Source of the DNA: Crocinitomicaceae bacterium | GTDB lineage: Bacteria > Bacteroidota > Bacteroidia > Flavobacteriales_D > Crocinitomicaceae | Direction: 5' to 3' | DNA length: 64,000 bases | Assembly (NCBI GenBank): GCA_024643365.1 | Contig: JAHENC010000019.1 | Location: 62,001 to 126,000 of the forward strand | Shown: positions 1-64,000 of the stretch, in pieces | Numbering within the stretch: the first letter of the stretch is position 1 | How the letters are laid out: each line of letters begins with the position of its first letter | Program-made: the position numbers and the translations under genes | Notes under the pieces: generated by a model | What the model was told of the DNA's origin: nothing | Seen by the model: the letters and a program-made list of their open reading frames with translations, nothing else | Databases searched by the model: none

Positions 1-268
1 TGCTGTTAGAATCAGTAATCGACCATTGTCCAGTGAATTGATTCGTACTACTACTTAATAAATCCATCACTTGAAGAGAACCATCTTGATTAAAGGTGAA
101 TCTAAAGGTGGTGAAATCCATTGTTTCGTCATTGCCATCATCGATATATGAAGATACAACCCATGTACCTTGTTGAATGTCATCTTGAATGTTGTTTTGA
201 ATTTTCGCTTTATTGCAAGATGTTAACGTTAGAATAAATAGGGCGATTGGAAGGATGGATTTAAACAT
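1..268 (-). CDS. Lipoprotein, C-terminal part outside window
   Basis: I translated this reading frame by hand on the minus strand. It begins with ATG at 268 and runs open to the left edge, so only the first 89 codons are visible. The N-terminus is a lipoprotein signal: a hydrophobic stretch ending in LTSC, with the lipidated Cys at about residue 18. The mature part contains GTWVVSSYIDDGNDET and FTFNQDG, a pattern typical of small lipocalin-like lipoproteins of Bacteroidota; that assignment is inference. A promoter-like element lies just upstream and fixes the start. Confidence 0.7.
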   Translation of the reverse strand, partial: MFKSILPIALFILTLTSCNKAKIQNNIQDDIQQGTWVVSSYIDDGNDETMDFTTFRFTFNQDGSLQVMDLLSSSTNQFTGQWSITDSNS

Positions 269-280
269 ATGATTTTTTTA

Positions 281-314
281 CAAATTTATTTACTTTCCGC
301 AATAAAGGCGCCAA
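281..314 (-). promoter_or_regulatory. Bacteroidota-type promoter of the left-edge lipoprotein
   Basis: Read on the minus strand, TAAATTTG (281-288) matches the -7 consensus TAnnTTTG. A TTG (312-314) lies 23 bp upstream of it, at the limit of the accepted -33/-7 spacing. The predicted transcript would start about 10 nt before the ATG at 268. Confidence 0.5.
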
Positions 315-337
315 GTTTGGTATTTTTAGTGAGCTGA

Positions 338-367
338 TTGCTATAAAAGAATAAGACATTACCTTTG
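338..367 (+). promoter_or_regulatory. Bacteroidota-type promoter of the VOC gene
   Basis: TTG (338-340), 19 bp, then TACCTTTG (360-367) is a full match to TTG-N19-TAnnTTTG. The predicted start of transcription is near 371, giving a leader of roughly 20 nt before the ATG at 392. Confidence 0.6.
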
Positions 368-391
368 TCAAATAATTAGTAAGCAAAAAAC

Positions 392-1453
392 ATGAATTCA
401 ACATACGTGAACGTCAATGGAATGCAGCACATCGGAGTAGCTGTTAGTGACATGAATAAAATTCTACCACTTTACCGAAAATTGTTTGGGATGGATATTC
501 CCTTTTTCGATTCAGTTCAGGCCGCTCCACTGATGGATGTTTATACTCATGGCGTAACCATGACGAAGCGTGCAAGTATGATCATGAACCTTCAAGGAGG
601 TTGTGCGATGGAAGTCATCGAAGCAACATCTTTCAAAGGAAAAGGAAACCTTAACACCTTCGCTTGGGGAGATTTAGGAATTAATGCAGTTCAAATGAAA
701 TCGCGAAATATTCAGGGAAGTCATGATTTCGTAAAGAATTTGACTCCTGCTAAATCCATTCAAGCCGGACCAGATCAACGCAAAGGATTTTTCATCAATG
801 ATCCTGATGGGAATTTGTTCCAATTTGTCGAGAATAATGAATATTATTCAAACACAGGACATCATTCGGGTGGAGTGTTAGGACTCAGTATTGGAGTGAA
901 AGATGCCGATGAATCCATGAAATTGTACCGTGATATTTTGGGTTTTGATGAGGTTGTTTTTGATCAAACTGCTGTCTTTTCTGATTGGAGTGAATTGCCA
1001 AATGGAACAGAGCATTTCCGCAGGGTATTATTGACGAAGTCCAAGCCAACTGGTGGTGGATTCGGAAAAGTAACCGGTAAAAATTACATCGAATTGGTTC
1101 AGGCAATGGACCGCGTTCCTCAAAAAATCTTCAAGGGACGTATTTGGGGTGATTATGGATTTGTCCATTTAGGTTTGGATGTGAAAGGAATGCGTGAATT
1201 AGAAAAGGACATGTCCGCAAAAGGTTTCCCGTTTACGTGTGACAGTCAATCCGCATTGAGCATGGGGAATACAAAAGTTCATTGTGTTTACATCGATGAT
1301 CCAGATGGAACATTGATTGAAATGATCGAAGTATTTAAAGTTCCGATTGTCGAGAAATGGGGCTTATTCTTGAATGTAGAGAAAAGAGATCCAATGAAAC
1401 CATTGCCGGATTTCATGTTGAAGTTCTTGCGTTTTTCTAGGATTAAAGACTAA
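392..1453 (+). CDS. VOC superfamily (glyoxalase/dioxygenase-fold) protein, two domains
   Basis: The 353-residue protein consists of two vicinal-oxygen-chelate domains (about 10-150 and 160-320). The first has plausible metal ligands: H13 in QHIGVAV, E74 and E147 in LFQFVENNEYY after the family signature NDPDGN. The second domain starts GLSIGVKDADESMKLY and has VHLGLDV and DDPDGTLIEMIEV. VOC proteins are metal-dependent lyases, isomerases or extradiol dioxygenases; the substrate cannot be read here. No signal peptide is seen, so it is presumably cytoplasmic. It is monocistronic, with its own promoter, and its stop overlaps the convergent small gene by 4 bp. Confidence 0.85.
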   Translation: MNSTYVNVNGMQHIGVAVSDMNKILPLYRKLFGMDIPFFDSVQAAPLMDVYTHGVTMTKRASMIMNLQGGCAMEVIEATSFKGKGNLNTFAWGDLGINAVQMKSRNIQGSHDFVKNLTPAKSIQAGPDQRKGFFINDPDGNLFQFVENNEYYSNTGHHSGGVLGLSIGVKDADESMKLYRDILGFDEVVFDQTAVFSDWSELPNGTEHFRRVLLTKSKPTGGGFGKVTGKNYIELVQAMDRVPQKIFKGRIWGDYGFVHLGLDVKGMRELEKDMSAKGFPFTCDSQSALSMGNTKVHCVYIDDPDGTLIEMIEVFKVPIVEKWGLFLNVEKRDPMKPLPDFMLKFLRFSRIKD

Positions 1454-1620
1454 GAGCCGCAACCTACGCAGTCAATGTGACTGTCCATTGGACGAACGCC
1501 ATTCAATTTCATTTCTAAGTTGTGAATTTGATCTTTCAAATCCATATCCGAGAATAAATCTCCCGTTAATTGAGTTTTCAATTGGTCGATTTCAGCTTGT
1601 AATTGTACGTTTTGTTCCAT
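1450..1620 (-). CDS. Small coiled-coil protein ending in CVGCGS
   Basis: This 56-residue protein is read from the ATG at 1620; an upstream alternative codon would add 17 basic residues. It has an amphipathic helix-rich body (QLQAEIDQLKTQL and LKDQIHNLEMKLNG) and ends in DSHIDCVGCGS. The two closely spaced cysteines at the C-terminus could bind metal or form a redox pair. I believe small proteins with this ending recur in Flavobacteriia, but no function is known to me. It converges on the VOC gene with a 4 bp overlap. Confidence 0.6.
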   Translation of the reverse strand: MEQNVQLQAEIDQLKTQLTGDLFSDMDLKDQIHNLEMKLNGVRPMDSHIDCVGCGS

Positions 1621-1730
1621 GACTTTATTTTTCGATTTTAAAAATATTGTTTTTTTTCTTTCGAGATTCAAAAGGATAAAAAAATATTACACCGCAATAT
1701 TAATACGGAATAAAAACGTACTTTCGATGC

Positions 1731-2711
1731 ATGTTTCAACTTACCGCTCAAAGTCGTCGTGTTCAGGTACTTCTGCAATTCTTGCGAGGACAAGCAAATA
1801 AACGTGCTACGTTTATGGAAATATGGACTCATTTGAATGAGCAATTGCCCTTGTTGGAGCAAAAGAAAATCAGTCGTCGCACCTTGGAAGGAGATTTGCA
1901 GTTTATCCGAGAGGACTTAGGCTTGAATCTAAAGCATGTGAATATTTCCAGAAAGCATTCCTATCAGCTCATGGAAATCGACGGAATTCAGGCGGAATTA
2001 AAGCAAGACGTGGAGTCCCTCATGCTGCATCAGTTGGCAAAGAACCTCGGACTCGAGCATTATCCAAATAATTCTTCAGCAGCTTCTACCTTGGAGTCAG
2101 TTCTGTCCTTTTCCTTTTCTGCTTTGGATGATGGAGGAAAGGCGATGACTTTAGCCAAGGACATTGTTCAAAGTATATTTGAACAGGAAGCCATTCAATT
2201 TTGGTATAAGCCGATTCATACAACGTATCGTTCAAAATTACAGATTGTTGCTCCACTTCAGGTGAAGTTTTATGACGGGCGATTTTACCTAGTAGCGGTC
2301 GATTACAAAGATAATTCCGAGGATCAATTCAAGCGTACCATTAAAATATTTGCCTTTGATATGATTGAAGATTATGTCATCGCGCCAGCTCAATTAGAAA
2401 GTGAAGAAGGAACTTCAACCATTCGAACCATTCATTTTCACCATGCGGATTTAGCGCACAAGGTTGGATTGAAAGATTATTTCAAACATTGTTTGGGTGT
2501 AGCGCGCTTCAAGGACAGTGAGCCAGAATACATTCGCATCAAATTTACCGATTGGGCGATGTCTTATGTGCGTGAGCGTTTGTTACACAGAAGTCAGCGC
2601 ATTGTCGTTGACCATCCCAATTACATGGTTGCAGAATTATACATTTACCGAACCTACGAATTAGATATGTTGCTGGCACGATTCAGGGAATTCGGGGTAG
2701 AGGTGAAGTAA
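1731..2711 (+). CDS. WYL-domain transcriptional regulator
   Basis: 326 residues. The N-terminal ~90 residues form a helix-turn-helix-type region (RRVQVLLQFLRGQ, then KISRRTLEGDLQFIREDLGL), followed by a WYL-type ligand-binding domain at about 145-220 (IQFWYKPIHTTYRSKLQIVAPLQVKFYDGRFYLVAVDY) and a C-terminal WCX-like extension (IRIKFTDWAMSYVRERLLHRSQRIV). WYL proteins are cytoplasmic regulators that often sense nucleic acid or nucleotide ligands and govern stress or defence genes. The neighbours give no clear target. The protein is full length, unlike the WYL regulator at 21961. Confidence 0.85.
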   Translation: MFQLTAQSRRVQVLLQFLRGQANKRATFMEIWTHLNEQLPLLEQKKISRRTLEGDLQFIREDLGLNLKHVNISRKHSYQLMEIDGIQAELKQDVESLMLHQLAKNLGLEHYPNNSSAASTLESVLSFSFSALDDGGKAMTLAKDIVQSIFEQEAIQFWYKPIHTTYRSKLQIVAPLQVKFYDGRFYLVAVDYKDNSEDQFKRTIKIFAFDMIEDYVIAPAQLESEEGTSTIRTIHFHHADLAHKVGLKDYFKHCLGVARFKDSEPEYIRIKFTDWAMSYVRERLLHRSQRIVVDHPNYMVAELYIYRTYELDMLLARFREFGVEVK

Positions 2712-2713
2712 GA

Positions 2714-3343
2714 TTATTTCCTTTTCGGGACAGTCGCTTTTGGTAGTTCTTTGAGAAGGTGCGGCAGGGAATAGGCTTTCAGGCCAGAGATCGTCACCAC
2801 GTTTCCTTTTTCAAGTTGCAAATGATGCTCTTGATCCAAAAGTTCCTCTTCGTAGAAAATAGCTTCAATCGAAGCGATGATATGCATACAGCTATTTTCT
2901 TTGATTAGGTATTCGTTCACGAATTTACACAGTAGTTTAACTGGGCTTCCTTTGACAAAAGGTACCGGACAGCCACCGTGGTAAACAGCTTCCAATTGGG
3001 TGTGCTCAAATTCGCTTTCATCCGCAGTGTAGTTAGCGGAGGACTGATGCGCTGCCTCAATGATGTCGCTGTAAATGTGATTGACAGAGAAATACCCGTA
3101 TTCTTTGATGTTCGAATAGGTATTTCTTGGCGTAAAACTTGGACGTATGATGAATCCAATTAAAGCGGGATCACTACCTAGGTGCGTAACACTCGAGAAA
3201 ATAGCGACATTGGTTTTGCCAGAATTGGAAATCGTCCCGATTAAATTGGCGGATTTGAATCCTGTACAACTGTTGATCAGATTTAATCGTTCGATTTTAT
3301 CCATCTGTTCAATTTGCGGTCGATCTATTCGCACGAGTCCCAT
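2714..3343 (-). CDS. Flavin reductase-like FMN-binding split-barrel protein
   Basis: 209 residues. The sequence shows the flavin-reductase split barrel: LIGTISNSGKTNVAIFSSVTHLG at about 34-56, then IGFIIRPSFTPRNTYSNIKEYGYFSVN, the FMN-phosphate-binding region with RNTYxN. Members bind FMN and reduce flavins or act as NAD(P)H:flavin oxidoreductases. There is no signal peptide. The gene converges on the WYL regulator with 2 bp between the stops. The electron acceptor is not deducible. Confidence 0.85.
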   Translation of the reverse strand: MGLVRIDRPQIEQMDKIERLNLINSCTGFKSANLIGTISNSGKTNVAIFSSVTHLGSDPALIGFIIRPSFTPRNTYSNIKEYGYFSVNHIYSDIIEAAHQSSANYTADESEFEHTQLEAVYHGGCPVPFVKGSPVKLLCKFVNEYLIKENSCMHIIASIEAIFYEEELLDQEHHLQLEKGNVVTISGLKAYSLPHLLKELPKATVPKRK

Positions 3344-3468
3344 GTAGTTTCTTTTTTTTAGAACAAGAATAGCTCATATTTGTTGAACGAGGGCAGCTCT
3401 TTTATGTAAATTCGCAGTGATTTCAGTAAATCAGCAGAAATTGAGTTGAACACCGAACGTATAACGAA

Positions 3469-4098
3469 ATGAAAATAGAAATCTGGAGTGACATTGCTTG
3501 TCCATTTTGCTACATGGGCAAACGAAAATTCGACATGGCTTTGGCGCAATTCGAGGGAAGAGCAGATGTGGAAATTGAGTGGAAGTCCTTTCTATTGAAT
3601 CCAACAATCAAAACAGACCCATCCGTTTCGATCTTTCAGTATTTAGCCGATATCAAAGGATTTCCGGAAGAGCAAGCGCGTCAAATGATGTCCCAAATTA
3701 CCGAATCAGGCAGCGCCATCGGACTCGATTATCATTTTGACCAAGTAGTATTGGCAAATACCATGAAGGCACATCAATTATTGCATGAAGCGCGCATCCA
3801 AGGATTCCAACACGAAATGGAGGAGCGATTGTTCGAAGCGCATTTTGTCGAAGGAAAGAACATTGACGATGTGAACATCCTCGTTGAATTAGCATTGCAA
3901 GTTGGCTTGAACACCACAGCACTTGATGTGAAAATACTGTCAGGCCAATACACGACGGAGTTAGAAGCGGACATTGATCTCGCTCAGCAATTTGGAGTGA
4001 GAGGTGTGCCTTTTTTTGTGTTTGACCGAAAATTTGCCGTGAGCGGCGCACAGGAAACAGAGACGTTTTTAACGACAATGCAACGCGCTAATCAGTAA
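3469..4098 (+). CDS. DsbA-family (FrnE-like) thiol oxidoreductase
   Basis: 209 residues with a thioredoxin-fold DsbA-like domain. The redox motif C11-P-F-C14 lies in the first strand-helix turn (WSDIACPFCYMGKRKFD). A helical insert follows, with MKAHQLLHEARIQGFQHEMEERLFEAHFVEGKNI, then the cis-proline region GVRGVPFFVFDRKFAVSGAQ. This layout matches the FrnE/HCCA-isomerase-like branch. There is no signal peptide, so it is a cytoplasmic enzyme, in contrast to periplasmic DsbA. It may act in thiol or oxidative stress handling (family knowledge). Confidence 0.88.
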   Translation: MKIEIWSDIACPFCYMGKRKFDMALAQFEGRADVEIEWKSFLLNPTIKTDPSVSIFQYLADIKGFPEEQARQMMSQITESGSAIGLDYHFDQVVLANTMKAHQLLHEARIQGFQHEMEERLFEAHFVEGKNIDDVNILVELALQVGLNTTALDVKILSGQYTTELEADIDLAQQFGVRGVPFFVFDRKFAVSGAQETETFLTTMQRANQ

Positions 4099-4111
4099 AA
4101 TTGAACGACGA

Positions 4112-4411
4112 TTATTGACATTTCCCAGATTGTACCTCAAGTAAAACTTGAGCTATTTGTTCTTGGAGTTTTTCCTTTTCTTCTTGTTTTAAAAACCTCA
4201 TCGCATCATCAATTTTTTCTTGAAGTTCAGCAATTTTATGCCTGCGTTTTTCATGCGTGATTCCCGAACGAACATGATTCTTTCGTGAGTCACACAACTC
4301 TTTTTTATAAGCGGAAATAAGTCCGCTATATTCACTTGCTTTTCGAGCACAAGCAGTATTAAGGCTGAGGACAACTATGCCAATTAGGCTTGCTTTGATA
4401 ATTTGAGTCAT
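4112..4411 (-). CDS. Small exported helical protein
   Basis: 99 residues. The N-terminus (IIKASLIGIVVLSLNTACARKA) is a signal peptide with a Cys at about 21. The -3 residue is Asn, so lipidation is possible but the lipobox is weak. The mature part is highly charged and helical, with a coiled-coil stretch (HKIAELQEKIDDAMRF then EEKEKLQEQIAQVLLEV). It is divergent from the regulator-like gene at 4494, with 82 bp between starts. The same arrangement recurs at 6471/7174, suggesting a functional pair; this is inference. Confidence 0.6.
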   Translation of the reverse strand: MTQIIKASLIGIVVLSLNTACARKASEYSGLISAYKKELCDSRKNHVRSGITHEKRRHKIAELQEKIDDAMRFLKQEEKEKLQEQIAQVLLEVQSGKCQ

Positions 4412-4468
4412 TTGGAGATAAAGACTTTTGTACAGTGAACAAAAGTAAAAAGGACTTTTAATGATTTA

Positions 4469-4493
4469 GGTACATATTTGGTACATTTGTATC
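4469..4493 (+). promoter_or_regulatory. Operator/-7 box abutting the start of the 4494 regulator
   Basis: GGTACAT occurs twice with an 11 bp period (4469 and 4480). The second copy forms an imperfect inverted repeat, GGTACA-TT-TGTATC (4480-4493), whose last base is followed directly by the ATG. TACATTTG (4482-4489) also fits the -7 consensus TAnnTTTG, 4 nt from the ATG. No -33 TTG lies at normal spacing. The same element precedes the paralogue at 7174. Confidence 0.5.
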
Positions 4494-5774
4494 ATGATTC
4501 AAGAATTGAAAAACGAGGTTGAAGTTATTTTCGGTCAGAAGATTGAGAAGAGGCGGGTGTGTGAAGGATTATCTGCTGATATATATGAGAAAACAGGAAT
4601 TCTCATTTCTTACAACACAATTCGGCGTTTGTATGGATTGATTCCATACCGCGAACCTCGGATATCGACGTTAGATGCGTTGTCGAAGTACGTTGGATTT
4701 TCTACCTTTTATGATTTTTCAAACCGATACCACAAGGTGGACGATTGGCCAAAATGGGAAAATATTTTTCTCGGAATCAACAAGTCTCAGGCCGAAAATT
4801 TGGTCGAAATGTTCACCTACCGTTTTGCGCAACAAGATGATTTTGCGTATTCCTTTTCAGTGCTGTTGCGCGAATTAATCTATCGTCGTGATTTAGAAAC
4901 ATTACAGATTATTCTGTCACAAAAGGTGTGGTCCTTTCCAAATATCCCATACAACATCGCACTAAAAATAGGCGTTATCGTTGGTAGTTTGTTCCGTTTC
5001 ATCGACGATGAAGGGTTTGAAAAAGAATTACTCAAGATCCCTCTTTTCCGGGACTTAGTGTTAAAAATGTTTGTGGATTATTCAAGACTCAATAAAAAAT
5101 ATGGTGCTTGGATAAGCTATGTGAATCAACTCACTGATTTGGATGAAGAGTCTTTGATTTTCACAAGGGGTATTTTGATTTGGCGGGACCTATTAAATGG
5201 ACAGCAGATTAGTTCCGTTAAGTTGAGTGAACTTCCGGAGTTGTCGGCTGACTTACACCCGATCTTGTTCGGACGAATCGCCGCCTTGTATTTAATGTTA
5301 TTTGAACAGGAGGAGCGTGATGAACTCCTAACATCATGGAAAGGAATGATTCAAAAGCAGCCAGATCGTACATTAGAATATATCTTTGTTTCCAATGTTC
5401 AATGCCTGGTTTTTCCAACGCTGCAATTCTCACAATTTCTCGCAAGTTTTGAAAAGCAACGATCCAACATATACTTTTGGTATAATCTTTCCCAATTAAA
5501 CGTGTATCACCTAGCGCTGGTTCAACATGCTATATTTATTGGTGAAAAAAAACGAGCTCGACTTTTTCTTCAGCAAATCGACCTAAGTTATTTGCGCTAT
5601 GGATACGATGAATTTCTGCTCCTATTTGTTTACCTTTTTCAACTCGAACTTAGCGCAAGTCAAACAGAGAAAAATGAAATTTGGCAAAAACTTTTGGATC
5701 ATGCCAATTATTTAAACTACCCAATTTTCACCGAGGATTACTTTAGAATGTACTTTACTAAAAAACCATTTTAG
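4494..5774 (+). CDS. Regulator-like protein with HTH-like N-terminus and large helical C-terminal domain (paralogue A)
   Basis: 426 residues. It has no assigned family that I can name. The first 80 residues carry a motif shared with the paralogue at 7174: RxVCExLxxDIYxKTG, SYNTxRRxxGL, STLDALSKYVGF and YDFSNRY. This resembles a winged or lambda-type HTH module (inference). The remaining ~340 residues are aromatic-rich and helical, without signal or membrane segments, ending with LNYPIFTEDYF. It is divergent from a small exported protein, and the promoter overlaps a palindrome, suggesting autoregulation. A TPR-like sensor domain is possible. Confidence 0.65.
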   Translation: MIQELKNEVEVIFGQKIEKRRVCEGLSADIYEKTGILISYNTIRRLYGLIPYREPRISTLDALSKYVGFSTFYDFSNRYHKVDDWPKWENIFLGINKSQAENLVEMFTYRFAQQDDFAYSFSVLLRELIYRRDLETLQIILSQKVWSFPNIPYNIALKIGVIVGSLFRFIDDEGFEKELLKIPLFRDLVLKMFVDYSRLNKKYGAWISYVNQLTDLDEESLIFTRGILIWRDLLNGQQISSVKLSELPELSADLHPILFGRIAALYLMLFEQEERDELLTSWKGMIQKQPDRTLEYIFVSNVQCLVFPTLQFSQFLASFEKQRSNIYFWYNLSQLNVYHLALVQHAIFIGEKKRARLFLQQIDLSYLRYGYDEFLLLFVYLFQLELSASQTEKNEIWQKLLDHANYLNYPIFTEDYFRMYFTKKPF

Positions 5775-5809
5775 TAAATAGATCAAGGTGCAATATTAAA
5801 TTTCAAAAA

Positions 5810-5851
5810 GATGAAATGAAGACGAACATTTACGTTCGTCTTCATTTCATC
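5810..5851 (-). terminator. Perfect 18-bp stem terminator hairpin between convergent genes
   Basis: GATGAAATGAAGACGAAC (5810-5827) pairs perfectly with the complement at 5834-5851, with a 6-nt loop. On the minus strand the stem is followed by a T-rich run (CTTTTT), as expected for intrinsic termination. However, it lies upstream of the start of minus-strand transcription away from 5858, so it reads as the terminator of the gene at 5858-6445 and may also stop the convergent regulator. Confidence 0.7.
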
Positions 5852-5857
5852 CTCCGC

Positions 5858-6445
5858 TTATAATGTAGATTTTGCCGGGTTTATTAATTCGGGATTGTTT
5901 TTCGCAATATATAAATACTGAAACAAAATACCACCAATTATGGCAGCCAAGATTATAACTCCAGGCAAAGCCAATGCATCAAAAATATTACCTGACATGA
6001 ATAAATTGGCGCTAACTATTCCCGCAAGCCCTAAGCCTAACGAGTAGCCACTTGATATGCCAATTATAATTGCTTTCAGATGTCTTCTAAACAAGATTGT
6101 AACAACTAAAGAAGCAAGCATAGCAATATATACCGTTGTTTTTAAAATCGGGCCATCACTTTCAATACTTATCGCGTCATAAAGAATTGCAAAAGGCAAG
6201 CATATTAGAATTGTACCAAAGAACCAAGCATTAAAATATGTGAGAGGTTTTGTGAGAAAAAATATTAGCGCTGAAATTATCCCAACGATAACTAGGCTTG
6301 TAACTCCAATCCATCCTAACATACCAAGTAGCATAATGCTCGGAATGGCAAAAGATAAAGCCAACATTAATCCGAATTTTTTTAAACCGTACATTGCAAG
6401 TCCAGCACCGGTAGTAATTAATAATAAACAATAGATGTAATACAT
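5858..6445 (-). CDS. Multi-pass membrane protein of unknown family
   Basis: 195 residues from the ATG at 6445. A longer frame starting at 6499 would overlap the upstream lipoprotein and adds a non-conserved lysine-rich leader, so the internal start is preferred. About six hydrophobic segments are visible, for example YYIYCLLLITTGAGLAMYGL, LGWIGVTSLVIVGIISALIF, WFFGTILICLPFAILY, TVYIAMLASLVVTILF and ALPGVIILAAIIGGILFQYL. It lies 25 bp downstream of the lipoprotein gene and is probably cotranscribed with it. I do not recognise the family. Confidence 0.65.
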   Translation of the reverse strand: MYYIYCLLLITTGAGLAMYGLKKFGLMLALSFAIPSIMLLGMLGWIGVTSLVIVGIISALIFFLTKPLTYFNAWFFGTILICLPFAILYDAISIESDGPILKTTVYIAMLASLVVTILFRRHLKAIIIGISSGYSLGLGLAGIVSANLFMSGNIFDALALPGVIILAAIIGGILFQYLYIAKNNPELINPAKSTL

Positions 6446-6470
6446 AATTTTTAATTTAAAGAATAAATAA

Positions 6471-6944
6471 TTATTTAATTTGATTTGTTTTATTTCCAAT
6501 TTCCATAAATCTAGTCATGATTTTGGCGTACGTTTTCGAAAATGCTTCGATTTCTTCTGGCGTCATTTCCTTCTTAAGAATTTCAGATTCTTTTTCCATT
6601 CGATCCATTTTTTCCAGTAAAGGCGCCATTTTAAGGGTTGAAGAAGAAACATTGGATACCATTGTCATTGCATCTGTAATACTTGGTTCTCCTTCTCTTT
6701 TTTCTGCTTCCTTCCCAGTTTTAACAATTTCTTCCATCATTTTGGCATATTCGTCAATCACTTTTTCAAGCGTCTCAAAATAATCTTTTACATCAGTATT
6801 TTTTGATAAAACTGTAGGAAGTTCAGTTTTTTGAACTTCAACTTCTGGTTTAGCATTTTCTCTTGACGAATTACTGCTACAACCCCAAGTACTAATTAAA
6901 CATGCCAGAGAGCATGAATAGAAAATCATGTTTGTCAATTTCAT
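6471..6944 (-). CDS. Helical lipoprotein
   Basis: 157 residues. The signal sequence ends in STWGC followed by SSNSS, so Cys22 is the likely lipidated residue. The mature protein is charged and helical (DYFETLEKVIDEYAKMMEEIV; LEKMDRMEKESEILKKEMTPEEIEAFSKTY, written here in parts). It is the first gene of a two-gene unit with the membrane protein at 5858 and is divergent from the regulator paralogue at 7174. The arrangement parallels 4112/4494. Function unknown. Confidence 0.65.
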   Translation of the reverse strand: MKLTNMIFYSCSLACLISTWGCSSNSSRENAKPEVEVQKTELPTVLSKNTDVKDYFETLEKVIDEYAKMMEEIVKTGKEAEKREGEPSITDAMTMVSNVSSSTLKMAPLLEKMDRMEKESEILKKEMTPEEIEAFSKTYAKIMTRFMEIGNKTNQIK

Positions 6945-7150
6945 TTTAATATTTTTAGTCTCCTACTCATTTGGCTTTTCGGTTTCGCCTCGTTTTTAAG
7001 AATGGTATCTGAACTCCATTTTTCATCTTTTCCTTTTGTTCGTCAACATCTTGGATTTAAAAAGCCCACACTAAGTATAAATGGTTAAAAAAGTATCATT
7101 TTACCTTTGAGTATGTTTTCAAATTTATTTGAATAATTAATGAAAAAAGA

Positions 7151-7173
7151 TACATAAATGATACATTTGTATC
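7151..7173 (+). promoter_or_regulatory. Operator/-7 box abutting the start of the 7174 regulator
   Basis: TACAT is repeated with an 11 bp period (7151 and 7162). The second copy lies in a perfect inverted repeat GATACA-TT-TGTATC (7160-7173) that ends directly at the ATG. TACATTTG (7162-7169) fits TAnnTTTG, 4 nt from the ATG. No TTG sits 17-23 bp upstream. A repressor dimer bound here would cover both the -7 box and the start codon. Confidence 0.55.
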
Positions 7174-8451
7174 ATGTTGCAAGAATTAAGGAATGAAATA
7201 GAAAAGACCTTTAATCGAAAAATTACTGATCGAGGTGTTTGTGAAGCTTTGGTTCAGGATATTTATCTAAAAACTGGCGCTCTATTATCTTACAATACAC
7301 TACGTAGGTTTTTTGGATTGGCGGAATTTAGAAAACCTAGAGAAAATACGTTGGATCAACTTGCTTTATATTGTGGATTTCGTTCATATAAAGATTTTTG
7401 TCAACGCTATACTGAAGTGGATATTTGGCCAACTTGGGAAGGTTTGTATGTAGGACTCTCTTCCGATAATCCAATAGAAATTATTGACCTTTTGAGACAT
7501 CGTCAAACCCATCATGATCACTTTACGATTTCCTTTACAATCGTCATACGGGAACTAATTAATCGGGGTGATTTGGATGGTCTTCAGCGCGTTTTTCGCG
7601 AGCCATTTTTTCAATTTGAGAAACTCCCTTACGATGAAGTAGCTCAAATGGGTGTGCTCATTGGCTTGCATTTTAGAAACTTTAGTAATCAAGTTCTAGA
7701 GGAACAATTACTACTTGAACCTAATTTTCGTGATCTTGTGTTTAAAGTATTTGTTGATTATTTACGCTTAAATCAGAAGTATGGAGAATGGGTGCAATTT
7801 CTTTTGAATCAAAAAGGTTTGGATATTGAAACATCCATTTTTATTACTTGTATTGAAATTTGGCGTTGCTTACTTTTAAAAGTAAAACCTGACCAGCAAT
7901 TCATTAAATCTCTTCCTGAGCTAGAGCTGAGTCAGCACCCAATTCTGTATGGACGTATTTTTGGAATGAAGATGGTTTGGACGAAAAATCAATCAATCAA
8001 GGAAAAACTCATTGTCCAATTAAAATCTCGTTTAGCAAATGAACCGCATTATGCAACTGAATTATTATACGAGCCATGTGTACAAGCACTTGTCCTACAG
8101 GATAACGAAATAAAAAAAATCATACAGGAACATGTTGATTTAATCAATGATATAAAATTTTGGTATCATTTTTCTCAAGTTTCCATTCACCGTATATTTC
8201 AAGTTTGCTTGTTAATAGAGGATCAACAATACCTGAAAGCAAAGAATATCTTAGATTATATCCCATATGGTCATATTCGGCATGGTTATAAAGAGATCAT
8301 TGAATTGTATGTGTCTTTCTTTAAATGGGAAATTTCAAAACAACTTGGTATGCTCGATTATTCTTTGGAAAAAGTATTTCATGAAAATCGTTCGAACCTC
8401 AACTACCCAATTTTCACCGAGGATTACTTTAAACATTATTTTAAAAAGTAG
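7174..8451 (+). CDS. Regulator-like protein with HTH-like N-terminus (paralogue B)
   Basis: 425 residues, collinear along its whole length with the 4494 product. Shared landmarks are VCExLxxDIYxKTG, SYNTxRRxxGL, TLDQLALYCGF, KDFCQRYTEVDIWPTWE, NFRDLVFKVFVDYLRLNQKYGEW and the C-terminus LNYPIFTEDYF. The N-terminal ~80 residues look DNA-binding; the rest is predicted helical. There are no membrane segments. The last codons are identical at DNA level over 31 bp to paralogue A. It is divergent from a lipoprotein gene. Function as a regulator is inference from the HTH-like motif and operator. Confidence 0.65.
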   Translation: MLQELRNEIEKTFNRKITDRGVCEALVQDIYLKTGALLSYNTLRRFFGLAEFRKPRENTLDQLALYCGFRSYKDFCQRYTEVDIWPTWEGLYVGLSSDNPIEIIDLLRHRQTHHDHFTISFTIVIRELINRGDLDGLQRVFREPFFQFEKLPYDEVAQMGVLIGLHFRNFSNQVLEEQLLLEPNFRDLVFKVFVDYLRLNQKYGEWVQFLLNQKGLDIETSIFITCIEIWRCLLLKVKPDQQFIKSLPELELSQHPILYGRIFGMKMVWTKNQSIKEKLIVQLKSRLANEPHYATELLYEPCVQALVLQDNEIKKIIQEHVDLINDIKFWYHFSQVSIHRIFQVCLLIEDQQYLKAKNILDYIPYGHIRHGYKEIIELYVSFFKWEISKQLGMLDYSLEKVFHENRSNLNYPIFTEDYFKHYFKK

Positions 8452-8480
8452 ATTCAAACCCTTTTCTCATGTTTAAAACA

Positions 8481-9029
8481 TCAATCACCTACATTTAGTA
8501 ATGAATCAGAATCATTTTGAACTTCTTTTTCGAAATAAGGAAAAGCAACTTCAAAGTTGTAATAATGAAAGGTTTTTTTAATGGCTCTGTAGCTGATCAA
8601 TACTCCAACACTCGCTATTGCTGCACCGAATCCCGCAACAACGAGAATGTCTCCAATTGACATGTAGGTTGTGGTACTTGCGATAACTCCGGTGGCTATT
8701 CCGATGAAGGTGACGAAATACCCAATTCGGCGATTCAATTTTATTAGTCCTTCCGTTGATGTGGATTTTTTAAAATGATAGGTTCGAATGGTATGAGAAT
8801 ACTCATAATGTTTCAGACTATCTAACGGAATGGCATAAGTGTAATGTTTAGCATCGTATGCGATTTTGCTGAAATACAAATCCTCACCGGAAATAAAAAA
8901 TGTTTTTCCTGTTTGTATTTCTGTTCCATCGTTGAGGATAAGAAGGCCTCTTAGTTTTGGTAAAATGCTGTCTTGTGCACGTGATAAAGAGCAACTAAGA
9001 ATGACGATTAAAACGGTTAGATATTTCAT
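8481..9029 (-). CDS. Exported protein with two C-terminal membrane segments
   Basis: 182 residues. The signal peptide is MKYLTVLIVILSCSLSRAQ. It is followed by a small beta-type region (RGLLILNDGTEIQTGKTFFI) and two hydrophobic segments near 105-150 (GYFVTFIGIATGVIASTTTY; ILVVAGFGAAIASVGVLISY). The C-terminus is acidic. The layout resembles the gene products at 15869 and 16298, which suggests a loose paralogous group; identity is low and I do not recognise the family. Confidence 0.6.
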   Translation of the reverse strand: MKYLTVLIVILSCSLSRAQDSILPKLRGLLILNDGTEIQTGKTFFISGEDLYFSKIAYDAKHYTYAIPLDSLKHYEYSHTIRTYHFKKSTSTEGLIKLNRRIGYFVTFIGIATGVIASTTTYMSIGDILVVAGFGAAIASVGVLISYRAIKKTFHYYNFEVAFPYFEKEVQNDSDSLLNVGD

Positions 9030-9121
9030 TAAATATTTTCCATCAAAAATATGGACAAATAAATTTTCGGTTCAATTGAATTCCACCAGGCTCGTTTTCT
9101 CCTTTGCGAATTTCACAACAA

Positions 9122-9658
9122 CTATCGTAACTTGAAAAACATACCTAAGTTCAAATTGACAGAGCGCTTTAATTGATAATCAACTAAGATGTTTTGATTG
9201 AAATTAACATCGCACATGAGTCCAAATGTCCTTGATAGCATAAGACGCGGTTGAACGCCCAATGAGAGATGCAACATGTCATCTCCTTTCAAGAGAAATG
9301 AATCAAAGAAAATCGGATTGCTTAAATGGGTAATTCCTAATCCACCATAGGCATACAAGTAATAGGGGTGGCGCTTTAGATGATGCATACGCAATAGGTC
9401 TCGACTGATCGCTGCGGACATACGAAAAGAACTGGAATTTGAATATGAATTCAAGTGAAGTTCACCAAAAACGGACCATTTGTCCAGTGATTTAACGAGC
9501 CCAAATTGAATATCTGACGCATGTTCATTCATTCCACGCGCAACGCCAACACTACTATAAATGCCCCAAGATTTTTCCCCCATAGCAATAGGTTGCGCCT
9601 TGCTGTTTAATGTTAGAAACACCAGCATAAAATGAAGAAAATAATACCTTAACACCAC
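9122..9658 (-). CDS. Small outer-membrane beta-barrel-like protein
   Basis: 178 residues, starting at GTG (9658), with a second GTG next to it; an ATG at 9628 would truncate the signal peptide. The signal peptide ends LNSKAQ. The mature part alternates hydrophobic and polar residues in strand-length stretches (GIYSSVGVARGM, IQFGLVKSLDKWSVFGELHL, YYLYAYGGLGITHL, LHLSLGVQPRLMLSRTFGLM), ending in LNLGMFFKLR. An aromatic or hydrophobic C-terminal strand fits an outer-membrane barrel. Function unknown. Confidence 0.6.
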   Translation of the reverse strand: MVLRYYFLHFMLVFLTLNSKAQPIAMGEKSWGIYSSVGVARGMNEHASDIQFGLVKSLDKWSVFGELHLNSYSNSSSFRMSAAISRDLLRMHHLKRHPYYLYAYGGLGITHLSNPIFFDSFLLKGDDMLHLSLGVQPRLMLSRTFGLMCDVNFNQNILVDYQLKRSVNLNLGMFFKLR

Positions 9659-9707
9659 AAAGTAAACTTAGCGAAATAGATTTAAATTCTCAACTGTTCA
9701 GGCGTAT

Positions 9708-12335
9708 TTATTTCAGGTTATATGTGAATGGTACTAGTATGCGAATGTCTTTGGATGAGGTTCCGATTTGTAATTGGTAATCGCCTGGAGTCATTCCAAA
9801 GATAGAAAAGTCTTCGTTTAATGGCATCTTCCATTCAATGTTCTTTTCCTCGTTTTGACCTAAGAACACTTTTTCGAAGTGAATCAATTCCTGCACCGGT
9901 CGACATTCGGTCGTGTAAAGACTTTTTAAATAACATTGAATAACTTCTGCACCGGATGTTTGTCCAGTATTGCTTAAGGTAAAGTTGAGTTTCAGCGTGT
10001 CTCGTTCCTGATACTTTCTTTCCGCTGTTTCGCTTTTTGCTTCGAAGGAAAAGCTAGTGTAACTTAAGCCAAATCCAAATGGAAATAAGGGTTCTCCACT
10101 AAGGTTTCTGTAATCATCGCCTCTTCCTGTGGGCAAATGATTGTACACAAGTGGTAACTGTGATTCTGAAATTGGAAAAGTTATCGGAAGTTTTCCGGAT
10201 GGATTCACCGTTCCTTTGAGGATATTTGCCACTGCTGTGCCGCCGGCTTCTCCCGGATACCAAACAGCGAGAATACCCTCCACTTCTTCCATCCATGAGG
10301 CCATGTTGATGGCACTTCCACCAACCAAAACAACGATCGTTTTCTTTCCGTTTTTTGCAACGGTGTGAATCAACTGTTCTTGCGATTCTGACAAACGAAG
10401 GGACGCTCTATCGTTGAATTCTCCTTCTTCGATACCGACGACAACGATGTTTGCTGTAGCAGATTTTGATCTTTTTTCGATGCGGGTGATTTGGGCTTTT
10501 CTCTCGCGTTCATCTACGTGTTTCGTTATGAATTTGATTCGTCCATTTCCTTGGCTTTCCTTGAATTCAATTCGGATTGCGTATGTCAAATCTTTTTTAA
10601 ATGAATAGTCGATCAAATCTTGGTGAAAGGATTGTTTTTCCCAACGATCAATCACTAATTCATTGTTGATGTAGAGTCGATATCCATCGTTTCCTTCGAG
10701 TCCAATGGTCAAATCCTCGCCCTTTTTTGCTTTGAATGTTCCGGTCCATCGCACGCTAAAGAAATGTGGGTTTATGGAAGTATGCGCACCATAAAGCGTC
10801 CAGTGAAAGTCTATTTGCTCGTCTATTCGTGTGAATATTGGGAGACCTTCCAGTTTTGTGTTGTTAAAGTAGTCACCGTGAAATCCAAGATTGCCATTCG
10901 TAGTAAAATAACGACTAGGAACAACTTGAATATTGGTATCCTTCAATGTGGCTCCTTGTTCATAGAAAATTTCAGTCTTGGGAAAGGCAGCTTTGATTCC
11001 ATCTAAAATTGAAACGACTTGAAATCCTGGTCCACTATAGCCTCCCAAACGTCCAAGAATGGCATCTTCACCGTATACAGCGATGGACTCAATCCTTGGA
11101 TTTAAAGGCAGGGTTAAGTCCACGTTTTTCATCAAAACAATTGATTCTTCTGCTACTTTTTGTGCTAAATGATGTCCAGCTGTCAAAAGAGAATCCATAT
11201 TCATGGTTCCCTGTGCATAGGGTTGTTCAAATAAGCCCAAGTCAAATTTTGCCGTTAAAACGCGTGAAACGGCATCATTGATTCGGAGTGTATCCATTCC
11301 CTTCGGGGGAAATGTTGGAAAGAACAATGGGAAATGGGCAATGTCTGTTTGGAAAATGACGTCTAGTCCCGCATTGATGGCATGAACGCCACTTTCAACA
11401 TAACTCGCTGCAGTCCGATGCAGAACTAATTCTCCACCAACTGCATTTGCATCCGAAATAACAAAGCCCTTGAATTTCCATTCCTTTTTCAGTTTATCCG
11501 TCAAAAGCCATTGGTTGGATGAGCACGCTTGTCCATTCAATGAATTGTAGGCGGTCATTATGGATCTACTTCCAGCGTCTTTGATTGCGCGTTCAAAGGG
11601 GATCAAATGTGTGCGTTCTAAGTACCATGGACTGAGTTTTATGGGATAGCTATCGCGACCTCCGTCACCAACATTCGCAATAAAGTGTTTTGGTGTCGTG
11701 ATAATTCCATTTTCTTCGAAGGCACGCATGAAAGCCACGCCCATTTGTGTACTTAAGTAAGGGTCTTCGCCATACGTTTCTTCTGTTCGACCCCAGCGCA
11801 CATCTGTTGCTAAATTGATCACAGGAGAAAGGATTTGTCGAATGCCTCGTTGACTCGTTTCATAAGCAATGTGTAATGCTGCTTGACGAATCAGTTCCGT
11901 ATCCCATGTGGCAGCGCAGGCAATGGCTTGGGGAAAGGCTGTTGCACCATTTCGGACAAGTCCGTGCAATGCTTCGTCAAAGGGCAGTATGGGAATGCCT
12001 AGCCTCGTTTCTTCGACACAGTATTTCTGGATGGTATTGAGGCGGTCCATTTGAACTTTCGCTGGTTGACTCGTTTGATACGATAGGCCTTGTCCACCAA
12101 TATCTCCGGCGGATTGCGCGCTTACTTGTAGACCAAAAATTCCGTGGGAGAGTTGACCGTGCAGTAAATTGGTGTCACCAGGGACCATGAAAAGTTGGTA
12201 ACATTTTTCCTCCCAAGTCATTCGGGACATTAGGTCTTGTACGCGAAGCGCTGTTCCTTGGCTTGGATCTTTATAGATTTGAGCGGAGCATGTCCAGGTG
12301 TAAATAAGGAAAGGGAGAATTAAACGTAATTTCAT
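9708..12335 (-). CDS. Glycoside hydrolase family 3 beta-glucosidase with PA14 domain
   Basis: 875 residues from the ATG at 12335 (a TTG three codons earlier is less likely). The signal peptide ends TCSAQ. The GH3 N-terminal barrel covers about 30-350, with KHF (216-218) and the nucleophile Asp295 in GFVISDANAV. The GH3 C-terminal domain is interrupted at about 470-620 by a PA14 domain (VRWTGTFKAKKGEDLTIG and GNDGYRLYINNELVIDRW), as in glycan-binding GH3 enzymes. It resumes with VVGIEEGEFNDRASLRLS and ends in an Fn3-like domain. It should release terminal beta-linked sugars in the periplasm or outside. Confidence 0.93.
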   Translation of the reverse strand: MKLRLILPFLIYTWTCSAQIYKDPSQGTALRVQDLMSRMTWEEKCYQLFMVPGDTNLLHGQLSHGIFGLQVSAQSAGDIGGQGLSYQTSQPAKVQMDRLNTIQKYCVEETRLGIPILPFDEALHGLVRNGATAFPQAIACAATWDTELIRQAALHIAYETSQRGIRQILSPVINLATDVRWGRTEETYGEDPYLSTQMGVAFMRAFEENGIITTPKHFIANVGDGGRDSYPIKLSPWYLERTHLIPFERAIKDAGSRSIMTAYNSLNGQACSSNQWLLTDKLKKEWKFKGFVISDANAVGGELVLHRTAASYVESGVHAINAGLDVIFQTDIAHFPLFFPTFPPKGMDTLRINDAVSRVLTAKFDLGLFEQPYAQGTMNMDSLLTAGHHLAQKVAEESIVLMKNVDLTLPLNPRIESIAVYGEDAILGRLGGYSGPGFQVVSILDGIKAAFPKTEIFYEQGATLKDTNIQVVPSRYFTTNGNLGFHGDYFNNTKLEGLPIFTRIDEQIDFHWTLYGAHTSINPHFFSVRWTGTFKAKKGEDLTIGLEGNDGYRLYINNELVIDRWEKQSFHQDLIDYSFKKDLTYAIRIEFKESQGNGRIKFITKHVDERERKAQITRIEKRSKSATANIVVVGIEEGEFNDRASLRLSESQEQLIHTVAKNGKKTIVVLVGGSAINMASWMEEVEGILAVWYPGEAGGTAVANILKGTVNPSGKLPITFPISESQLPLVYNHLPTGRGDDYRNLSGEPLFPFGFGLSYTSFSFEAKSETAERKYQERDTLKLNFTLSNTGQTSGAEVIQCYLKSLYTTECRPVQELIHFEKVFLGQNEEKNIEWKMPLNEDFSIFGMTPGDYQLQIGTSSKDIRILVPFTYNLK

Positions 12336-12341
12336 GTGATT

Positions 12342-12349
12342 CAAAGATA
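12342..12349 (-). promoter_or_regulatory. -7 box of the GH3 gene
   Basis: On the minus strand TATCTTTG matches TAnnTTTG exactly, 6 nt before the ATG at 12335. No TTG is seen 17-23 bp upstream, so only half of the promoter is supported. The leader would be only about 3 nt. Confidence 0.4.
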
Positions 12350-12376
12350 GGGAATTCCTAATTGGAAGAAAAACTC

Positions 12377-13237
12377 CTAGCGGATCGTTAATTTCTCCAA
12401 TGCTTTGCGGTCACCATTGAAATCATCTCCGTCCACCTTTCCTTCGATTCCTTTCACATATATTTCCTCTGTATATTGATGGAAAGTCCAAGGGACATCG
12501 GCCACACGGTGACGACCAGAATAAGCGGCAATCCAGAAGTGGTAAGGTTTGAAATCCTTGGTGTTGAAATAACGCAGGAAAAAATCTCGGTTCGTATAAA
12601 TGATCGGTTTAACACCGTAATGTTTCTCTGCTAATGCTAGCCAATTTTTTACTCCACGCAGCAAATTCTCACGTCCAAACCAACTGTTTTCTTCCATGTC
12701 CAATACGGGAGGTAGATCTCCTTTACGCAAATAAACGTGACTCTTGAAAAAGTTAAACTGATTGGTCGAATTTTGACTCGGACGGTAATAATGGTAAACA
12801 CCTCTCAGGAATGTTTTTCCACGACTTTCTTCCCAATTCCGGTGAAATTCACGGTCCAAAATTCGAGTTCCATTCGTCGCTCGGATGAAAATGAATTGAA
12901 TCGGGTGTTTGGAAGCCGCTACAGAATCCCATTCGATGTATCCTTGGTGATGAGAGATATCCAGACCGAAGGTACGAATGCCATTTTCTTGAAATGAAGA
13001 TTTCTCCGTGTTTTCGTAAGTAGATACGTTCTCAAACAAACGAATTTTTCGAACCGGAGTGATTTTCACAATACGAAATGCCAAAGGAATAAATCCAATG
13101 ATCGCCAAAAGTGTAAGCCATTTCTTTGTACCCTTTTTTTGAAGGAAAAACAAGGTGATTAATACAGCGAATACAGCAACAATTCCCGCAATAATGCGCA
13201 GTGGATGCAGGTGTATGTAGGCAATGATTTCTTGCAC
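12377..13237 (-). CDS. Membrane-anchored GH25 lysozyme-like muramidase
   Basis: 286 residues, starting at GTG because no ATG occurs anywhere in the frame. Two hydrophobic segments (IIAGIVAVFAVLITLFFL and WLTLLAIIGFIPLAF) precede the GH25 domain at about 88-280. The domain shows the family strands FGLDISHHQG, FIFIRATNGT, GVYHYYRP, the catalytic-region LPPVLDMEE, IIYTNRDFF, FWIAAYSG and WTFHQYTE. GH25 enzymes cleave the MurNAc-GlcNAc bond of peptidoglycan. The anchor suggests action in the periplasm during cell-wall turnover (inference). Confidence 0.9.
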   Translation of the reverse strand: MQEIIAYIHLHPLRIIAGIVAVFAVLITLFFLQKKGTKKWLTLLAIIGFIPLAFRIVKITPVRKIRLFENVSTYENTEKSSFQENGIRTFGLDISHHQGYIEWDSVAASKHPIQFIFIRATNGTRILDREFHRNWEESRGKTFLRGVYHYYRPSQNSTNQFNFFKSHVYLRKGDLPPVLDMEENSWFGRENLLRGVKNWLALAEKHYGVKPIIYTNRDFFLRYFNTKDFKPYHFWIAAYSGRHRVADVPWTFHQYTEEIYVKGIEGKVDGDDFNGDRKALEKLTIR

Positions 13238-13314
13238 AAAATGTCGGGTTAGCTATTTTGAAGCATCAATATTAGTAATTAAATTCCCAATAGAGAAATT
13301 ACGCCTTTTAATGA

Positions 13315-13374
13315 GTGAACGGTGAACAGTGCTCAGTGAACAGCCCGCCACGGCGGATCAGTGAACCGTGCTCA
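13315..13374. repeat. Degenerate 7-bp repeat cluster (GTGAACA/GTGCTCA)
   Basis: Seven-base units GTGAACG, GTGAACA, GTGCTCA, GTGAACA, then a GC-rich palindrome CCGCC-AC-GGCGG, then GTGAACC and GTGCTCA. The reverse complement of 13309-13340 matches the repeat array near 31213 at 28 of 29 aligned bases, so the same repeat family is present in opposite orientation about 18 kb away. Confidence 0.7.
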
Positions 13375-13392
13375 GTTAAAACCCAGGAAACA

Positions 13393-13456
13393 ATTAGCAC
13401 ATTAGCAAACTAGCACATTAGCACATTAGCACATTAAATCATTAGCACATTATCAC
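13393..13456. repeat. 8-bp tandem repeat (ATTAGCAC)n
   Basis: Eight consecutive 8-bp units: ATTAGCAC four times exactly, others with one to four changes (ATTAGCAA, ACTAGCAC, ATTAAATC, ATTATCAC). The last unit overlaps the stop codon (13453-13455) of the neighbouring T9SS gene. Confidence 0.8.
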
Positions 13457-15591
13457 TCCTTCACCACGCGAATCACCTCGCCACCTTCAGCATCAATAGC
13501 AATAAAGTAGGTTCCACTAGAAAGATCAACAAGGGACAGTTTTGTTAGCGCATCGTTCAATGAAATACGTGCTATTACTTTCCCTGAGATGTCCGTAAGT
13601 TTAGCTGTTTGTTGAACCCACTCATTTGGCACAAGGATAAATAGTTCGCCGTTCGTTGGATTCGGGTAAACGTTCATGGACGGACGGTATCCATCAGCGA
13701 GTCCCGTGTATTCCATTGTCAAAATTAGCGTGATCGTACTGTCACAACCTTGAGCATTCGTCAAAACTTGTGTGTAAGTCCCAGAAGTTGTGTAGGTATT
13801 TCCATTCAATGTGTAGGTGTCTAGTGCCGTAGTCGTGATCGTACTTTGACTCGGGTTATTTACGGTGATGGACATCGTATCGGTATTGCTACATCCTTCA
13901 CCACTAAATCCAGTCACGCTGAGTGTAATACTTTGTGTTGGGAAGATCGTCGCGCCATTTTGTTCGCCATTGCTCCATTGATATGTTGCACCACCGTTAG
14001 CAGCCAAGACCACTGAACCACCTTGACAAATCACTTGATCATTACCAGCGGAAATATCCGGCAAGTTTCCAACACTCACATTCAAGGTATCTGTTCCATA
14101 ACAACCATCGTTGCTCATTCCTGTTACGACATAGGTTCCATTTCCAGTTGGGATAAAAGGAACACCGTCTTGAACACCATTATTCCATTGTAAATTGAAA
14201 CCACCGATTCCCGTTAAAACCACCGCTTGACCTGAACAAGTTGAAACATCATTTCCGGCATTAATATTCGGAACGGGATTCGCAATTACTTCTACTGTGT
14301 CTTGGTTCGCACATCCCGCAGGACTAAAGCCGGTAACGATATAGGAAGCGCTATTGAAAGCAGTGAATGGAACAGCATTTGAAACGCCATTCGTCCATTG
14401 GTAGTTTTGTCCGCCAGTTGCATTCAAAGTCACAAGTCCACCCGCACAAAGTACAGTGTCATTCCCTGCATTGATTTGCGGCAAAGGCAAGACGGTAATC
14501 TGCAAGGTGTCAGTATCCGTACAAGAGCCATTCACACCCGTCGCGATGTAGGTTCCACTTTGGTTGACCACAAATGCTTGATTATTATTGACAGAATTAT
14601 TCCACGTATAAGATTGCGCACCAGATGCAGAAAGCGTCACAGAGTCTCCTGGACAAACAGACAAATCTTGTCCGGCATTGATACTTAATTGTCCTAAAGT
14701 GACATTGGTTTCATCCCATTGAGAACAACCATTGGCATTGAATCCAGTCACCAAGTAAGTTGCGTTGGCAGTAGGAGTGAAGGGAACACCGTTCGATACA
14801 TTTTGGTTCCAGAAATAATTTACGGCACCCGTTCCACTCAAGGTGATCGCTTGATTGTTACAGTTACTGATGTCTGGTCCAGCACTGACTCCCGTTAAGG
14901 AGTTAGAACTGTTGTATAAATCATTGATTTCACAAGGAGTTAAGGCTCTGTCCCAGATCCCGACATCATCCATTTTACCGTTGTAATAGTTTCCTCCAAC
15001 ACCACGACCAACATAAAGAGGCATATTGGCACTCGTCACGTTCGTATGTGTAAAGGTAGCCGTTGCCACGGGAACGTTATCCTTGTAAAGTGTCATCGCC
15101 CCTGCATTATATACACAAACGATGTGCGTCCAAACGTTTGTTGTTGACGTTGTTTGTGCCCAAAACCAAGATGATTGTTGCTTGTTCGTTCCGTATTGTG
15201 AATTTGTTGCTCCCGCTTGAAAAAGCCATATGAAGTTTCCAGCAGCATTTGTTGCATTCATAATAAGTACGCCATTAACGGATGTCACATTGCGATTATA
15301 CCAGAAAGAATAAGTGAAACTTGAGGCTGGATTAAATGTGAAGTTCGGTGTATTATTGATTAAGTTTTGATTTACACCATTAAAAGAGTATGCCGCATTT
15401 GCTGTACCAAATCGGTCCGTAGTCAACACCGCTCCATTATTGGTGAGGTTAGCAGCATTTGCACTGACATCATTTGGATTTCCGTTAAAAGGATAGTAAC
15501 CCAAAAGTCCATATTGTGGAACATAACTCGGAACTTGAGCAATCAGTCCAAAACTGAATACAAGGGCAAAGTAAAGGATGAATTGTTTCAT
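13453..15591 (-). CDS. Secreted LamG-domain protein with T9SS type A sorting domain
   Basis: 712 residues from the ATG at 15591, where the signal peptide MKQFILYFALVFSFGLIAQ starts. A LamG/concanavalin-like domain lies at about 30-240 (LLGYYPFNGNPND, YSFWYNRNVTS, MDDVGIWDRALTPCEINDLY). About six Ig-like modules follow with a recurring pattern of INAGxDxxxCxGxxVxLxAxGGxxYxWxNG. It ends with a T9SS type A sorting domain (NVYPNPTNGELFI, DISGKVI, SSGTYFI, VVKE). It is presumably an adhesin or matrix protein on the cell surface. The cysteine-paired modules are internally repeated. Confidence 0.88.
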   Translation of the reverse strand: MKQFILYFALVFSFGLIAQVPSYVPQYGLLGYYPFNGNPNDVSANAANLTNNGAVLTTDRFGTANAAYSFNGVNQNLINNTPNFTFNPASSFTYSFWYNRNVTSVNGVLIMNATNAAGNFIWLFQAGATNSQYGTNKQQSSWFWAQTTSTTNVWTHIVCVYNAGAMTLYKDNVPVATATFTHTNVTSANMPLYVGRGVGGNYYNGKMDDVGIWDRALTPCEINDLYNSSNSLTGVSAGPDISNCNNQAITLSGTGAVNYFWNQNVSNGVPFTPTANATYLVTGFNANGCSQWDETNVTLGQLSINAGQDLSVCPGDSVTLSASGAQSYTWNNSVNNNQAFVVNQSGTYIATGVNGSCTDTDTLQITVLPLPQINAGNDTVLCAGGLVTLNATGGQNYQWTNGVSNAVPFTAFNSASYIVTGFSPAGCANQDTVEVIANPVPNINAGNDVSTCSGQAVVLTGIGGFNLQWNNGVQDGVPFIPTGNGTYVVTGMSNDGCYGTDTLNVSVGNLPDISAGNDQVICQGGSVVLAANGGATYQWSNGEQNGATIFPTQSITLSVTGFSGEGCSNTDTMSITVNNPSQSTITTTALDTYTLNGNTYTTSGTYTQVLTNAQGCDSTITLILTMEYTGLADGYRPSMNVYPNPTNGELFILVPNEWVQQTAKLTDISGKVIARISLNDALTKLSLVDLSSGTYFIAIDAEGGEVIRVVKE

Positions 15592-15752
15592 GATAGATAT
15601 TTTTACTAAAATAAGGAATGTTTTTTTATTTGATGTATACCGTGAACCTTGCTCAATGAACATTACCTAGTTCAATGTGAACGGTATGGTATTTAGCTCT
15701 TTTGACTTGCGGAATTCGCAAATGACTTTAGGGTTAGTGGTGAAATTCAGTT

Positions 15753-15782
15753 TTGTTTTGGTGCGAAACGCAGGTAATTTTG
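15753..15782 (+). promoter_or_regulatory. Bacteroidota-type promoter upstream of 15869
   Basis: TTG (15753-15755), 19 bp, TAATTTTG (15775-15782) is a full consensus match. It predicts a transcript starting near 15786, reading the two small exported-protein genes. The stretch between 15592 and 15752 holds no gene; it includes a degenerate GTGAAC-type repeat and an ATACCGT/ACGGTAT inverted repeat (15637-15687). Confidence 0.55.
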
Positions 15783-15868
15783 AATCATAATGAATAACGG
15801 TTTAAGGTGGATTTTAGAGTTGTTGGAGCATTTCCATGAGATTCAATCCATATCGGAAAAAACTTTTA

Positions 15869-16279
15869 ATGATGAAAAAAATACTATTCTTTTTATTCCT
15901 TGCGATGAGCTATGCGTCACACAGTCAAGAGTTAAATGCGGATAAAACTCCAAGAGGACCTTTCGTTCAATTGAAAAATGGCATGCAATATGAGGTATTG
16001 AGACCAGTGGTTATTTGTGAAAAAACCTGTTATTACACGGATCGTTATAGTAAGAATTGCTATTCCGTTCCTTTGGATAGCGTGGATGGATTTGGTACAA
16101 GAAGCGATGTACGATATATGACAAAGCAAGAATTTAAACGAATTGGAAGAAAACCGGTGAAGGGGTATTTCTTTGGGGCGCTCATGATATATCCAACAGG
16201 ACTTGGGATTTTCATTTTCTCTGATATTACGAAAAGACGACACATTCGAAATTTATACAGATACAGCATCCACCGTTAA
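15869..16279 (+). CDS. Small exported protein, unknown
   Basis: 136 residues from ATG 15869 (a second ATG follows at once; a more upstream ATG at 15836 would put a basic leader before the signal peptide). The signal peptide MMKKILFFLFLAMSYASHSQ is clear. A soluble part follows with a Cys-rich stretch (VVICEKTCYYTDRYSKNCYS), then one hydrophobic segment (GYFFGALMIYPTGLGIFIF) and a basic tail. It is 18 bp upstream of the gene at 16298 and likely cotranscribed. The family is not recognised. Confidence 0.6.
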   Translation: MMKKILFFLFLAMSYASHSQELNADKTPRGPFVQLKNGMQYEVLRPVVICEKTCYYTDRYSKNCYSVPLDSVDGFGTRSDVRYMTKQEFKRIGRKPVKGYFFGALMIYPTGLGIFIFSDITKRRHIRNLYRYSIHR

Positions 16280-16297
16280 CCTAAAAATCTTGAAACC

Positions 16298-16864
16298 ATG
16301 AATAGATACAAACTACTCTTAACAATCCTTTTCTTTTCCATCATTCAAACAAGTTTTGCGCAATCAGATTGGAAGTTCAAACCTTATGTGGTGGTGAGTG
16401 ACACCATGTATGAAAATCTTCAGCTTCCTGTGTTTATCATGGACTCCGTATTATACATTCGCACGCAAGATGGTGTCGTAAGGACCTTTCCAACGCATAA
16501 GGTGGATTACATCAGTAAACGTTGTTTTTATGACCGAATCACTCCATTGGAGAAAAATCGTTTGTCCAGATCCATTGCGACAGGTTCATATTTAAGTGTG
16601 ATCGGAATTGCTGGTGGAATAACCGCTATTTATAACAATTACATCAATTATAAATATTACGCGAAAAACTTTATACTTCAATATTATTCACCAGGTGGAA
16701 TAATTTTCGGTGCGGCCATGATTGTGCCATCAACGATTGCCATCTACAATTACATTCAGCGGAAACGTCAAACCAAAATGATTCTTGAAGCGAAAGGCTT
16801 ACGCTTTATCTCGAAGGAAACTCCACAACCGGAAGCTGCTGCTTCATCCGCCCCGGAGTACTAA
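16298..16864 (+). CDS. Exported protein with two membrane segments, unknown
   Basis: 188 residues. The signal peptide ends TSFAQ. A short soluble region with VDYISKRCFYDRITPLEKNRLSRS (read in two parts) is followed by hydrophobic segments near 95-115 (YLSVIGIAGGITAIY) and 130-150 (GIIFGAAMIVPSTIAIYNYI), then a basic segment and an Ala/Pro-rich tail. It appears to be the second gene of an operon with 15869. The architecture resembles the 8481 product. No function can be assigned. Confidence 0.6.
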   Translation: MNRYKLLLTILFFSIIQTSFAQSDWKFKPYVVVSDTMYENLQLPVFIMDSVLYIRTQDGVVRTFPTHKVDYISKRCFYDRITPLEKNRLSRSIATGSYLSVIGIAGGITAIYNNYINYKYYAKNFILQYYSPGGIIFGAAMIVPSTIAIYNYIQRKRQTKMILEAKGLRFISKETPQPEAAASSAPEY

Positions 16865-16890
16865 AAACGGATAGATTCATTTCAAAAGGG

Positions 16891-16898
16891 TATTTTTG
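16891..16898 (+). promoter_or_regulatory. -7 box of the HutD-like gene
   Basis: TATTTTTG fits TAnnTTTG, 16 nt before the ATG at 16915. No TTG is found at the -33 position, so this is half-supported. Confidence 0.35.
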
Positions 16899-16914
16899 AG
16901 TAGAATTTACCGTC

Positions 16915-17481
16915 ATGAAGCAAACCTATTTTCCAGCGCAACACTTTCAAGCGAAGGCTTGGGCAAATGGAACTACCACGGAACTAGTGAAATATCCACT
17001 GGAAAGTGATTTTCTCAAACGCGATTTTATTTTTCGCATCAGTACCGCAACGGTGGAAGCGGAAGAGAGTACTTTTTCTGATTTTAGCGGTTTGACTCGG
17101 ATTCTGATGATTTTAGAAGGATCCTTAACCTTGATCCACGAGGGACGTTATCAAAAACACTTAGTTCCCTACGATCAAGATACCTTCGATGGTGGATGGT
17201 CCACCCGCAGCATTGGAAAAGTACGTGATTTCAATGTGATGTTCAACGAGCAGGCGAGGGGAGAACTTCAGGCATTTCAATTGCAGTCCAATACATCAGA
17301 AAGGGTAAGCGTAGCGCAGAAGAGAATTATTCTCTTTGTTCATACTGGTCGATTCCTTGTCGGAGAGCTGCTTCTCGAAACGGGATCTGTTTTGTACATC
17401 GAAGAGAATGAATACTCCTCTCTTTCATTCACGTGTGTGGAAACGGGAGCAATTCTTTGCATTCAGATAAAAGTTTTCTAA
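16915..17481 (+). CDS. HutD/Ves-family cupin protein
   Basis: 188 residues. Family features are AWANGTTTELVKYP near the start (HutD pattern W-N-G-G-x-T), FIFRISTATVEAEESTFSDF, SGLTRILMILEGSLTLIHEG and the ending GKVRDFNVMF of the first cupin. HutD-type proteins occur with histidine utilisation genes and elsewhere with unknown roles; no hut genes are nearby here. There is no signal peptide, so it is cytoplasmic. Confidence 0.82.
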   Translation: MKQTYFPAQHFQAKAWANGTTTELVKYPLESDFLKRDFIFRISTATVEAEESTFSDFSGLTRILMILEGSLTLIHEGRYQKHLVPYDQDTFDGGWSTRSIGKVRDFNVMFNEQARGELQAFQLQSNTSERVSVAQKRIILFVHTGRFLVGELLLETGSVLYIEENEYSSLSFTCVETGAILCIQIKVF

Positions 17482-17503
17482 ATTCGATTCAATTATATCT
17501 TAA

Positions 17504-18079
17504 ATGGTCCAAAAAATAAACTTAGAGCGTTTACTCATTGTAGCGGCTATAGTGCTCGGAGTGGTTGCGATTGTATACATGTTTTCAGGTAAAAGAAATC
17601 AGGTTACCGAAAATCCAAATACTTTGAGTGATTCTTTACGTATGGAATTAGTTAAAGCCAAATTGGCAGCGCAGGAAGCGGAAGTGAAAACGCGTCAAAC
17701 GAACGTGACTCCACCCATGACAGAAGAGGAACGTAAGGAAAAACTGAGAAAAGAACTCATGAAAATGGAGATGGAAAATCCACTCGAATACGTGAGTATC
17801 GATTATAATCACACATACCGATGGTTGGCGGCTAAAGAGGAATACAGTGGATACATTTACAACCGTGCAACGTTGGCAACGTTCATGAATTTTGTAGTGA
17901 GAGTGACCTTTCTTTCCAAAACACGAACGGCTATCGATACCAAAACATTCACGGTTTACGAATATTGCGAACCGAAAAGCAGAGTGGCTTTTAAAATCCA
18001 GACCGAAGCTCCATCAGGATACGCATACCATCAAGTTGAATTGATTCGCGCGAATTATTACCAAGGGGAGGAGGAGTAG
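17504..18079 (+). CDS. Single-pass membrane protein, unknown
   Basis: 191 residues. One N-terminal membrane anchor (LLIVAAIVLGVVAIVYMF) is followed by a charged helical stretch (LRMELVKAKLAAQEAEVK; EEERKEKLRKELMKMEME) and a C-terminal beta-type domain (FMNFVVRVTFLSKTRTAIDT, FTVYEYCEPKS). It starts 22 bp after the HutD-like gene and is probably cotranscribed. The family is not recognised. The globular part would face the periplasm or cytoplasm; the flanking charges do not decide. Confidence 0.6.
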   Translation: MVQKINLERLLIVAAIVLGVVAIVYMFSGKRNQVTENPNTLSDSLRMELVKAKLAAQEAEVKTRQTNVTPPMTEEERKEKLRKELMKMEMENPLEYVSIDYNHTYRWLAAKEEYSGYIYNRATLATFMNFVVRVTFLSKTRTAIDTKTFTVYEYCEPKSRVAFKIQTEAPSGYAYHQVELIRANYYQGEEE

Positions 18080-18082
18080 ATT

Positions 18083-19333
18083 CTATCGTGAAAGGTCAAA
18101 AAATACCCATCGCTGGTTGATATAGAAGAAGCCTAGGTCAGTGAATACTTGGGCAGAAATAAAAGAAGCTATGTTTTGACTGACAAGTGACTTCCCAAGA
18201 GCGTTTATCATTGCTTGTTTATTAATACCTTGATCTCCTTCCAAATCAAATGGTTCCTTTATTTGATAATAGGTAAAACATGGTTTATACGTTAAATCAA
18301 AATAATCACTATTTATTCTATAACGAGAATAATTTTTATACCACTTTTTCATGTTGTTATTCACAGATACCATTTCTAAGGGAAGCGAATAGGCCATTTT
18401 TATAATCGCGAAATCAGGAATTTTTAAATCGTATTTTTCTGCAAGTAAAACCTTATTCGATGTAGTTGAAAAAGTTTCTCCTAGCACATTAAAATGATCA
18501 TATTGATAAATCGAATTTATTTCCTTTTGATTCTTTTCAAAATCCCAAATCACATTTCGAAATAGTAAATTCAAAAACAAGGTTGGAACAGAAGATGTCA
18601 GAGTAGAATCTCCATTTGCCAAATTGTAACTAAGGTTTTCCGGACAAAATTGGCCTGTAATGATTGTGTATAGGGAATCTAAATCATCAAAGCCTGGACT
18701 ATGTTTTTGTATGAATTGATATAAATCAACATGAGAATTAATCGTTGAAATTTCTTTTCTTAATTCATAGGTTTCTGGTGATTCTTCCTTTTCGTATTCA
18801 ATTTGGTCGATTTTTTCATTTACGGTAAATAAGTAATCAGAAAAGTTCTGTAAGTATTCAGACTTTTCATTTTCATTTTTCACTTCAATGAATTTCGATC
18901 CTTTGGCACCTGAACAATTATTGAAGTTAAGAAGCATTTTCACGGGATTACTTCCTTGATTTTCAAAGTATATTTTATGCTGATAGTCACAACCTTCGCT
19001 ACTTGAGTGATAATACCCATAGAATAATTGATTTCCTAAGAAATATTGTTTCAAATAAACAAAAGTTTCATATTGATTCACTTTTATTTCGCGAACGTTT
19101 AAACCTTCTGTTAAAGAATAGTGAATGATGGAGTAATTCGTAACGAAATCAACTTCCGTCCCACCTTCGTTTGTACTCCACTTTTCATTCAAAGTTATTT
19201 TGAATTTGTTTTTTTTAAGTTCATTTTCAATTTTCTCAATTAATTGATTTGATTTGATTATCGGATTTTGACTTTGTCCGACAGCAAAATATTGAAAGAA
19301 CAGAACAAGATTTATCAGTATGAATGATTTCAT
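18083..19333 (-). CDS. Secreted protein of unknown family
   Basis: 416 residues. The signal peptide is MKSFILINLVLFFQYFAVGQ. The mature protein is mixed alpha/beta, with several aromatic residues and two cysteines in the middle (SSEGCDYQHKIYF and NNCSGAKGSK). No catalytic motif or known domain is visible. It stops 3 bp after the convergent stop of the gene at 17504. The base composition is AT-rich compared with the HutD-like gene. No function can be assigned. Confidence 0.6.
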   Translation of the reverse strand: MKSFILINLVLFFQYFAVGQSQNPIIKSNQLIEKIENELKKNKFKITLNEKWSTNEGGTEVDFVTNYSIIHYSLTEGLNVREIKVNQYETFVYLKQYFLGNQLFYGYYHSSSEGCDYQHKIYFENQGSNPVKMLLNFNNCSGAKGSKFIEVKNENEKSEYLQNFSDYLFTVNEKIDQIEYEKEESPETYELRKEISTINSHVDLYQFIQKHSPGFDDLDSLYTIITGQFCPENLSYNLANGDSTLTSSVPTLFLNLLFRNVIWDFEKNQKEINSIYQYDHFNVLGETFSTTSNKVLLAEKYDLKIPDFAIIKMAYSLPLEMVSVNNNMKKWYKNYSRYRINSDYFDLTYKPCFTYYQIKEPFDLEGDQGINKQAMINALGKSLVSQNIASFISAQVFTDLGFFYINQRWVFFDLSR

Positions 19334-19424
19334 ATAGTCAGATTTTATAACATAAAGATAAAATCAAAAAGAGAAATATGTTGAATGTATTCAAATATAT
19401 TTCAATGGGCCTTACGAATGAGGT

Positions 19425-19877
19425 TTATTGTTCCTCTTGAGTTGCTTTTTTCGACTTACGGTACGTATAGCTTTCGTAAATAAAGCGTTTCGCAAAGCGA
19501 ACTTGTTTGTCGGAATTGATCAGTTTTTTGTAGACATTGGCATTCACTCCGAAATACTCGTATGTGGATCCATCTGTAAATGTAATTTCTAATAGAAGTC
19601 CTTTGTGTTTGAAATCGGCAATCATGCATTCGTTGATGGTTGTAGTGTATTCAGCCAAATTTGCTTCTTTGGTTTCTGGAGCGATGCTCACTAAGAAATG
19701 ATATCCATCGGTTACTTGTCGGCCCATAATCGCAGCTTCTTCCTTCAAGGGATCTCCATCTTGAAACTTGTCTGGATGCCATTGTTTTACCAATTTACGG
19801 TAAGTTTGTTTCAACTCCGCTAAATCGATTTGACTTTCAATTTGAAATAATTTCTTGTATTCGTTGATGCGCTTCAT
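19425..19877 (-). CDS. J-domain protein fused to KTSC domain
   Basis: 150 residues. Residues 1-65 form a DnaJ-type J domain: LAELKQTYRKLVKQWHPDKFQ contains the HPD motif that stimulates Hsp70 ATPase. Residues about 85-140 form a KTSC-like domain: EITFTDGSTYEYFGVNANVYKKLINS, read in parts, a fold known from lysyl-tRNA synthetase-linked and other small proteins. No zinc-finger or C-terminal DnaJ domain is present, so it is a specialised DnaK cochaperone (inference). The ATG is only 4 nt from a perfect -7 box. Confidence 0.85.
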   Translation of the reverse strand: MKRINEYKKLFQIESQIDLAELKQTYRKLVKQWHPDKFQDGDPLKEEAAIMGRQVTDGYHFLVSIAPETKEANLAEYTTTINECMIADFKHKGLLLEITFTDGSTYEYFGVNANVYKKLINSDKQVRFAKRFIYESYTYRKSKKATQEEQ

Positions 19878-19881
19878 AGGT

Positions 19882-19889
19882 CAAAAGTA
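19882..19889 (-). promoter_or_regulatory. -7 box of the J-domain gene, leaderless geometry
   Basis: TACTTTTG (minus strand) matches TAnnTTTG exactly, with four bases (ACCT) between it and the ATG at 19877. Transcription would begin at or next to the start codon. No -33 TTG is visible. Confidence 0.4.
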
Positions 19890-20211
19890 TCGAACTGAAA
19901 CATGGAACGAATCAGTACTGTTTTTCAATTAAGGCGCGAAGATAGGGATACATTTTGAGCTGAACTAGTTTTAAGGGATTCAATCGTGGGATATCCATGA
20001 AAAATCACTTCACGTCATATTCAATAAATGGATAATGTCCCTCGGGGGTTTCGACGTTGATGTGGATTTCGCCGGGATTTCGATTTCGTAAACTCCGAAA
20101 TTATTAAATAAATAATAAAATATTGATAAAAATACAATATGTTGTTAAGTCTTATTTAAGACGATTAAATTTAAAATGTAATTTGATTTAATTTTAATCG
20201 TAAAAACAAAC
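19890..20211. other. Intergenic, AT-rich, with nested inverted repeats
   Basis: No gene is seen in this 320 bp stretch. It contains GTCTTA-TT-TAAGAC (20149-20162) and arms ACGATTAAA/TTTAATCGT (20161-20169 and 20193-20201) directly beyond the stop of the GYF gene. These AT-rich hairpins may end its transcription, but no clear T-run is present. Confidence 0.4.
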
Positions 20212-20871
20212 TTAATATTGATTTAATCGATTTCTCACCTGTTGTATTTCATTTTCCCAGGAGCGAATGATGTCCAATTGATTTTCAATTTGTTCTTGTT
20301 TTTCACTCGGTGTGCGTAAAAAATGGAATTCTTGTAATTGATCTAATTTGATATTTGCAGCTCGTAATCTTGTTACTGCTTCATTATATCGGCGCTTTAA
20401 TTTTTGGATTTCGCGCTGTCTTGCTTCTTCTTCCAATCGTTCTTGTTGAGCTTGATCAGCCGCCTCTTGTTCTTGGATATATTGCTGTTGAGAATTAACT
20501 TGATTTTGCAATGCGTCTTGTTTCATACGATAACTTCCATAAACGAAATAGGCAATTCCACAAATCACCAGTGTTCCAATAGTAATCTTTAAGGTTGAAT
20601 ATCCTTCCTTTTTTCCCTTTAGATTCGGGATCAATGAGATGTAATCCTTCTCAGGCTCTGAAAAAGGTGGTGGGCTTGTTGTTTTTTCTTTGTAAGGTGG
20701 TGGTTGGTTTCTAAATAAATCCGACAGTTCTTCAATGTTCTTTGCTTCTACCCAATCGGGTTGACCTTCACACCAAAGCATTGTATTACGTGTAATTCTA
20801 ATTTGAGCTAATTCTTCTTTCGAATAGGGTCCTAGTTGTCGTCCGTCCTTATGTATAAAGTACTTTTGCAT
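20212..20871 (-). CDS. GYF-like domain membrane protein with coiled coil
   Basis: 219 residues. The N-terminal ~55 residues are a GYF_2-type domain (KYFIHKDGRQLGPYSKEEL and NTMLWCEGQPDWVEAKNI), usually a peptide-binding module in bacterial membrane proteins. A proline-rich linker (FRNQPPPYKEK, SPPPFSEPE) is followed by a membrane segment (LKITIGTLVICGIAYFVYG) at about 95-113. A long Gln/Glu-rich coiled coil spans 120-200 (QQYIQEQEAADQAQQERLEEE, in parts). The role is probably scaffolding (inference). Confidence 0.75.
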   Translation of the reverse strand: MQKYFIHKDGRQLGPYSKEELAQIRITRNTMLWCEGQPDWVEAKNIEELSDLFRNQPPPYKEKTTSPPPFSEPEKDYISLIPNLKGKKEGYSTLKITIGTLVICGIAYFVYGSYRMKQDALQNQVNSQQQYIQEQEAADQAQQERLEEEARQREIQKLKRRYNEAVTRLRAANIKLDQLQEFHFLRTPSEKQEQIENQLDIIRSWENEIQQVRNRLNQY

Positions 20872-21071
20872 GTGTGAATATGTAATAGTATGGTTGAGTT
20901 AAGTATTTCAAAAATAACTAAAAAAAATAGTAATAAACTCAAGTATGTTTTAAACACGTTTATTGTATTATTACATCATTTGTTTCACTATCCCCAATTT
21001 ACTCCTTACATTCCCAAATTATTAATTTTCCGCGCATGCGAAACGCTAGAATTGTTTAACGTTTTGTTACT

Positions 21072-21121
21072 CAACTTACCGTGAAAAAGTAGTTAAATAC
21101 TCAACAATTCACGGTAAGTTG
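21072..21121. repeat. 14-bp perfect inverted repeat
   Basis: CAACTTACCGTGAA (21072-21085) and TTCACGGTAAGTTG (21108-21121) are perfect complements with a 22 bp loop, extendable by a few GU or GC pairs. It lies in a 319 bp intergenic stretch (20872-21190) in which I see no gene. No T-run follows, so it is not a typical intrinsic terminator. Confidence 0.7.
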
Positions 21122-21190
21122 GGTGACCTTCTAGAGATATTCTTGTACGATAGGCTGTTAAATTTGAGAGGTTTGACCATAGTGATTTAC

Positions 21191-21811
21191 TCACCACCCA
21201 TCATCTGTTTTTTTCGCTCCATTCGCAGCAGTGTTTAATTTAATAAATGAATACAGTTCATCTAACCCAGATTCAACAGATGCTTTATAAGCCAAGGCTC
21301 CAGTCGCTTGTTTTTCAGCATAATTCATCATGCCTGGTTTTAGTTTATAATCGATCATCCCTTCTTTAAAATAAGAAGCAATGTGAATAGTTCGTGCAGA
21401 AATTCCTGCAATGTAGGTCGTGCCTGCATAAGAGCCAGGTTTGTATACATTTGCATCATCAAATATCTGAACGCGCATTTTATTTTCCTTAAATTCAACG
21501 ACCATGATGATGTAAAAATCCAAGTCAGGATTAAAACTGGAGGTAATGTAATTCAAGGTGATTTGAGATTCTGTTTTCGAAGTACGCACATGTTCGTAAT
21601 TCCGGAAATTTTGTCCACCCCAATTCTCGAAACGTTTCATTAATTCGGTGGCGGAAAGTGAGTCGAATTCCAAAACGCGTTGAGACACCAAATAGGTGGA
21701 AGCATCCTTGTATATCTGATCAAGGTAAACGGTGTCACGCTCAGCTTTCGATTGTCCGAAAACGTTCAATGCGCTTAAAAAGAATAGCGTTAAAAAGTAA
21801 AATTTGTTCAT
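21191..21811 (-). CDS. Exported DUF4468-like protein
   Basis: 206 residues from the ATG at 21811 (an upstream frame opening adds only a non-signal leader). The signal peptide is MNKFYFLTLFFLSALNVFGQ. The mature region has the pattern of exported DUF4468-type proteins with a TBP-like fold: IYKDASTYLV, LNYITSSFNPDLDFYIIMVVEFKENKMRVQIFDD (in parts), then a C-terminal helix LDELYSFIKLN. The family link is tentative. Function unknown. Confidence 0.65.
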   Translation of the reverse strand: MNKFYFLTLFFLSALNVFGQSKAERDTVYLDQIYKDASTYLVSQRVLEFDSLSATELMKRFENWGGQNFRNYEHVRTSKTESQITLNYITSSFNPDLDFYIIMVVEFKENKMRVQIFDDANVYKPGSYAGTTYIAGISARTIHIASYFKEGMIDYKLKPGMMNYAEKQATGALAYKASVESGLDELYSFIKLNTAANGAKKTDDGW

Positions 21812-21960
21812 ATCATTTCGTTTTAAATTGAAAACAAACCTCCCCATTTCCTCCGACAACCCAAGTCAAAACATAAGCTAAACTAAAATTCCCCTGACAA
21901 CTCAGGTCAATAAGTTGTGTAATCTCAAGAAATTGAAGTTATTTGCTCAAAAATGACCCC

Positions 21961-22782
21961 ATGTCAAACCAACGAAAGATACTTCGCGTATTGCAATTCA
22001 TTTCGTACTTGGAGCAGAAACCACCCAAAGCGGTGCAGCACCTGGCGGAAATGTTAGAAACCACGGAACGAACGGTTTACCGCTATTTGGACCTCATACG
22101 GGAATGTGGCTTCGACTTACAGAAGGACAAATTCAATCGCTTTTTTATTGAAGGCGAGCAGGGGACAGGGGTACGCTTTACCTCCGAGGAAGCCGCTTTT
22201 TTGAAGCAGTTGATCCTAACCACAGGAAAACAGAATAAACTAAAGGATTCCTTGATTAGTAAGATTTACTTGGCTTCGGATATCCAAATTTCGGCTGCTC
22301 ATTTGGTGAATGCCAAAAACGGACTCATCGTGGAACGACTCGCGCAAGCCATGGCGAACAAAGAACAGGTGATACTCAAGCGCTACCATTCCATCAACAC
22401 CGAAAGTATTTCAGACCGCGTGGTGGAACCCTTTGGCTTCACGGATAATTACCACACCGTTATGGCGTTTGAACCTTCCTCGCAGAAAAATAAAACCTAC
22501 CACCTCGACCGCATCACCTCCGTGGAATTCAACAACCTTCCCTTTGCGCACGAAGAAAAACACGAACAACAAATTCCCGATGCCTTTGGTTTCAGTTTCT
22601 CCGGTGAAAAACACCAGGTAGCGATAGACCTCACTTTAAAGAATTACCTACTGCTCAAAAATGAATATCCGATGGTGATTCCGTTTGTGAAATTCAACGC
22701 AGCAAAAGATGTGTATGAGTTGAGAATGGAGGTGAATAGTATGGAGCCGGTGAGGAGGTTTGAAAAAGGGATAATTAATTGA
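21961..22782 (+). CDS. WYL-domain regulator, short at the C-terminus
   Basis: 273 residues from the ATG at 21961 (a TTG at 21943 is the only earlier option). The N-terminal HTH is clear: ILRVLQFISYLEQ, AVQHLAEMLETTERTVYRYLDLIRECGF. The WYL core lies at about 135-195 (QVILKRYHSINTESISDRVV, TYHLDRITSVEF), followed by part of the WCX region. It ends at RRFEKGIIN, where related proteins usually continue for some 20-30 residues (RFVLGL...), so it may be truncated. The stop is 46 bp before the Nudix-helicase pair on the same strand; it may regulate that island. Confidence 0.82.
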   Translation: MSNQRKILRVLQFISYLEQKPPKAVQHLAEMLETTERTVYRYLDLIRECGFDLQKDKFNRFFIEGEQGTGVRFTSEEAAFLKQLILTTGKQNKLKDSLISKIYLASDIQISAAHLVNAKNGLIVERLAQAMANKEQVILKRYHSINTESISDRVVEPFGFTDNYHTVMAFEPSSQKNKTYHLDRITSVEFNNLPFAHEEKHEQQIPDAFGFSFSGEKHQVAIDLTLKNYLLLKNEYPMVIPFVKFNAAKDVYELRMEVNSMEPVRRFEKGIIN

Positions 22783-22828
22783 AATAAAAACACTATTATT
22801 TTCTCAATTAATATTTATCTTCACTCCG

Positions 22829-23224
22829 ATGAAAAAAGTAAACGTAGTTGCAGCAGTTATTGAGGATAATGGAGAATTTCTTTGTGTTCAAAGAGGACCC
22901 AATAAATATGAATACATCTCCGAGAAATTTGAATTTCCTGGAGGTAAAATTGAAGAGGGAGAAACACTTGAAATGACCATCATTCGTGAAATACAAGAAG
23001 AGCTTAATATGAACATTGTTCCAATTGAACAACTACCGACTGTTGAACATACTTATACAGATTTTCACCTCACGATGCATGTATTTCGCTGTTCGTGCGA
23101 ATCGAGAATTTTAGAACTAACAGAACACATTTCATTTTCTTGGTTGAGAAAAGAAGAATTGCGATCATTGGATTGGGCTGCTGCGGATATTCCGATAGTT
23201 GAAAATATTTTAGGGAATGGATAA
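22829..23224 (+). CDS. Nudix (MutT/NudG-like) nucleotide pyrophosphohydrolase
   Basis: 131 residues. The Nudix box is visible: FPGGKIEEGETLEMT then REIQEEL; the usual small Gly at the end of the box is Asn (NMNI). The N-terminus VNVVAAVIEDNGEFLCVQR is typical of MutT/NudG enzymes that hydrolyse (oxidised or modified) dNTPs or CTP to the monophosphate. The stop overlaps the downstream helicase start by 8 bp, so the two are translationally coupled. The AT-rich codon use matches the helicase and differs from the WYL gene before it. Confidence 0.88.
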   Translation: MKKVNVVAAVIEDNGEFLCVQRGPNKYEYISEKFEFPGGKIEEGETLEMTIIREIQEELNMNIVPIEQLPTVEHTYTDFHLTMHVFRCSCESRILELTEHISFSWLRKEELRSLDWAAADIPIVENILGNG

Positions 23225-26200
23225 CTTAATTAAAGTATTTACTAGCAGTTTAGAGACTGGTTTTATAAACAAATCAATTTTATCCAATTTTGAATTTCAA
23301 CCTGAATTACTTGTAAATCAAACAAAACCCAACAAAAAGATATTAACTAATATTCTAAATGAATTAGAATATTGTAATGAGTTTTATATTTCAGTAGCTT
23401 TTGTAACAACTAGTGGTGTGGCTTCCATCATAAATAAGCTGCAGGAACTTCAAAAAAGGAAAATCAAAGGAAAGGTATTAGTTTCTCAATATTTGAATTT
23501 TACTGAGCCTGAGGCATTGAAAAGATTGTTGCAATTTGATAATATTGATCTTAGAATAACAACAAAAGGCAATTCACATGCGAAAGGATACATATTTAAA
23601 AAGGACAATTTATACAATTTGATCATTGGGAGTAGTAATCTTACCGCTCAAGCTCTGTCAATTAATAAGGAATGGAACTTAAAAGTTTCAGCAATGGAAG
23701 AAAGTAGCCTGGTTGGAAAAGTTTTGGATGAATTTAATAATGATTTCAAAAATGCAACAAAGGTCACTCCGAATTACATTTCTTATTATGAACAGATATA
23801 TAGAAATCAATTTCTACTAAATACCGATAAGAAATTAGAGGATGATTACAGAAATGAAATTGTCACTCCAAATTCTATGCAATTAGAGGCATTAGGAAAT
23901 TTATCAAAATTGAGAGATGATCACAAAAATAAAGCACTGATAATTTCAGCAACCGGCACAGGTAAGACCTTTTTATCTGCATTTGATGCTAAGGCATTTG
24001 GATCTAAAAAGTTATTATTTGTTGTACACCGATTAACGATAGCTAAGGAATCTTTAAAGTCTTTTCAAAGAGTTTTTGGTTCAGAAAGAACTATGGGGCT
24101 ATATTCGGGTGATAAAAGAGAAGTGGATAGTGATTTTTTGTTTTCTACAATTCAAACAATTTCAAAGGAGGAACACTTAGGTAATTTCAAAAAGGATCAT
24201 TTTGATTACATAATAATTGATGAAACGCATAGATCTGGAGCTGATTCGTATTTAAGGTTATTGAAATATTTTGAACCAAAATTTCTTTTGGGAATGACTG
24301 CTACCCCTGAGAGAACTGATGGAAATGATATTTTTAAATTATTCGATCATAACATAGCCTATGAAATTAGATTACATAGAGCAATGGAGGAGCAATTACT
24401 CTGTGATTTTCATTATTTCGGTGTAACTGATTTATATATTGATAATAAAGCGCAAGATGACAAGTCATATTTCAATAGATTAATTTCAAATGAGCGTGTT
24501 GAAAGAATAATCGAAAAGTCTAGATTTTATGGTTGTGATAATGGAATAACTCGAGGCTTGGTTTTTTGTTCACGTACTTCAGAAGCACAGGAACTAGCGA
24601 GATTATTTAATGATAGAGGCTTGAATTCCATTGCTTTAACAGGTGATAACTCGGAAGAGGAACGAATAAAAGCAATAGATCTTCTAGAGTCTGATATAAT
24701 TAGTAAAAAACTTGATTATATTTTCACTGTAGACATATTTAATGAGGGAATTGATATCCCAAGAGTAAATCAGATAATAATGCTTAGGCCAACTGATTCA
24801 TCAATTGTTTTTATTCAGCAATTGGGTAGAGGATTGCGTAAATTGGCTAGCAAGAATTATTTAACGATTATTGATTTCATTGGTAATTACAATAATAATT
24901 ATTTAATCCCCATAGCACTGTATGGAGACACATCTTATAACAAGGATTCATTAAGAAAATTAATAACTGACGGAAGTAGGTCTATTCCTGGTGCATCGAC
25001 AATAAATTTTGATGAAATTTCGAAAAACATGATTTTTCAATCAATTGATTCATCCAATTTGCAATTATTTGCAGATTTGAAAAAGGATTATAAACTTCTT
25101 AAGTATAAGTTAGGGCGCTTGCCGATGATGATGGATTTTGTGGAACATGGATCAAGAGATCCATTTCAATTCGTAAGTTATTCTAATTCCTATTTTAATT
25201 TTGTTTCTAAGGTAGAAAAAGAACTCGTTTTCGAATTGTCAAAAAATCAGATTAGTCTTCTTGAGTTATTTTCCAAGGAGATCAATAATTCCAAGAGAAT
25301 CGATGAGAATATCATTTTAAAATTACTTTTGTCTAAAAAATCAATTGATTTGAAATTTCTTAATGAAGAAATGAAATCGAAATATGGTTATGAAATTTCT
25401 GAAGACACTTTTTTATCATGTTTAGATAATTTGAATTTTAAATTTATTAGAAAGGAACTAGAGATTATTGTTAACAAAGAAACCGATGTAGAATTTTCAA
25501 AGTCGTTTGAAAAAGAACTCGAGAACGAAGTATTTAATATTTTCCTCAATGACAGTTTAAATTATTCAATTAATTCATTTAATAAACGTTATGTCAAAAA
25601 TCTATATAAAGCTGGATTTATTTTATACGAGAAATATTCCAGAAAGGATGTTTGTCGAATATTAAATTGGAAGTTAAATGAGGAAGCGACAGTTTATGGG
25701 TATAAATTAAATAACAATAGTTGTCCAATTTTTGTTAATTATCATAAGGAGGAAAAAATTGCCTCGTCTACAAAGTTTCCTGAAAAATTTCTCAATTCAT
25801 CTCAATTCTTGTGGTATTCTAAACCTAATCGTAAGTTGTCAAATTCAACTTTACAGTCTATTAAAAATAATAAGGAAATTAGATTGCCTTTTTTCATGAA
25901 AAAGCATAATGGAGAAGGGTCGGATTTTTATTTTATGGGCGATGTCTCACCACTTGAAAATTCATTTGAAGAGACAACCATAAAGAATGATCAAAATATA
26001 GATGTTCCTGTTGTTAAGGTAATTCTTGAACTTTCGTCGCCAGTTGAAAATTCAATTTATAATTACTTGACTAATATTAACTCAGATGAGTTTTCGCTTG
26101 AGCAGATTTACACGAACAATATTGTAAATTTTGAAGAAAAAGTAAATAATCCGATTCCACTTTACGATTTTTATGCAGCTGCAGGAACATTTAGTGAAAT

Positions 26201-26588
26201 GCAGTCTAATAATGAATATACAATTATCGAAGGTCCTAAGAATTTAAATTTCAAAAAAGATCTATTTGCGTGCAAGGTTATTGGTGATTCTATGAATAGG
26301 GTGATTCCGAACGGTTCAATATGTCTTTTTGAGAAATACGAAGGAGGAAGTAGAAATGGAAAGATAGTATTAGTTGAGAATTTGGATTTTAATGATCAGG
26401 ATTATAATTCCGCTTTTACAGTTAAAACATACTCTAGCGAAAAACATATTACCGAAAATGATTGGTTGCATACTTCAATTGTATTGCGTCCAAATTCATA
26501 TGATCCGTCATTTCAAAATATTGTAATTGATGAATCAAATGCAAAAGAAATGAGAATAGTAGGAGTTTTTGTTCAAATTTTAGAATGA
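23217..26588 (+). CDS. PLD nuclease - SF2 helicase - DUF3427 - LexA/S24-like fusion
   Basis: 1123 residues. In order: a phospholipase-D-type nuclease domain (about 30-180; H121-A-K123 and GSSN 138-141); an SF2 DEAD/DEAH helicase with Walker A ATGTGKT (245-251), DETH (335-338), TAT (361-363) and QQLGRGLR near 540; a long DUF3427-like region; and a C-terminal S24/LexA-like domain (about 985-1123) with A989-G990, Ser1025 in GDSM and Lys1070 in FTVKTY. The spacing fits LexA-type self-cleavage. It overlaps the Nudix gene by 8 bp and converges with 26591 at 2 bp. It is strongly AT-rich, suggesting transfer. A defence or DNA-damage role is likely, but inference. Confidence 0.9.
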   Translation: MDNLIKVFTSSLETGFINKSILSNFEFQPELLVNQTKPNKKILTNILNELEYCNEFYISVAFVTTSGVASIINKLQELQKRKIKGKVLVSQYLNFTEPEALKRLLQFDNIDLRITTKGNSHAKGYIFKKDNLYNLIIGSSNLTAQALSINKEWNLKVSAMEESSLVGKVLDEFNNDFKNATKVTPNYISYYEQIYRNQFLLNTDKKLEDDYRNEIVTPNSMQLEALGNLSKLRDDHKNKALIISATGTGKTFLSAFDAKAFGSKKLLFVVHRLTIAKESLKSFQRVFGSERTMGLYSGDKREVDSDFLFSTIQTISKEEHLGNFKKDHFDYIIIDETHRSGADSYLRLLKYFEPKFLLGMTATPERTDGNDIFKLFDHNIAYEIRLHRAMEEQLLCDFHYFGVTDLYIDNKAQDDKSYFNRLISNERVERIIEKSRFYGCDNGITRGLVFCSRTSEAQELARLFNDRGLNSIALTGDNSEEERIKAIDLLESDIISKKLDYIFTVDIFNEGIDIPRVNQIIMLRPTDSSIVFIQQLGRGLRKLASKNYLTIIDFIGNYNNNYLIPIALYGDTSYNKDSLRKLITDGSRSIPGASTINFDEISKNMIFQSIDSSNLQLFADLKKDYKLLKYKLGRLPMMMDFVEHGSRDPFQFVSYSNSYFNFVSKVEKELVFELSKNQISLLELFSKEINNSKRIDENIILKLLLSKKSIDLKFLNEEMKSKYGYEISEDTFLSCLDNLNFKFIRKELEIIVNKETDVEFSKSFEKELENEVFNIFLNDSLNYSINSFNKRYVKNLYKAGFILYEKYSRKDVCRILNWKLNEEATVYGYKLNNNSCPIFVNYHKEEKIASSTKFPEKFLNSSQFLWYSKPNRKLSNSTLQSIKNNKEIRLPFFMKKHNGEGSDFYFMGDVSPLENSFEETTIKNDQNIDVPVVKVILELSSPVENSIYNYLTNINSDEFSLEQIYTNNIVNFEEKVNNPIPLYDFYAAAGTFSEMQSNNEYTIIEGPKNLNFKKDLFACKVIGDSMNRVIPNGSICLFEKYEGGSRNGKIVLVENLDFNDQDYNSAFTVKTYSSEKHITENDWLHTSIVLRPNSYDPSFQNIVIDESNAKEMRIVGVFVQILE

Positions 26589-26590
26589 AC

Positions 26591-28456
26591 TTAATCTCCT
26601 AGGCTCATTTTTCCCCTCAACCACTCCTGCGTCTCCGCATCACTGCTCCAAATAAAACACCCTTTCATTCCGCGGGTCATGAGCGTTCGATAGGTGTTTT
26701 TGATAATGGCATTTGCCATTTCTTGACCTTTTTGTGGGTTTGCTTTTAACAGGGATTTGATTCCATGGATGCTTTTATCGCTTGAAGCTCGTTTTTCGGG
26801 TTGACACAACCATTGACCGTTTCGAATCACAAGGTCTGGTCCCATGAACACGCCAATGTAATCGACTTCTAGACCTTGACAGGTGTGAATGCATCCGATT
26901 TGTTCAACTGATGCCGGACTCACTATCCAAAGCATTCCATCTTGGGTTAAATTCCATTGTTTTCCAAAATTGAATTCGGGAACGACAATGTCCATGGCTC
27001 TTGGATCCTTCTTGGAATTCCAGGGCCAACAATATCCCGCAACCATGCGCGCACGATTTCGTTCTTTGTTTCTTTGAAGAATTTCTTCGTACAATTCCAC
27101 AGGACTTGAACACACACGAAACTCGTAATTGAGTTCTTTTATATCTGTGTTTGCTGTTTCTCGGATGCCTAAAAGTTGATCTAGGAAAGCCATGTATCCA
27201 TCACTACCGTTACACCTGAACTGACTAGAAAGTTTGAGGTGATGAATTTCCGCACCGGAATAACGCGCCCATTTTTCAATTTCCGCACTTGATCCAATAT
27301 CCTTCATGGTGACACGTTGATCTTCATCCAAAAAGAAAACGGAACATCTTGCCGCTTCAATGATTTCCATGACTTGATTTTGACCAAGATTTGAAAACAT
27401 ACCGCTTTTTTCATTTAAGCGATGTGCCTCGTCTACAATTAAAGCATCAAATTGATTTTTTTCTGCTTGGATGTAAGATCCGGAGCCTTTGAATAAATTA
27501 TTGACCCATGATTTTGTGCGGATCCCCGTTAATTTACTCGCGTAAACATCACGAGGGGCACTGTTCTTACTGACATATTGCACCAATTTCTGCTGACTGG
27601 TGAAATTAGCGGTCAATTGAATCGCAACTACGGATTTTCCAGTTCCAGGTCCACCTTCAACAATGACCACTTGTTTGGAACTCGGACTTGCTTTCGAAAT
27701 GAGCTGAGCAATCCGTTCGTAAACGACTTTTTGATCATCAATCATCACAAATTCTTCGTTTCCATCAATCATTCTTGCGATGGCATCTGCAATTCCTTTC
27801 GATGGACGAATTTTCCCATGTTCTATCTGATACATGACATTTCGATAGTCACCAAACTTTACATGTTGCTTAATGAATTCCGAAAGTTTTAAGACATCAT
27901 TTTTTGCAAATAACGGTGCTTTATCGAGGTAATTCTGATAAAAGCTTCCCGTCATCGGACTAGGATCCTCGCAATTGTGTAAAAATGCACAAGCTTGCAG
28001 TTGAATGTTTTCATCCTCCACTGCCGAATTGAATCCTTCCAACAATGCAGCATAGCTCCATGCTTGATAACTTGGATGACTTACATCACGTACTGCACCT
28101 CCGACATAGGTTTTAACCACGCCATCAAGGTCTGTTGAAATGGCTGTTTCCCATTGTTTCAATTCAATGATGACGGCACAATCACGTCTATCTTCGGTTT
28201 GACCGGTGATGATAAAGTCGATGCGTTTGCTCGTATTTGGAACTTGACATTCAATACTGATTTTCGCGTCACCTGGTATGGCCGAATCATCCAGTACATT
28301 ACGCATGTACATCATGGAGTTTTTCCAAGAATTTACTTCACTTTTCGAGGTGTCCCTTCCTAAGTTTTTAATGAAATTATCGTGGATGATGTATTCAATT
28401 TTACTCTCGCGTACTTGCGACATGAAGGTGTCCTTGTTCTCTTGGTAGACAATCAT
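26591..28456 (-). CDS. PD-(D/E)XK nuclease - DUF2075 helicase protein
   Basis: 621 residues. The N-terminal ~130 residues contain a restriction-type nuclease signature: D80 in KRIDFI and E98-L-K100 in IIELKQW. A DUF2075-type SF1-like helicase domain follows with Walker A GGPGTGKS (268-275), DEAH (342-345), DEDQ (377-380), SSQFRCNG, CQGLEVDYIGV and NTYRTLMTRG. It is the second gene of a unit with the MazG-like gene, sharing an ATGA stop/start. It is cytoplasmic, with no signal. Related proteins occur in mobile and defence islands. Action on foreign DNA or RNA is inference. Confidence 0.88.
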   Translation of the reverse strand: MIVYQENKDTFMSQVRESKIEYIIHDNFIKNLGRDTSKSEVNSWKNSMMYMRNVLDDSAIPGDAKISIECQVPNTSKRIDFIITGQTEDRRDCAVIIELKQWETAISTDLDGVVKTYVGGAVRDVSHPSYQAWSYAALLEGFNSAVEDENIQLQACAFLHNCEDPSPMTGSFYQNYLDKAPLFAKNDVLKLSEFIKQHVKFGDYRNVMYQIEHGKIRPSKGIADAIARMIDGNEEFVMIDDQKVVYERIAQLISKASPSSKQVVIVEGGPGTGKSVVAIQLTANFTSQQKLVQYVSKNSAPRDVYASKLTGIRTKSWVNNLFKGSGSYIQAEKNQFDALIVDEAHRLNEKSGMFSNLGQNQVMEIIEAARCSVFFLDEDQRVTMKDIGSSAEIEKWARYSGAEIHHLKLSSQFRCNGSDGYMAFLDQLLGIRETANTDIKELNYEFRVCSSPVELYEEILQRNKERNRARMVAGYCWPWNSKKDPRAMDIVVPEFNFGKQWNLTQDGMLWIVSPASVEQIGCIHTCQGLEVDYIGVFMGPDLVIRNGQWLCQPEKRASSDKSIHGIKSLLKANPQKGQEMANAIIKNTYRTLMTRGMKGCFIWSSDAETQEWLRGKMSLGD

Positions 28457-28791
28457 AATTCAGTATACTTCTGAGCGTTTCCTTTGGATTTTTCTATGGG
28501 ATATTTTTCAGAATTACGCTGGATTTTATCCAATACAATCTCGCTGACATTTAACTGATGTTTCTCAGCAAGCAATAGGGCGTAAGCAAAAACATCCGCA
28601 AGTTCCTCTTTGATGCGTTGAATATCCACTTGTTCGGATTCCTTGACATCTTTCCATAGGAACAATTCATTTAATTCTGCTGCTTCTATGGATAAAGCGA
28701 TAGCTAAGTTTTTACTATCGTGAAATTGTTTCCAATCGCGTTCATCACGAAATTTAACTAAGGCTTCCATTAAGGTATTGATGTCGCTCAT
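28453..28791 (-). CDS. MazG-like (dCTPase-type) nucleotide pyrophosphohydrolase
   Basis: 112 residues. It has the all-alpha NTP pyrophosphatase pattern: WKQFHDSKNLAIALSIEAAELNELFLW (in parts; EAAELNE binds metal), EELADVFAYALLLAEKH and a C-terminal NSEKYPIEKSKG. The layout resembles dCTP pyrophosphatase / RS21-C6-like MazG members. It removes pyrophosphate from dNTPs, so it could clear modified nucleotides or lower dNTP supply. It is coupled by a 4 bp ATGA overlap to the DUF2075 helicase, mirroring the Nudix-helicase pair on the other strand. Confidence 0.88.
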   Translation of the reverse strand: MSDINTLMEALVKFRDERDWKQFHDSKNLAIALSIEAAELNELFLWKDVKESEQVDIQRIKEELADVFAYALLLAEKHQLNVSEIVLDKIQRNSEKYPIEKSKGNAQKYTEL

Positions 28792-29008
28792 ATTTTTTTG
28801 AAAGACTAAAGGTGCGAAAAAGATTTTAAATTGGGATTTATTCTGGTATTAGAATGCCTTATTGACCTAAGTTGTCATTGATTTCGTGTTACGAAAAATG
28901 ATTTACTTGAATAAAGGGTCATTCGTGAATCAATGTTGTCAGTTTCACAAATGTTGTCCCCTTTGTTGTCCCCCCTTGAAAATTTGAACCAAAAACTCCA
29001 TAAAAGCA

Positions 29009-29042
29009 AAAACCCTAGAACATTGATACATCCTAGGGTTTT
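29009..29042 (-). terminator. Intrinsic terminator hairpin beyond tRNA-Asp
   Basis: AAAACCCTAG (29009-29018) and CTAGGGTTTT (29033-29042) form a perfect 10 bp stem with a 14-nt loop. On the minus strand, the stem begins about 47 nt after the tRNA-Asp 3' end; A/T tracts flank both sides so it could act both ways. The 28792-29008 stretch has no gene; it holds three direct TGTTGTC copies (28934, 28952, 28964). Confidence 0.75.
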
Positions 29043-29088
29043 CTAATCTCAACAGCCATATTGAGCTTGTCTTTAACGAAGCGTTTTG

Positions 29089-29162
29089 CGGTCTGGACGG
29101 GACTCGAACCCGCGACCCCCTGCGTGACAGGCAGGTATTCTAACCAACTGAACTACCAAACC
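29089..29162 (-). tRNA. tRNA-Asp (GTC)
   Basis: The reverse complement folds as a full cloverleaf of 74 nt without CCA. Acceptor GGTTTGG pairs with CCAGACC (one GU), the anticodon arm is CCTGC-CTGTCAC-GCAGG with anticodon GTC, and the T loop is GGTTCGAGTCC. The discriminator is G. It borders the accessory island at 22.8-28.8 kb. Confidence 0.95.
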
Positions 29163-29231
29163 AATTTCTTTCACTTACGTGAGCAACAACAGTTGCTTCA
29201 GAATTGTGTAATGCTTTCGTTAAAGCGGATA

Positions 29232-29261
29232 CAAAAGTACGACATTTTTACAGAAATACAA
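29232..29261 (-). promoter_or_regulatory. Promoter of tRNA-Asp
   Basis: On the minus strand, TTG (29259-29261), 19 bp, TACTTTTG (29232-29239) is a full consensus match. The tRNA 5' end is about 70 nt downstream. Confidence 0.55.
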
Positions 29262-29296
29262 ATGTTCCTGGTAAAAAAAATCAAATTATTTCGAAA

Positions 29297-29704
29297 TTAC
29301 CAAAGTTCAGTACTGATAAATACCGTGCCCCGAAAATAAGCAACACGCATACCATCCTGATTTTGAATCTCTACCACGTAAACACCCGTGCGTTTTCCTC
29401 GGTGGGACTCTGAACAACTCGCCGTTAAAACATCGCCTAATTTTACTTTTTTCAAGTGCGCAATGTTCGTGTCCACACTAAAACAATGCATGCCATGCGC
29501 ATTCGAGGCAAAAGCCAACGCGGAATCAGCTAGGGAATACGTGATGCCTCCATGGGCTATTCCGAAGCCGTTGGTCATCGTGTTGCCCACTTCGCAACGC
29601 AGGACACAGGATCCTTTTTCAATAGAAACGAGTTCCATTCCCAATAACTGACTGAACGCATCCTGCGCGATCATCGTTTCGACAATTTCTCTTGGTGTTT
29701 TCAT
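29297..29704 (-). CDS. PaaI-type hotdog thioesterase
   Basis: 135 residues from the ATG at 29704. A longer frame would overlap the metallo-beta-lactamase gene by about 90 bp and is not needed. The hotdog fold pattern is clear: DAFSQLLGMELVSIEKGSC, then NGFGIAHGGITYSLADSALAFASNAHG (in parts), the HGG motif typical of PaaI thioesterases, and AHLKKVKLGDVLTASC. It likely hydrolyses an acyl- or aryl-CoA. The start is 1 bp beyond the stop of the upstream gene, so the two form an operon. Confidence 0.9.
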   Translation of the reverse strand: MKTPREIVETMIAQDAFSQLLGMELVSIEKGSCVLRCEVGNTMTNGFGIAHGGITYSLADSALAFASNAHGMHCFSVDTNIAHLKKVKLGDVLTASCSESHRGKRTGVYVVEIQNQDGMRVAYFRGTVFISTELW

Positions 29705-29705
29705 C

Positions 29706-30557
29706 CTACAAATCGCTGAAGGAAAAGGATTCTCCCAAACGGATGCCTTTTTCGGTTTCAATGAGGGTGCAACATTCATTGACGGAATCATGCTCTAAAA
29801 ACAACACAAATTCGTTCGCTGCCGCATGCTGTAAGAACTTCGCTTTTTCATCCATAGTCAACAATGGACGCGTGTCGTAGCCCATCACATAGGGTAGGGG
29901 AATGTGTCCTGTGCTCGGAAGTAAATCCGCCATGAAAACAATCGTTTTTCCTTTATACTGTATGTGTGGTATCATCATGCTTTCCGTATGACCATCGACA
30001 AATAAAACATCCATTCCTGGAAGGGCATTCGCAGTGAAATCTCCCACGCGATCGATGAAGTGTAATTGTCCACTCTCTTGTATAGGGAGAATGTTCTCAG
30101 CTAGAAAAGATGCTTTTTCACGTGCATTCGGTTCAATGGCCCAATTCCAATGGTTCTCCGTACTCCAATACTTGGCATTTGGGAAAACGGTACGGTAGCC
30201 CGTTTTGGAATCGTTCCAAGCCACCGCGCCTCCACAATGGTCGAAGTGCAAGTGCGTCAAGAAAACATCGGTAATGTCATTGGCATGAAATCCCAATTTG
30301 GCTAAGTTTCCGTGTAATGAATCGTTTCCATACATGTAATAGTGTGAGAAGAACTTTTCACTTTGCTTGTCCCCAATTCCTGTATCAACTAAAATCAATC
30401 GATTTCCATCTTCGATCAGCAAAGAACGCATGGCCCAAGAGCACATGTTATTTTCATCCGCTGGATTCGTTTTTTGCCAAAGCGTTTTCGGAACGACACC
30501 AAACATGGCGCCACCATCGAGTTTGAAAAATCCAGTGTTTAATACGTGTAATTTCAT
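29706..30557 (-). CDS. Metallo-beta-lactamase fold hydrolase
   Basis: 283 residues. The zinc motif HLHFDH (with GG next) marks the metallo-beta-lactamase fold; other ligands are visible in VDGHTESM (His) and VFMADLLPS (Asp), and a late His in EHDSVNE. There is no signal peptide. The resemblance is to quorum-quenching-like or general MBL hydrolases rather than to antibiotic enzymes; the substrate is unknown. It is followed at 1 bp by the thioesterase and preceded at 18 bp by the DUF1573 lipoprotein gene. Confidence 0.88.
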   Translation of the reverse strand: MKLHVLNTGFFKLDGGAMFGVVPKTLWQKTNPADENNMCSWAMRSLLIEDGNRLILVDTGIGDKQSEKFFSHYYMYGNDSLHGNLAKLGFHANDITDVFLTHLHFDHCGGAVAWNDSKTGYRTVFPNAKYWSTENHWNWAIEPNAREKASFLAENILPIQESGQLHFIDRVGDFTANALPGMDVLFVDGHTESMMIPHIQYKGKTIVFMADLLPSTGHIPLPYVMGYDTRPLLTMDEKAKFLQHAAANEFVLFLEHDSVNECCTLIETEKGIRLGESFSFSDL

Positions 30558-30575
30558 GTGTCCTTTTTCCTCTGA

Positions 30576-31088
30576 TTAATTCTTCTTTTTCTCAACCATA
30601 GCTGAAATGCTCAATACTTCCATTTTTGGATCGGTATTCGCAATGACGGTAACCGTTTTGTTTTGTTGTCCAAGTTGCGTTTCCTTCGGATGGAAGACAA
30701 CCGTAATTTCGTCACTTTTTCCTGGTAAAATTGGTTTTTCTGGCTTGGAAGGTGTTGTACAACCACAACTTGCCGATACTTTCTCTATCACCAATGGCTT
30801 TTTTCCTGTATTCGTAACCCGAAACTTAGTCATATTATCAGTATCTGCAGGAACTTTTCCATAATCATGGCTCGTTTTGTCAAAGGACATCGTTGTCATA
30901 TTTGCTAATTCCTCTGCCAACAAACGTTGCTCTTCTTTCTCTACATCAGATAAGGATTGACGCAATTCACGAACAGATTCATCTGTAGCAACAATGCTTT
31001 TAGGTTCTTCTGTTTTTGTTGCACCCTCTTGATTCGTGCAAGCTGCTAAGACAAGTAGCGGAAGAATAAAAATGGTAAGGCCTTTCAT
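30576..31088 (-). CDS. DUF1573 lipoprotein
   Basis: 170 residues. The lipobox LAAC (Cys16) follows a short hydrophobic signal. A charged helical linker (VRELRQSLSDVEKEEQRLL) is followed by a DUF1573 Ig-like domain at about 70-165: FDKTSHDYGKVPADTD, FRVTNTGKKPLVIEKVSASCGCTTP (in parts). The SCGCT motif is typical of the family. It is envelope-anchored; the function is unknown. It is probably the first gene of a three-gene unit with the MBL and thioesterase genes. Confidence 0.9.
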   Translation of the reverse strand: MKGLTIFILPLLVLAACTNQEGATKTEEPKSIVATDESVRELRQSLSDVEKEEQRLLAEELANMTTMSFDKTSHDYGKVPADTDNMTKFRVTNTGKKPLVIEKVSASCGCTTPSKPEKPILPGKSDEITVVFHPKETQLGQQNKTVTVIANTDPKMEVLSISAMVEKKKN

Positions 31089-31105
31089 GGTGAATTATTT
31101 TTTTT

Positions 31106-31113
31106 CAAAAGTA
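31106..31113 (-). promoter_or_regulatory. -7 box of the DUF1573 operon
   Basis: TACTTTTG on the minus strand fits TAnnTTTG, 17 nt before the ATG at 31088. The -33 TTG is missing. The large repeat array begins about 50 bp upstream. Confidence 0.4.
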
Positions 31114-31164
31114 AGGAGATTTTGGATTCAGGGGGAAGTTTCTTGTTTGGATTGTTGTTGGGCA

Positions 31165-31875
31165 TTGTTCGCTTTGCTCATACACATGCGCTCGTTTTAC
31201 TCACGCGTCAGGCACTGAGCACTGTTCACTGTTCACTCATTCGCTTTGCTCATGGGTATTTGGAAAAGAATGAAGCGTTCGTTTTACTCACGGGTTAGGC
31301 ACTGTTCACTGAGCACTCATTCGCTTTGCTCATGATTAACCTTTTAGAATAATGGCGTTCGTTTTACTCACGGGTTAGGCACTGTTCACTGAGCACTCAT
31401 TCGCTTTGCTCATGAATGTTTCGAAAAGAATGAAGCGCTCGTTTTACTCACGGGTTAGACACTGAGCACTGAGCACTCATTCGCTTTGCTCATGATAAAC
31501 TTCAAAGGATAATGAAGCGCTCGTTTTACTCACGCGTCAGGTACTGAGCACTGTTCACTGAGCACTCATTCGCTTTGCTCATGATTAACCTTTTAGAATA
31601 ATGGCGTTCGTTTTACTCACGGGTTAGGCACTGTTCACTGAGCACTCATTCGCTTTGCTCATGAATGTTTCGAAAAGAATGAAGCGCTCGTTTTACTCAC
31701 GGGTTAGACACTGAGCACTGAGCACTCATTCGCTTTGCTCATGATAAACTTCAAAGGATAATGAAGCGCTCGTTTTACTCACGCGTCAGGCACTGAGCAC
31801 TGTTCACTCATTCGCTTTGCTCATGAATGTTTCGAAAAGAATGAAGCCCTCGTTTTACTCACGCGCAAGCTCTCG
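31165..31875. repeat. Nested tandem repeat array, 80-87 bp units, 249-bp superperiod
   Basis: The motif CGTTTTACTCACG recurs nine times at 31193, 31280, 31360, 31440, 31522, 31609, 31689, 31771 and 31851 (spacings 87, 80, 80, 82, 87, 80, 82, 80). Between copies lies a related half-unit TTCGCTTTGCTCATG, and 7-bp elements CACTGAG/CACTGTT. Units of 80, 82 and 87 bp form a 249 bp superunit: the block from 31333 recurs from 31582 with about 200 identical bases. No gene is seen in the 31114-32019 stretch. Confidence 0.9.
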
Positions 31876-31911
31876 CTCCCATCTAAGAAAGGATTACCTC
31901 CCTATCGGTCG

Positions 31912-32091
31912 GTGAACCAGTCGTGGGCGACGTGCAGTGGATCAAAAGCACTTCCTCGCTACGCTCGGACGGTACTTTTTTATTTTTAAACTCGCTCATC
32001 CGCGAGCGGATGGACTCGTTGAAAAATAAAAAAGCACCGGTTCTAACGAACAAGTGCTTTTGATCAGAGTGCCCACGACTGGATTCGAACC
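31912..32091. repeat. Large imperfect palindrome including the tRNA-Leu 3' end
   Basis: The left arm (CCAGTCGTGGGC then GATCAAAAGCACTT, about 31916-31956) is the inverted counterpart of the right arm around 32047-32091, which includes the 3' part of tRNA-Leu and its terminator. Inside, TTTTTTATTTTT occurs in inverse on both sides of a small central hairpin CATCCG-CGAG-CGGATG. The left copy has an extra short insert relative to the right arm. Confidence 0.7.
32020..32061 (-). terminator. Intrinsic terminator of tRNA-Leu
   Basis: On the minus strand, AAAAGCAC-TT-GTTC-GTTA-GAAC-CG-GTGCTTTTTT forms a stem with a small internal bulge and ends in a T-rich run. It starts 9 nt after the tRNA 3' end. 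Confidence 0.8.
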
Positions 32092-32151
32092 AGCACACCT
32101 AATGGCACCACCCCCTCAAGATGGCATGTCTACCAATTTCACCACGTGGGC
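32070..32151 (-). tRNA. tRNA-Leu (GAG)
   Basis: The reverse complement gives an 82-nt tRNA with a 3' A discriminator. Acceptor GCCCACG pairs with CGTGGGC. The anticodon arm is CCATC-TTGAGGG-GGTGG, anticodon GAG. The T loop is GGTTCGAATCC, and a long variable arm (TGCCATTAGGTGTG region) is present as in leucine tRNAs. Confidence 0.95.
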
Positions 32152-32180
32152 ATGTGTATGAACTGCTAAATTAGCAGTCG

Positions 32181-32215
32181 CAAAGATACATTTTTTATTA
32201 AATGGTATTCTTCAA
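32181..32215 (-). promoter_or_regulatory. Promoter of tRNA-Leu
   Basis: On the minus strand TATCTTTG (32181-32188) matches TAnnTTTG; a TTG (32213-32215) lies 24 bp upstream, one base beyond usual spacing. The tRNA 5' end is 30 nt downstream. Confidence 0.45.
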
Positions 32216-32305
32216 AAAAAACTTTCTTCAAAAAAGTAAAAATCCCATGGTCATGTTATGTTAACGTGAATAATTTTCACTTAACTTCACCGAAAATTTG
32301 CCCGA

Positions 32306-34288
32306 ATGACACACGCTACTACTCAGAAAATTAGTTTTGCCGGTTTATTAATTACCCTTGGAATCGTTTTTGGGGACATTGGAACCTCGCCTTTATATGT
32401 GTTTCAAGCGATTACTGGTGGTGGAAAACACATTTCAGAACCCTTCATTTTAGGAGCTTTATCTAGTGTCATCTGGACCTTGATTTTATTGGCAACGGTA
32501 AAGTATATTCACTTTGCGTTGAACGCCGATAACAAAGGTGAAGGTGGAATTTTTGCCTTGTTTGCCTTATTGAAAGAGAAAAATGTCAAATGGATCATCA
32601 TCCCAGCATTAATTGGTTGTGCGACCTTAATGGCGGATGGATTCATTACGCCAGCCATCTCGATTTCTTCTGCTGTGGAAGGGGTCAACAACATTTTTCC
32701 AGATATGCCTGTCATTCCGATTGTTATTGGAATCATTGTGATGCTCTTCGTTATTCAACAATTTGGAACTGCTGCCATCGGAAAAATGTTTGGTCCAGTC
32801 ATGCTGGTTTGGTTCGCCTTTTTGGGTTACCTCGGATTTATCAACGTCACTCAAAACTGGGAAGTGCTACAAGCGTTTAATCCTTATTGGGCATACAACC
32901 TAGTAGCAAATGTCGATGGCGGATTCGCAGTTCTTGGTTCCGTTTTCTTGTGTACAACCGGAGCGGAAGCCCTGTATTCCGACTTAGGACACTGTGGAAA
33001 AGGAAACATTCGTTTAAGTTGGTCCTTCGTTTCTGGACTACTTGTTCTGAACTATTTGGGTCAAGCGGCATTGTGTCTAAAACCTGGTTTTCACTTAACT
33101 GGTTCCAATACCGTTTTCTATTCAATGGTTCCAACGTACATGATGCCATTCGCAGTTGTGATTGCAACGATGTCCACCATTATTGCTTCACAGGCCTTGA
33201 TCACGGGTGTATTTACCTTGATGAATGAAGCCATTAAACTGAAATTGTGGACGAATTTACGTGTGAAATATCCTTCAGATCACCAGGGTCAAATCTACAT
33301 TCCTTTTATTAACTGGTTCCTAATGGTCGGATGTTTATTGGTAATCGCGATCTTTAAAAAATCAAGTGAAATGGAACATTCATACGGTTTAGCGATTACG
33401 GTAAATATGGTGATGACATCCATTCTGATGGCAATGCTGTTGTTCATTCGCTACCCAAGATGGCGCATGGCTACGGGAATCATCTTTTCGGTTTTCTTAG
33501 CGATTGAATTTATCTTCTTGTTGTCAAATCTTGGTAAAATCATTTCTGGTGGATGGTTTACATTGGTTCTTTCCATTACCTTCTTTATCCTACTGTACCT
33601 TTATTACAAAGCGAAACAATTGCGTTCAAACATTACAGAATACGTACCAATGCGCAATGTGATTCCTTTATTGGAAGCGGTAAATGAAGATCCGGGAATC
33701 GTGTACGAAGCAACGAACTTGGTCTTCCCAACTCGCAGTAATTCACCGAATAAATTAGATTTAACGGTATTCCATTCCTTGTTTAAAAAGAAACCACGTA
33801 AAGCTGGAATCATTTGGTTCTTACACTTGGATATTCTAAATGAACCATGGGGAGTACATTACTCAGTGAATGAAATCGTGGATAAAAAATGTTACTACGT
33901 AAGCTTACAATTAGGATTTAAAGAAGAACACCGCATCGAATACATGATGCGTAAAATCTACTGTAAGATGATCGAAAAAGGTGAGTTCACAGGTGAAAGT
34001 GTGTTCGCATCCATTCGCGGTAAAATCGAGGAAGTAGATTTTAAATTCATCGTTTTGAACTCTCGTGTATCCACAGACAACCACTTGACTGCTTTCCAAC
34101 GTCTATGCGTGAAGGCATACCGATTTGTGAAGTCTACAGGTTTAAAACCGGCAGAGGACTTCGGTTTGGATAAAACGAATGTTTATGTGGACTTCATTCC
34201 GATCTCTGTGACCAAACAAGTGGATCAGGATATGACAGAGGATTTTGAAAATTACTCGCAGAAAATCTACAAGGTTTCATCGAAATAA
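32306..34288 (+). CDS. kup: Kup-family potassium uptake permease
   Basis: 660 residues. The start is the family signature: ITLGIVFGDIGTSPLYVFQ. Twelve hydrophobic segments span about 10-430, including GEGGIFALFALL (loop 2), LMADGFITPAISISSAVEG and GAEALYSDLGHCGKGNIR, all typical of KUP/HAK/KT potassium-proton symporters. A cytoplasmic C-terminal region of ~220 residues follows. It acts in the inner membrane in K+ uptake. The 3' end overlaps the convergent MFS gene by 22 bp. An imperfect palindrome at 32260-32285 lies upstream. Confidence 0.95.
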   Translation: MTHATTQKISFAGLLITLGIVFGDIGTSPLYVFQAITGGGKHISEPFILGALSSVIWTLILLATVKYIHFALNADNKGEGGIFALFALLKEKNVKWIIIPALIGCATLMADGFITPAISISSAVEGVNNIFPDMPVIPIVIGIIVMLFVIQQFGTAAIGKMFGPVMLVWFAFLGYLGFINVTQNWEVLQAFNPYWAYNLVANVDGGFAVLGSVFLCTTGAEALYSDLGHCGKGNIRLSWSFVSGLLVLNYLGQAALCLKPGFHLTGSNTVFYSMVPTYMMPFAVVIATMSTIIASQALITGVFTLMNEAIKLKLWTNLRVKYPSDHQGQIYIPFINWFLMVGCLLVIAIFKKSSEMEHSYGLAITVNMVMTSILMAMLLFIRYPRWRMATGIIFSVFLAIEFIFLLSNLGKIISGGWFTLVLSITFFILLYLYYKAKQLRSNITEYVPMRNVIPLLEAVNEDPGIVYEATNLVFPTRSNSPNKLDLTVFHSLFKKKPRKAGIIWFLHLDILNEPWGVHYSVNEIVDKKCYYVSLQLGFKEEHRIEYMMRKIYCKMIEKGEFTGESVFASIRGKIEEVDFKFIVLNSRVSTDNHLTAFQRLCVKAYRFVKSTGLKPAEDFGLDKTNVYVDFIPISVTKQVDQDMTEDFENYSQKIYKVSSK

Positions 34289-35568
34289 TTTAAGTCTTTC
34301 CCGAACGTTTCTGTTAAGCGTGAAATGCTGTAAAACGCAAGCGAGATAAACAGAACTCCTACAATCAAGGCGGACCATCCATCATTGATTCCTGTACTTA
34401 CCAGCAATCCAAAGAACAGCACCACAATGTTTACGGATCCTCTGACAAGATTCGGAATGGTATTCGCTGCAGTTGAGCGAATGTTGGTTCCAAATTGTTC
34501 CGCAGCAATCGTGACGAAAATCGCCCAATATCCTGTTCCAGCACCCAGTAAGAAACACATAAAATAATAGGTGTTATCCGTGATGTTGTAGTCGTGCATG
34601 AACAAGAAAATCAAGACACACACCAGCGAGAATCCCAAGTACAATTGAACGACTTTTTTTCGGCTTTTTAAGATCTGACTCAGTATCCCTGAAATTAAAT
34701 CGCCAACGGAAAGTCCAATGTATGCGTACATCACCGCTTTTCCATTCGAAATGTCATATACACCTAACCATGGACCAAAATTGTCCTTGGAGTTCATGAT
34801 CAAGAGTCCAATGACATACCAAATGGGAATACCAATCACCACACAATGAAGGTATTTGATGAGGTTTTGTCGCTGAAAGAAAATCAATTTTAAATTTCCT
34901 TTTTGAATGCCTTTGTCCTGATGCATGGACTGAAAATAGGTTGATTCCAAGGTTCCGATGCGCAAGAACAATAGTAAAATCCCCATGGATCCGCCCACGA
35001 CATACGCTACTTGCCAATTGTGAAGTGCAAGTCCGAATACGCGTTCAATTCCTGCCGCAATCCACGCGCCCTCTGATCCAACCAATGAGGCGACAACTGC
35101 ACCTAAAGCACCGAATGTCACAATAATCATCGTCCCGTATCCACGTTTTTCTTTGGACATCATTTCGGAAACCAGGGTAATTCCTGCACCTAATTCACCT
35201 GCAAGTCCAATTCCAGCAATCACACGAATGATGGCATACGTGCTAACATCCGTCACAAAGGCATTCAGTAAGTTAGCTGTCGAGTAGAGTAGGATGGACC
35301 CAAAAAGCACTTTCAGTCGTCCGCGTTTGTCTCCTAAAATCCCCCAGAGTATTCCGCCAAGTAACATCCCTAGCATCTGCATGTTAAACAGAAATTTCCC
35401 TGTAGCAGCAATGGATTCTTCGCTAGCATTCACCATGATGTCACCAAGGCTTTCCGCTTTGACTACACCGAACAAGACAAGGTCGTAGATGTCAACGAAA
35501 TAGCCAAGTGCGGCAACGATAATCAAGAAGATAATTTTTCGGTCAATGGGTTTTGCTGCTGTATTCAT
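34267..35568 (-). CDS. Major facilitator superfamily transporter
   Basis: 433 residues with about twelve membrane segments. MFS landmarks are GILGDKRGRLKVLFGS between TM2 and TM3 (the D-x-x-G-R signature), RVIAGIGLAGELGAGITLVSEM in TM4 and KEKRGYGTM after it. This fits the metabolite:proton symporter (ProP/sugar-acid) branch. The substrate cannot be read. Its C-terminus overlaps kup by 22 bp in convergent orientation. Confidence 0.88.
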   Translation of the reverse strand: MNTAAKPIDRKIIFLIIVAALGYFVDIYDLVLFGVVKAESLGDIMVNASEESIAATGKFLFNMQMLGMLLGGILWGILGDKRGRLKVLFGSILLYSTANLLNAFVTDVSTYAIIRVIAGIGLAGELGAGITLVSEMMSKEKRGYGTMIIVTFGALGAVVASLVGSEGAWIAAGIERVFGLALHNWQVAYVVGGSMGILLLFLRIGTLESTYFQSMHQDKGIQKGNLKLIFFQRQNLIKYLHCVVIGIPIWYVIGLLIMNSKDNFGPWLGVYDISNGKAVMYAYIGLSVGDLISGILSQILKSRKKVVQLYLGFSLVCVLIFLFMHDYNITDNTYYFMCFLLGAGTGYWAIFVTIAAEQFGTNIRSTAANTIPNLVRGSVNIVVLFFGLLVSTGINDGWSALIVGVLFISLAFYSISRLTETFGKDLNYFDETL

Positions 35569-35657
35569 GCAACGAATTTAATTTATTTTTCGAAAGATTC
35601 ATGTCCTGCTGACTTTGCTTATGCCATCTTCCTTTACCGTATCCCGTTTAAAACGTG

Positions 35658-35665
35658 TATCTTTG
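35658..35665 (+). promoter_or_regulatory. -7 box upstream of era
   Basis: TATCTTTG fits TAnnTTTG, 17 nt before the ATG of era. No TTG lies at -33. Confidence 0.4.
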
Positions 35666-35682
35666 CACTCAATTAAAGCAGA

Positions 35683-36558
35683 ATGGCACATAAATCAGGA
35701 TTTGTTAACATCGTAGGAAGCCCAAATGTCGGGAAATCAACGTTGATGAATCAATTAGTTGGAGAGAAAGTCTCCATCGTTACCTCTAAAGCACAAACAA
35801 CACGTCACCGTATTTTAGGAATTGTGAACGATGAAGATTACCAAATCGTGTTCTCGGATACTCCAGGTGTGGTAAATGCAGCGTATAAGTTGCACGAAAA
35901 CATGATGGACTATGTCAACTCTTCCATTCGCGATGCGGATGTATTGTTATTCATTACCGATACGATTGAAAATGAAATGAATCACAAAGAGACCTTAGAG
36001 CGTATCAAACGTTTGGAGGTGCCCGTTTTGTGTTTGATCAATAAAATCGATAAATCGTACCAAGAGAAATTAGAAGAACGCGTGAGCTACTGGAAGGAAC
36101 AACTTCCAAATGCGAAAGTGTTCCCAATTTCTGCCTTGCATAATTTTAATATTGACAATGTTTGGGCGGAAATACTCGAATTAATGCCTGAAAATCCAGC
36201 CTACTACGAGAAAGATGAAATTTCTGATCGTCCCATGCGTTTCTTCATTTCGGAAATCATCCGTGAGAAAATATTTATGCATTGTCAAAAGGAAATTCCT
36301 TATAGTACCCAAATTGAAATTGAAGAATTCAAAGAGGAAGCAGGAATCACCCGTATTCGTGCGCACATCATTGTCGAACGCGATTCCCAAAAAGGAATCA
36401 TTATCGGTAAAGGTGGTGAAATGTTACAGCGAATTGGCCGTGCAGCACGTCAGGACATGGAAAAATTCCTCGATAAGAAAGTATTCTTGGAAAACTTCGT
36501 GAAGGTGGACAAGGATTGGCGCACATCAGCAGACAAGCTAAAAAAGTACGGATATTAA
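35683..36558 (+). CDS. era: GTPase Era
   Basis: 291 residues. The G domain has GSPNVGKS (P-loop, residues 11-18), the G3 DTPG and NKID. The C-terminal KH domain is clear: GIIIGKGGEMLQRIGRAARQ. Era binds 16S rRNA and acts in 30S subunit maturation. It is followed after 23 bp by der on the same strand, so the pair is likely cotranscribed. Confidence 0.97.
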   Translation: MAHKSGFVNIVGSPNVGKSTLMNQLVGEKVSIVTSKAQTTRHRILGIVNDEDYQIVFSDTPGVVNAAYKLHENMMDYVNSSIRDADVLLFITDTIENEMNHKETLERIKRLEVPVLCLINKIDKSYQEKLEERVSYWKEQLPNAKVFPISALHNFNIDNVWAEILELMPENPAYYEKDEISDRPMRFFISEIIREKIFMHCQKEIPYSTQIEIEEFKEEAGITRIRAHIIVERDSQKGIIIGKGGEMLQRIGRAARQDMEKFLDKKVFLENFVKVDKDWRTSADKLKKYGY

Positions 36559-36581
36559 TATCCTTTAATTAAGAAAAAAAC

Positions 36582-37892
36582 ATGAGTAATATCGTAGCAA
36601 TAGTTGGACGTCCAAATGTCGGAAAGTCAACGCTTTTCAATCGTTTAACGGAATCCCGTGATGCCATTGTAAAAGAAGTAAGTGGCGTAACGAGAGACCG
36701 AATCTACGGAAAGTCGGAATGGAATGGATACCAGTTTTCGGTAATCGATACCGGTGGATACGCAACCGTAAAAGAAGACATCTTCGAAGGAGAAATCCGC
36801 AAACAAGTGGAATTAGCGATTCAAGAGGCAACCGTGATTATATTCATGGTAGATGTCATGACTGGAATCGTTGAAATGGATGAAATTGTCGCGAATTTGC
36901 TTCGTAAAAGCAAGAAACCGTGTATGATTGCAGCGAACAAAGTGGATAATACCGACCGTGTTGGACTTTCTTCTGAATTCTATTCCTTTGGACTTGGTGA
37001 GGTATTCGACCTAAGTGCAACAAATGGTGGTGGAACCGGAGAGATCTTGGATAAATTAGTGACGTATTTCAACAAAGAAGACGAATCAATCCGCGAGGAA
37101 GATAGTTTACCTAGAATCGCGATTGTTGGTCGTCCAAACGTTGGAAAATCATCCATGATTAATGCGTTTACAGGACAAGAACGAAACATTGTCACAGATA
37201 TTTCAGGAACAACACGTGATTCGATTCACACGCGATACAAAGCATTTGGATTCGATTTCCTTTTGATTGACACTGCAGGAATTCGCAAGAAAGCGAAAGT
37301 AACCGAAGACATCGAGTATTATTCTGTTTTGCGCTCCGTTCGTACTATAGAAAACTCCGATGTATGTTTGTTTATGATGGATGCCTCAGAAGGTATTCAA
37401 AAACAAGATTTGAGTATTTTCTACATGATTGAAAAGAATTCAAAAGGAGTTGTTGTATTGGTTAATAAATGGGATTTAGTGGAGAAAGACCACAATACCA
37501 TGTTGGAATACGAAGCGAATTTACGCGAGCAATTGGCACCGTTTAATGACGTTCCAATTATTTTCACCTCGACACTTACAAAGCAACGCATTCACAAAGC
37601 CTTGGAAACAGCGATGCGCGTGAACGAAAACCGTACACGCAAAATTGCTACCCATGAATTGAATGAAGTAATGCTTGAAGTGGTTGCACAAACTCCTCCT
37701 CCAGCAGTGAAAGGGAAGTACATCAAGATTAAGTTTATTCAAATGTTACCGACGCATGCGCCAGCATTTGCTGTCTTCTGTAACTTGCCACAGTACGTTC
37801 CGGATTCCTACAAACGTTTCTTTGAGAATCGTCTACGCGAGAAATTTGACTTTGAAGGTGTTCCCGTGAAGATCTTCTTTAGAAAGAAATAA
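36582..37892 (+). CDS. der: Ribosome-associated GTPase Der (EngA)
   Basis: 436 residues with two consecutive G domains, each starting with GRPNVGKS (about 8-15 and 183-190), NKVD/NKWD motifs, and a C-terminal KH-like domain ([16 protein letters not shown] and [17 protein letters not shown]). Der functions in 50S assembly. A strong bidirectional terminator closes the era-der unit. Confidence 0.97.
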
Positions 37893-37906
37893 AAATGATT
37901 GAACAT

Positions 37907-37937
37907 AAAAAAAGGCGCTATCACTAGCGCCTTTTTT
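37907..37937 (+). terminator. Bidirectional intrinsic terminator after der
   Basis: AAAAGGCGCTA (37910-37920) and TAGCGCCTTTT (37925-37935) form an 11 bp stem with a 4-nt loop and a T-run on the plus strand, with A-run opposite. It serves der and the convergent CHU_C gene at 37957. Confidence 0.9.
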
Positions 37938-37956
37938 GTTTTCGTATATCTTGGTA

Positions 37957-40650
37957 TTATCGAATCAAATTCAAGTGACCTGTTACCACTTTGCGGTCGT
38001 CATTTTCTTTTGGTTCGTATTGCATTCTCCATGAGTAGATTCCAGCTGGGACTTTCGTTCCAAGTGGACCATAGGTTCCATCCCATGATTCGGCAGCGTT
38101 GTGAGTCTCCCAGATGATTTCTCCCCAACGATCGTATACCGTTAAGCTGAAAGCAAATGGATCGAATCCTGTGGTAAAGATGGCTTGCCACGTTTGATTG
38201 TGCTCATCTTCATCCGGAGTGAAGGTATTTGCCACGTAGTAAATTGGATCTGCAATTACCGGGATCGAAATCGTGTACTCATCTGAACAGCCAAGTGGTG
38301 TGTAAGCTGTTAAAGTCACCAAAAGGTTTTCTGTTACACCAACATACATATGGTTTGGATCCGACTCTGTAGAAGTGTACGAATCATCAAAGTCCCAAGT
38401 ATAGGTTGTTCCTCCGACACTCGAATTCATGAATTGAATTGCCTGTGTTGTTTCTGTTAAATTACTTGGAACAGAAGAGAACGAAGCTAAAGGATAACTT
38501 TCCATGTAGATGTAGTCGTTGTAAGTAGTTGATTCAATGCAACCAAGTAAATCGTATTCCAAAGTAATGTCATGGTAACCACTCTGATCAAACTGGTAAC
38601 TGAAAGTGCTTCCTTGTCCGATTTGAGTTCCGCCCCAATACCATGTGTAAATTGCACCAAGAACTGGTGGTGTCGATAAAGTAACGTTTAATGGGTTACA
38701 TCCTGTTAATGTATCAGCAACAAATTGCGGTGGAACAGCTGGAACAATTGTGATTGTCATATCGACAGTGTCTCCACACTGACCAGCATCTGAACTAAAC
38801 GTATACGTATAGATTCCAGGGATAGATGTATCAATTAATGGTGGGTTCCATGTTCCTGTAATTGCTGGTACGTTGTTTGTCACCAATGGAAGAACCGGAT
38901 TCGCATCATTCTCACACAACTGTGGAACTTGCGTTAATGCTGGAATGATTAATGGGTCAACTGTAATTGGCATCGTATACGTAGATGCACATTGTCCTGG
39001 GTCTGGTGTAAACGTATAATTCGCTGTACCCGGTGCACCAGTAATGACTGTTGGATTATTCCAAGAACCTGTAATCAAAGGACCATTGATGAAAGGAGTC
39101 GTGTTTAATGCCGTTGTTGGGATCACGACGTTCACTTCATACTGACAAATTTGTCCCATTGGATTAAAGTTTGGCGTTGTCAATGCATATGTTACAATAT
39201 CCATTGAATTCGCTAAAGCACATTGTCCAACAGTAGGAGTAAAGACATACGTTGCTGTTCCTGCAACCGCAGTTGAGATTGTTGCCGGACTCCATGTTCC
39301 TGTATACGCAATAGCGTTTGTTGAAGTCGCAGGTAATGCTGTTGGTGTGTCACCAATACAGAATGGACTAATTTGATTGAACGTTACTTGCTCATTTGGT
39401 AAAATTTGAATGTTCATTGTTGCTACGTTGGCACAAACACCTGCATTTGGTGTGAAGGTATAGGTTTGAGTACCAACCACGGCTGATGAAATCAACGCTG
39501 GATTCCATGTTCCTTGAATTGCCGGAACGTTGGTTGATATCGTTGATAAGTTCGGTACTGTTCCATTTTGACAAATTGGAGAAATTTGATTGAATGTCGG
39601 GTTTACTGGAATGTTTACAACTACAGTTGTTGTACTTGTCGAAATACATCCTCCGGCATCGTACGTTAAGGTATAAACACCTGCGTTTGCAGCTGTACAG
39701 TTTGGTATAATTGGATTTTGCAACGTAGACGTGAATCCATTTGGACCTGCCCATGAGTAGCTACTTGCTCCTGTAGTTGCATTCAATTGTATGGTTTGTC
39801 CTTCACAATAAGGACCAGTATTTGAAGTTGTAATAGAAACAGAACCTGCAGTAAATGTAATTGCAACAACACCATTTCCAGTATTGTTTCCTTGTGTACA
39901 TGTTCCACCAGCTGGATTCAAACTAGAACCACCACCGCCGCCGCCGCCGCCATTTGCTCCCGTACAACAGTTGTCTCCGCCGCCGCCGCCGCCGCCATAA
40001 CGACCGCCGCCACCGCCACCGCCAGAGGCAGTTGAGTAGAATCCACCGTTACCACCGTTACCTAATGTTCCAGCAACACCTGGTTGACCACCACCCCATG
40101 GAGGACCGCCATTTCCGCCTGCTGTAGCCGTTCCGCCACCGCCACCGATCCCAACAAATGGAGATCCGGCACCAGCCATTCCTGTGACGCATCCACCAGC
40201 ACCACCAAGTGCATTGTATTGAGGTGAACAGCCATTTTTTCCACCGCCACCACCAGCTACAACGATTCTATTCGTTAAAGCATATGGGGAAACGCGAATA
40301 TCAGAGGCACCTCCACCACCAAAAGATTGGTAATTTACGGGAACTGCTGCATGTCCGTTTCCTCCACCATTCCAACCTCCCGTTGGTCCTGTAGGACATT
40401 GTCCAACATTGATTTGAAGAACTTGACCCGGCGTAACCGCGATTGTTGGATTTAATACGGTAGCTCCTAATCCACCAGGTCCACCACCTTGAGCACCTTT
40501 CACAGATACAGATATGTTGTAAACACACGGGGGTACGGTCCACGTTTGAGCAGCACCAGTATAATTAAAGGTGACCGTTTGTGGTTGAGAGAATCCGTTA
40601 TTAAAAAGAGAGATAAAAAGAAGGAGAATAATGGTGTAAATATTCTTCAT
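37957..40650 (-). CDS. Gliding-motility-type (CHU_C) surface protein, Gly-rich
   Basis: 897 residues. The signal peptide ends NNGFSQ. The first ~270 residues form a glycine-rich domain (GGGGGGRYGGGGGGGD, GGGGGGGGSSLNP). A SPRY/Ig-like segment follows, then five modules of ~66-75 residues of the type TFNxISPxCxxxxxPxLxxxSxNxxxxxGTWxPAxI, a PKD domain (TTYTWDFDDSY) at about 755-810, and a T9SS type B (CHU_C) sorting domain: VANTFTPDEDE, FSLTVYDRWGEIIWE, WDGTYGP, GIYSWRM. It should be exported by T9SS and is perhaps an adhesin. A promoter lies upstream. Confidence 0.88.
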   Translation of the reverse strand: MKNIYTIILLLFISLFNNGFSQPQTVTFNYTGAAQTWTVPPCVYNISVSVKGAQGGGPGGLGATVLNPTIAVTPGQVLQINVGQCPTGPTGGWNGGGNGHAAVPVNYQSFGGGGASDIRVSPYALTNRIVVAGGGGGKNGCSPQYNALGGAGGCVTGMAGAGSPFVGIGGGGGTATAGGNGGPPWGGGQPGVAGTLGNGGNGGFYSTASGGGGGGGRYGGGGGGGDNCCTGANGGGGGGGGSSLNPAGGTCTQGNNTGNGVVAITFTAGSVSITTSNTGPYCEGQTIQLNATTGASSYSWAGPNGFTSTLQNPIIPNCTAANAGVYTLTYDAGGCISTSTTTVVVNIPVNPTFNQISPICQNGTVPNLSTISTNVPAIQGTWNPALISSAVVGTQTYTFTPNAGVCANVATMNIQILPNEQVTFNQISPFCIGDTPTALPATSTNAIAYTGTWSPATISTAVAGTATYVFTPTVGQCALANSMDIVTYALTTPNFNPMGQICQYEVNVVIPTTALNTTPFINGPLITGSWNNPTVITGAPGTANYTFTPDPGQCASTYTMPITVDPLIIPALTQVPQLCENDANPVLPLVTNNVPAITGTWNPPLIDTSIPGIYTYTFSSDAGQCGDTVDMTITIVPAVPPQFVADTLTGCNPLNVTLSTPPVLGAIYTWYWGGTQIGQGSTFSYQFDQSGYHDITLEYDLLGCIESTTYNDYIYMESYPLASFSSVPSNLTETTQAIQFMNSSVGGTTYTWDFDDSYTSTESDPNHMYVGVTENLLVTLTAYTPLGCSDEYTISIPVIADPIYYVANTFTPDEDEHNQTWQAIFTTGFDPFAFSLTVYDRWGEIIWETHNAAESWDGTYGPLGTKVPAGIYSWRMQYEPKENDDRKVVTGHLNLIR
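39928..40023. repeat. GGC/GGT microsatellite encoding a poly-Gly tract
   Basis: On the coding strand of the 37957 gene this is a run of GGC and GGT codons, broken twice. Seen as the plus strand it consists of CCGCCGCCG arrays at 39936-39950, 39977-39996 and 40003-40023. It stands out in an otherwise AT-rich genome, and in-frame unit changes would alter linker length. Confidence 0.75.
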
Positions 40651-40674
40651 ATGTAATTAAGTAGTGGTTTGTAA

Positions 40675-40702
40675 CAAATTTAATGCTAAAATTCTTTTTC
40701 AA
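40675..40702 (-). promoter_or_regulatory. Promoter of the 37957 CHU_C gene
   Basis: On the minus strand: TTG (40700-40702), 17 bp, TAAATTTG (40675-40682), a full consensus match. The leader would be about 20 nt to the ATG at 40650. Confidence 0.6.
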
Positions 40703-40755
40703 AACGACATTTGGAGAAAAAGGTTGCTTTGTTTTTCCACATCTGTTTAAAAAAA

Positions 40756-43700
40756 TCAGCGGATGCGAATCAGCGTTCCTGAAAATCGAGAAACCTGATC
40801 ATTTTTCTTCTGTTTGAGTTGTAAAACCCATGTGTATACGCCGTCCTGAACGGGTTGAGCACCAACACCATAGGTTCCGTCCCAAGCGATCGAATAGTCG
40901 AAGCTTTCCCAGATAACTTCTCCCCATCGATCATAGATCATAAGATGGTAATTTGCCTGATCATAATTGTCACTAATGATCGGTTTCCAGGTAGGATTAT
41001 ATTCATCAGCATCTGGGGTGAAACAATTGGCAGCAAACACAAAACTATTTTCAAGCAACGGAACCTGAATTTCAAAGGTGTCTGCACATGTTTGATTCAG
41101 GGCAATTAAGGTAAAAACAAGATAATCCTCGTCGCTCGTAAGGTAAGTAGGATTAAGGCTATTCGAAAACTCTTGACTATTGACTTGCCAAAAATAAGTT
41201 GTAGCATTTATACTTGAATTTTGAAAATACAAGGTGGCTCCGATGAGAATGCTGTCATTAGGCGTGACACTGAATTGTGCTATGGGTTGCTCAATAATTG
41301 AAATAGTGAGACTCGATGTGGAAATACAGGTTCCAGCGGATGGCGTGAAGGTATACGTCGTTGTCGCTTGGTTATTCAAAGCTGGACTCCACGTTCCTGT
41401 GATTCCGTTTAAGGAACTTGTTGGAAACGCTGATAAAACATCACCCTGACAAATTGGACTGACCGCATTGAACGTTGGAACAATCGTGGGATTAACAGTT
41501 ATTGATAAGGTTGTAGGGTTTGCACATTGTCCTACGGTAGGAGTAAAGGTATAGTTCGTTGTCGCCTGATTATTCAAAGCTGGACTCCACGTTCCTGTGA
41601 TTCCGTTGAGTGAACTTGTTGGAAGCGCTGATAAATTCCCACCCTGACAAATCGGACTGACCGAATTGAACGTTGGAACAATCGTGGGATTAACTGTGAT
41701 ACTTAAAGTCGTTGTACTTGCACATTGTCCCGTGGATGGCGTGAAAGTATAGGTTGTTGTCGCTTGATTATTCAAAGCTGGACTCCACGTTCCTGTGATT
41801 CCATTGAGTGAACTTGTCGGAAGCGAAGTTAAATTTCCTCCCTGACAAATCCCATTCACCGCAGCGAAAGTGGGAACAATCGTGGGATTAACAGTTATTG
41901 ATAAGGTTGTGGGGTTTGCACATTGTCCAGCAGTAGGTGTGAAGGTATACGTCGTTGTCGCTTGGTTATTCAAAGCTGGACTCCATGTTCCGGTGATTCC
42001 GTTGAGTGAACTTGTCGGAAGCGTCGTTAAAACATCACCCTGACAAATCGGACTGACCGAATTAAATGTGGGAACAATCGTGGGATTAACCGTTATTGAT
42101 AAAGTTGTAGGGTTTGAACATTGACCGGCAGTAGGTGTGAAAGTATACGTAGTTGTCGCTTGGTTATTCAAAGCTGGACTCCACGTTCCTGTGATTCCGT
42201 TGAGTGAACTTGTTGGAAGCGCAGGTAAAATTCCCCCTTGACAAATCGCATTCACCGCAGCGAAAGTGGGAACAATCGTGGGATTAACTGTGATACTTAA
42301 AGTCGTTGTACTTGCACATTGTCCCGTGGATGGCGTGAAAGTATAGGTTGTTGTCGCTTGGTTATTCAAGGCTGGACTCCACGTTCCTGTGATTCCGTTG
42401 AGTGAACTTGTCGGAAGCGCAGGTAAAATTCCCCCTTGACAAATCGCATTCACCGCAGCGAAAGTGGGAACAATCGTGGGATTAACTGTGATACTTAAAG
42501 TCGTTGTACTTGCACATTGTCCCGTGGATGGGGTGAAAGTATAAGTTATTGTAGCTTGGTTATTCAAGGCTGGACTCCAAGTTCCGGTGAAACCGTTTAA
42601 TGAACTTGTTGGAAGCGCTGATAAAACATCACCCTGACAAATCGGATTCACCGCAGCGAAAGTGGGAACAATCGTGGGATTAACAGTTATTGATAAAGTT
42701 GTAGGGTTTGAACATTGACCGGCAGTAGGTGTGAAAGTATAGGTTGTTGTCGCTTGGTTATTCAAAGCTGGACTCCATGTTCCAGTGATTCCGTTGAGTG
42801 AACTTGTCGGAAGCGTCGTTAAAACATCACCCTGACAAATCGGACTGACCGAATTGAACGTTGGAACAATCGTGGGATTAACTGTGATACTTAAAGTCGT
42901 TGTACTTGCACATTGTCCCGTGGATGGCGTGAAAGTATACGTCGTTGTCGCTTGGTTATTCAAAGCTGGACTCCATGTTCCAGTGATTCCGTTGAGTGAA
43001 CTTGTCGGAAGCGAAGTTAAATTCCCACCCTGACAAATCGGACTGACCGAATTGAACGTGGGAACAATCGTGGGATTAACCGTGATACTTAAAGTCGTTG
43101 TACTTGCACATTGTCCCGTGGATGGCGTGAAAGTATACGTCGTTGTCGCTTGGTTATTCAAAGCTGGACTCCATGTTCCAGTGATTCCGTTGAGTGAACT
43201 TGTCGGAAGCGTCGTTAAAACATCACCCTGACAAATCGGACTGACCGAATTAAATGTGGGAACAATCGTGGGATTAATGGTAACGACTGTCGTACTAACA
43301 ACTGTACATGGTCCTTTGATCGCAGAAATGGTGTACGTAATGGTTTGTACCTGTGTCGAAGTATTCGTTAAACTTTGATTGATCGAAGAACCACTTCCAT
43401 TTGAAGCGCCACTTACAAATGGATTTTGACTTACAGTCCATTGCACGCTCGTTCCATTCGGAATGGCATTCATCAAAGTGATATTCGTACTATTGTTATT
43501 GCATATCGTTTGAGTGGCCGGATTGATTAAAATGGGAGCTTCCGTGACCTGAATATTAACGAATTCGGTTGCTTGACAGCCGTACTGATCTAGTCCATTA
43601 AGGATTCCAATATAATTACCAGGTGTTGAGTAGGTAAGGGTAATTGGTCCTGTACCGGAAGTAGTAGTTGGACTCGAACCATTGGAGAAAATCCAATTTA

Positions 43701-44787
43701 ATCCACCGGCAATATTGGTGGATCCTGTTGCATTGTAAGTTACAGTATTGCCTTGACAAATGTTTGTACTCGTATGATTCAAAATCGGATGAGGACCCAA
43801 AAATGTCCCGGGATTGTTTGTGTTTCCCGTGTTAAAGCTAAGTGTAAATCCAGTGCTTGCGCTAAAATTATTGATGAGAATAGCATAGGAAACTCCAGCT
43901 ACCATATTGATGTACTGACAGTAAGCATTCTCACCGGGATCACAATTTGGCCATTCGTCGATGTCTAGATCTACAAGGTTTAATCCAGTTGAACCGGTTG
44001 AATTTAAACAGGAAGAGGAATTACATCGAATGGGTGACCGCGGTCCACATGCATCCGTTCCGGAAAGTTGGTACAAAATAAAATCAATGTCGTCATTTGC
44101 ATTAATTGGCGTGATGTCAAATGTTAAGGTACCACTCGTTTGACAAGTCCACTTAAACCAGGAAGAATTCCCTTCATCTGGACCCCAAACATCCAAGCAG
44201 GTTCCTGATTCTGGTTCGTCGTTATCGAGTCCACCACCACTTAAAGATGCCACACTCACGGAGTTTTGATTACACAAATAAGCAGCTCCGCCACAATCCG
44301 CCCCAGGATTGAGGTTGGGAGTGTAACAATTCGCGCAAAGAATAAAAGATCCTTGATTACTTGGCAATGAACTTACGCGAATAAAATAAGACGTTCCGGG
44401 TGCCAGTGCTCCCTCATATAACTGAGTGGAACTAACCCCTATCGAACCAATCGAACATCCAAGTTCATAAAGCAAGGAACAATTTCCGTTATACAAGGCA
44501 ATATTTGGAGCAATCATGCTTCCACCACTTCCGTTTCCATTCGCAGAAATCAATATGTCAGTTCCCGTTGCAATAAATTGAAACCAGACATCTTGGGTAG
44601 CTGTTGTTGGCCAACAAGTAGGTAAGGAGGTTGCTCCAGTTGTGGCACCGATATTTGTGAAATTTAAATTTGTGGAGCAATAATTACTCACATTGGGCAG
44701 GTAAGTCGCAGAAAGACAGTCGTCTCCTTGTCCATAAGCATAGCTCATAAAAAGAAGTGAAAGGACTATAAATCGAACGGTTTTCAA
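40756..44787 (-). CDS. Giant CHU_C surface protein with ten near-identical 66-residue repeats
   Basis: 1343 residues. The start codon is TTG (44785-44787), as no ATG lies upstream in frame; the signal peptide is KTVRFIVLSLLFMSYAYGQ. The N-terminal third has two beta-rich domains (about 20-320) with Cys-rich loops, then a PKD-like domain and ten repeats of 66 residues (IVPTFNSVSPICQG, LPTSSLNGITGTWSPALNN, TYTFTP, GQCAS). It ends with a T9SS type B (CHU_C) domain: FTPDADEYNPTW, YHLMIYDRWGEVIWE, WDGTYGVG, GVYTW. It is likely a secreted adhesin. It resembles the 37957 product next to it, so both probably come from duplication. Confidence 0.85.
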   Translation of the reverse strand: MKTVRFIVLSLLFMSYAYGQGDDCLSATYLPNVSNYCSTNLNFTNIGATTGATSLPTCWPTTATQDVWFQFIATGTDILISANGNGSGGSMIAPNIALYNGNCSLLYELGCSIGSIGVSSTQLYEGALAPGTSYFIRVSSLPSNQGSFILCANCYTPNLNPGADCGGAAYLCNQNSVSVASLSGGGLDNDEPESGTCLDVWGPDEGNSSWFKWTCQTSGTLTFDITPINANDDIDFILYQLSGTDACGPRSPIRCNSSSCLNSTGSTGLNLVDLDIDEWPNCDPGENAYCQYINMVAGVSYAILINNFSASTGFTLSFNTGNTNNPGTFLGPHPILNHTSTNICQGNTVTYNATGSTNIAGGLNWIFSNGSSPTTTSGTGPITLTYSTPGNYIGILNGLDQYGCQATEFVNIQVTEAPILINPATQTICNNNSTNITLMNAIPNGTSVQWTVSQNPFVSGASNGSGSSINQSLTNTSTQVQTITYTISAIKGPCTVVSTTVVTINPTIVPTFNSVSPICQGDVLTTLPTSSLNGITGTWSPALNNQATTTYTFTPSTGQCASTTTLSITVNPTIVPTFNSVSPICQGGNLTSLPTSSLNGITGTWSPALNNQATTTYTFTPSTGQCASTTTLSITVNPTIVPTFNSVSPICQGDVLTTLPTSSLNGITGTWSPALNNQATTTYTFTPTAGQCSNPTTLSITVNPTIVPTFAAVNPICQGDVLSALPTSSLNGFTGTWSPALNNQATITYTFTPSTGQCASTTTLSITVNPTIVPTFAAVNAICQGGILPALPTSSLNGITGTWSPALNNQATTTYTFTPSTGQCASTTTLSITVNPTIVPTFAAVNAICQGGILPALPTSSLNGITGTWSPALNNQATTTYTFTPTAGQCSNPTTLSITVNPTIVPTFNSVSPICQGDVLTTLPTSSLNGITGTWSPALNNQATTTYTFTPTAGQCANPTTLSITVNPTIVPTFAAVNGICQGGNLTSLPTSSLNGITGTWSPALNNQATTTYTFTPSTGQCASTTTLSITVNPTIVPTFNSVSPICQGGNLSALPTSSLNGITGTWSPALNNQATTNYTFTPTVGQCANPTTLSITVNPTIVPTFNAVSPICQGDVLSAFPTSSLNGITGTWSPALNNQATTTYTFTPSAGTCISTSSLTISIIEQPIAQFSVTPNDSILIGATLYFQNSSINATTYFWQVNSQEFSNSLNPTYLTSDEDYLVFTLIALNQTCADTFEIQVPLLENSFVFAANCFTPDADEYNPTWKPIISDNYDQANYHLMIYDRWGEVIWESFDYSIAWDGTYGVGAQPVQDGVYTWVLQLKQKKNDQVSRFSGTLIRIR
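41300..43280 (-). repeat. Ten tandem 198-bp units inside the CHU_C gene
   Basis: The motif GTGGGATTAAC recurs with a 198 bp period (for example 41684 and 41882). Ten 66-residue units follow each other, most nearly identical at both protein and DNA level. Boundaries are approximate. Confidence 0.88.
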
Positions 44788-44805
44788 GCTGCAATTAATT
44801 AGCAG

Positions 44806-46467
44806 ATGAAGTTAAGGAATCCCGAACGTTTTAAAAAATATATGTTGCTTTCCTCGTTGTTTTCACGTAGTTTTAACTACTTAACAGAAGATATGCAAGT
44901 TTACACAGGTCCTTGGACAAAGGCAGAAGCGGCTCATTTATTGAGAAGAACGACTTTTGGTGCGACAAATCAGCAGCTTTTAGCAGCTGTTTCGAATGGT
45001 ATGAATGCAACGGTAAGTTCCATTTTACAAATTCCATTTGGTGATCAACCACTCGCTTACGACGCAGGGGAGACCATTGTACCACAAGGCAGTACTTGGG
45101 TAAACGCTGTTTATCCTGCGAATCAAACACAGAATCAACAAACAGAAAATGCACGATTTAAGTCTTTGGGTGCTTGGATTGCCAAAAACATGAACCAGGA
45201 ACAATTGTGTATTGCTGAAAAAATGGCTTTCTTTTGGCAGAATCATTTTGGTGTAACCGCATCTGCAGAATCCCGTGCGATGTATCACTTTTTAAATTTA
45301 TTGCGTCAAAATTCCTTGGGAAACCTGAAGCAATTAATTAAGGATGTCACGGTTCATCCGGCCATGTTGCTTTTTTTAAATGGATCAACAAACAACGTAT
45401 TTTCTCCAAATGAAAATTATTCCAGAGAATTATTAGAATTGTTTTCCATCGGAAAAGGAATCCAGATAGCTGCAGGTGATTATTCAACTTATACAGAGAC
45501 GGATGTAGCTGCCGGAGCAAAAATTCTAACTGGTTATACCGTCACAGGTATTAGAAGTAGTACCTTGACACAAGCAACGGCAAGTTTTAATCCGATTTTA
45601 CACGATAATAACAGTAAAACCCTTTCGTATCACTTCAATAGTCAGGTTGTTTCTGCTGCCGGTGCAACGGAATACGCGAATTACATCGATGTGATTTTTG
45701 CACAACCTCAAGTGGCTAAATACATTTGCGCGAAGCTTTACCGCTATTTTGTGAATTACGACATCACTCCAACGATTCAAACCGATGTGATTGATGTTTT
45801 GGCACAAACATTTATTGCCAATAATTACGAAATCTTACCAGTCATGCAGCAATTGCTGACAAGTGATCATTTTTACGATATGTCCGTCCGTGGTGCCATC
45901 ATTCGCAATCCATTAGAAATGATCATGGGTGCATTGAATCCAACCCAAACCATTCCAAATTTTGGACTGGTGGGTGACTATCAAACGTACATTTCCATTT
46001 ATTATGTGGCGGATACCATGGGACAATCATACATTGTTCCACCAAGTGTGGCAGGGTGGACTGCCTATTACCAAGAGCCAGCGTATTCTAAATTGTGGAT
46101 TAATTCAACGTACATCAAAAAACGATTTGATATCGTTTCAGCACTTGTGTACACAGGTGTTCCCATTGGATCGAATGTACTCAAAATGAACTTGCTTGGC
46201 TTTTTAAATGGATTATCTGATCCATCAAATGCGCCACAAGTCATTGATGATATCTGTGATGTGTTTTTTCCAAAAGCGATTTCAATTGCGGATAAATTGA
46301 CCTTAAAATTGATACTTACCGGTGGACTTCCAGATTTCGAATGGACAATTCAGTATACAGATTATTCGAATGACCCCACAAATACGGTAGTTTCCAATCC
46401 GGTGATGCAGCGCATGCAAGCATTGATGAACGTGATTTTAAAAATGCCTCAATTCCAAACAATCTAA
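44806..46467 (+). CDS. DUF1800 family protein
   Basis: 553 residues if read from the ATG at 44806. An internal ATG at 44893 (MQVYTGPWTKAEAAHLLRR) is the more typical start of the family, whose signature begins W-x-x-x-EAAHLLRRTTFG. Other landmarks are ARFKSLGAWIAKNM, WQNHFGV, HPAMLLFLNG, YSRELLELFSIG, PPSVAGWTAY. DUF1800 proteins are secreted proteins of unknown function that usually precede a DUF1501 protein, as here. The start codon is only 18 bp from the divergent CHU_C start. Confidence 0.85.
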   Translation: MKLRNPERFKKYMLLSSLFSRSFNYLTEDMQVYTGPWTKAEAAHLLRRTTFGATNQQLLAAVSNGMNATVSSILQIPFGDQPLAYDAGETIVPQGSTWVNAVYPANQTQNQQTENARFKSLGAWIAKNMNQEQLCIAEKMAFFWQNHFGVTASAESRAMYHFLNLLRQNSLGNLKQLIKDVTVHPAMLLFLNGSTNNVFSPNENYSRELLELFSIGKGIQIAAGDYSTYTETDVAAGAKILTGYTVTGIRSSTLTQATASFNPILHDNNSKTLSYHFNSQVVSAAGATEYANYIDVIFAQPQVAKYICAKLYRYFVNYDITPTIQTDVIDVLAQTFIANNYEILPVMQQLLTSDHFYDMSVRGAIIRNPLEMIMGALNPTQTIPNFGLVGDYQTYISIYYVADTMGQSYIVPPSVAGWTAYYQEPAYSKLWINSTYIKKRFDIVSALVYTGVPIGSNVLKMNLLGFLNGLSDPSNAPQVIDDICDVFFPKAISIADKLTLKLILTGGLPDFEWTIQYTDYSNDPTNTVVSNPVMQRMQALMNVILKMPQFQTI

Positions 46468-46469
46468 CG

Positions 46470-48017
46470 ATGAAAAGAAGAGACTTCCTAAAAAATGCTT
46501 CCTTAGCATCTTTATCCTTGCCGTTTGTTTCGAATGGATTTTCCATGCAAGCAATTTCAAAAGATTTGTTTGACTATTCAAAGAATGCGGAGGATCGTGT
46601 TCTTGTGCTCATCCGAATGAATGGAGGAAATGATGGGCTAAATATGGTTTTTCCGATTGACCAATATGCGAATTTGATGATTCAGCGTCCAAACATTCTC
46701 ATTCCGCAAAATCAATTGTTAAACTTGACTTCAGATCTTGCCCTCCATCCCAAAATGACCGGAATGCAAAATATGTTCAATAACGGAAAACTATCCATCA
46801 TTCAAAATGTTGGGTATCCTGAAGCAAATCGTTCTCATTTTCGATCGATGGATATTTGGACTACTGGAGCATTAGACATCAATCAAACGAGTGGTTGGTT
46901 GGGAAGGTATTTTGACAGTACACATCCAAACTTTCCAGCGGATTATCCAAATGCAAATTTCCCTGATCCATTTGCCATTTCGATGGGATCAGAGGTTTCT
47001 TCTACCTGTCAAGGTTTGATGGGAAACTTTTCGCATGCGGTCAATGACCCATTCAACACCTCCAATTTACTCTTAACGAGTGTGACGAATGATGGAACAT
47101 ATTACGGTTCACATATTGAATACATTTCGACCTTAATCAATCAAACCAATGAATATGGAGCGGCCATCAGTTCATCTGCATCCGCAGGAAATTCATTGTC
47201 TTCGATGTATAATCCCTCAAATCCATTGGCGGTTCAATTGAAGTACATTGCCCAAATGATTTCTGGTGGACTTAAAACCAAAGTATACATTGTGAATGTT
47301 AGTGGATTTGACACGCATGATTCGCAGGTAGATCAAGTAAATTTAGCAGAAGGAAGCCACGCAAATCTTTTAGAAATGATCTCGGAAGCCGTCGCAGCTT
47401 TTCAAAATGACCTACAAATGTTAGGATTGGATGAACGTGTGGCAGGAATGACTTTCTCTGAATTTGGACGTCAAATTGCCAGCAATGGTTCATTCGGGAC
47501 GGATCATGGAGATGCAGCGCCGATTATGTTGTTTGGAAACTGTGTGAATACTGGAATTATTGGATCAAATCCTTCCATCGATAATCAAATAGATGAACAA
47601 GCAGGTGTACCGATGCAAATCGATTTCCGAAACGTGTATGCGTCCATCTTACGCGACTGGTTCGAAGCTCCTGAAGCAAGTATTCAAGCTTTGTTTGAGC
47701 AGAACATCACCTATCTTGATATACTATCAGGATGCAGTGTTGGTTTAGCTGAGCAGGAAGCACAAAAGCAAAAACCATTGGCCTTTCCCAATCCAACTCC
47801 TACCAACACCACGTTGCGTTTTCAAGCTCATGGCGAACAATATCAGATATTCATTATGGATCAGCAAGGAAAAGCAATTGCACAAACCTTTGATGGATAT
47901 TTGTCATCTGGAAAACAAGAGCTAGCAATGGAAACGTCGAAACTTCCAGCAGGACATTATTATTTCTTGATTACATCGACAAATACACGAGAATTAGTCG
48001 CGTTTCAAAAGATTTAA
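46470..48017 (+). CDS. DUF1501 family protein with Tat-like signal and T9SS domain
   Basis: 515 residues. The N-terminus KRRDFLKNASLASLSLPFVS is a Tat-type signal (RRDFLK). The DUF1501 body includes VLVLIRMNGGNDGLNMVFP, RSHFRSMDIWTTG, YIVNVSGFDTHDSQV and MTFSEFGRQIASNGSFGTDHG (in parts), a sulfatase/phosphatase-like fold. The end is a T9SS type A sorting domain: AFPNPTPTNTTLRF, SGKQELAMETSKLPAGHYYFL. It is 2 bp beyond the DUF1800 stop, so they are cotranscribed. Its stop overlaps the convergent peptidase gene by 4 bp. Confidence 0.88.
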   Translation: MKRRDFLKNASLASLSLPFVSNGFSMQAISKDLFDYSKNAEDRVLVLIRMNGGNDGLNMVFPIDQYANLMIQRPNILIPQNQLLNLTSDLALHPKMTGMQNMFNNGKLSIIQNVGYPEANRSHFRSMDIWTTGALDINQTSGWLGRYFDSTHPNFPADYPNANFPDPFAISMGSEVSSTCQGLMGNFSHAVNDPFNTSNLLLTSVTNDGTYYGSHIEYISTLINQTNEYGAAISSSASAGNSLSSMYNPSNPLAVQLKYIAQMISGGLKTKVYIVNVSGFDTHDSQVDQVNLAEGSHANLLEMISEAVAAFQNDLQMLGLDERVAGMTFSEFGRQIASNGSFGTDHGDAAPIMLFGNCVNTGIIGSNPSIDNQIDEQAGVPMQIDFRNVYASILRDWFEAPEASIQALFEQNITYLDILSGCSVGLAEQEAQKQKPLAFPNPTPTNTTLRFQAHGEQYQIFIMDQQGKAIAQTFDGYLSSGKQELAMETSKLPAGHYYFLITSTNTRELVAFQKI

Positions 48018-50317
48018 TTTTTCTTCTGAAGCTCATCCACCCGCAATTGACGCTGCATTGGATTTTCTTTTCTCGTTTGTTCTTGTTTGTACAATTGGTA
48101 ACGAGTCGCTTGCATTTCACGCGGCCACGTGTTGTTGTTTAAATCAGTATCCGCTGTTTCCAAAAAGGGATCCAAACGGAACGATTTAACTTCCTTGTCG
48201 AATATGAAGACTTTACTCACTTTCTCCTCGTAAATTCTCCAAATTTCTGCTGGTATGCGACGAACTTCAGTTGTCCCATCTACGAATGTAAATTCAATGA
48301 TCAACGGCATAACGAGTCCACCAACATTTTTAAAGCTGATTTCGTAGAATTGTTTGTTGGAATTTAAATAAGCCAAATCCTTCGCATCTAATTTTGCACA
48401 AAATTCTTCGTATTCTTTTTTGTCTAATGCATCTACAAAATAGATGTTTCTGTTGCCATAAAAATCATCGATGTTTGGATCTTTTTCGTTCACGGTTTCC
48501 GCAATGCTTGTCTTGTTGCGTGTGTCGCCAATAAATGAATCCTTCTGCGCATTTTGTTCTTCTTTAATGCCTTTCTCAATAGTTGGATTCATGGTATTCA
48601 ATTGAAACCATTTTACATCGTCGATCGTGATGTCAACATTATCTGTGCCGTAGAACCATCCTCTCCAAAACCAATCCAAATCCACTGCGGATGCATCTTC
48701 CATTGTTCGGAAGAAATCAGCGGGTGTTGGATGTTTGAATTTCCATCGTTCACAATACGTTTTGAAAGCGTAATCGAATAATTCACGTCCCATGATGGTT
48801 TCACGAAGAATATTCAAAGCGGTAGCAGGTTTTCCATAAGCATTGTTTCCAAATTGCATGATGGATTCTGAATTCGTCATGATCGGTGAAATCGTACTTT
48901 TATCACCACGCATGTAATCTGCCATCAGGTAAGCTGGACCACGACGAGATGGATAACCACGTTCCCATTCTTGCTCGGTTAGGTACTGAACAAAGGTATT
49001 TAATCCTTCATCCATCCACGTCCACTGACGCTCATCAGAATTGATAATCATCGGGAAGAAATTGTGTCCAACTTCGTGAATGATGACTCCCCACATTCCG
49101 TATTTCTCTCCCTCTGTATACGTTCCATCTGCTTCTGGACGTCCACCATTGAAACAGATCATAGGATACTCCATTCCAATCCATTTACTGTGAACCGAAA
49201 TCGCTACGGGATAAGGATAATCAACCGTGTATTTCGAGTATGTTTTGATGGTATGAGCCACTAATTTTGTTGAGTAACGCTCCCAAAGTGGATTGCCTTC
49301 CCTTGGATAGTATGACATACACAATACATTTTTTCCGTTCACTGGCATGTTTTGAGCATCCCAAATAAACTTGCGAGACGTAGCAAAGGCAAAGTCGCGT
49401 ACATTCGTTGCTTTGTAAGTCCATGTTTTTGTTTTCTTTGCTTTATCAGCTTCCGCTTTTTCCGCTTCTGCTTGCGTAACAATTATCACAGGGACATCTG
49501 ATTTTCTCGCTTGTTCCAAACGTTTCTTTTGATCGGCTGTCAAAATGCTGGAATAGTTTTGACATTCTCCTGTGGCTGCCACAACATGATCGGCGGGAAC
49601 GGTAATGTTTACCTCATAATCTCCAAAAGGCAAGGTGAATTCACCACGACCTAAAAATTGTTTATTTTGCCATCCAGTGACGTCGTTGTACACACACATT
49701 CTTGGAAAGAACTGAGCAATGGTGTACAAGTAATTTTGGTCCTTTTCGAAATACTCATATCCGGAACGTCCCCCCACTTGCATGCGGTCATTGATGTTAT
49801 ACCACCATTTCACTTGAAAGGTAATGCTCGTATGAGGCATCAACGGTTTCTCTAAGTCAATACGCAACATTGTTTTGTTGATGAAATAGGAAAGTTTCTG
49901 TCCAGAGGTATTCGTGATTTGTTCAATCTTGAATCCACCGTCGTATTTGAAATCTCGTTTACGAATATCTCCCATGGACTTAAAGTCCTCCATTTTTTCC
50001 ACTTCGATGAGTTTCGTATCCGAGTTTTCATCATAAATGTTCTGGTCCAATTGCAGCCATAAATAATCCAATCGATCAGGCGAATTGTTGGTGTAGGTAA
50101 TGGTTTCAAAGCCACTTAATTTTTGCGTTGCATCGTCAATGACCAAATTCATTTTGTAATCAGCTTTTTGCTGATAATAATTGTGTCCTGGAGCTCCAGA
50201 TGCCGTATGATATTCATTTGGCGTAGGTAATTCCTGATCCAATTGAGCGAACTTTTTCTGCGCTGAAACTTGGAAGCTTAACAACAACAGTAGGGAAGAA
50301 ATGAGTGTGGTTTTCAT
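48014..50317 (-). CDS. M1-family zinc aminopeptidase
   Basis: 767 residues. The signal peptide ends QVSAQ. The N-terminal beta domain precedes the gluzincin catalytic domain with HEVGHNFFP (zinc HExxH) and WMDEGLN (the second zinc Glu, 18 residues on). The usual GxMEN appears as GMEYPMICFNGG. A C-terminal domain follows. It should trim peptides in the periplasm. Its ATG overlaps the stop of the DUF6702 gene (ATGA), a pairing typical of Bacteroidota. Confidence 0.93.
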   Translation of the reverse strand: MKTTLISSLLLLLSFQVSAQKKFAQLDQELPTPNEYHTASGAPGHNYYQQKADYKMNLVIDDATQKLSGFETITYTNNSPDRLDYLWLQLDQNIYDENSDTKLIEVEKMEDFKSMGDIRKRDFKYDGGFKIEQITNTSGQKLSYFINKTMLRIDLEKPLMPHTSITFQVKWWYNINDRMQVGGRSGYEYFEKDQNYLYTIAQFFPRMCVYNDVTGWQNKQFLGRGEFTLPFGDYEVNITVPADHVVAATGECQNYSSILTADQKKRLEQARKSDVPVIIVTQAEAEKAEADKAKKTKTWTYKATNVRDFAFATSRKFIWDAQNMPVNGKNVLCMSYYPREGNPLWERYSTKLVAHTIKTYSKYTVDYPYPVAISVHSKWIGMEYPMICFNGGRPEADGTYTEGEKYGMWGVIIHEVGHNFFPMIINSDERQWTWMDEGLNTFVQYLTEQEWERGYPSRRGPAYLMADYMRGDKSTISPIMTNSESIMQFGNNAYGKPATALNILRETIMGRELFDYAFKTYCERWKFKHPTPADFFRTMEDASAVDLDWFWRGWFYGTDNVDITIDDVKWFQLNTMNPTIEKGIKEEQNAQKDSFIGDTRNKTSIAETVNEKDPNIDDFYGNRNIYFVDALDKKEYEEFCAKLDAKDLAYLNSNKQFYEISFKNVGGLVMPLIIEFTFVDGTTEVRRIPAEIWRIYEEKVSKVFIFDKEVKSFRLDPFLETADTDLNNNTWPREMQATRYQLYKQEQTRKENPMQRQLRVDELQKKN

Positions 50318-50856
50318 GGTTTTAATGCAAAATAGTGTGTGGCTTGTGTTTTTGTAAAACTCAATGTTTTACGGTCATCACGGTATATGAAGGTGAGTTT
50401 ATTTTGTTGATCAGGGAATGCATCCATTAAAAATCGAAAGTCCACTTGAATCAATGTGTAAATAAATTTTGCTGGAGCTGAAAAATAGAGTTCAATGGTT
50501 CCGTTTTTCATGATTTGAAAGGACTCTATGCTCCAAGTTGCGGAACAATAAGCATCCACGGCATTGGAATCGAGACTACAGCCATAACGTAGGGTTAAAA
50601 ATTGATTTAAGTAATCTTCCATGATCTTCACTTCGGAGGATTTCGCTTCAATTTTCTCTAGTTTTGTTTGGAGTCCATAGGAGTTCATCAAAGCAAACTC
50701 CAAGTCATGAGACGTTGCGACAACTGATCCTTCGAATTTTTGGGACAGTTCGTTGTACTCAATTTCAGCAAAAGCGAAAAAGTACTGGTGTCCCCAACTA
50801 GCCGAAGATACTAGAAGACAACTGGATATAAACAGAAGTTTGATGATGCTTTTCAT
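50314..50856 (-). CDS. DUF6702 family exported protein
   Basis: 180 residues. The signal peptide ends SSASWG. The body fits the DUF6702 pattern: HQYFFAFAEIEYNELSQKFEGSVVATSHDLEFAL, in parts, and a C-terminal beta region NKLTFIYRDDRKTLSFT. It is coupled by 4 bp to the M1 peptidase gene, which suggests it assists or accompanies that enzyme (inference from gene order). Confidence 0.78.
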   Translation of the reverse strand: MKSIIKLLFISSCLLVSSASWGHQYFFAFAEIEYNELSQKFEGSVVATSHDLEFALMNSYGLQTKLEKIEAKSSEVKIMEDYLNQFLTLRYGCSLDSNAVDAYCSATWSIESFQIMKNGTIELYFSAPAKFIYTLIQVDFRFLMDAFPDQQNKLTFIYRDDRKTLSFTKTQATHYFALKP

Positions 50857-50928
50857 GCAGTGCGAAAATACAAAAATTAATGAAGTTTTAATAAGGCTAA
50901 ATCACTTTGGTTTTAGTACTTTCATGGC

Positions 50929-51144
50929 ATGAAAAGAATCCTAAGTTTTGGCACTGCGTTTCTTGTATTGTTCGCTTGTGCAAAAGATCCGAGTGCATGT
51001 GAATGTGGTAAAAATTTAATGAAAAGTAGCCAGAATCAAGATGCGGATTTAGCAGAGGCTTGTGAAAAACACGTAGCTTCATTGCCTGATTCCGCTCAAA
51101 TCAATTGGTATAATGCCAGTATGGAATGCATGAATGAACAATAA
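50929..51144 (+). CDS. Small cysteine-rich lipoprotein
   Basis: 71 residues. The lipobox is LFAC (Cys17) after a hydrophobic signal. The mature part has four further cysteines (SACECGKNL, EACEKH, MECMNEQ), which may form disulfides or bind metal. It overlaps upp by 11 bp (ATG 51134) and may be cotranscribed with it. The family is unknown. Confidence 0.6.
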   Translation: MKRILSFGTAFLVLFACAKDPSACECGKNLMKSSQNQDADLAEACEKHVASLPDSAQINWYNASMECMNEQ

Positions 51145-51823
51145 CAAGGCACAACACGTTTCAAAAAATCTCCGTATGATTCACAACAACTCATTACAGT
51201 CCTCCATTTTTAATCGCTTTATCAGCGAAATTAGAGATGTAGACATTCAAAAAGATCCACTTCGTTTTCGAATGAATATGGAGCGAATTGCGGAGATTTT
51301 GGGGTATGAGCTTTCTAAAAAACTAGAAGCACGGACCTTAGAAACACAAACACCTCTGGGAATTTCACACACTGAGGTTCCGGCGGAAACACCTGTTCTT
51401 GCAACAATTTTGCGTGCTGGACTTTCCATGCATAGTGGTTTGTTGCGCATATTTGATCGTGCGGACAGTGCATTTATTTCAGCATATCGAAAACATACAA
51501 CAGCAGAGGACTTTGATATTCATGTTGAATATTTAGCAGCTCCAGATCTAGATAAACGTATTTGGATCATTAGTGATCCCATGTTGGCAACCGGTAGTTC
51601 GATGTTGGCTGTATACAAAGCTTTGCGAAAAATGGGGAATCCAAGTCAAATTCATATTGTTTCAGCAATTGCTACTCCCGACGCATTGGCGCTCATAAAA
51701 GCTCATTTACCCACGAATACGGAAATTTGGGTCGGTGCAATTGACCAAGAATTAACAGCACAGTCGTACATTGTTCCTGGTTTAGGAGATGCCGGTGATT
51801 TAGCTTATGGAATAAAATTATAA
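51134..51823 (+). CDS. upp: Uracil phosphoribosyltransferase
   Basis: 229 residues; the alternative ATG at 51176 (MIHNNSLQSS) would make it a more typical 215. Motifs are PVLATILRAGLSMHSGLL, the PRPP loop DPMLATGSSM and the uracil-binding end PGLGDAGDLAYGI. It converts uracil and PRPP to UMP in salvage. It is followed by a membrane protein and a YjjG-like nucleotidase in a compact run. Confidence 0.94.
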   Translation: MNNNKAQHVSKNLRMIHNNSLQSSIFNRFISEIRDVDIQKDPLRFRMNMERIAEILGYELSKKLEARTLETQTPLGISHTEVPAETPVLATILRAGLSMHSGLLRIFDRADSAFISAYRKHTTAEDFDIHVEYLAAPDLDKRIWIISDPMLATGSSMLAVYKALRKMGNPSQIHIVSAIATPDALALIKAHLPTNTEIWVGAIDQELTAQSYIVPGLGDAGDLAYGIKL

Positions 51824-51825
51824 GA

Positions 51826-52287
51826 ATGAACTGGACAGGATTTTGGAGTATTTTCTTTTTTGCTACTGTTAAGTTTTCCGTTTCAACGGTCCCTGGACCA
51901 AGATTAGGAATGACTTTTTTTGAGACAGCACTTGCTTCCTTTGCGGGTGGAGCAACGTGTGCATTGGTCTGTTATTTTGCCAGCGATGCTATTTTGGTTT
52001 TCATGAAGAAAAGAGGATTGAAAAAACAAGCGTTGTTGGAGTCAAAAGGTATCTCGCCCAAAGTGAAAAGAAAATTCACTCGCATGAACAAAATGTTGAT
52101 TCGGGTTAAAATGAAGTTTGGACAAATAGGAATTTGTTTTTTCGCACCCTTTTTTCTTTCTGTACCATTAGGAAGCATGGTGGTTGCTAAGTTTTACGGA
52201 AAGCGTTGGGAGACTTTTCCACTAATCGTTCTTGGTTTAGCTGTCAATGCAAGCCTTGCTTCAATAATCGTTTATTTTGTATTCTAA
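51826..52287 (+). CDS. Small membrane protein (possibly small multidrug-export-like)
   Basis: 153 residues with about four hydrophobic segments (FWSIFFFATVKFSVSTV; GGATCALVCYFASDAILVF; GQIGICFFAPFFLSVPLGSM; TFPLIVLGLAVNASLASIIV) separated by a very basic cytoplasmic loop (KKRGLKKQALLES, KVKRKFTRMNK). The resemblance to the small multidrug-export/COG2426-type family is only suggestive. It starts 2 bp after upp and overlaps the next gene by 11 bp. Confidence 0.6.
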   Translation: MNWTGFWSIFFFATVKFSVSTVPGPRLGMTFFETALASFAGGATCALVCYFASDAILVFMKKRGLKKQALLESKGISPKVKRKFTRMNKMLIRVKMKFGQIGICFFAPFFLSVPLGSMVVAKFYGKRWETFPLIVLGLAVNASLASIIVYFVF

Positions 52288-52984
52288 CAAACACATATTT
52301 TTTGATTTAGATCGCACACTTTGGGATTTTGATCGAAATTCTGAGGCGGCTCTTCGTCAAATCATCCATTCGGAAAACCTGATTCCACAGGTAGAATCAT
52401 TCGAACGTTTCCATAAAGCATACGAACGTCAAAATGCACATTTGTGGAAATTGTATGGACGAGGAAAAATAAAGAAGGAGGAGCTTCGTTATGAGCGCTT
52501 TCGTTCAACTTTTCAGAAATTCAAGATTCGAGACGAGTCATTGGTTCGTCGAGTAGGGGATGCCTATGTGGAAATTTCCCCACGTCAAACCGGACTTTTT
52601 CCAAATGCGATTGAAACCTTGAAGGAACTGAAATCGATGGGGTTCACTCTTCATATTATCACGAACGGATTCCAAGAAGTTCAGTTCATAAAGTTAGAAA
52701 ACTGCGGAATGCATTCCTTTTTTGATGTGATTGTATGCTCTGAGTTCATAGGTAAAAACAAACCTGATCCAGCCATTTTTCACTACGCCATGAAAGAGGC
52801 AGGAACTAAGGCTGCGGATTCACTGATGATTGGCGACGATTACAGAATTGATGTGGCAGGTGCACTCCAAGTTGGTATGCACGCCATTCACTTCGATCCA
52901 ATTGGAAAGAATAAATACAATTATGATTGGATGATCACCGACCTGGCTCATTTACCAGAAATGATCATTCGCTTGATGCGTTAA
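52277..52984 (+). CDS. YjjG-like HAD pyrimidine 5'-nucleotidase
   Basis: 235 residues; the start is TTG at 52277, since no ATG is in frame upstream. HAD motifs are FFDLDRTLWDF (motif I), ITNGFQ (motif II), KNKPDPAIF (motif III) and MIGDDYRIDVAGA (motif IV). The layout matches YjjG, which removes phosphate from non-canonical pyrimidine monophosphates. It fits the neighbouring upp in nucleotide salvage. Confidence 0.9.
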   Translation: MYSNKHIFFDLDRTLWDFDRNSEAALRQIIHSENLIPQVESFERFHKAYERQNAHLWKLYGRGKIKKEELRYERFRSTFQKFKIRDESLVRRVGDAYVEISPRQTGLFPNAIETLKELKSMGFTLHIITNGFQEVQFIKLENCGMHSFFDVIVCSEFIGKNKPDPAIFHYAMKEAGTKAADSLMIGDDYRIDVAGALQVGMHAIHFDPIGKNKYNYDWMITDLAHLPEMIIRLMR

Positions 52985-53758
52985 TTAACCGCGGATTTCT
53001 TGTCTAGTACGCTCGTAGAAAACCATTCCAGCGGCAACTCCTACATTCAAAGAAGCAATCTCACCTTTCATTGGAATACGTGCTTTGATATCAGCCATAT
53101 TCAATAAATCGGAAGTAATTCCACTTTCTTCAGAACCCATGATTACAGCAACTGAACCGCGAAGATTCGTTTCGTAAAGAGGAACATTTCCTTTTTCGGT
53201 ACATGCGATGATGCGAAGTCCTGATTGTTGCAGGTAAAACAAGGTATTTTTTAAATCGTTTGTTTTACAAATGGGAATACGGTTCAACGCTCCAGCCGAG
53301 GCTTTCATGGCATCAGAAGTAGCTAACGCTGATCCTTTTGATGGAATCAAAATCGCATGTGCTCCTTGACATTCAGCTGTTCGGGCAATCGCACCGAAAT
53401 TTCGAACGTCGGTGATTCTATCCAATACCACAATAAACGGTTTCTCGTCCTTCTCCAATAATGCATCGACTAATGGTTCAATTTCTTGATAAGAAATCGG
53501 TGGAATCATGGCGATTACACCTTGGTGGTTTCCTTCCGTTAAAGTGTCTAACTTTTGTACAGGAACAAACTGTAAGAAGTAATTTTTTCCTTGAAGTGCG
53601 GATTTTAATTCTTCGAATAATTCTTTATGAAGTCCTTTTTGAATAAGGATTTTATTCAATTCTTTATCCGCGTTCACTGCTTCGATTACGGCGCGAATAC
53701 CAAAAATGATATCCTCACGTTCTTTGCGGTATTTTCTTTCTGTACGTTGTTGTTCCAT
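52985..53758 (-). CDS. rlmB: 23S rRNA (Gm2251) 2'-O-methyltransferase RlmB
   Basis: 257 residues. The SPOUT N-terminal substrate-binding domain (IIFGIRAVIEAV) is followed by the SpoU methyltransferase with the motifs VLDRITDVRNFGAIARTAE, VIMGSEESGI and IPMKGEIASLNVGVAAGM. Its start overlaps the OsmC stop by 1 bp (TAATG), so it is in an operon with it. Confidence 0.95.
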   Translation of the reverse strand: MEQQRTERKYRKEREDIIFGIRAVIEAVNADKELNKILIQKGLHKELFEELKSALQGKNYFLQFVPVQKLDTLTEGNHQGVIAMIPPISYQEIEPLVDALLEKDEKPFIVVLDRITDVRNFGAIARTAECQGAHAILIPSKGSALATSDAMKASAGALNRIPICKTNDLKNTLFYLQQSGLRIIACTEKGNVPLYETNLRGSVAVIMGSEESGITSDLLNMADIKARIPMKGEIASLNVGVAAGMVFYERTRQEIRG

Positions 53759-54159
53759 TAGATAAAATTAAACTCGAGTTCAACATTGCCTTCGAGTGTG
53801 ATTGCAACCGGACAAGCGCGTCCAGCCATGATGACTTTTTTACGGGTAAGTTCATCCCAATTATTGCCATTCAAGTCCATGTTTACTACGACTTTTTCAA
53901 TTCGTCGTGGACCAGAACCCATGTGTTTTTCAACCGTTGCTTCGCACGATTCAAAAGTAATTTCATGGGTTTGACAATAAATCCCCATGATGGTCATCAT
54001 ACATGAGGCTAGGGAAGTAGCAACCAAGTCTGTTGGAGAAAAAGCTTCTCCTTTTCCTTGATTATCAACTGGTGCATCGGTCAAAATCTTTGTGCCTGAT
54101 GCAAGGTGTTCACATGAAGTGCGAAGATTTCCTAAGTACGAAACGCGTGCTGTTGCCAT
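53758..54159 (-). CDS. OsmC/Ohr family peroxiredoxin-like protein
   Basis: 133 residues. The fold shows GEAFSPTDLVATSLASCMMTIM with the first redox Cys, and later AGRACPVAITLEG with the second Cys. OsmC proteins reduce organic hydroperoxides. It has a full promoter with leaderless geometry and probably carries rlmB along. Confidence 0.9.
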   Translation of the reverse strand: MATARVSYLGNLRTSCEHLASGTKILTDAPVDNQGKGEAFSPTDLVATSLASCMMTIMGIYCQTHEITFESCEATVEKHMGSGPRRIEKVVVNMDLNGNNWDELTRKKVIMAGRACPVAITLEGNVELEFNFI

Positions 54160-54163
54160 GGCG

Positions 54164-54195
54164 CAAAGGTACGGATATTATTAGAAAAGAATCAA
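54164..54195 (-). promoter_or_regulatory. Promoter of the OsmC-rlmB unit, leaderless geometry
   Basis: On the minus strand: TTG (54193-54195), 21 bp, TACCTTTG (54164-54171), then four bases (CGCC) and the ATG at 54159. It is the most complete example of the TAnnTTTG-N4-ATG arrangement in this window. Confidence 0.6.
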
Positions 54196-54236
54196 GACCA
54201 AATGATGGAGCTTATTTCCTTTCGCTAAAACACTGT

Positions 54237-57062
54237 TTAGTGTTTTACTTCGATAAATCCGTGCTTCACAATTGGTTCAGATCCTTCAAATTTCGCATCA
54301 ATTCGATAGAAGTAAGTTCCTTCCGAAACGATATCCCCACCTTTCGTTTTTCCGTTCCATCCACCTGCTGGATCGTCATATTCGTAAATGACATTTCCCC
54401 AGCGATTTAAAATGGTACAATGGAATGTTTCTAGGCCGGAGTATTGCACAAAGAAGATGTCGTTACCAACTGTGGAGGAAAGTGAAATCACGTTCGGAGC
54501 AACAATGTCGCAAGGTTTGAATCCAATAGTTGCTGTATCCGTAACGCTATAACATTCATTCGATAAGGTGTAAATGTAATTTCCCGGTTGTGAAACAATC
54601 AATGGTGTTGTAGCATTTGGGATGTTCCATAAACCAAATTGAGTTGGAAGGTAATTCGCTTGTAAGGTCCACACATTATTCAATGTACTATCTTTTGCTG
54701 AATTCACTTGCAATGGTTCCAATGGGAAACTCGTTCCTTTACAAATGTTTGTATCAAGTAATTGTGTGTACAAATAAGGTGGGAATTCAATTACGGCGCT
54801 CAATGTTTGATTACAAGCAACGTCCGTATAGGTAAGTGTGTAAATTCCTGCGTAGTTTGTTGTTAAATGTGGATTGTCAGCTGTTGGATCCGAGATGTGT
54901 AAACAGGTATCCGAAACAGTCCAAACGCCACCTAACGAAGAATTTGTCCCTGTGATGTAATAATTGTAAAAACAAGCCAAGGTATCAACGTCAATACTCG
55001 GTAGTGTATACAGTTGAATGGTTGTACTTGCGGTATGATTACATACGTTGTCTGTATACGTTAATTGATACGTTCCAGATGCCGTTGCCGTAATGCTTGG
55101 ATTGGCAGTCGTGTTGGAAGGACTGAAGTTAAGTGTTCCAATACCAGGAGTCGTGTAGGACCAAGTTCCACCTGCTACATCTGACACTGTTCCACTGACG
55201 TTGTATGTCAGATTACATTGATTGACATTAGAGAAAATACTCGGATTAATTGGTAAGACAACCTCTGCTGTATGAATTTGGTTACAAGTATTATCCGTAA
55301 ACGTAAGGGTGTAGGTTCCTGGTGTGTTTACGGTAACTAATGGATTTAAATTCGTTGGATCATCGAAACTCACTTGATTGGAACTTGCGGTCCATGTTCC
55401 ACCTTGAGACTGTGTATTCGCAACTTGAAGCGTAGGGGAACAGATCAACGTGTCACTCATAATGGAAGCAGCTGTCGAACCGAAAATGGTAAACGTCGTA
55501 TCCGTTGTACATAATCCGGCAGAATCAACGAGAGTCACAGTGTAAGTACCTAAAGGCAATTCAATAGTGAACAAACTATCAACAGCTGGATTTGGCAAGC
55601 CCCACGTTATCGAGGAATAATAGGGTTCGTTCGGGACACTAATGCTTGTTGAAGTATCTGGCGGACAATACGTCAATACTCCTTGTAAATTCACTGGTAC
55701 TGGATTCATCACGATGATCGAATCACTTACATGTTTGTAACAGCCATCCTTACTCACGGTCACCCCGTAAATCTGTGTGGATGAAACGGAACTTGTTTGA
55801 GCCGTGGTGAAATCATCCCATAAATAAGTGTCATACGGTCCATTCGAAACGCTTAAATCAACGTTGCCACATGCGCCAGCACCCAACAGTGCAGCAGAGT
55901 CTAAGTTGTTTACAATCGTATCAATCACAATCACAAATGTTAATGCGGTAACACCTGGAGTAGGAATAGCATCATCTGTTGCTGTAACAGTTACTGTGTA
56001 AGTTCCAATTGTTGCTAATGTTCCAACTGCTTGAAGAATGATGGATCCCGTGTTCCCAGGAATATTCGCAATCTGTGTTAAGGAAGGCAGTCCACCATTG
56101 GTATACGTCATGGTTGTTGTCTGATTGGCCTCTGGAGAAAGAAAGTTAATCGCAAATTGAGCAGTATCACCGGCGGCACAAATTTTGAACGTGTCACATG
56201 AAGCGATTCCTTCTGGGATGGGAGGGATGTTTCCACTGTTGGACGCATCAAAGGCAAAACTTTTGTAATCCAACCAACTGATTCCATCTGGATTTCCTAA
56301 GGCTCCATCGAAATCCACTCCTGGGTGGTCAAAACGCGAAATCAAGAAGTAGGCGACACCATCTCCTTTGTTCGCTCCACAGGTAGCAGGAATCCCGAAG
56401 AATCCATTGACTCCGGATGACGCAGCACCAGTTGTCCATTGCATGTCTTGGTAGCAAAATGCCACGTTTCCTTGGTCAATCACAGGGTCAGAACCGTTGG
56501 TAATGATTAATTGAAAGGTGTTTAATTTATCACCCATCATGGAGTAATATCCTACATCTTCCCAGTTGATGTATACGGCAGTTGGGGTAATTTTATATAC
56601 AACTTGTCCATTTCCATTTCGTGTATCGACATCCGCCCAAAAAGGAGCAACAATCGCATTCCCCGTGGAAGGAAAGGCTGTTGCACTAAAGGTAGAAAGT
56701 GGACCATTGAAGGTAATGTTTCCGTTGTTATTGATGTAAATGGAGTTAAATGTTTGTCCGTACAAATTGAAATTGAAGGGGATTGGAATTAACCCAGTTG
56801 ATCCATCATCATTTGGCTGCATTGCTAAAATATAGCTTGAATCCGGCTCCACGTAACAATCGCACGCATTCGCTTTGTTATTGGATGATGGCTTCACATT
56901 TGGTTTTCCTGAAGGGGTGCCAATCGTATGATTTGGTGCGGTTACTACTTGTCCAAGTTGGCCAGATGCTTTCAGTTTCTGGTATAAGGGTGAATCAGTA
57001 ATGACTTGTGCGAAAAAAGTTTGACTGATTAATAAACTGAAGATAAATAATAGGTTTTTCAT
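54237..57062 (-). CDS. NIDO-like and Ig-repeat CHU_C surface protein
   Basis: 941 residues from the ATG at 57062, where the signal MKNLLFIFSLLISQTFFAQ begins. A NIDO-like domain lies at about 95-290 (YGQTFNSIYINNNGNITFNG in parts, APFWADVDTRNGNGQVVYKIT, FQLIITNG, YFLISRFDHPGVDFD), followed by cadherin- and Ig-like repeats, then a T9SS type B end: FFVQYSGLETFHCTILNRWGN (in parts), VIYEYDDPAGGWNGKTKGG, EGTYFYRID. It is probably a secreted surface protein or adhesin. It converges on the OsmC gene only at a distance of 76 bp. Confidence 0.85.
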   Translation of the reverse strand: MKNLLFIFSLLISQTFFAQVITDSPLYQKLKASGQLGQVVTAPNHTIGTPSGKPNVKPSSNNKANACDCYVEPDSSYILAMQPNDDGSTGLIPIPFNFNLYGQTFNSIYINNNGNITFNGPLSTFSATAFPSTGNAIVAPFWADVDTRNGNGQVVYKITPTAVYINWEDVGYYSMMGDKLNTFQLIITNGSDPVIDQGNVAFCYQDMQWTTGAASSGVNGFFGIPATCGANKGDGVAYFLISRFDHPGVDFDGALGNPDGISWLDYKSFAFDASNSGNIPPIPEGIASCDTFKICAAGDTAQFAINFLSPEANQTTTMTYTNGGLPSLTQIANIPGNTGSIILQAVGTLATIGTYTVTVTATDDAIPTPGVTALTFVIVIDTIVNNLDSAALLGAGACGNVDLSVSNGPYDTYLWDDFTTAQTSSVSSTQIYGVTVSKDGCYKHVSDSIIVMNPVPVNLQGVLTYCPPDTSTSISVPNEPYYSSITWGLPNPAVDSLFTIELPLGTYTVTLVDSAGLCTTDTTFTIFGSTAASIMSDTLICSPTLQVANTQSQGGTWTASSNQVSFDDPTNLNPLVTVNTPGTYTLTFTDNTCNQIHTAEVVLPINPSIFSNVNQCNLTYNVSGTVSDVAGGTWSYTTPGIGTLNFSPSNTTANPSITATASGTYQLTYTDNVCNHTASTTIQLYTLPSIDVDTLACFYNYYITGTNSSLGGVWTVSDTCLHISDPTADNPHLTTNYAGIYTLTYTDVACNQTLSAVIEFPPYLYTQLLDTNICKGTSFPLEPLQVNSAKDSTLNNVWTLQANYLPTQFGLWNIPNATTPLIVSQPGNYIYTLSNECYSVTDTATIGFKPCDIVAPNVISLSSTVGNDIFFVQYSGLETFHCTILNRWGNVIYEYDDPAGGWNGKTKGGDIVSEGTYFYRIDAKFEGSEPIVKHGFIEVKH

Positions 57063-57189
57063 ATGCGTTGTGTAGCTCAATTTAGCAGTGTCTTGACGGA
57101 AAAGTGTCCGAAAAAGTTGCATGGACAATTATGAGTCAATAAGAATGCTAAGTTACGAAATTTCAGGAAAACTAAAATTTGGACCGAAT

Positions 57190-57217
57190 TTGGCATGAGT
57201 GGCATCGTGTACATTTG
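57190..57217 (+). promoter_or_regulatory. Promoter of the BNR-repeat gene
   Basis: TTG (57190-57192), 17 bp, TACATTTG (57210-57217) is a full consensus match. It lies downstream of the ATG at 57195, which supports the start at 57264 instead. Confidence 0.55.
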
Positions 57218-57263
57218 TCGGAATTGTTGTAATTTTAAGCCACAAATTCGATTTAAGTTCCCT

Positions 57264-60200
57264 ATGAAAAAAACGATTCTATTCTTTGGATTGCTGTCCA
57301 CCATTGGCATTTTTGCACAAAAAAAAACAACAACTACGGAAGTTGTTAAACCTCCGTTCGATGCTGGAACAGTAGGCGCTTTGTCGTTCCGCATGGTCGG
57401 TCCAGCCTTAACATCTGGACGTGTGATTGATATCGCAGTGAATCCACTTAACAAGGACATGTGGTACGTTGCTGCGGCATGTGGTGGTGTTTGGTCAACC
57501 AACAATCACGGTATTACTTTTTCTCCTATTTTCGATGGATATGGGTCATACTCCATTGCGTGTGTGGAGTTAGCACCTTCAAATCCAAATACCGTTTGGG
57601 TTGGAACAGGTGAAAATAATAATCAACGATCTGTTGCATATGGTGACGGTGTTTATAAGTCCATGGATGGTGGTAAATCATTTACAAACATGGGATTAAA
57701 GACGTCAGAACACATTGGAAACATTGTCATTCATCCTACCGACGAAAATACTGTTTGGGTTTCCGCTTATGGTCCACTTTGGAGTAGTGGTGGCGAACGT
57801 GGAGTGTACAAAACGACTGATGGAGGAAAAACATGGATAAGAACCTTGTTTGTATCCGATAATACGGGAATTTCAGAAATTGCGATTGACCCTTCGAATC
57901 CAAATATTCTATATGCCTCGGCTCACCAACGCAGACGACATGAATGGACATACATCGGCGGTGGTCCAGAATCTATGGTCTATAAATCTACAGATGGCGG
58001 ATTAACTTGGAGACCAATCAACGCAGGATTACCGAAAGGTGATATGGGACGCGTTGGACTTGCCGTTTCACCAGTTGATCCGAACTATGTCTATGCAATT
58101 GTAGAGGCGCGTTATGGAAAAGCGGGAGTTTACCGTTCAACAAATAAAGGAGAAAATTGGAGCAAACAAAGCGATTTCAATACCAGTGGTAATTACTACC
58201 AAGAGATCATGTGTGATCCTTCCAATAAAAATAAGGTGTTCGCTATGGATACTTACATGCACCATACAGAGGATGGCGGAAAAACGTTTAAACCAACCGG
58301 AGAGACGAATAAACACGTGGATAATCATGCGATTTGGATAGATCCAAGCAATACAGACCATTGGCTTGTAGGTTGCGATGGTGGATTGTACGAAACATAT
58401 ACACATGCAAAAGAATGGAAATACTACGCAAATCTGCCGATTATTCAATTCTACAAAGCAGTTACAGATAATGCGACTCCATTCTACAATATCTATGGTG
58501 GAACTCAAGATAATAATTCCATGGGAGGTCCAGCCGCAACAAACAATGCTGCTGGAATATTGAATTCAGATTGGTTCATTACGAATGGTGGTGATGGATT
58601 CGAATCGGCGACAGATTGGTCTAATCCAAACATTACTTATGCGCAAGCACAATATGGATGGATTGTCCGTTACGATCGTGCTTCAGGTGAAAAAGTTCCG
58701 ATTCAACCAATGTCCGGAAAAGGTGAACCAGCGTATCGTTGGAACTGGGATGCACCCTTGATTGTTTCTTCACATGATGCATCAACCTTGTATTTTGCAG
58801 CCAATAAATTATTCAAGTCTATTAATCGTGGTGATGACTGGCAAACGATTTCTCCCGATTTAACCCAGCAAATTGACCGCAACGAAATCGAAGTGATGGA
58901 CCAAGTTTGGACCATCGATGCGGTGATGAAAAATGCTTCTACAACCATTTACGGTAACATTGTAGCCTTGGATGAATCACCGAAGAAAAAAGGATTGTTG
59001 TACGTTGGTACCGATGATGGATTGATTCAAGTTTCAGAAAATGATGGTCAAACATGGAGTAAATACGCTACATTCCCTGGAGTTCCTGTGAATGCGCGTG
59101 TCAACATGCTTAGTGCTTCGATGCACGACGAAAACATTGTGTTTGCCGTCTTTAATCCACAGCGATCAGGAGATTTTAAACCGTATGTTTTGCGTTCATC
59201 TGACAAAGGAAAAACATGGGTAAATATTACATCCAATCTACCAGTACGTGGAAATACTTACTGTTTGAAACAAGATCATGTCGATCCAAATTTATTGTTT
59301 GTAGGAACGGAATTTGGTGCGTTTTTTACAAATGATGCAGGCTTAAACTGGACAAAATTAGCTGGATTGCCAACGGTTGCAGTGTATGACTTAGATATCC
59401 AAAAACGCGAGAACGATTTAGTAGCCGCAACATTTGGACGTGGGTTCTATGTTTTGGACAACTACACACCTTTGCGTTCGTTGTCGAAAGTTAATTTGGA
59501 CAAGAAAGCACATTTGTTCCCTGTGAAAGATGCACTTTCTTATGTGCCGGCGGATCCACTTGGATTAGATGGAACAGGATTCCAGGGACACAACATGTGG
59601 GCTTCTGAGAATCCATCTTTTGGTGCAGTGTTTACTTTACACTTAAAAGAAGAATACAAAACATTGAAGGATGCTCGTCAGGAAAAAGAACAAGCGTTGG
59701 AGAAAGACAAAAAAGATGTTGCATATCCGTCTTTTGATGAACTGCGTAAAGAACAATTAGAAGAGGCTGCGAAAATTATTTGGATTATTTCAGATGCTTC
59801 AGGAAAAGAGGTTCGCCGCATGTCAGGTAGTCCATCAAAAGGAATATCGCGCACTGTTTGGAACCTTCGTTCGAACGCTACGAATCCAATTGGTTCAGGT
59901 GGTAATGGATTCTTGGTAGCTCCAGGAACCTATTATGTTAGTGTTTCATTGGTCAAAAATGGTGAAGTAGAAGAATTGATCTCAAAAACCGCTTTCGAAG
60001 TGAAGGCCTTGAACAATCAAACATTGGTGGCGAAAAACCCACAAGAATTGTCAGCGTTTAGATCGGAAGTGGCAGAGTTAAATCGCAAGGTTTCTGGTGC
60101 TGGAAGGTTAATGGAAGAAACAAATGATGAAATCGAATTAATCGAAAAAGCATTATTAATGTATCCAAACACAGATATGACGCTTTTAAAAGAAATCAAA

Positions 60201-60506
60201 GAAGTGAAAACAATCATGTACGATTGCAACATCTTAATGAATGGAGATGGTGTTCGTGCCGCTCATGAATTTGAAGTTGCACCAAGTATTCAGTCTCGTT
60301 TGGGAATGGTGGAATACCAACTATACGACAACACAGCTGGAGTAAGTAACACGCATAAAGCAAATAAAGCAATTGTTGAAGCTGAATATGCTGAACTACG
60401 TGTCAAATTGGATGAGGTCATCAAACGTGTGAAAGTACTTCAAGCGAAGTTGGACGCTGTAGCGATCCCTTACACAAAATCAAAAGAAAACTGGAAGGAG
60501 GATTAA
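57264..60506 (+). CDS. Secreted sortilin/BNR beta-propeller protein
   Basis: 1080 residues from the ATG at 57264 (signal KKTILFFGLLSTIGIFAQ). A start at 57195 is excluded by the promoter position. The protein shows repeated BNR/Asp-box motifs such as GVYKSMDGGKSFT, GVYKTTDGGKTWI, MVYKSTDGGLTW, GVYRSTNKGENW, and VLRSSDKGKTW, forming two propellers (VPS10-like) up to about residue 760. A helical C-terminal region follows (ELNRKVSGAGRLMEE). It matches a common Bacteroidota glycosyl-hydrolase-like BNR family; the activity is unproven. Confidence 0.85.
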   Translation: MKKTILFFGLLSTIGIFAQKKTTTTEVVKPPFDAGTVGALSFRMVGPALTSGRVIDIAVNPLNKDMWYVAAACGGVWSTNNHGITFSPIFDGYGSYSIACVELAPSNPNTVWVGTGENNNQRSVAYGDGVYKSMDGGKSFTNMGLKTSEHIGNIVIHPTDENTVWVSAYGPLWSSGGERGVYKTTDGGKTWIRTLFVSDNTGISEIAIDPSNPNILYASAHQRRRHEWTYIGGGPESMVYKSTDGGLTWRPINAGLPKGDMGRVGLAVSPVDPNYVYAIVEARYGKAGVYRSTNKGENWSKQSDFNTSGNYYQEIMCDPSNKNKVFAMDTYMHHTEDGGKTFKPTGETNKHVDNHAIWIDPSNTDHWLVGCDGGLYETYTHAKEWKYYANLPIIQFYKAVTDNATPFYNIYGGTQDNNSMGGPAATNNAAGILNSDWFITNGGDGFESATDWSNPNITYAQAQYGWIVRYDRASGEKVPIQPMSGKGEPAYRWNWDAPLIVSSHDASTLYFAANKLFKSINRGDDWQTISPDLTQQIDRNEIEVMDQVWTIDAVMKNASTTIYGNIVALDESPKKKGLLYVGTDDGLIQVSENDGQTWSKYATFPGVPVNARVNMLSASMHDENIVFAVFNPQRSGDFKPYVLRSSDKGKTWVNITSNLPVRGNTYCLKQDHVDPNLLFVGTEFGAFFTNDAGLNWTKLAGLPTVAVYDLDIQKRENDLVAATFGRGFYVLDNYTPLRSLSKVNLDKKAHLFPVKDALSYVPADPLGLDGTGFQGHNMWASENPSFGAVFTLHLKEEYKTLKDARQEKEQALEKDKKDVAYPSFDELRKEQLEEAAKIIWIISDASGKEVRRMSGSPSKGISRTVWNLRSNATNPIGSGGNGFLVAPGTYYVSVSLVKNGEVEELISKTAFEVKALNNQTLVAKNPQELSAFRSEVAELNRKVSGAGRLMEETNDEIELIEKALLMYPNTDMTLLKEIKEVKTIMYDCNILMNGDGVRAAHEFEVAPSIQSRLGMVEYQLYDNTAGVSNTHKANKAIVEAEYAELRVKLDEVIKRVKVLQAKLDAVAIPYTKSKENWKED

Positions 60507-60527
60507 TTCTCTGAAAGTTTAGCACAT

Positions 60528-60561
60528 AAAAAAGCCCCGACGATATCGTCGGGGCTTTTTT
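60528..60561. terminator. Perfect 34-bp palindromic bidirectional terminator
   Basis: AAAAAAGCCCCGACGAT (60528-60544) and its exact complement (60545-60561) form a 17 bp stem with no loop on paper. A/T tracts on both sides fit termination in both directions: of the BNR gene and of fabI. Confidence 0.9.
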
Positions 60562-60578
60562 TATGTTTTCGAATTTGA

Positions 60579-61391
60579 TTATTCACCAAATTTTTCAATC
60601 ACTTGTTGTGTAACTCCAGTATTTGAGAATCCTCCATCGTGGAATAAATTCTGCATGGTAACGTATCTTGTTAAGTCTGAGAACATCGTTACACAGTAGT
60701 CAGCACATGCTACTGCAGATGCATTTCCTAGTGGTGACATTTGTTCAGAGAAGTTAATGAACTCTTTGAATCCTTTGATTCCTTGTCCAGCCGTTGTAAC
60801 CGTTGGAGATTGAGAAATCGTATTTACACGTACTTTTTTCGCGATTCCATAGTGGTATCCGAATGAACGAGCGATGGACTCTAGCAAAGATTTCGCATCC
60901 GCCATGTCGTTATAGTCAGGGAAAATACGTTGTGCAGCGATGTAAGAAAGAGCAATCACCGATCCCCATTCATTCATAGCGTCATGTTTGTAAAGTGTTG
61001 CTAAGGTCTTGTGTAAAGAGATAGCAGAAACATCCATCGATTGATTGTAGTAATTGTAATCATTTTCCGTGTAATGTTTTCCTTTACGAACGTTCGGAGA
61101 CATTCCAATTGAATGTAAAACGAAATCAATTTTACCACCAAGAATTTCTTGAGCTTGTGTTACAAGGTTTGTTAAATCCTCAATACTTGTTGCATCTGCG
61201 GGAATCACTTGACTTCCAGTTTCAGCTGCTAATGCATTGATTTCACCCATTCGCATTGCGATTGGAGCGTTAGTCAACACGAACGTTGCTCCTTCTTCGT
61301 GTGCTCTTTGAGCGACCTTCCATGCGATGGATTGGTCGTTCAATGCACCAAAAATAATTCCTCGTTTTCCTTTTAGTAAGTTATTTGCCAT
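60579..61391 (-). CDS. fabI: Enoyl-[acyl-carrier-protein] reductase FabI
   Basis: 270 residues, an SDR fold. The start is LLKGKRGIIFGALNDQSIAWKVA (in parts), the nucleotide-binding motif; then DFVLHSIGMSP and the FabI-type active site region LSYIAAQRIFPDYNDMADAK, with Tyr and Lys visible. It reduces the trans-2-enoyl-ACP double bond with NAD(P)H in fatty-acid synthesis. The end SNTGVTQQVIEKFGE lacks obvious extras. A -7 box sits upstream. Confidence 0.95.
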   Translation of the reverse strand: MANNLLKGKRGIIFGALNDQSIAWKVAQRAHEEGATFVLTNAPIAMRMGEINALAAETGSQVIPADATSIEDLTNLVTQAQEILGGKIDFVLHSIGMSPNVRKGKHYTENDYNYYNQSMDVSAISLHKTLATLYKHDAMNEWGSVIALSYIAAQRIFPDYNDMADAKSLLESIARSFGYHYGIAKKVRVNTISQSPTVTTAGQGIKGFKEFINFSEQMSPLGNASAVACADYCVTMFSDLTRYVTMQNLFHDGGFSNTGVTQQVIEKFGE

Positions 61392-61408
61392 GTATCTTCA
61401 ATTTTAAA

Positions 61409-61416
61409 CAAAAGTA
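61409..61416 (-). promoter_or_regulatory. -7 box of fabI
   Basis: TACTTTTG on the minus strand, 17 nt before the ATG. No TTG at -33 is seen. Confidence 0.4.
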
Positions 61417-61423
61417 ATCAATC

Positions 61424-61963
61424 TTATTTTTCCAGCACCGATTTTAATTTTTTGAGTCCACCATCTAGGTCTTTGCCTATCATTTCATCAAAGTTCAAAA
61501 GGTAAGTAAGTGCGTTCCATGGGTAAGGAGAGTTTCCTTCGAATCCCCAAATAACACGTGTGTTTTTCTCATTGATGCTACTTGTTTCAAAGTAAGCGTC
61601 GTCTTCATTTTCAAAGGGAACCTTAAAGCGTAAGTGCATATCGATTCGCTCTCCTGGTGTTAATTTGACGATTTCCATGGAACCTGTTCCAACATTTTCA
61701 TCTTTACTTTCCCATGCGGATACAAATCCAATCGTTCCATCTATGCCGGTATATGTTTTTTTCATTTTGGGGTCTTGTCTCGCCCAAACACTGAATTGAT
61801 CTTGGTTTTTTAGGAATTTGAGGTAGTTGTAAACGCTATCCTTTGGTAGTGAAATCTCCACACTTCGTTCTAATTTGAATTTTTTCGGAGCGAAAACACC
61901 AATGATTAACACTGCTGCGATTATCATTAAAATCAAGAAAATTATACGTTTAATCCATTTCAT
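61424..61963 (-). CDS. SRPBCC (polyketide cyclase-like) membrane-anchored protein
   Basis: 179 residues. An N-terminal anchor (IIFLILMIIAAVLIIGVF) is followed by an SRPBCC START-like domain: ERSVEISLPKDSVYNYLKFL, FSVWARQDPKMKKTYTG, TRVIWGFEGN. Such domains bind hydrophobic ligands. It lies 49 bp downstream of the DUF3817 gene in the same direction. Function unknown. Confidence 0.82.
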   Translation of the reverse strand: MKWIKRIIFLILMIIAAVLIIGVFAPKKFKLERSVEISLPKDSVYNYLKFLKNQDQFSVWARQDPKMKKTYTGIDGTIGFVSAWESKDENVGTGSMEIVKLTPGERIDMHLRFKVPFENEDDAYFETSSINEKNTRVIWGFEGNSPYPWNALTYLLNFDEMIGKDLDGGLKKLKSVLEK

Positions 61964-62012
61964 AATCCATTCGTTTTGAAGTGCTTTACGCAGTTAAGGA
62001 GGAAAAGTTCAC

Positions 62013-62291
62013 TTAGTTTCTTAAATATTTTTTCTCCGCCCAAAAAGTACCAAATGGTACGAATGCTGCGATGAATAACAGAAGTGATTTCACAAATGAA
62101 AATTGTTTTGTTAGGAAAAAAACAGCCAAATAAACGCAGTAAGCAATGAATAAAATTCCGTGAATCCATCCCACAATTTTATTTGGCCAAATCAACTCGA
62201 ATTGGTACTTCAATACCATCGTGATGATGAGTCCAATCCAAGAAAATCCTTCTGCAATGGCAATTTTTTGAAATTGTTGTAAACGTGTCAT
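62013..62291 (-). CDS. DUF3817 family small membrane protein
   Basis: 92 residues with three hydrophobic segments (AIAEGFSWIGLIITMVL; IVGWIHGILFIAYCVYLAVF; SLLLFIAAFVPFGTFWAE). The motif EGxSW near the start and the GWIHG turn fit the DUF3817 family. It is 2 bp downstream of the uvrB stop on the same strand, so it is cotranscribed with uvrB. Function unknown. Confidence 0.85.
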   Translation of the reverse strand: MTRLQQFQKIAIAEGFSWIGLIITMVLKYQFELIWPNKIVGWIHGILFIAYCVYLAVFFLTKQFSFVKSLLLFIAAFVPFGTFWAEKKYLRN

Positions 62292-62293
62292 AC

Positions 62294-64000
62294 TTATTTT
62301 TTTAATTGTGTTTCAAGTTCCTTTAATTGATCACGGAAACGTGCTGCTTCAATGAAGTCAAGTTCTTTTGCTGCCTTTTCCATGGCTTTTTTGGTAGCTT
62401 TCATGCGCGCCTCCAATTCCTTTGGATTCACATAGGTTTGTACTGGTTCTGCGGCTAATTGCGCTTGTGCCTCTTGGGTGTATTTTAATTGTCGGCTTGC
62501 TGTATCGCCATCAGCAACCTTTGTCGATTCCATGATTTTTTCTTTGGATTTATTCAAAGCAGTTGGCACCAATCCGTGTTCTAAATTGTAGGCGATTTGC
62601 ATCGCTCTTCTTCGCTCTGTTTCTGAAATCGTGCGACGCATGGACTCCGTCATCTTGTCGGCGTACATGAGTACCTTTCCATTTACATTTCTCGCGGCAC
62701 GTCCAACTGTTTGTACCAATGAACGTTCATTACGGAGGAATCCTTCTTTGTCAGCATCCAAAATTGCGACCAATGAAACTTCCGGAAGGTCAAGCCCTTC
62801 ACGCAGTAAATTAACTCCAATGAGCACGTCAAAATCACCAAGTCTTAACTGTCGGAGTATTTCTACGCGTTCAATGGTATCGATTTCACTGTGTATGTAT
62901 CGGCAAAGAATTCCAAGCTTGTCAAAATATTTCTGTAATTCTTCCGCCATTCTTTTGGTCAGAGTTGTTACTAATATTCGCTCTTTTACAGCTATTCTTT
63001 CTTGAATTGCAGCCATTAAATGATCAATTTGATGCTTGGATGGATGCACTTCGATGATTGGGTCTAATAGTCCTGTTGGACGAATTAACTGCTGCACCAT
63101 GACTCCTTCAGAGCGCTGCATTTCATAGTCTGCTGGTGTAGCGGAAACATAAATGGTATTGTTCAAGAATCCTTCAAATTCCTCAAATTTCAATGGGCGA
63201 TTGTCTATGGCTGCTTGCAGTCGAAATCCATAATCAATCAAGTTTGTTTTTCGCGCGCGATCTCCTGCGTACATTCCACGTACTTGTGGTAGTGTCACAT
63301 GACTTTCATCAATGACAAGTAGAAAATCGTCTGGAAAATAATCAAGTAAGCAGAAAGGACGCTCTCCTGGTTGACGTCGATCGAAATAACGAGAGTAATT
63401 CTCGATTCCCGAGCAATAACCGAGTTCCCGTATCATTTCTAGGTCGTAGTTCACGCGTTCATCCAAACGTTTGGATTCCTCCAACTTCCCATCCTCTTTG
63501 AAGTTCTGTACTTGAACGATTAGATCATCTTGAATTTGTTCAATCGCTTGTCGCGTATTGTCTGGACTCGAAACAAATAAATTCGCTGGGAAAATATCAA
63601 TTTCCTTAAAGGTTTCGATGCGTTCACTCGTTTCTGGATCGATGGAAGAAATCGTTTCGATTTCATCACCCCAAAATCCAATTCGAATCGCATAATCGGC
63701 ATAAGCTAGGAAAATGTCGACTGTTTCTCCGATGGCACGAAACATGCCTCGTTCAAATTTATCTCCAGCACGCTGGTACAAGTTTTCTACAAGCCTAAAT
63801 AGAAATTTATTTCTTGCGACGGATTGTCCGACGGTCAAATGCAAAATGCTTTCTCGGAATTCCTGTGGATTTCCAATACCATAAATACAAGAAACGGAAG
63901 CAACTACCAGGACATCCTTGCGGCCGGATAGCAGGGCAGAGGTTGCTGATAAACGCAGTTTTTCAATCTCATCATTGATTTGCAAGTCCTTCTCAATGTA
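62294..64000 (-). CDS. uvrB: UvrABC system protein B, 5' end outside the window
   Basis: 568 codons are present; the reading frame continues beyond the right edge (YIEKD precedes LQINDEIEKLRLSATSALL), so about the first 100 residues, including the Walker A motif, are missing. Visible parts include the VVASVSCIYGIG region, FLLVIDESHVT (DESH helicase motif II), SATPADYE, the C-terminal helicase motifs LLREGLDLPEVSLVAILDAD and QTVGRAARN, and the UVR domain (AKELDFIEAARFRDQLKELE). UvrB loads UvrC at damaged DNA in nucleotide excision repair. It heads a unit with DUF3817 and probably the SRPBCC gene. Confidence 0.96.
   Translation of the reverse strand, partial: YIEKDLQINDEIEKLRLSATSALLSGRKDVLVVASVSCIYGIGNPQEFRESILHLTVGQSVARNKFLFRLVENLYQRAGDKFERGMFRAIGETVDIFLAYADYAIRIGFWGDEIETISSIDPETSERIETFKEIDIFPANLFVSSPDNTRQAIEQIQDDLIVQVQNFKEDGKLEESKRLDERVNYDLEMIRELGYCSGIENYSRYFDRRQPGERPFCLLDYFPDDFLLVIDESHVTLPQVRGMYAGDRARKTNLIDYGFRLQAAIDNRPLKFEEFEGFLNNTIYVSATPADYEMQRSEGVMVQQLIRPTGLLDPIIEVHPSKHQIDHLMAAIQERIAVKERILVTTLTKRMAEELQKYFDKLGILCRYIHSEIDTIERVEILRQLRLGDFDVLIGVNLLREGLDLPEVSLVAILDADKEGFLRNERSLVQTVGRAARNVNGKVLMYADKMTESMRRTISETERRRAMQIAYNLEHGLVPTALNKSKEKIMESTKVADGDTASRQLKYTQEAQAQLAAEPVQTYVNPKELEARMKATKKAMEKAAKELDFIEAARFRDQLKELETQLKK

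Follow-up and report, generated by a model that had tools for sequence, protein, structure and literature searches.

The segment at 21.9-28.9 kb of the window (the whole stretch of 64,000 nucleotides that was analysed) is best read, with a probability of roughly 0.6, as a single co-regulated module for type IV, modification-dependent restriction of DNA with modified cytosine, whose two nucleotide pyrophosphatases would guard the host DNA and/or starve phages that carry modified DNA. The segment holds two operons that read toward each other: (i) WYL-Nudix-A, whose first gene, a WYL regulator, lies 46 bp upstream of a Nudix gene followed by helicase A; and (ii) MazG-B, in which a MazG-like gene precedes helicase B. 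In general terms, the following features can be differentiated:

21895-21914, plus strand: operator copy 1, TGACAACTCAGGTCAATAAG, an imperfect palindrome (TGAC...GTCA), 29-48 bp ahead of the annotated WYL start
21943-22782, plus strand: WYL regulator gene; HTH_11 and WYL above the Pfam cut-off
22829-23224, plus strand: Nudix gene, 131 aa; ORF coordinates; Nudix domain (Pfam)
23217-26588, plus strand: helicase A gene, 1123 aa; Pfam, PADLOC and alignment to 7CLG
26157-26570, plus strand: S24/LexA-type domain of A, residues 981-1118 (Pfam)
26591-28456, minus strand: helicase B gene, 621 aa; Pfam, alignment and fold searches
27827-28456, minus strand: predicted PD-(D/E)XK region of B, residues 1 to about 210; invariant motifs and predicted secondary structure
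28453-28791, minus strand: MazG gene, 112 aa; MazG-like PF12643 (Pfam), an all-alpha NTP pyrophosphatase of the DCTPP1/RS21-C6 type
28858-28877, minus strand: operator copy 2, TGACAACTTAGGTCAATAAG, 67-86 bp ahead of the MazG start

Layout and regulation of the locus

According to the ORF coordinates, the Nudix and A genes overlap by 8 bp, the MazG and B genes overlap by 4 bp, and the convergent A and B genes end 2 bp apart, which confirms the four genes, strands, overlaps and gap described in an earlier note on this DNA. The 4-bp overlap of MazG and B is seen in 17 of the 18 relatives' loci with both genes (a set that omits L066, L089, L092 and L093, which are B fragments or contig-end copies with the MazG side cut), and its recurrence indicates that the layout of the locus is not due to chance. 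In the wider phylum set, MazG and B are still neighbours, mostly with a gap of 2-160 bp or an overlap of 1-4 bp. A chance neighbourhood of the four genes is ruled out by this conservation together with the operator. As regards base composition, the full kilobases within A have 27-32% GC and the wider window has mostly 37-45%; but, since values of 32-34% are also found at 18-21 kb and 6-9 kb of the window, the low GC of A is no argument.

The WYL regulator and the two operator copies had been missed in the earlier note. The 20-bp candidate operator occurs just twice in the window, where 0.02 copies are expected, and, when up to 2 mismatches are allowed, its 19-mer has two sites in the 2.53-Mb genome, both with 0 mismatches; the backward pattern, used as control, gives one genome-wide match at ≤2 mismatches. 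Each of the convergent operons has one copy at its outer promoter. Both copies are kept in the four relatives that combine WYL with A and B, and none is present in 26 loci without WYL (an apparent background match, L250, is the window's own locus). To judge from these sites, both operons are apparently under one WYL switch. The repeats, which are the sole strong inverted pair at the borders, were also considered as an attachment site, but operators are the better reading, as each repeat precedes an operon. In any case, an attachment role may still apply, because the stretch common to the window and a relative, G036, has operator copy 2 as its right end.

This arrangement resembles, in the available parts of the respective descriptions, those of CapW, an HTH-WYL regulator leading a defence operon, and BrxR, an HTH-WYL protein encoded first in a defence operon, with candidate operators at two promoters of its island, its own and that of a second operon (PMC9122601). 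The window differs from both in its operator and in the content of the island, which combines a type IV enzyme with a nuclease-helicase instead of BREX or CBASS.

Helicase A and its Nudix partner

By sequence, A is a full-length homologue of SauUSI, a type IV enzyme of S. aureus, plus an added LexA-type (S24) domain. Its Pfam domains are, in order, PLDc_2, ResIII/Helicase_C, DUF3427 and Peptidase_S24; it matches the PADLOC model mREase_IV over the full length of that model (1-953 of 953, E 8.5e-226) and aligns to the SauUSI structure 7CLG over residues 1-953 with 733 bits. The window Nudix, in turn, matches the PADLOC model PDC-S07 (E 2e-45), so the earlier view that the locus corresponded to no named system was wrong for these two proteins. 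A and SauUSI have in common the PLD nuclease with its invariant HxK, the SF2 ATPase and the coupler and TRD region, and A differs in about 170 additional C-terminal residues, which constitute the S24 domain. Residues H121 and K123 (HxK), A245-T251 (ATGTGKT), D335, E336 and H338 are invariant in 16 of 16 aligned sequences; the HxK, Walker A and other helicase motifs of A are intact. By analogy with SauUSI, which cleaves S5mCNGS with the cytosine as 5mC or 5hmC according to the available text of PMC7913695, A is predicted to shred DNA containing 5-methyl- or 5-hydroxymethyl-cytosine.

To judge by residues, the C-terminal S24 domain of A is an intact autoprotease of the LexA type, with a candidate scissile Ala989-Gly990, Ser1025 and Lys1070 (positions counted by eye on the alignment); the scissile Ala-Gly and the catalytic Ser and Lys are all three present in 25 of 25 aligned rows. 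Several relatives have a gene for an HNH nuclease where the S24 domain would be. With a pTM of 0.40, the predicted structure of full-length A does not support conclusions about how its domains are arranged.

Among 80 A loci (from Bacteroidota, Bacillota, archaea, a Vibrio and others), a Nudix gene lies ≤350 bp from A in 67 and ≤1.1 kb in three more, and is absent in ten. It is directly upstream of A in 8 of 8 other phylum genomes and in every one of the 19 relatives' loci that were extended (these do not include G007 (L039) and G081 (L044), whose short contigs of 3.1-3.4 kb were left as they were); no Nudix was seen in L092, where a contig of 3.5 kb carries part of an A-like gene. In 13 of 30 phylum loci, the Nudix is adjacent to A. 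The window protein, whose Nudix box is intact, belongs to the same subfamily as 3GWY (Q5LBB1, Bacteroides fragilis), which it matches at E 9e-36 with about 50% identity and with which it is not the same enzyme. At E≤1e-30, 3GWY has matches in 9 of 395 genomes of Bacteroidota, and these are the very nine that have A (9 of 392 at E≤1e-100). In a Nudix tree that omits one frame of >260 aa (L252), 3GWY falls within a mostly A-adjacent clade (SH-aLRT 91) and most stand-alone Nudix fall in other clades. NudG (Orf135) of E. coli is itself a near named model, in which the conserved W..xAD end takes the form APAD.

As with A, a Nudix gene lies directly upstream of near-identical SauUSI copies in Staphylococcus records; one of these copies (97.5% over 202 aa; record labelled Staphylococcus phage) adjoins a Nudix 96.9% identical to 5X1X, a solved structure labelled "MutT". 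The adjacency of MutT and SauUSI is already known: it was noted once, for Streptococcus SauUSI homologues with adjacent MutT homologues, in a figure legend (PMC7641849, Fig. 9), and the available part of that source gives the adjacency only, without inferred substrate, subfamily or mechanism. In the accessible portions of the literature, SauUSI is treated as a lone enzyme (PMC7913695), and 3GWY and NudG are characterised as isolated enzymes with no restriction link drawn.

In the available data of PMC5158307, 3GWY has a kcat/Km of 4.8e6 M-1 s-1 on 5-Me-dCTP, 4.4e6 M-1 s-1 on 5-hydroxymethyl-dCTP ("5-MeOH-dCTP") and 8.5e4 M-1 s-1 on 5-OH-dCTP. It thus acts equally well on the first two, which are dNTP precursors of the bases attacked by SauUSI; by analogy, the window Nudix is predicted to be a 5-methyl/5-hydroxymethyl-(d)CTP pyrophosphatase. 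The earlier note had suggested control of modified or limiting dNTPs: the published substrates strengthen the modified half, while the limiting half is weaker, 3GWY being far less active on canonical NTPs in what is available of its characterisation.

The idea that the Nudix is tied to A alone is not upheld everywhere. On 13 viral contigs, 3GWY-like Nudix (46-51% identity) occur with A, B, MazG and S24 absent from their flanks (≤6 kb), and more distant A-like genes adjoin Nudix of other clades; hence, the subfamily also occurs outside the SauUSI context.

Helicase B and its MazG partner

B contains the SF1 helicase domain of Schlafen group 3, SLFN-g3 (PF09848, E 1e-102; Pfam), which we take to be the present name of the DUF2075 model; plasmid records annotate B homologues as DUF2075. 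Fold searches (Foldseek, VIA) retrieve RecD2, SLFN11 and UvrD, with a top Z of 20.6 (304 residues, rmsd 3.8). These searches cover the helicase and barely the N-terminus, for which alone they give no fold match and in which no Pfam domain was found. The N-terminus is predicted to be a PD-(D/E)XK (RecB-like) nuclease: E69, D80, E98-x-K100 and Q131-xxx-Y135 are invariant in 8 of 8 sequences (the window and seven homologues, 39-57% identity), and the order of strands and helices in the predicted model fits this fold. For the other type of B, two proteins were scanned, and their GIY-YIG domain scores 22.0-22.2 bits, slightly below the Pfam cut-off of 22.6. Four relatives of B are found on viral contigs, three of them with MazG beside B, in one case on the opposite strand.

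The nearest solved relative of the MazG protein is DCTPP1 (E 2e-18). The likeness to DCTPP1/RS21-C6 spans MazG residues 12-112, so that the C-terminal tail is covered, and extends to the E/E/E/D metal ligands; DCTPP1/RS21-C6 is eukaryotic, whereas the window MazG gene overlaps that of a nuclease-helicase. Residues E36, E39, E63, D66, W20 and W46 are invariant in 15 of 15 aligned sequences, W20 and W46 being presumably the base-pocket tryptophans. The protein seems to lack residue H38 of DCTPP1 (position judged by eye), to which we attribute a role in base preference and, in consequence, the base preference of MazG is more tentative than the one predicted for the Nudix. DCTPP1 is listed as a hydrolase of 5-methyl-dCTP in the available part of PMC10742078.

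Of 20 matches to this type of MazG, 15, among them that of the window, adjoin B, and the five without B all belong to the six weakest. On this pattern of sequence matches, B has a dedicated DCTPP1-type MazG, for which no match was found among the PADLOC models searched. The coupling of each helicase-nuclease to a nucleotide pyrophosphatase, described in the earlier note, is therefore borne out by neighbourhood comparison, each partner being dedicated and conserved.

Linkage of the two pairs and proposed mechanism

The linkage of A and B is recurrent and facultative. In 10 of the 80 A loci, the stretch that was fetched also holds B (L164, with a 36-bit B match, is left out of the ten), and contiguous quartets are found at five of the 80 distant loci (L099, L105, L106, L150 and L169) in five gene orders, that of L099 being the window's own convergent order. 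The occurrence of the four genes together elsewhere had been named beforehand as a test in the earlier note. On the other hand, A and B are apart in the draft genomes G175 and G370, both from the Bacteroidota sample, and G062 (on separate contigs in G175 and G062) and in most of the 80 loci, which rules out an obligate four-gene system. In G036, A has been replaced (66-67% DNA identity or none) between a kept WYL-Nudix (93%) and a kept MazG-B (96%), as expected if Nudix and A were coupled via a metabolite and not through protein contact. The earlier suggestion of perhaps one defence module is thus supported by the shared operator and the recurrent four-gene contiguity, and weakened by the facultative linkage.

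The same data bear on a rival reading which we regard as a real, although not the favoured, possibility: two separate systems (SauUSI-Nudix and MazG-nuclease-helicase) in one island, with a common WYL operator and no joint mechanism. Such independence would agree with the separation of A and B in most genomes, with the far greater conservation of each pair compared to the quartet, and with G036, where extra operator copies lie near other genes, one of them ahead of a Panacea-type antitoxin gene. There is also a precedent in BrxR, with two boxes in one island that, in the available text, holds BREX and a type IV enzyme (PMC9122601). Nevertheless, B (9 loci) and MazG (8 loci) rank next after Nudix and an ABC-transporter cluster in the neighbour tally of the 80 A loci; the five quartets show five orders; the S24 domain is common to A-type and B-type proteins (alignment); and, in the genus, A and PD-type B occur together in 9 of 86 genomes versus 2.6 expected, adjacent in 8 of the 9 (Fisher p 2.5e-5, from hand-made counts with kinship ignored).

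It is unlikely that the pyrophosphatases are themselves the weapon, destroying the hydroxymethyl-dCTP of the phage or the whole dCTP pool so that its genome is left unfinished, with restriction as a second line. Depletion of dNTPs is an established antiphage strategy, and 5-hydroxymethyl-dCTP gives 3GWY its top kcat (45 +/- 11) of the four substrates tabulated in the available part of PMC5158307. However, loss of the modified precursor would hide phage DNA from A, and the reportedly much lower activity of 3GWY on canonical NTPs also argues against this role. Furthermore, the Nudix partner of A is present also in staphylococci and lactobacilli, in which, to our knowledge, hmC phages are not prominent. 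Finally, it is highly improbable that the helicases just happen to have as neighbours a generic MazG and a housekeeping enzyme of the MutT type that clears 8-oxo-dGTP: both families are widespread and PDC-S07 also matches MutY-length frames and stand-alone Nudix genes in Bacteroidota, but specific subfamilies track A and B, most stand-alone Nudix belong to other clades and 3GWY, the closest characterised enzyme, has 5-modified (d)CTP as its preferred substrate in the available data; the housekeeping role is rejected on these grounds.

In the preferred reading of one co-regulated module, the WYL protein would keep both operons repressed, via one operator per promoter, until infection. By analogy with SauUSI, A would translocate along DNA with 5-methyl- or 5-hydroxymethyl-cytosine and shred it, its S24 tail being probably a damage-triggered switch, and B would be a second nuclease-bearing DNA translocase, probably also acting against modified or otherwise foreign DNA. 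To judge from their nearest characterised relatives, Nudix and MazG would convert 5-modified dCTP to the monophosphate. Modified cytosine (salvaged, derived from shredded foreign DNA, or phage-made) would thereby be kept out of the host genome, where it would be attacked by A; the same hydrolysis would also starve phages that build hydroxymethyl-cytosine DNA.

More generally, and at slightly less than even odds, SauUSI-type restriction might be a two-level immunity, in which a pyrophosphatase polices the nucleotide pool for the very cytosine attacked in DNA, with the MazG-nuclease-helicase pair as a second instance under one regulator. We know of no earlier restriction system with a matched precursor-level arm, nor of such a pyrophosphatase partner for McrBC and other type IV enzymes; sanitation would therefore not be a general need.

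Modification-dependent restriction carries an inherent danger, in that modified cytosine in the host DNA is a target. If the proposal is true, a conserved enzyme that removes the precursor explains how cells tolerate such nucleases, and a 5-methyl/5-hydroxymethyl-dCTP hydrolase so far characterised in isolation acquires a role. The view of SauUSI as a barrier made by a single gene is then predicted to be incomplete: the Nudix gene should accompany SauUSI in tests, and modified deoxycytidine could prove conditionally toxic to nuclease-bearing cells that lack the sanitiser. The MazG-nuclease-helicase pair, for its part, is a concrete defence candidate.

Gene layout and candidate operator

The coordinates and overlaps of the four genes claimed by the earlier note all proved exact on re-check, and an HTH-WYL regulator (WYL) is the fifth gene of this set. 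The two convergent operons are laid out as follows, with gene identities from Pfam:

21895-21914: candidate operator copy 1, TGACAACTYAGGTCAATAAG, just before WYL
21943-22782, plus strand, the same as Nudix: HTH-WYL regulator, 46 bp before Nudix
22829-23224, plus strand: Nudix, overlapping helicase A by 8 bp
23217-26588, plus strand: helicase A, with PLDc_2, ResIII, Helicase_C, DUF3427 and Peptidase_S24 in that order
26591-28456, minus strand: helicase B, SLFN-g3 helicase, 2 bp from helicase A
28453-28791, minus strand: MazG-like (MazG), overlapping helicase B by 4 bp
28858-28877: candidate operator copy 2, TGACAACTYAGGTCAATAAG inverted, just before MazG

Elsewhere in the window, the 20-bp candidate operator sequence has no copy (0.02 expected). 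Searched as a 19-mer that allowed up to 2 mismatches, it was found in the 2.53-Mb genome at these two places alone, both with 0 mismatches; the control, the pattern read backwards, matched once. In 33 extended loci of relatives (L061-L093), searched at up to 4 mismatches, the outcome was: (i) the operator precedes both operons in all four loci with WYL, A and B (L061, L069, L070, L076); (ii) L074, with WYL-Nudix-A alone, has the copy at WYL; (iii) L068, with WYL placed past A, shows a weak copy ahead of WYL (3 mismatches); (iv) no operator was found in L071, where WYL is truncated by the contig start; and (v) none was found in the 26 loci lacking any WYL match, to which L075 (B-MazG elsewhere in L074's genome) belongs. 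Across 53 phylum loci (385 kb), the sole match is the window's own locus (L250). A precedent is BrxR: for this WYL repressor, two boxes were described within an island that combines BREX with a type IV enzyme (PMC9122601).

In two relatives, WYL has as neighbours a small gene and an HTH antitoxin gene of Panacea/SocA type (L070:12993-14140, by Pfam scan; L076:8635-9434). In L070, one additional operator copy stands before this pair and another beyond it.

As for the flanks, a tRNA-Asp lies at 29088-29162, about 210 bp past operator copy 2. About 8 tandem copies of an 80-bp unit (31188-31865), partly present in L061, stand just before a tRNA-Leu, and an Rfam DUF805 cis-regulatory RNA was matched at 6956-7024 on the minus strand (74.9 bits). 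In genome G015 (L069), MazG and the conserved flank are separated by about 4.8 kb of other genes, so the MazG side is a variable site.

Helicase A and its Nudix partner

Helicase A is matched by the PADLOC model mREase_IV over positions 1-953 of 953 (E 8.5e-226), and in a phmmer search its residues 1-953 aligned with the same residues of SauUSI (crystal structure 7CLG; 733 bits). All 16 aligned sequences share its PLD HxK, Walker A and DExH active-site residues. For SauUSI, the cleavage site is given as S5mCNGS, 5mC being 5-methyl- or 5-hydroxymethyl-cytosine (PMC7913695).

PADLOC matched the window's Nudix to its candidate family PDC-S07 (E 2e-45), and a comparison with solved structures matched it to 3GWY from Bacteroides fragilis (E 9e-36). 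The latter (UniProt Q5LBB1) was assayed on a 74-compound library, with reported kcat/Km values of 6.7e6 for 5-methyl-CTP, 4.8e6 for 5-methyl-dCTP, 4.4e6 for 5-hydroxymethyl-dCTP (the paper's "5-MeOH-dCTP") and 8.5e4 for 5-hydroxy-dCTP, and much lower activity on canonical NTPs (PMC5158307). The methyl and hydroxymethyl substrates of 3GWY are the precursors of both bases recognised by SauUSI, a correspondence drawn in this analysis and not in the available text of PMC5158307 or PMC7913695.

The earlier note had read a coupling of each helicase to a pyrophosphatase from the gene overlaps, and for A this partner is conserved. One genome scan with alignment of A gave 569 confirmed loci, the best 80 of which were used (Bacteroidota, Bacillota, archaea, a Vibrio and others). 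In 67 of these best 80 of 569, no more than 350 bp separate A from a Nudix gene, which is upstream in 36, downstream on A's strand in 22 and downstream on the opposite strand in 9; in 3 more it lies within 1.1 kb. No Nudix was found near A in the remaining 10, and in four of these (L121, L124, L128, L141) the contig breaks off close to A on one side. Nudix is directly upstream of A in 19 of 19 extended loci of relatives and in all 8 non-window genomes among the 9 of 392 phylum genomes that carry A (E<=1e-100). The 3GWY sequence, run against 395 phylum genomes (a slight difference due to a completeness filter), matched nine at E<=1e-30, the same nine that carry A. Among 112 Nudix proteins placed in a tree without bootstrap and with many forks unresolved, 3GWY falls within a 37-row group together with 34 A-adjacent proteins and 2 that are not (SH-aLRT 91, below the 95 mark); most stand-alone Nudix proteins are in other clades, as are those adjoining more distant A-like genes. 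In a record labelled Staphylococcus phage, the first 202 residues of A are 97.5% identical to SauUSI and the Nudix is 96.9% identical to 5X1X, a structure deposited under the name MutT protein. The converse link does not hold: PDC-S07 matched in 109 of 198 genomes, many matches being within MutY-length frames, and 13 of 30 fetched loci have an A-like gene while 17 have none.

In thirteen viral contigs (L256-L268), a Nudix resembling 3GWY (46-51% identity) was found and A was absent from the fetched flanks; phages may make some other use of a modified-dCTP hydrolase.

Between the window and genome G036, WYL-Nudix (21866-23203) is 93% and B-MazG (26607-28877) 96% identical; across A, parts are 66-67% identical and the 3' part is unalignable, G036 carrying an HNH-type gene (assigned through a near-identical counterpart in L069) in place of the S24 tail. 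The same pattern, less sharp, is seen in L069 (89/67-68/83%) and L076 (81/67/79%). That the nuclease is exchanged and the putative sanitiser kept argues for a coupling by way of a metabolite.

At the place of the S24 tail, 3' of A, genes for HNH-type nucleases, in some cases joined to a HIT domain, are present at L070:7675-8646, L067:9700-10638, L068:5337-6323, L066:238-1413 and L074:12300-13448 (Pfam scan for L066, L068 and L069; remaining loci by similarity). The gene at that place in L063 is non-HNH, and a Hymenobacter plasmid has HNH and HIT as separate genes before Nudix-A.

The tail itself comprises about 170 residues beyond the SauUSI-like part, with a Peptidase_S24 domain; the LexA-type autoprotease Ala-Gly site, Ser and Lys are kept in 25 of 25 aligned S24 domains. 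The fusion recurs in 7 of the best 80 of 569 A loci (L094-L098, L100, L102) and in 5 of the 8 phylum genomes other than the window (L218-L222). In relatives, S24 is fused to another form of B (L083-L087), and on a Halomonas plasmid (L176:9911-10390) it is a predicted separate subunit, encoded directly after B and followed by a MazG-like frame. S24 was found with both A-type and B-type units, so it is an accessory common to both.

Helicase B, MazG and the question of one module

Helicase B belongs to the Schlafen group 3 family of SF1 helicases (PF09848, E 1e-102), and fold searches gave UvrD, RecD2 and SLFN11 as nearest to its helicase. At its N-terminus, all 8 aligned sequences share E69, D80, E98-x-K100 and Q131-xxx-Y135, and in the predicted model these follow the strand order of a RecB-like PD-(D/E)XK nuclease. 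Other relatives' B has an N-terminus resembling GIY-YIG (22 bits, just below the Pfam cut-off, in two proteins scanned).

The solved structure nearest to MazG is dCTP pyrophosphatase 1 (E 2e-18); the discussion of PMC10742078 names Orf135, RS21-C6 and DCTPP1 as hydrolases with high specificity for 5-methyl-dCTP. The pairing with B is likewise conserved: in 18 of 22 loci from relatives MazG immediately precedes B, and in the remaining 4 the contig ends on that side; 17 of the 18 keep the 4-bp overlap. B occurs in 16 of 392 phylum genomes (E<=1e-30); of the 15 besides the window's, 13 have MazG immediately upstream, 1 has it at a distance of one gene and 1 lacks it. A reverse search with MazG gave 20 matches across 19 of 296 genomes; 15 adjoin B, counting the window, L288 (a gene between) and L295 (a short B frame), and the 5 without B are all among the six weakest, one (L296) near a contig end. 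Near MazG-B, a Priestia plasmid encodes an MrcB_N protein that weakly matches HNH, and L211 an HNH_2 protein; both fit a link to modified-DNA restriction.

In L210:10538-13747, a second SauUSI-like type (1069 aa) is divergent from a MazG-B pair, and no Nudix was found at that locus.

The earlier note had suggested that both pairs perhaps form a single module, and there is evidence on both sides. The candidate operator pattern counts for one module. Furthermore, among the best 80 of 569 A loci, all four genes are contiguous in L099, L105, L106, L150 and L169, in five different orders; L099 shows the window's own convergent order and L106 has A in two frames. L118 and L147 additionally carry an HNH gene, and L118 has a PRA-PH-type pyrophosphatase in place of the window-type MazG. 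In the window's genus (86 genomes, G000-G085; tallied by hand), 17 carry A and 13 carry PD-type B (2 of the latter being contig-end fragments); 9 have both, which are adjacent in 8 of these (Fisher p 2.5e-5, uncorrected for relatedness). Also for one module, when the 778 ORFs within 6 kb of A in the best 80 of 569 loci were clustered (unnamed clusters identified from one example each), the commonest were Nudix (68 loci), an ABC-transporter cluster (10), B (9) and MazG (8), followed by histidine kinases (7), SF2-helicase pieces (7), HTH (6) and HNH_4 (5). Against one module, B lies near A, within the fetched stretch, in only 10 of those best 80 of 569 loci, and the two are apart in G175, G370 and G062.

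Proposed mechanism and its novelty

Gene content, conservation, the operator pattern and intact active-site residues are established here. In the mechanism proposed, (i) A would cut DNA with modified cytosine; (ii) Nudix and MazG would remove 5-modified dCTP, which would keep the host genome from turning into a target and may also starve hmC phages; (iii) WYL would repress both operons; and (iv) the S24 tail of A may be a switch.

In the CC-licensed PMC literature, SauUSI and Nudix came together in one paper among the matches listed, whose available text treats DUF3427 helicases and Nudix domains in separate conflict-system passages. A figure legend places MutT homologues beside SauUSI homologues in Streptococcus (PMC7641849). 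Titles and abstract openings among the matches listed propose no joint SauUSI-Nudix function. The component proteins are of known kinds; what would be new is their proposed matched pairing at the nucleotide pool and at the DNA.
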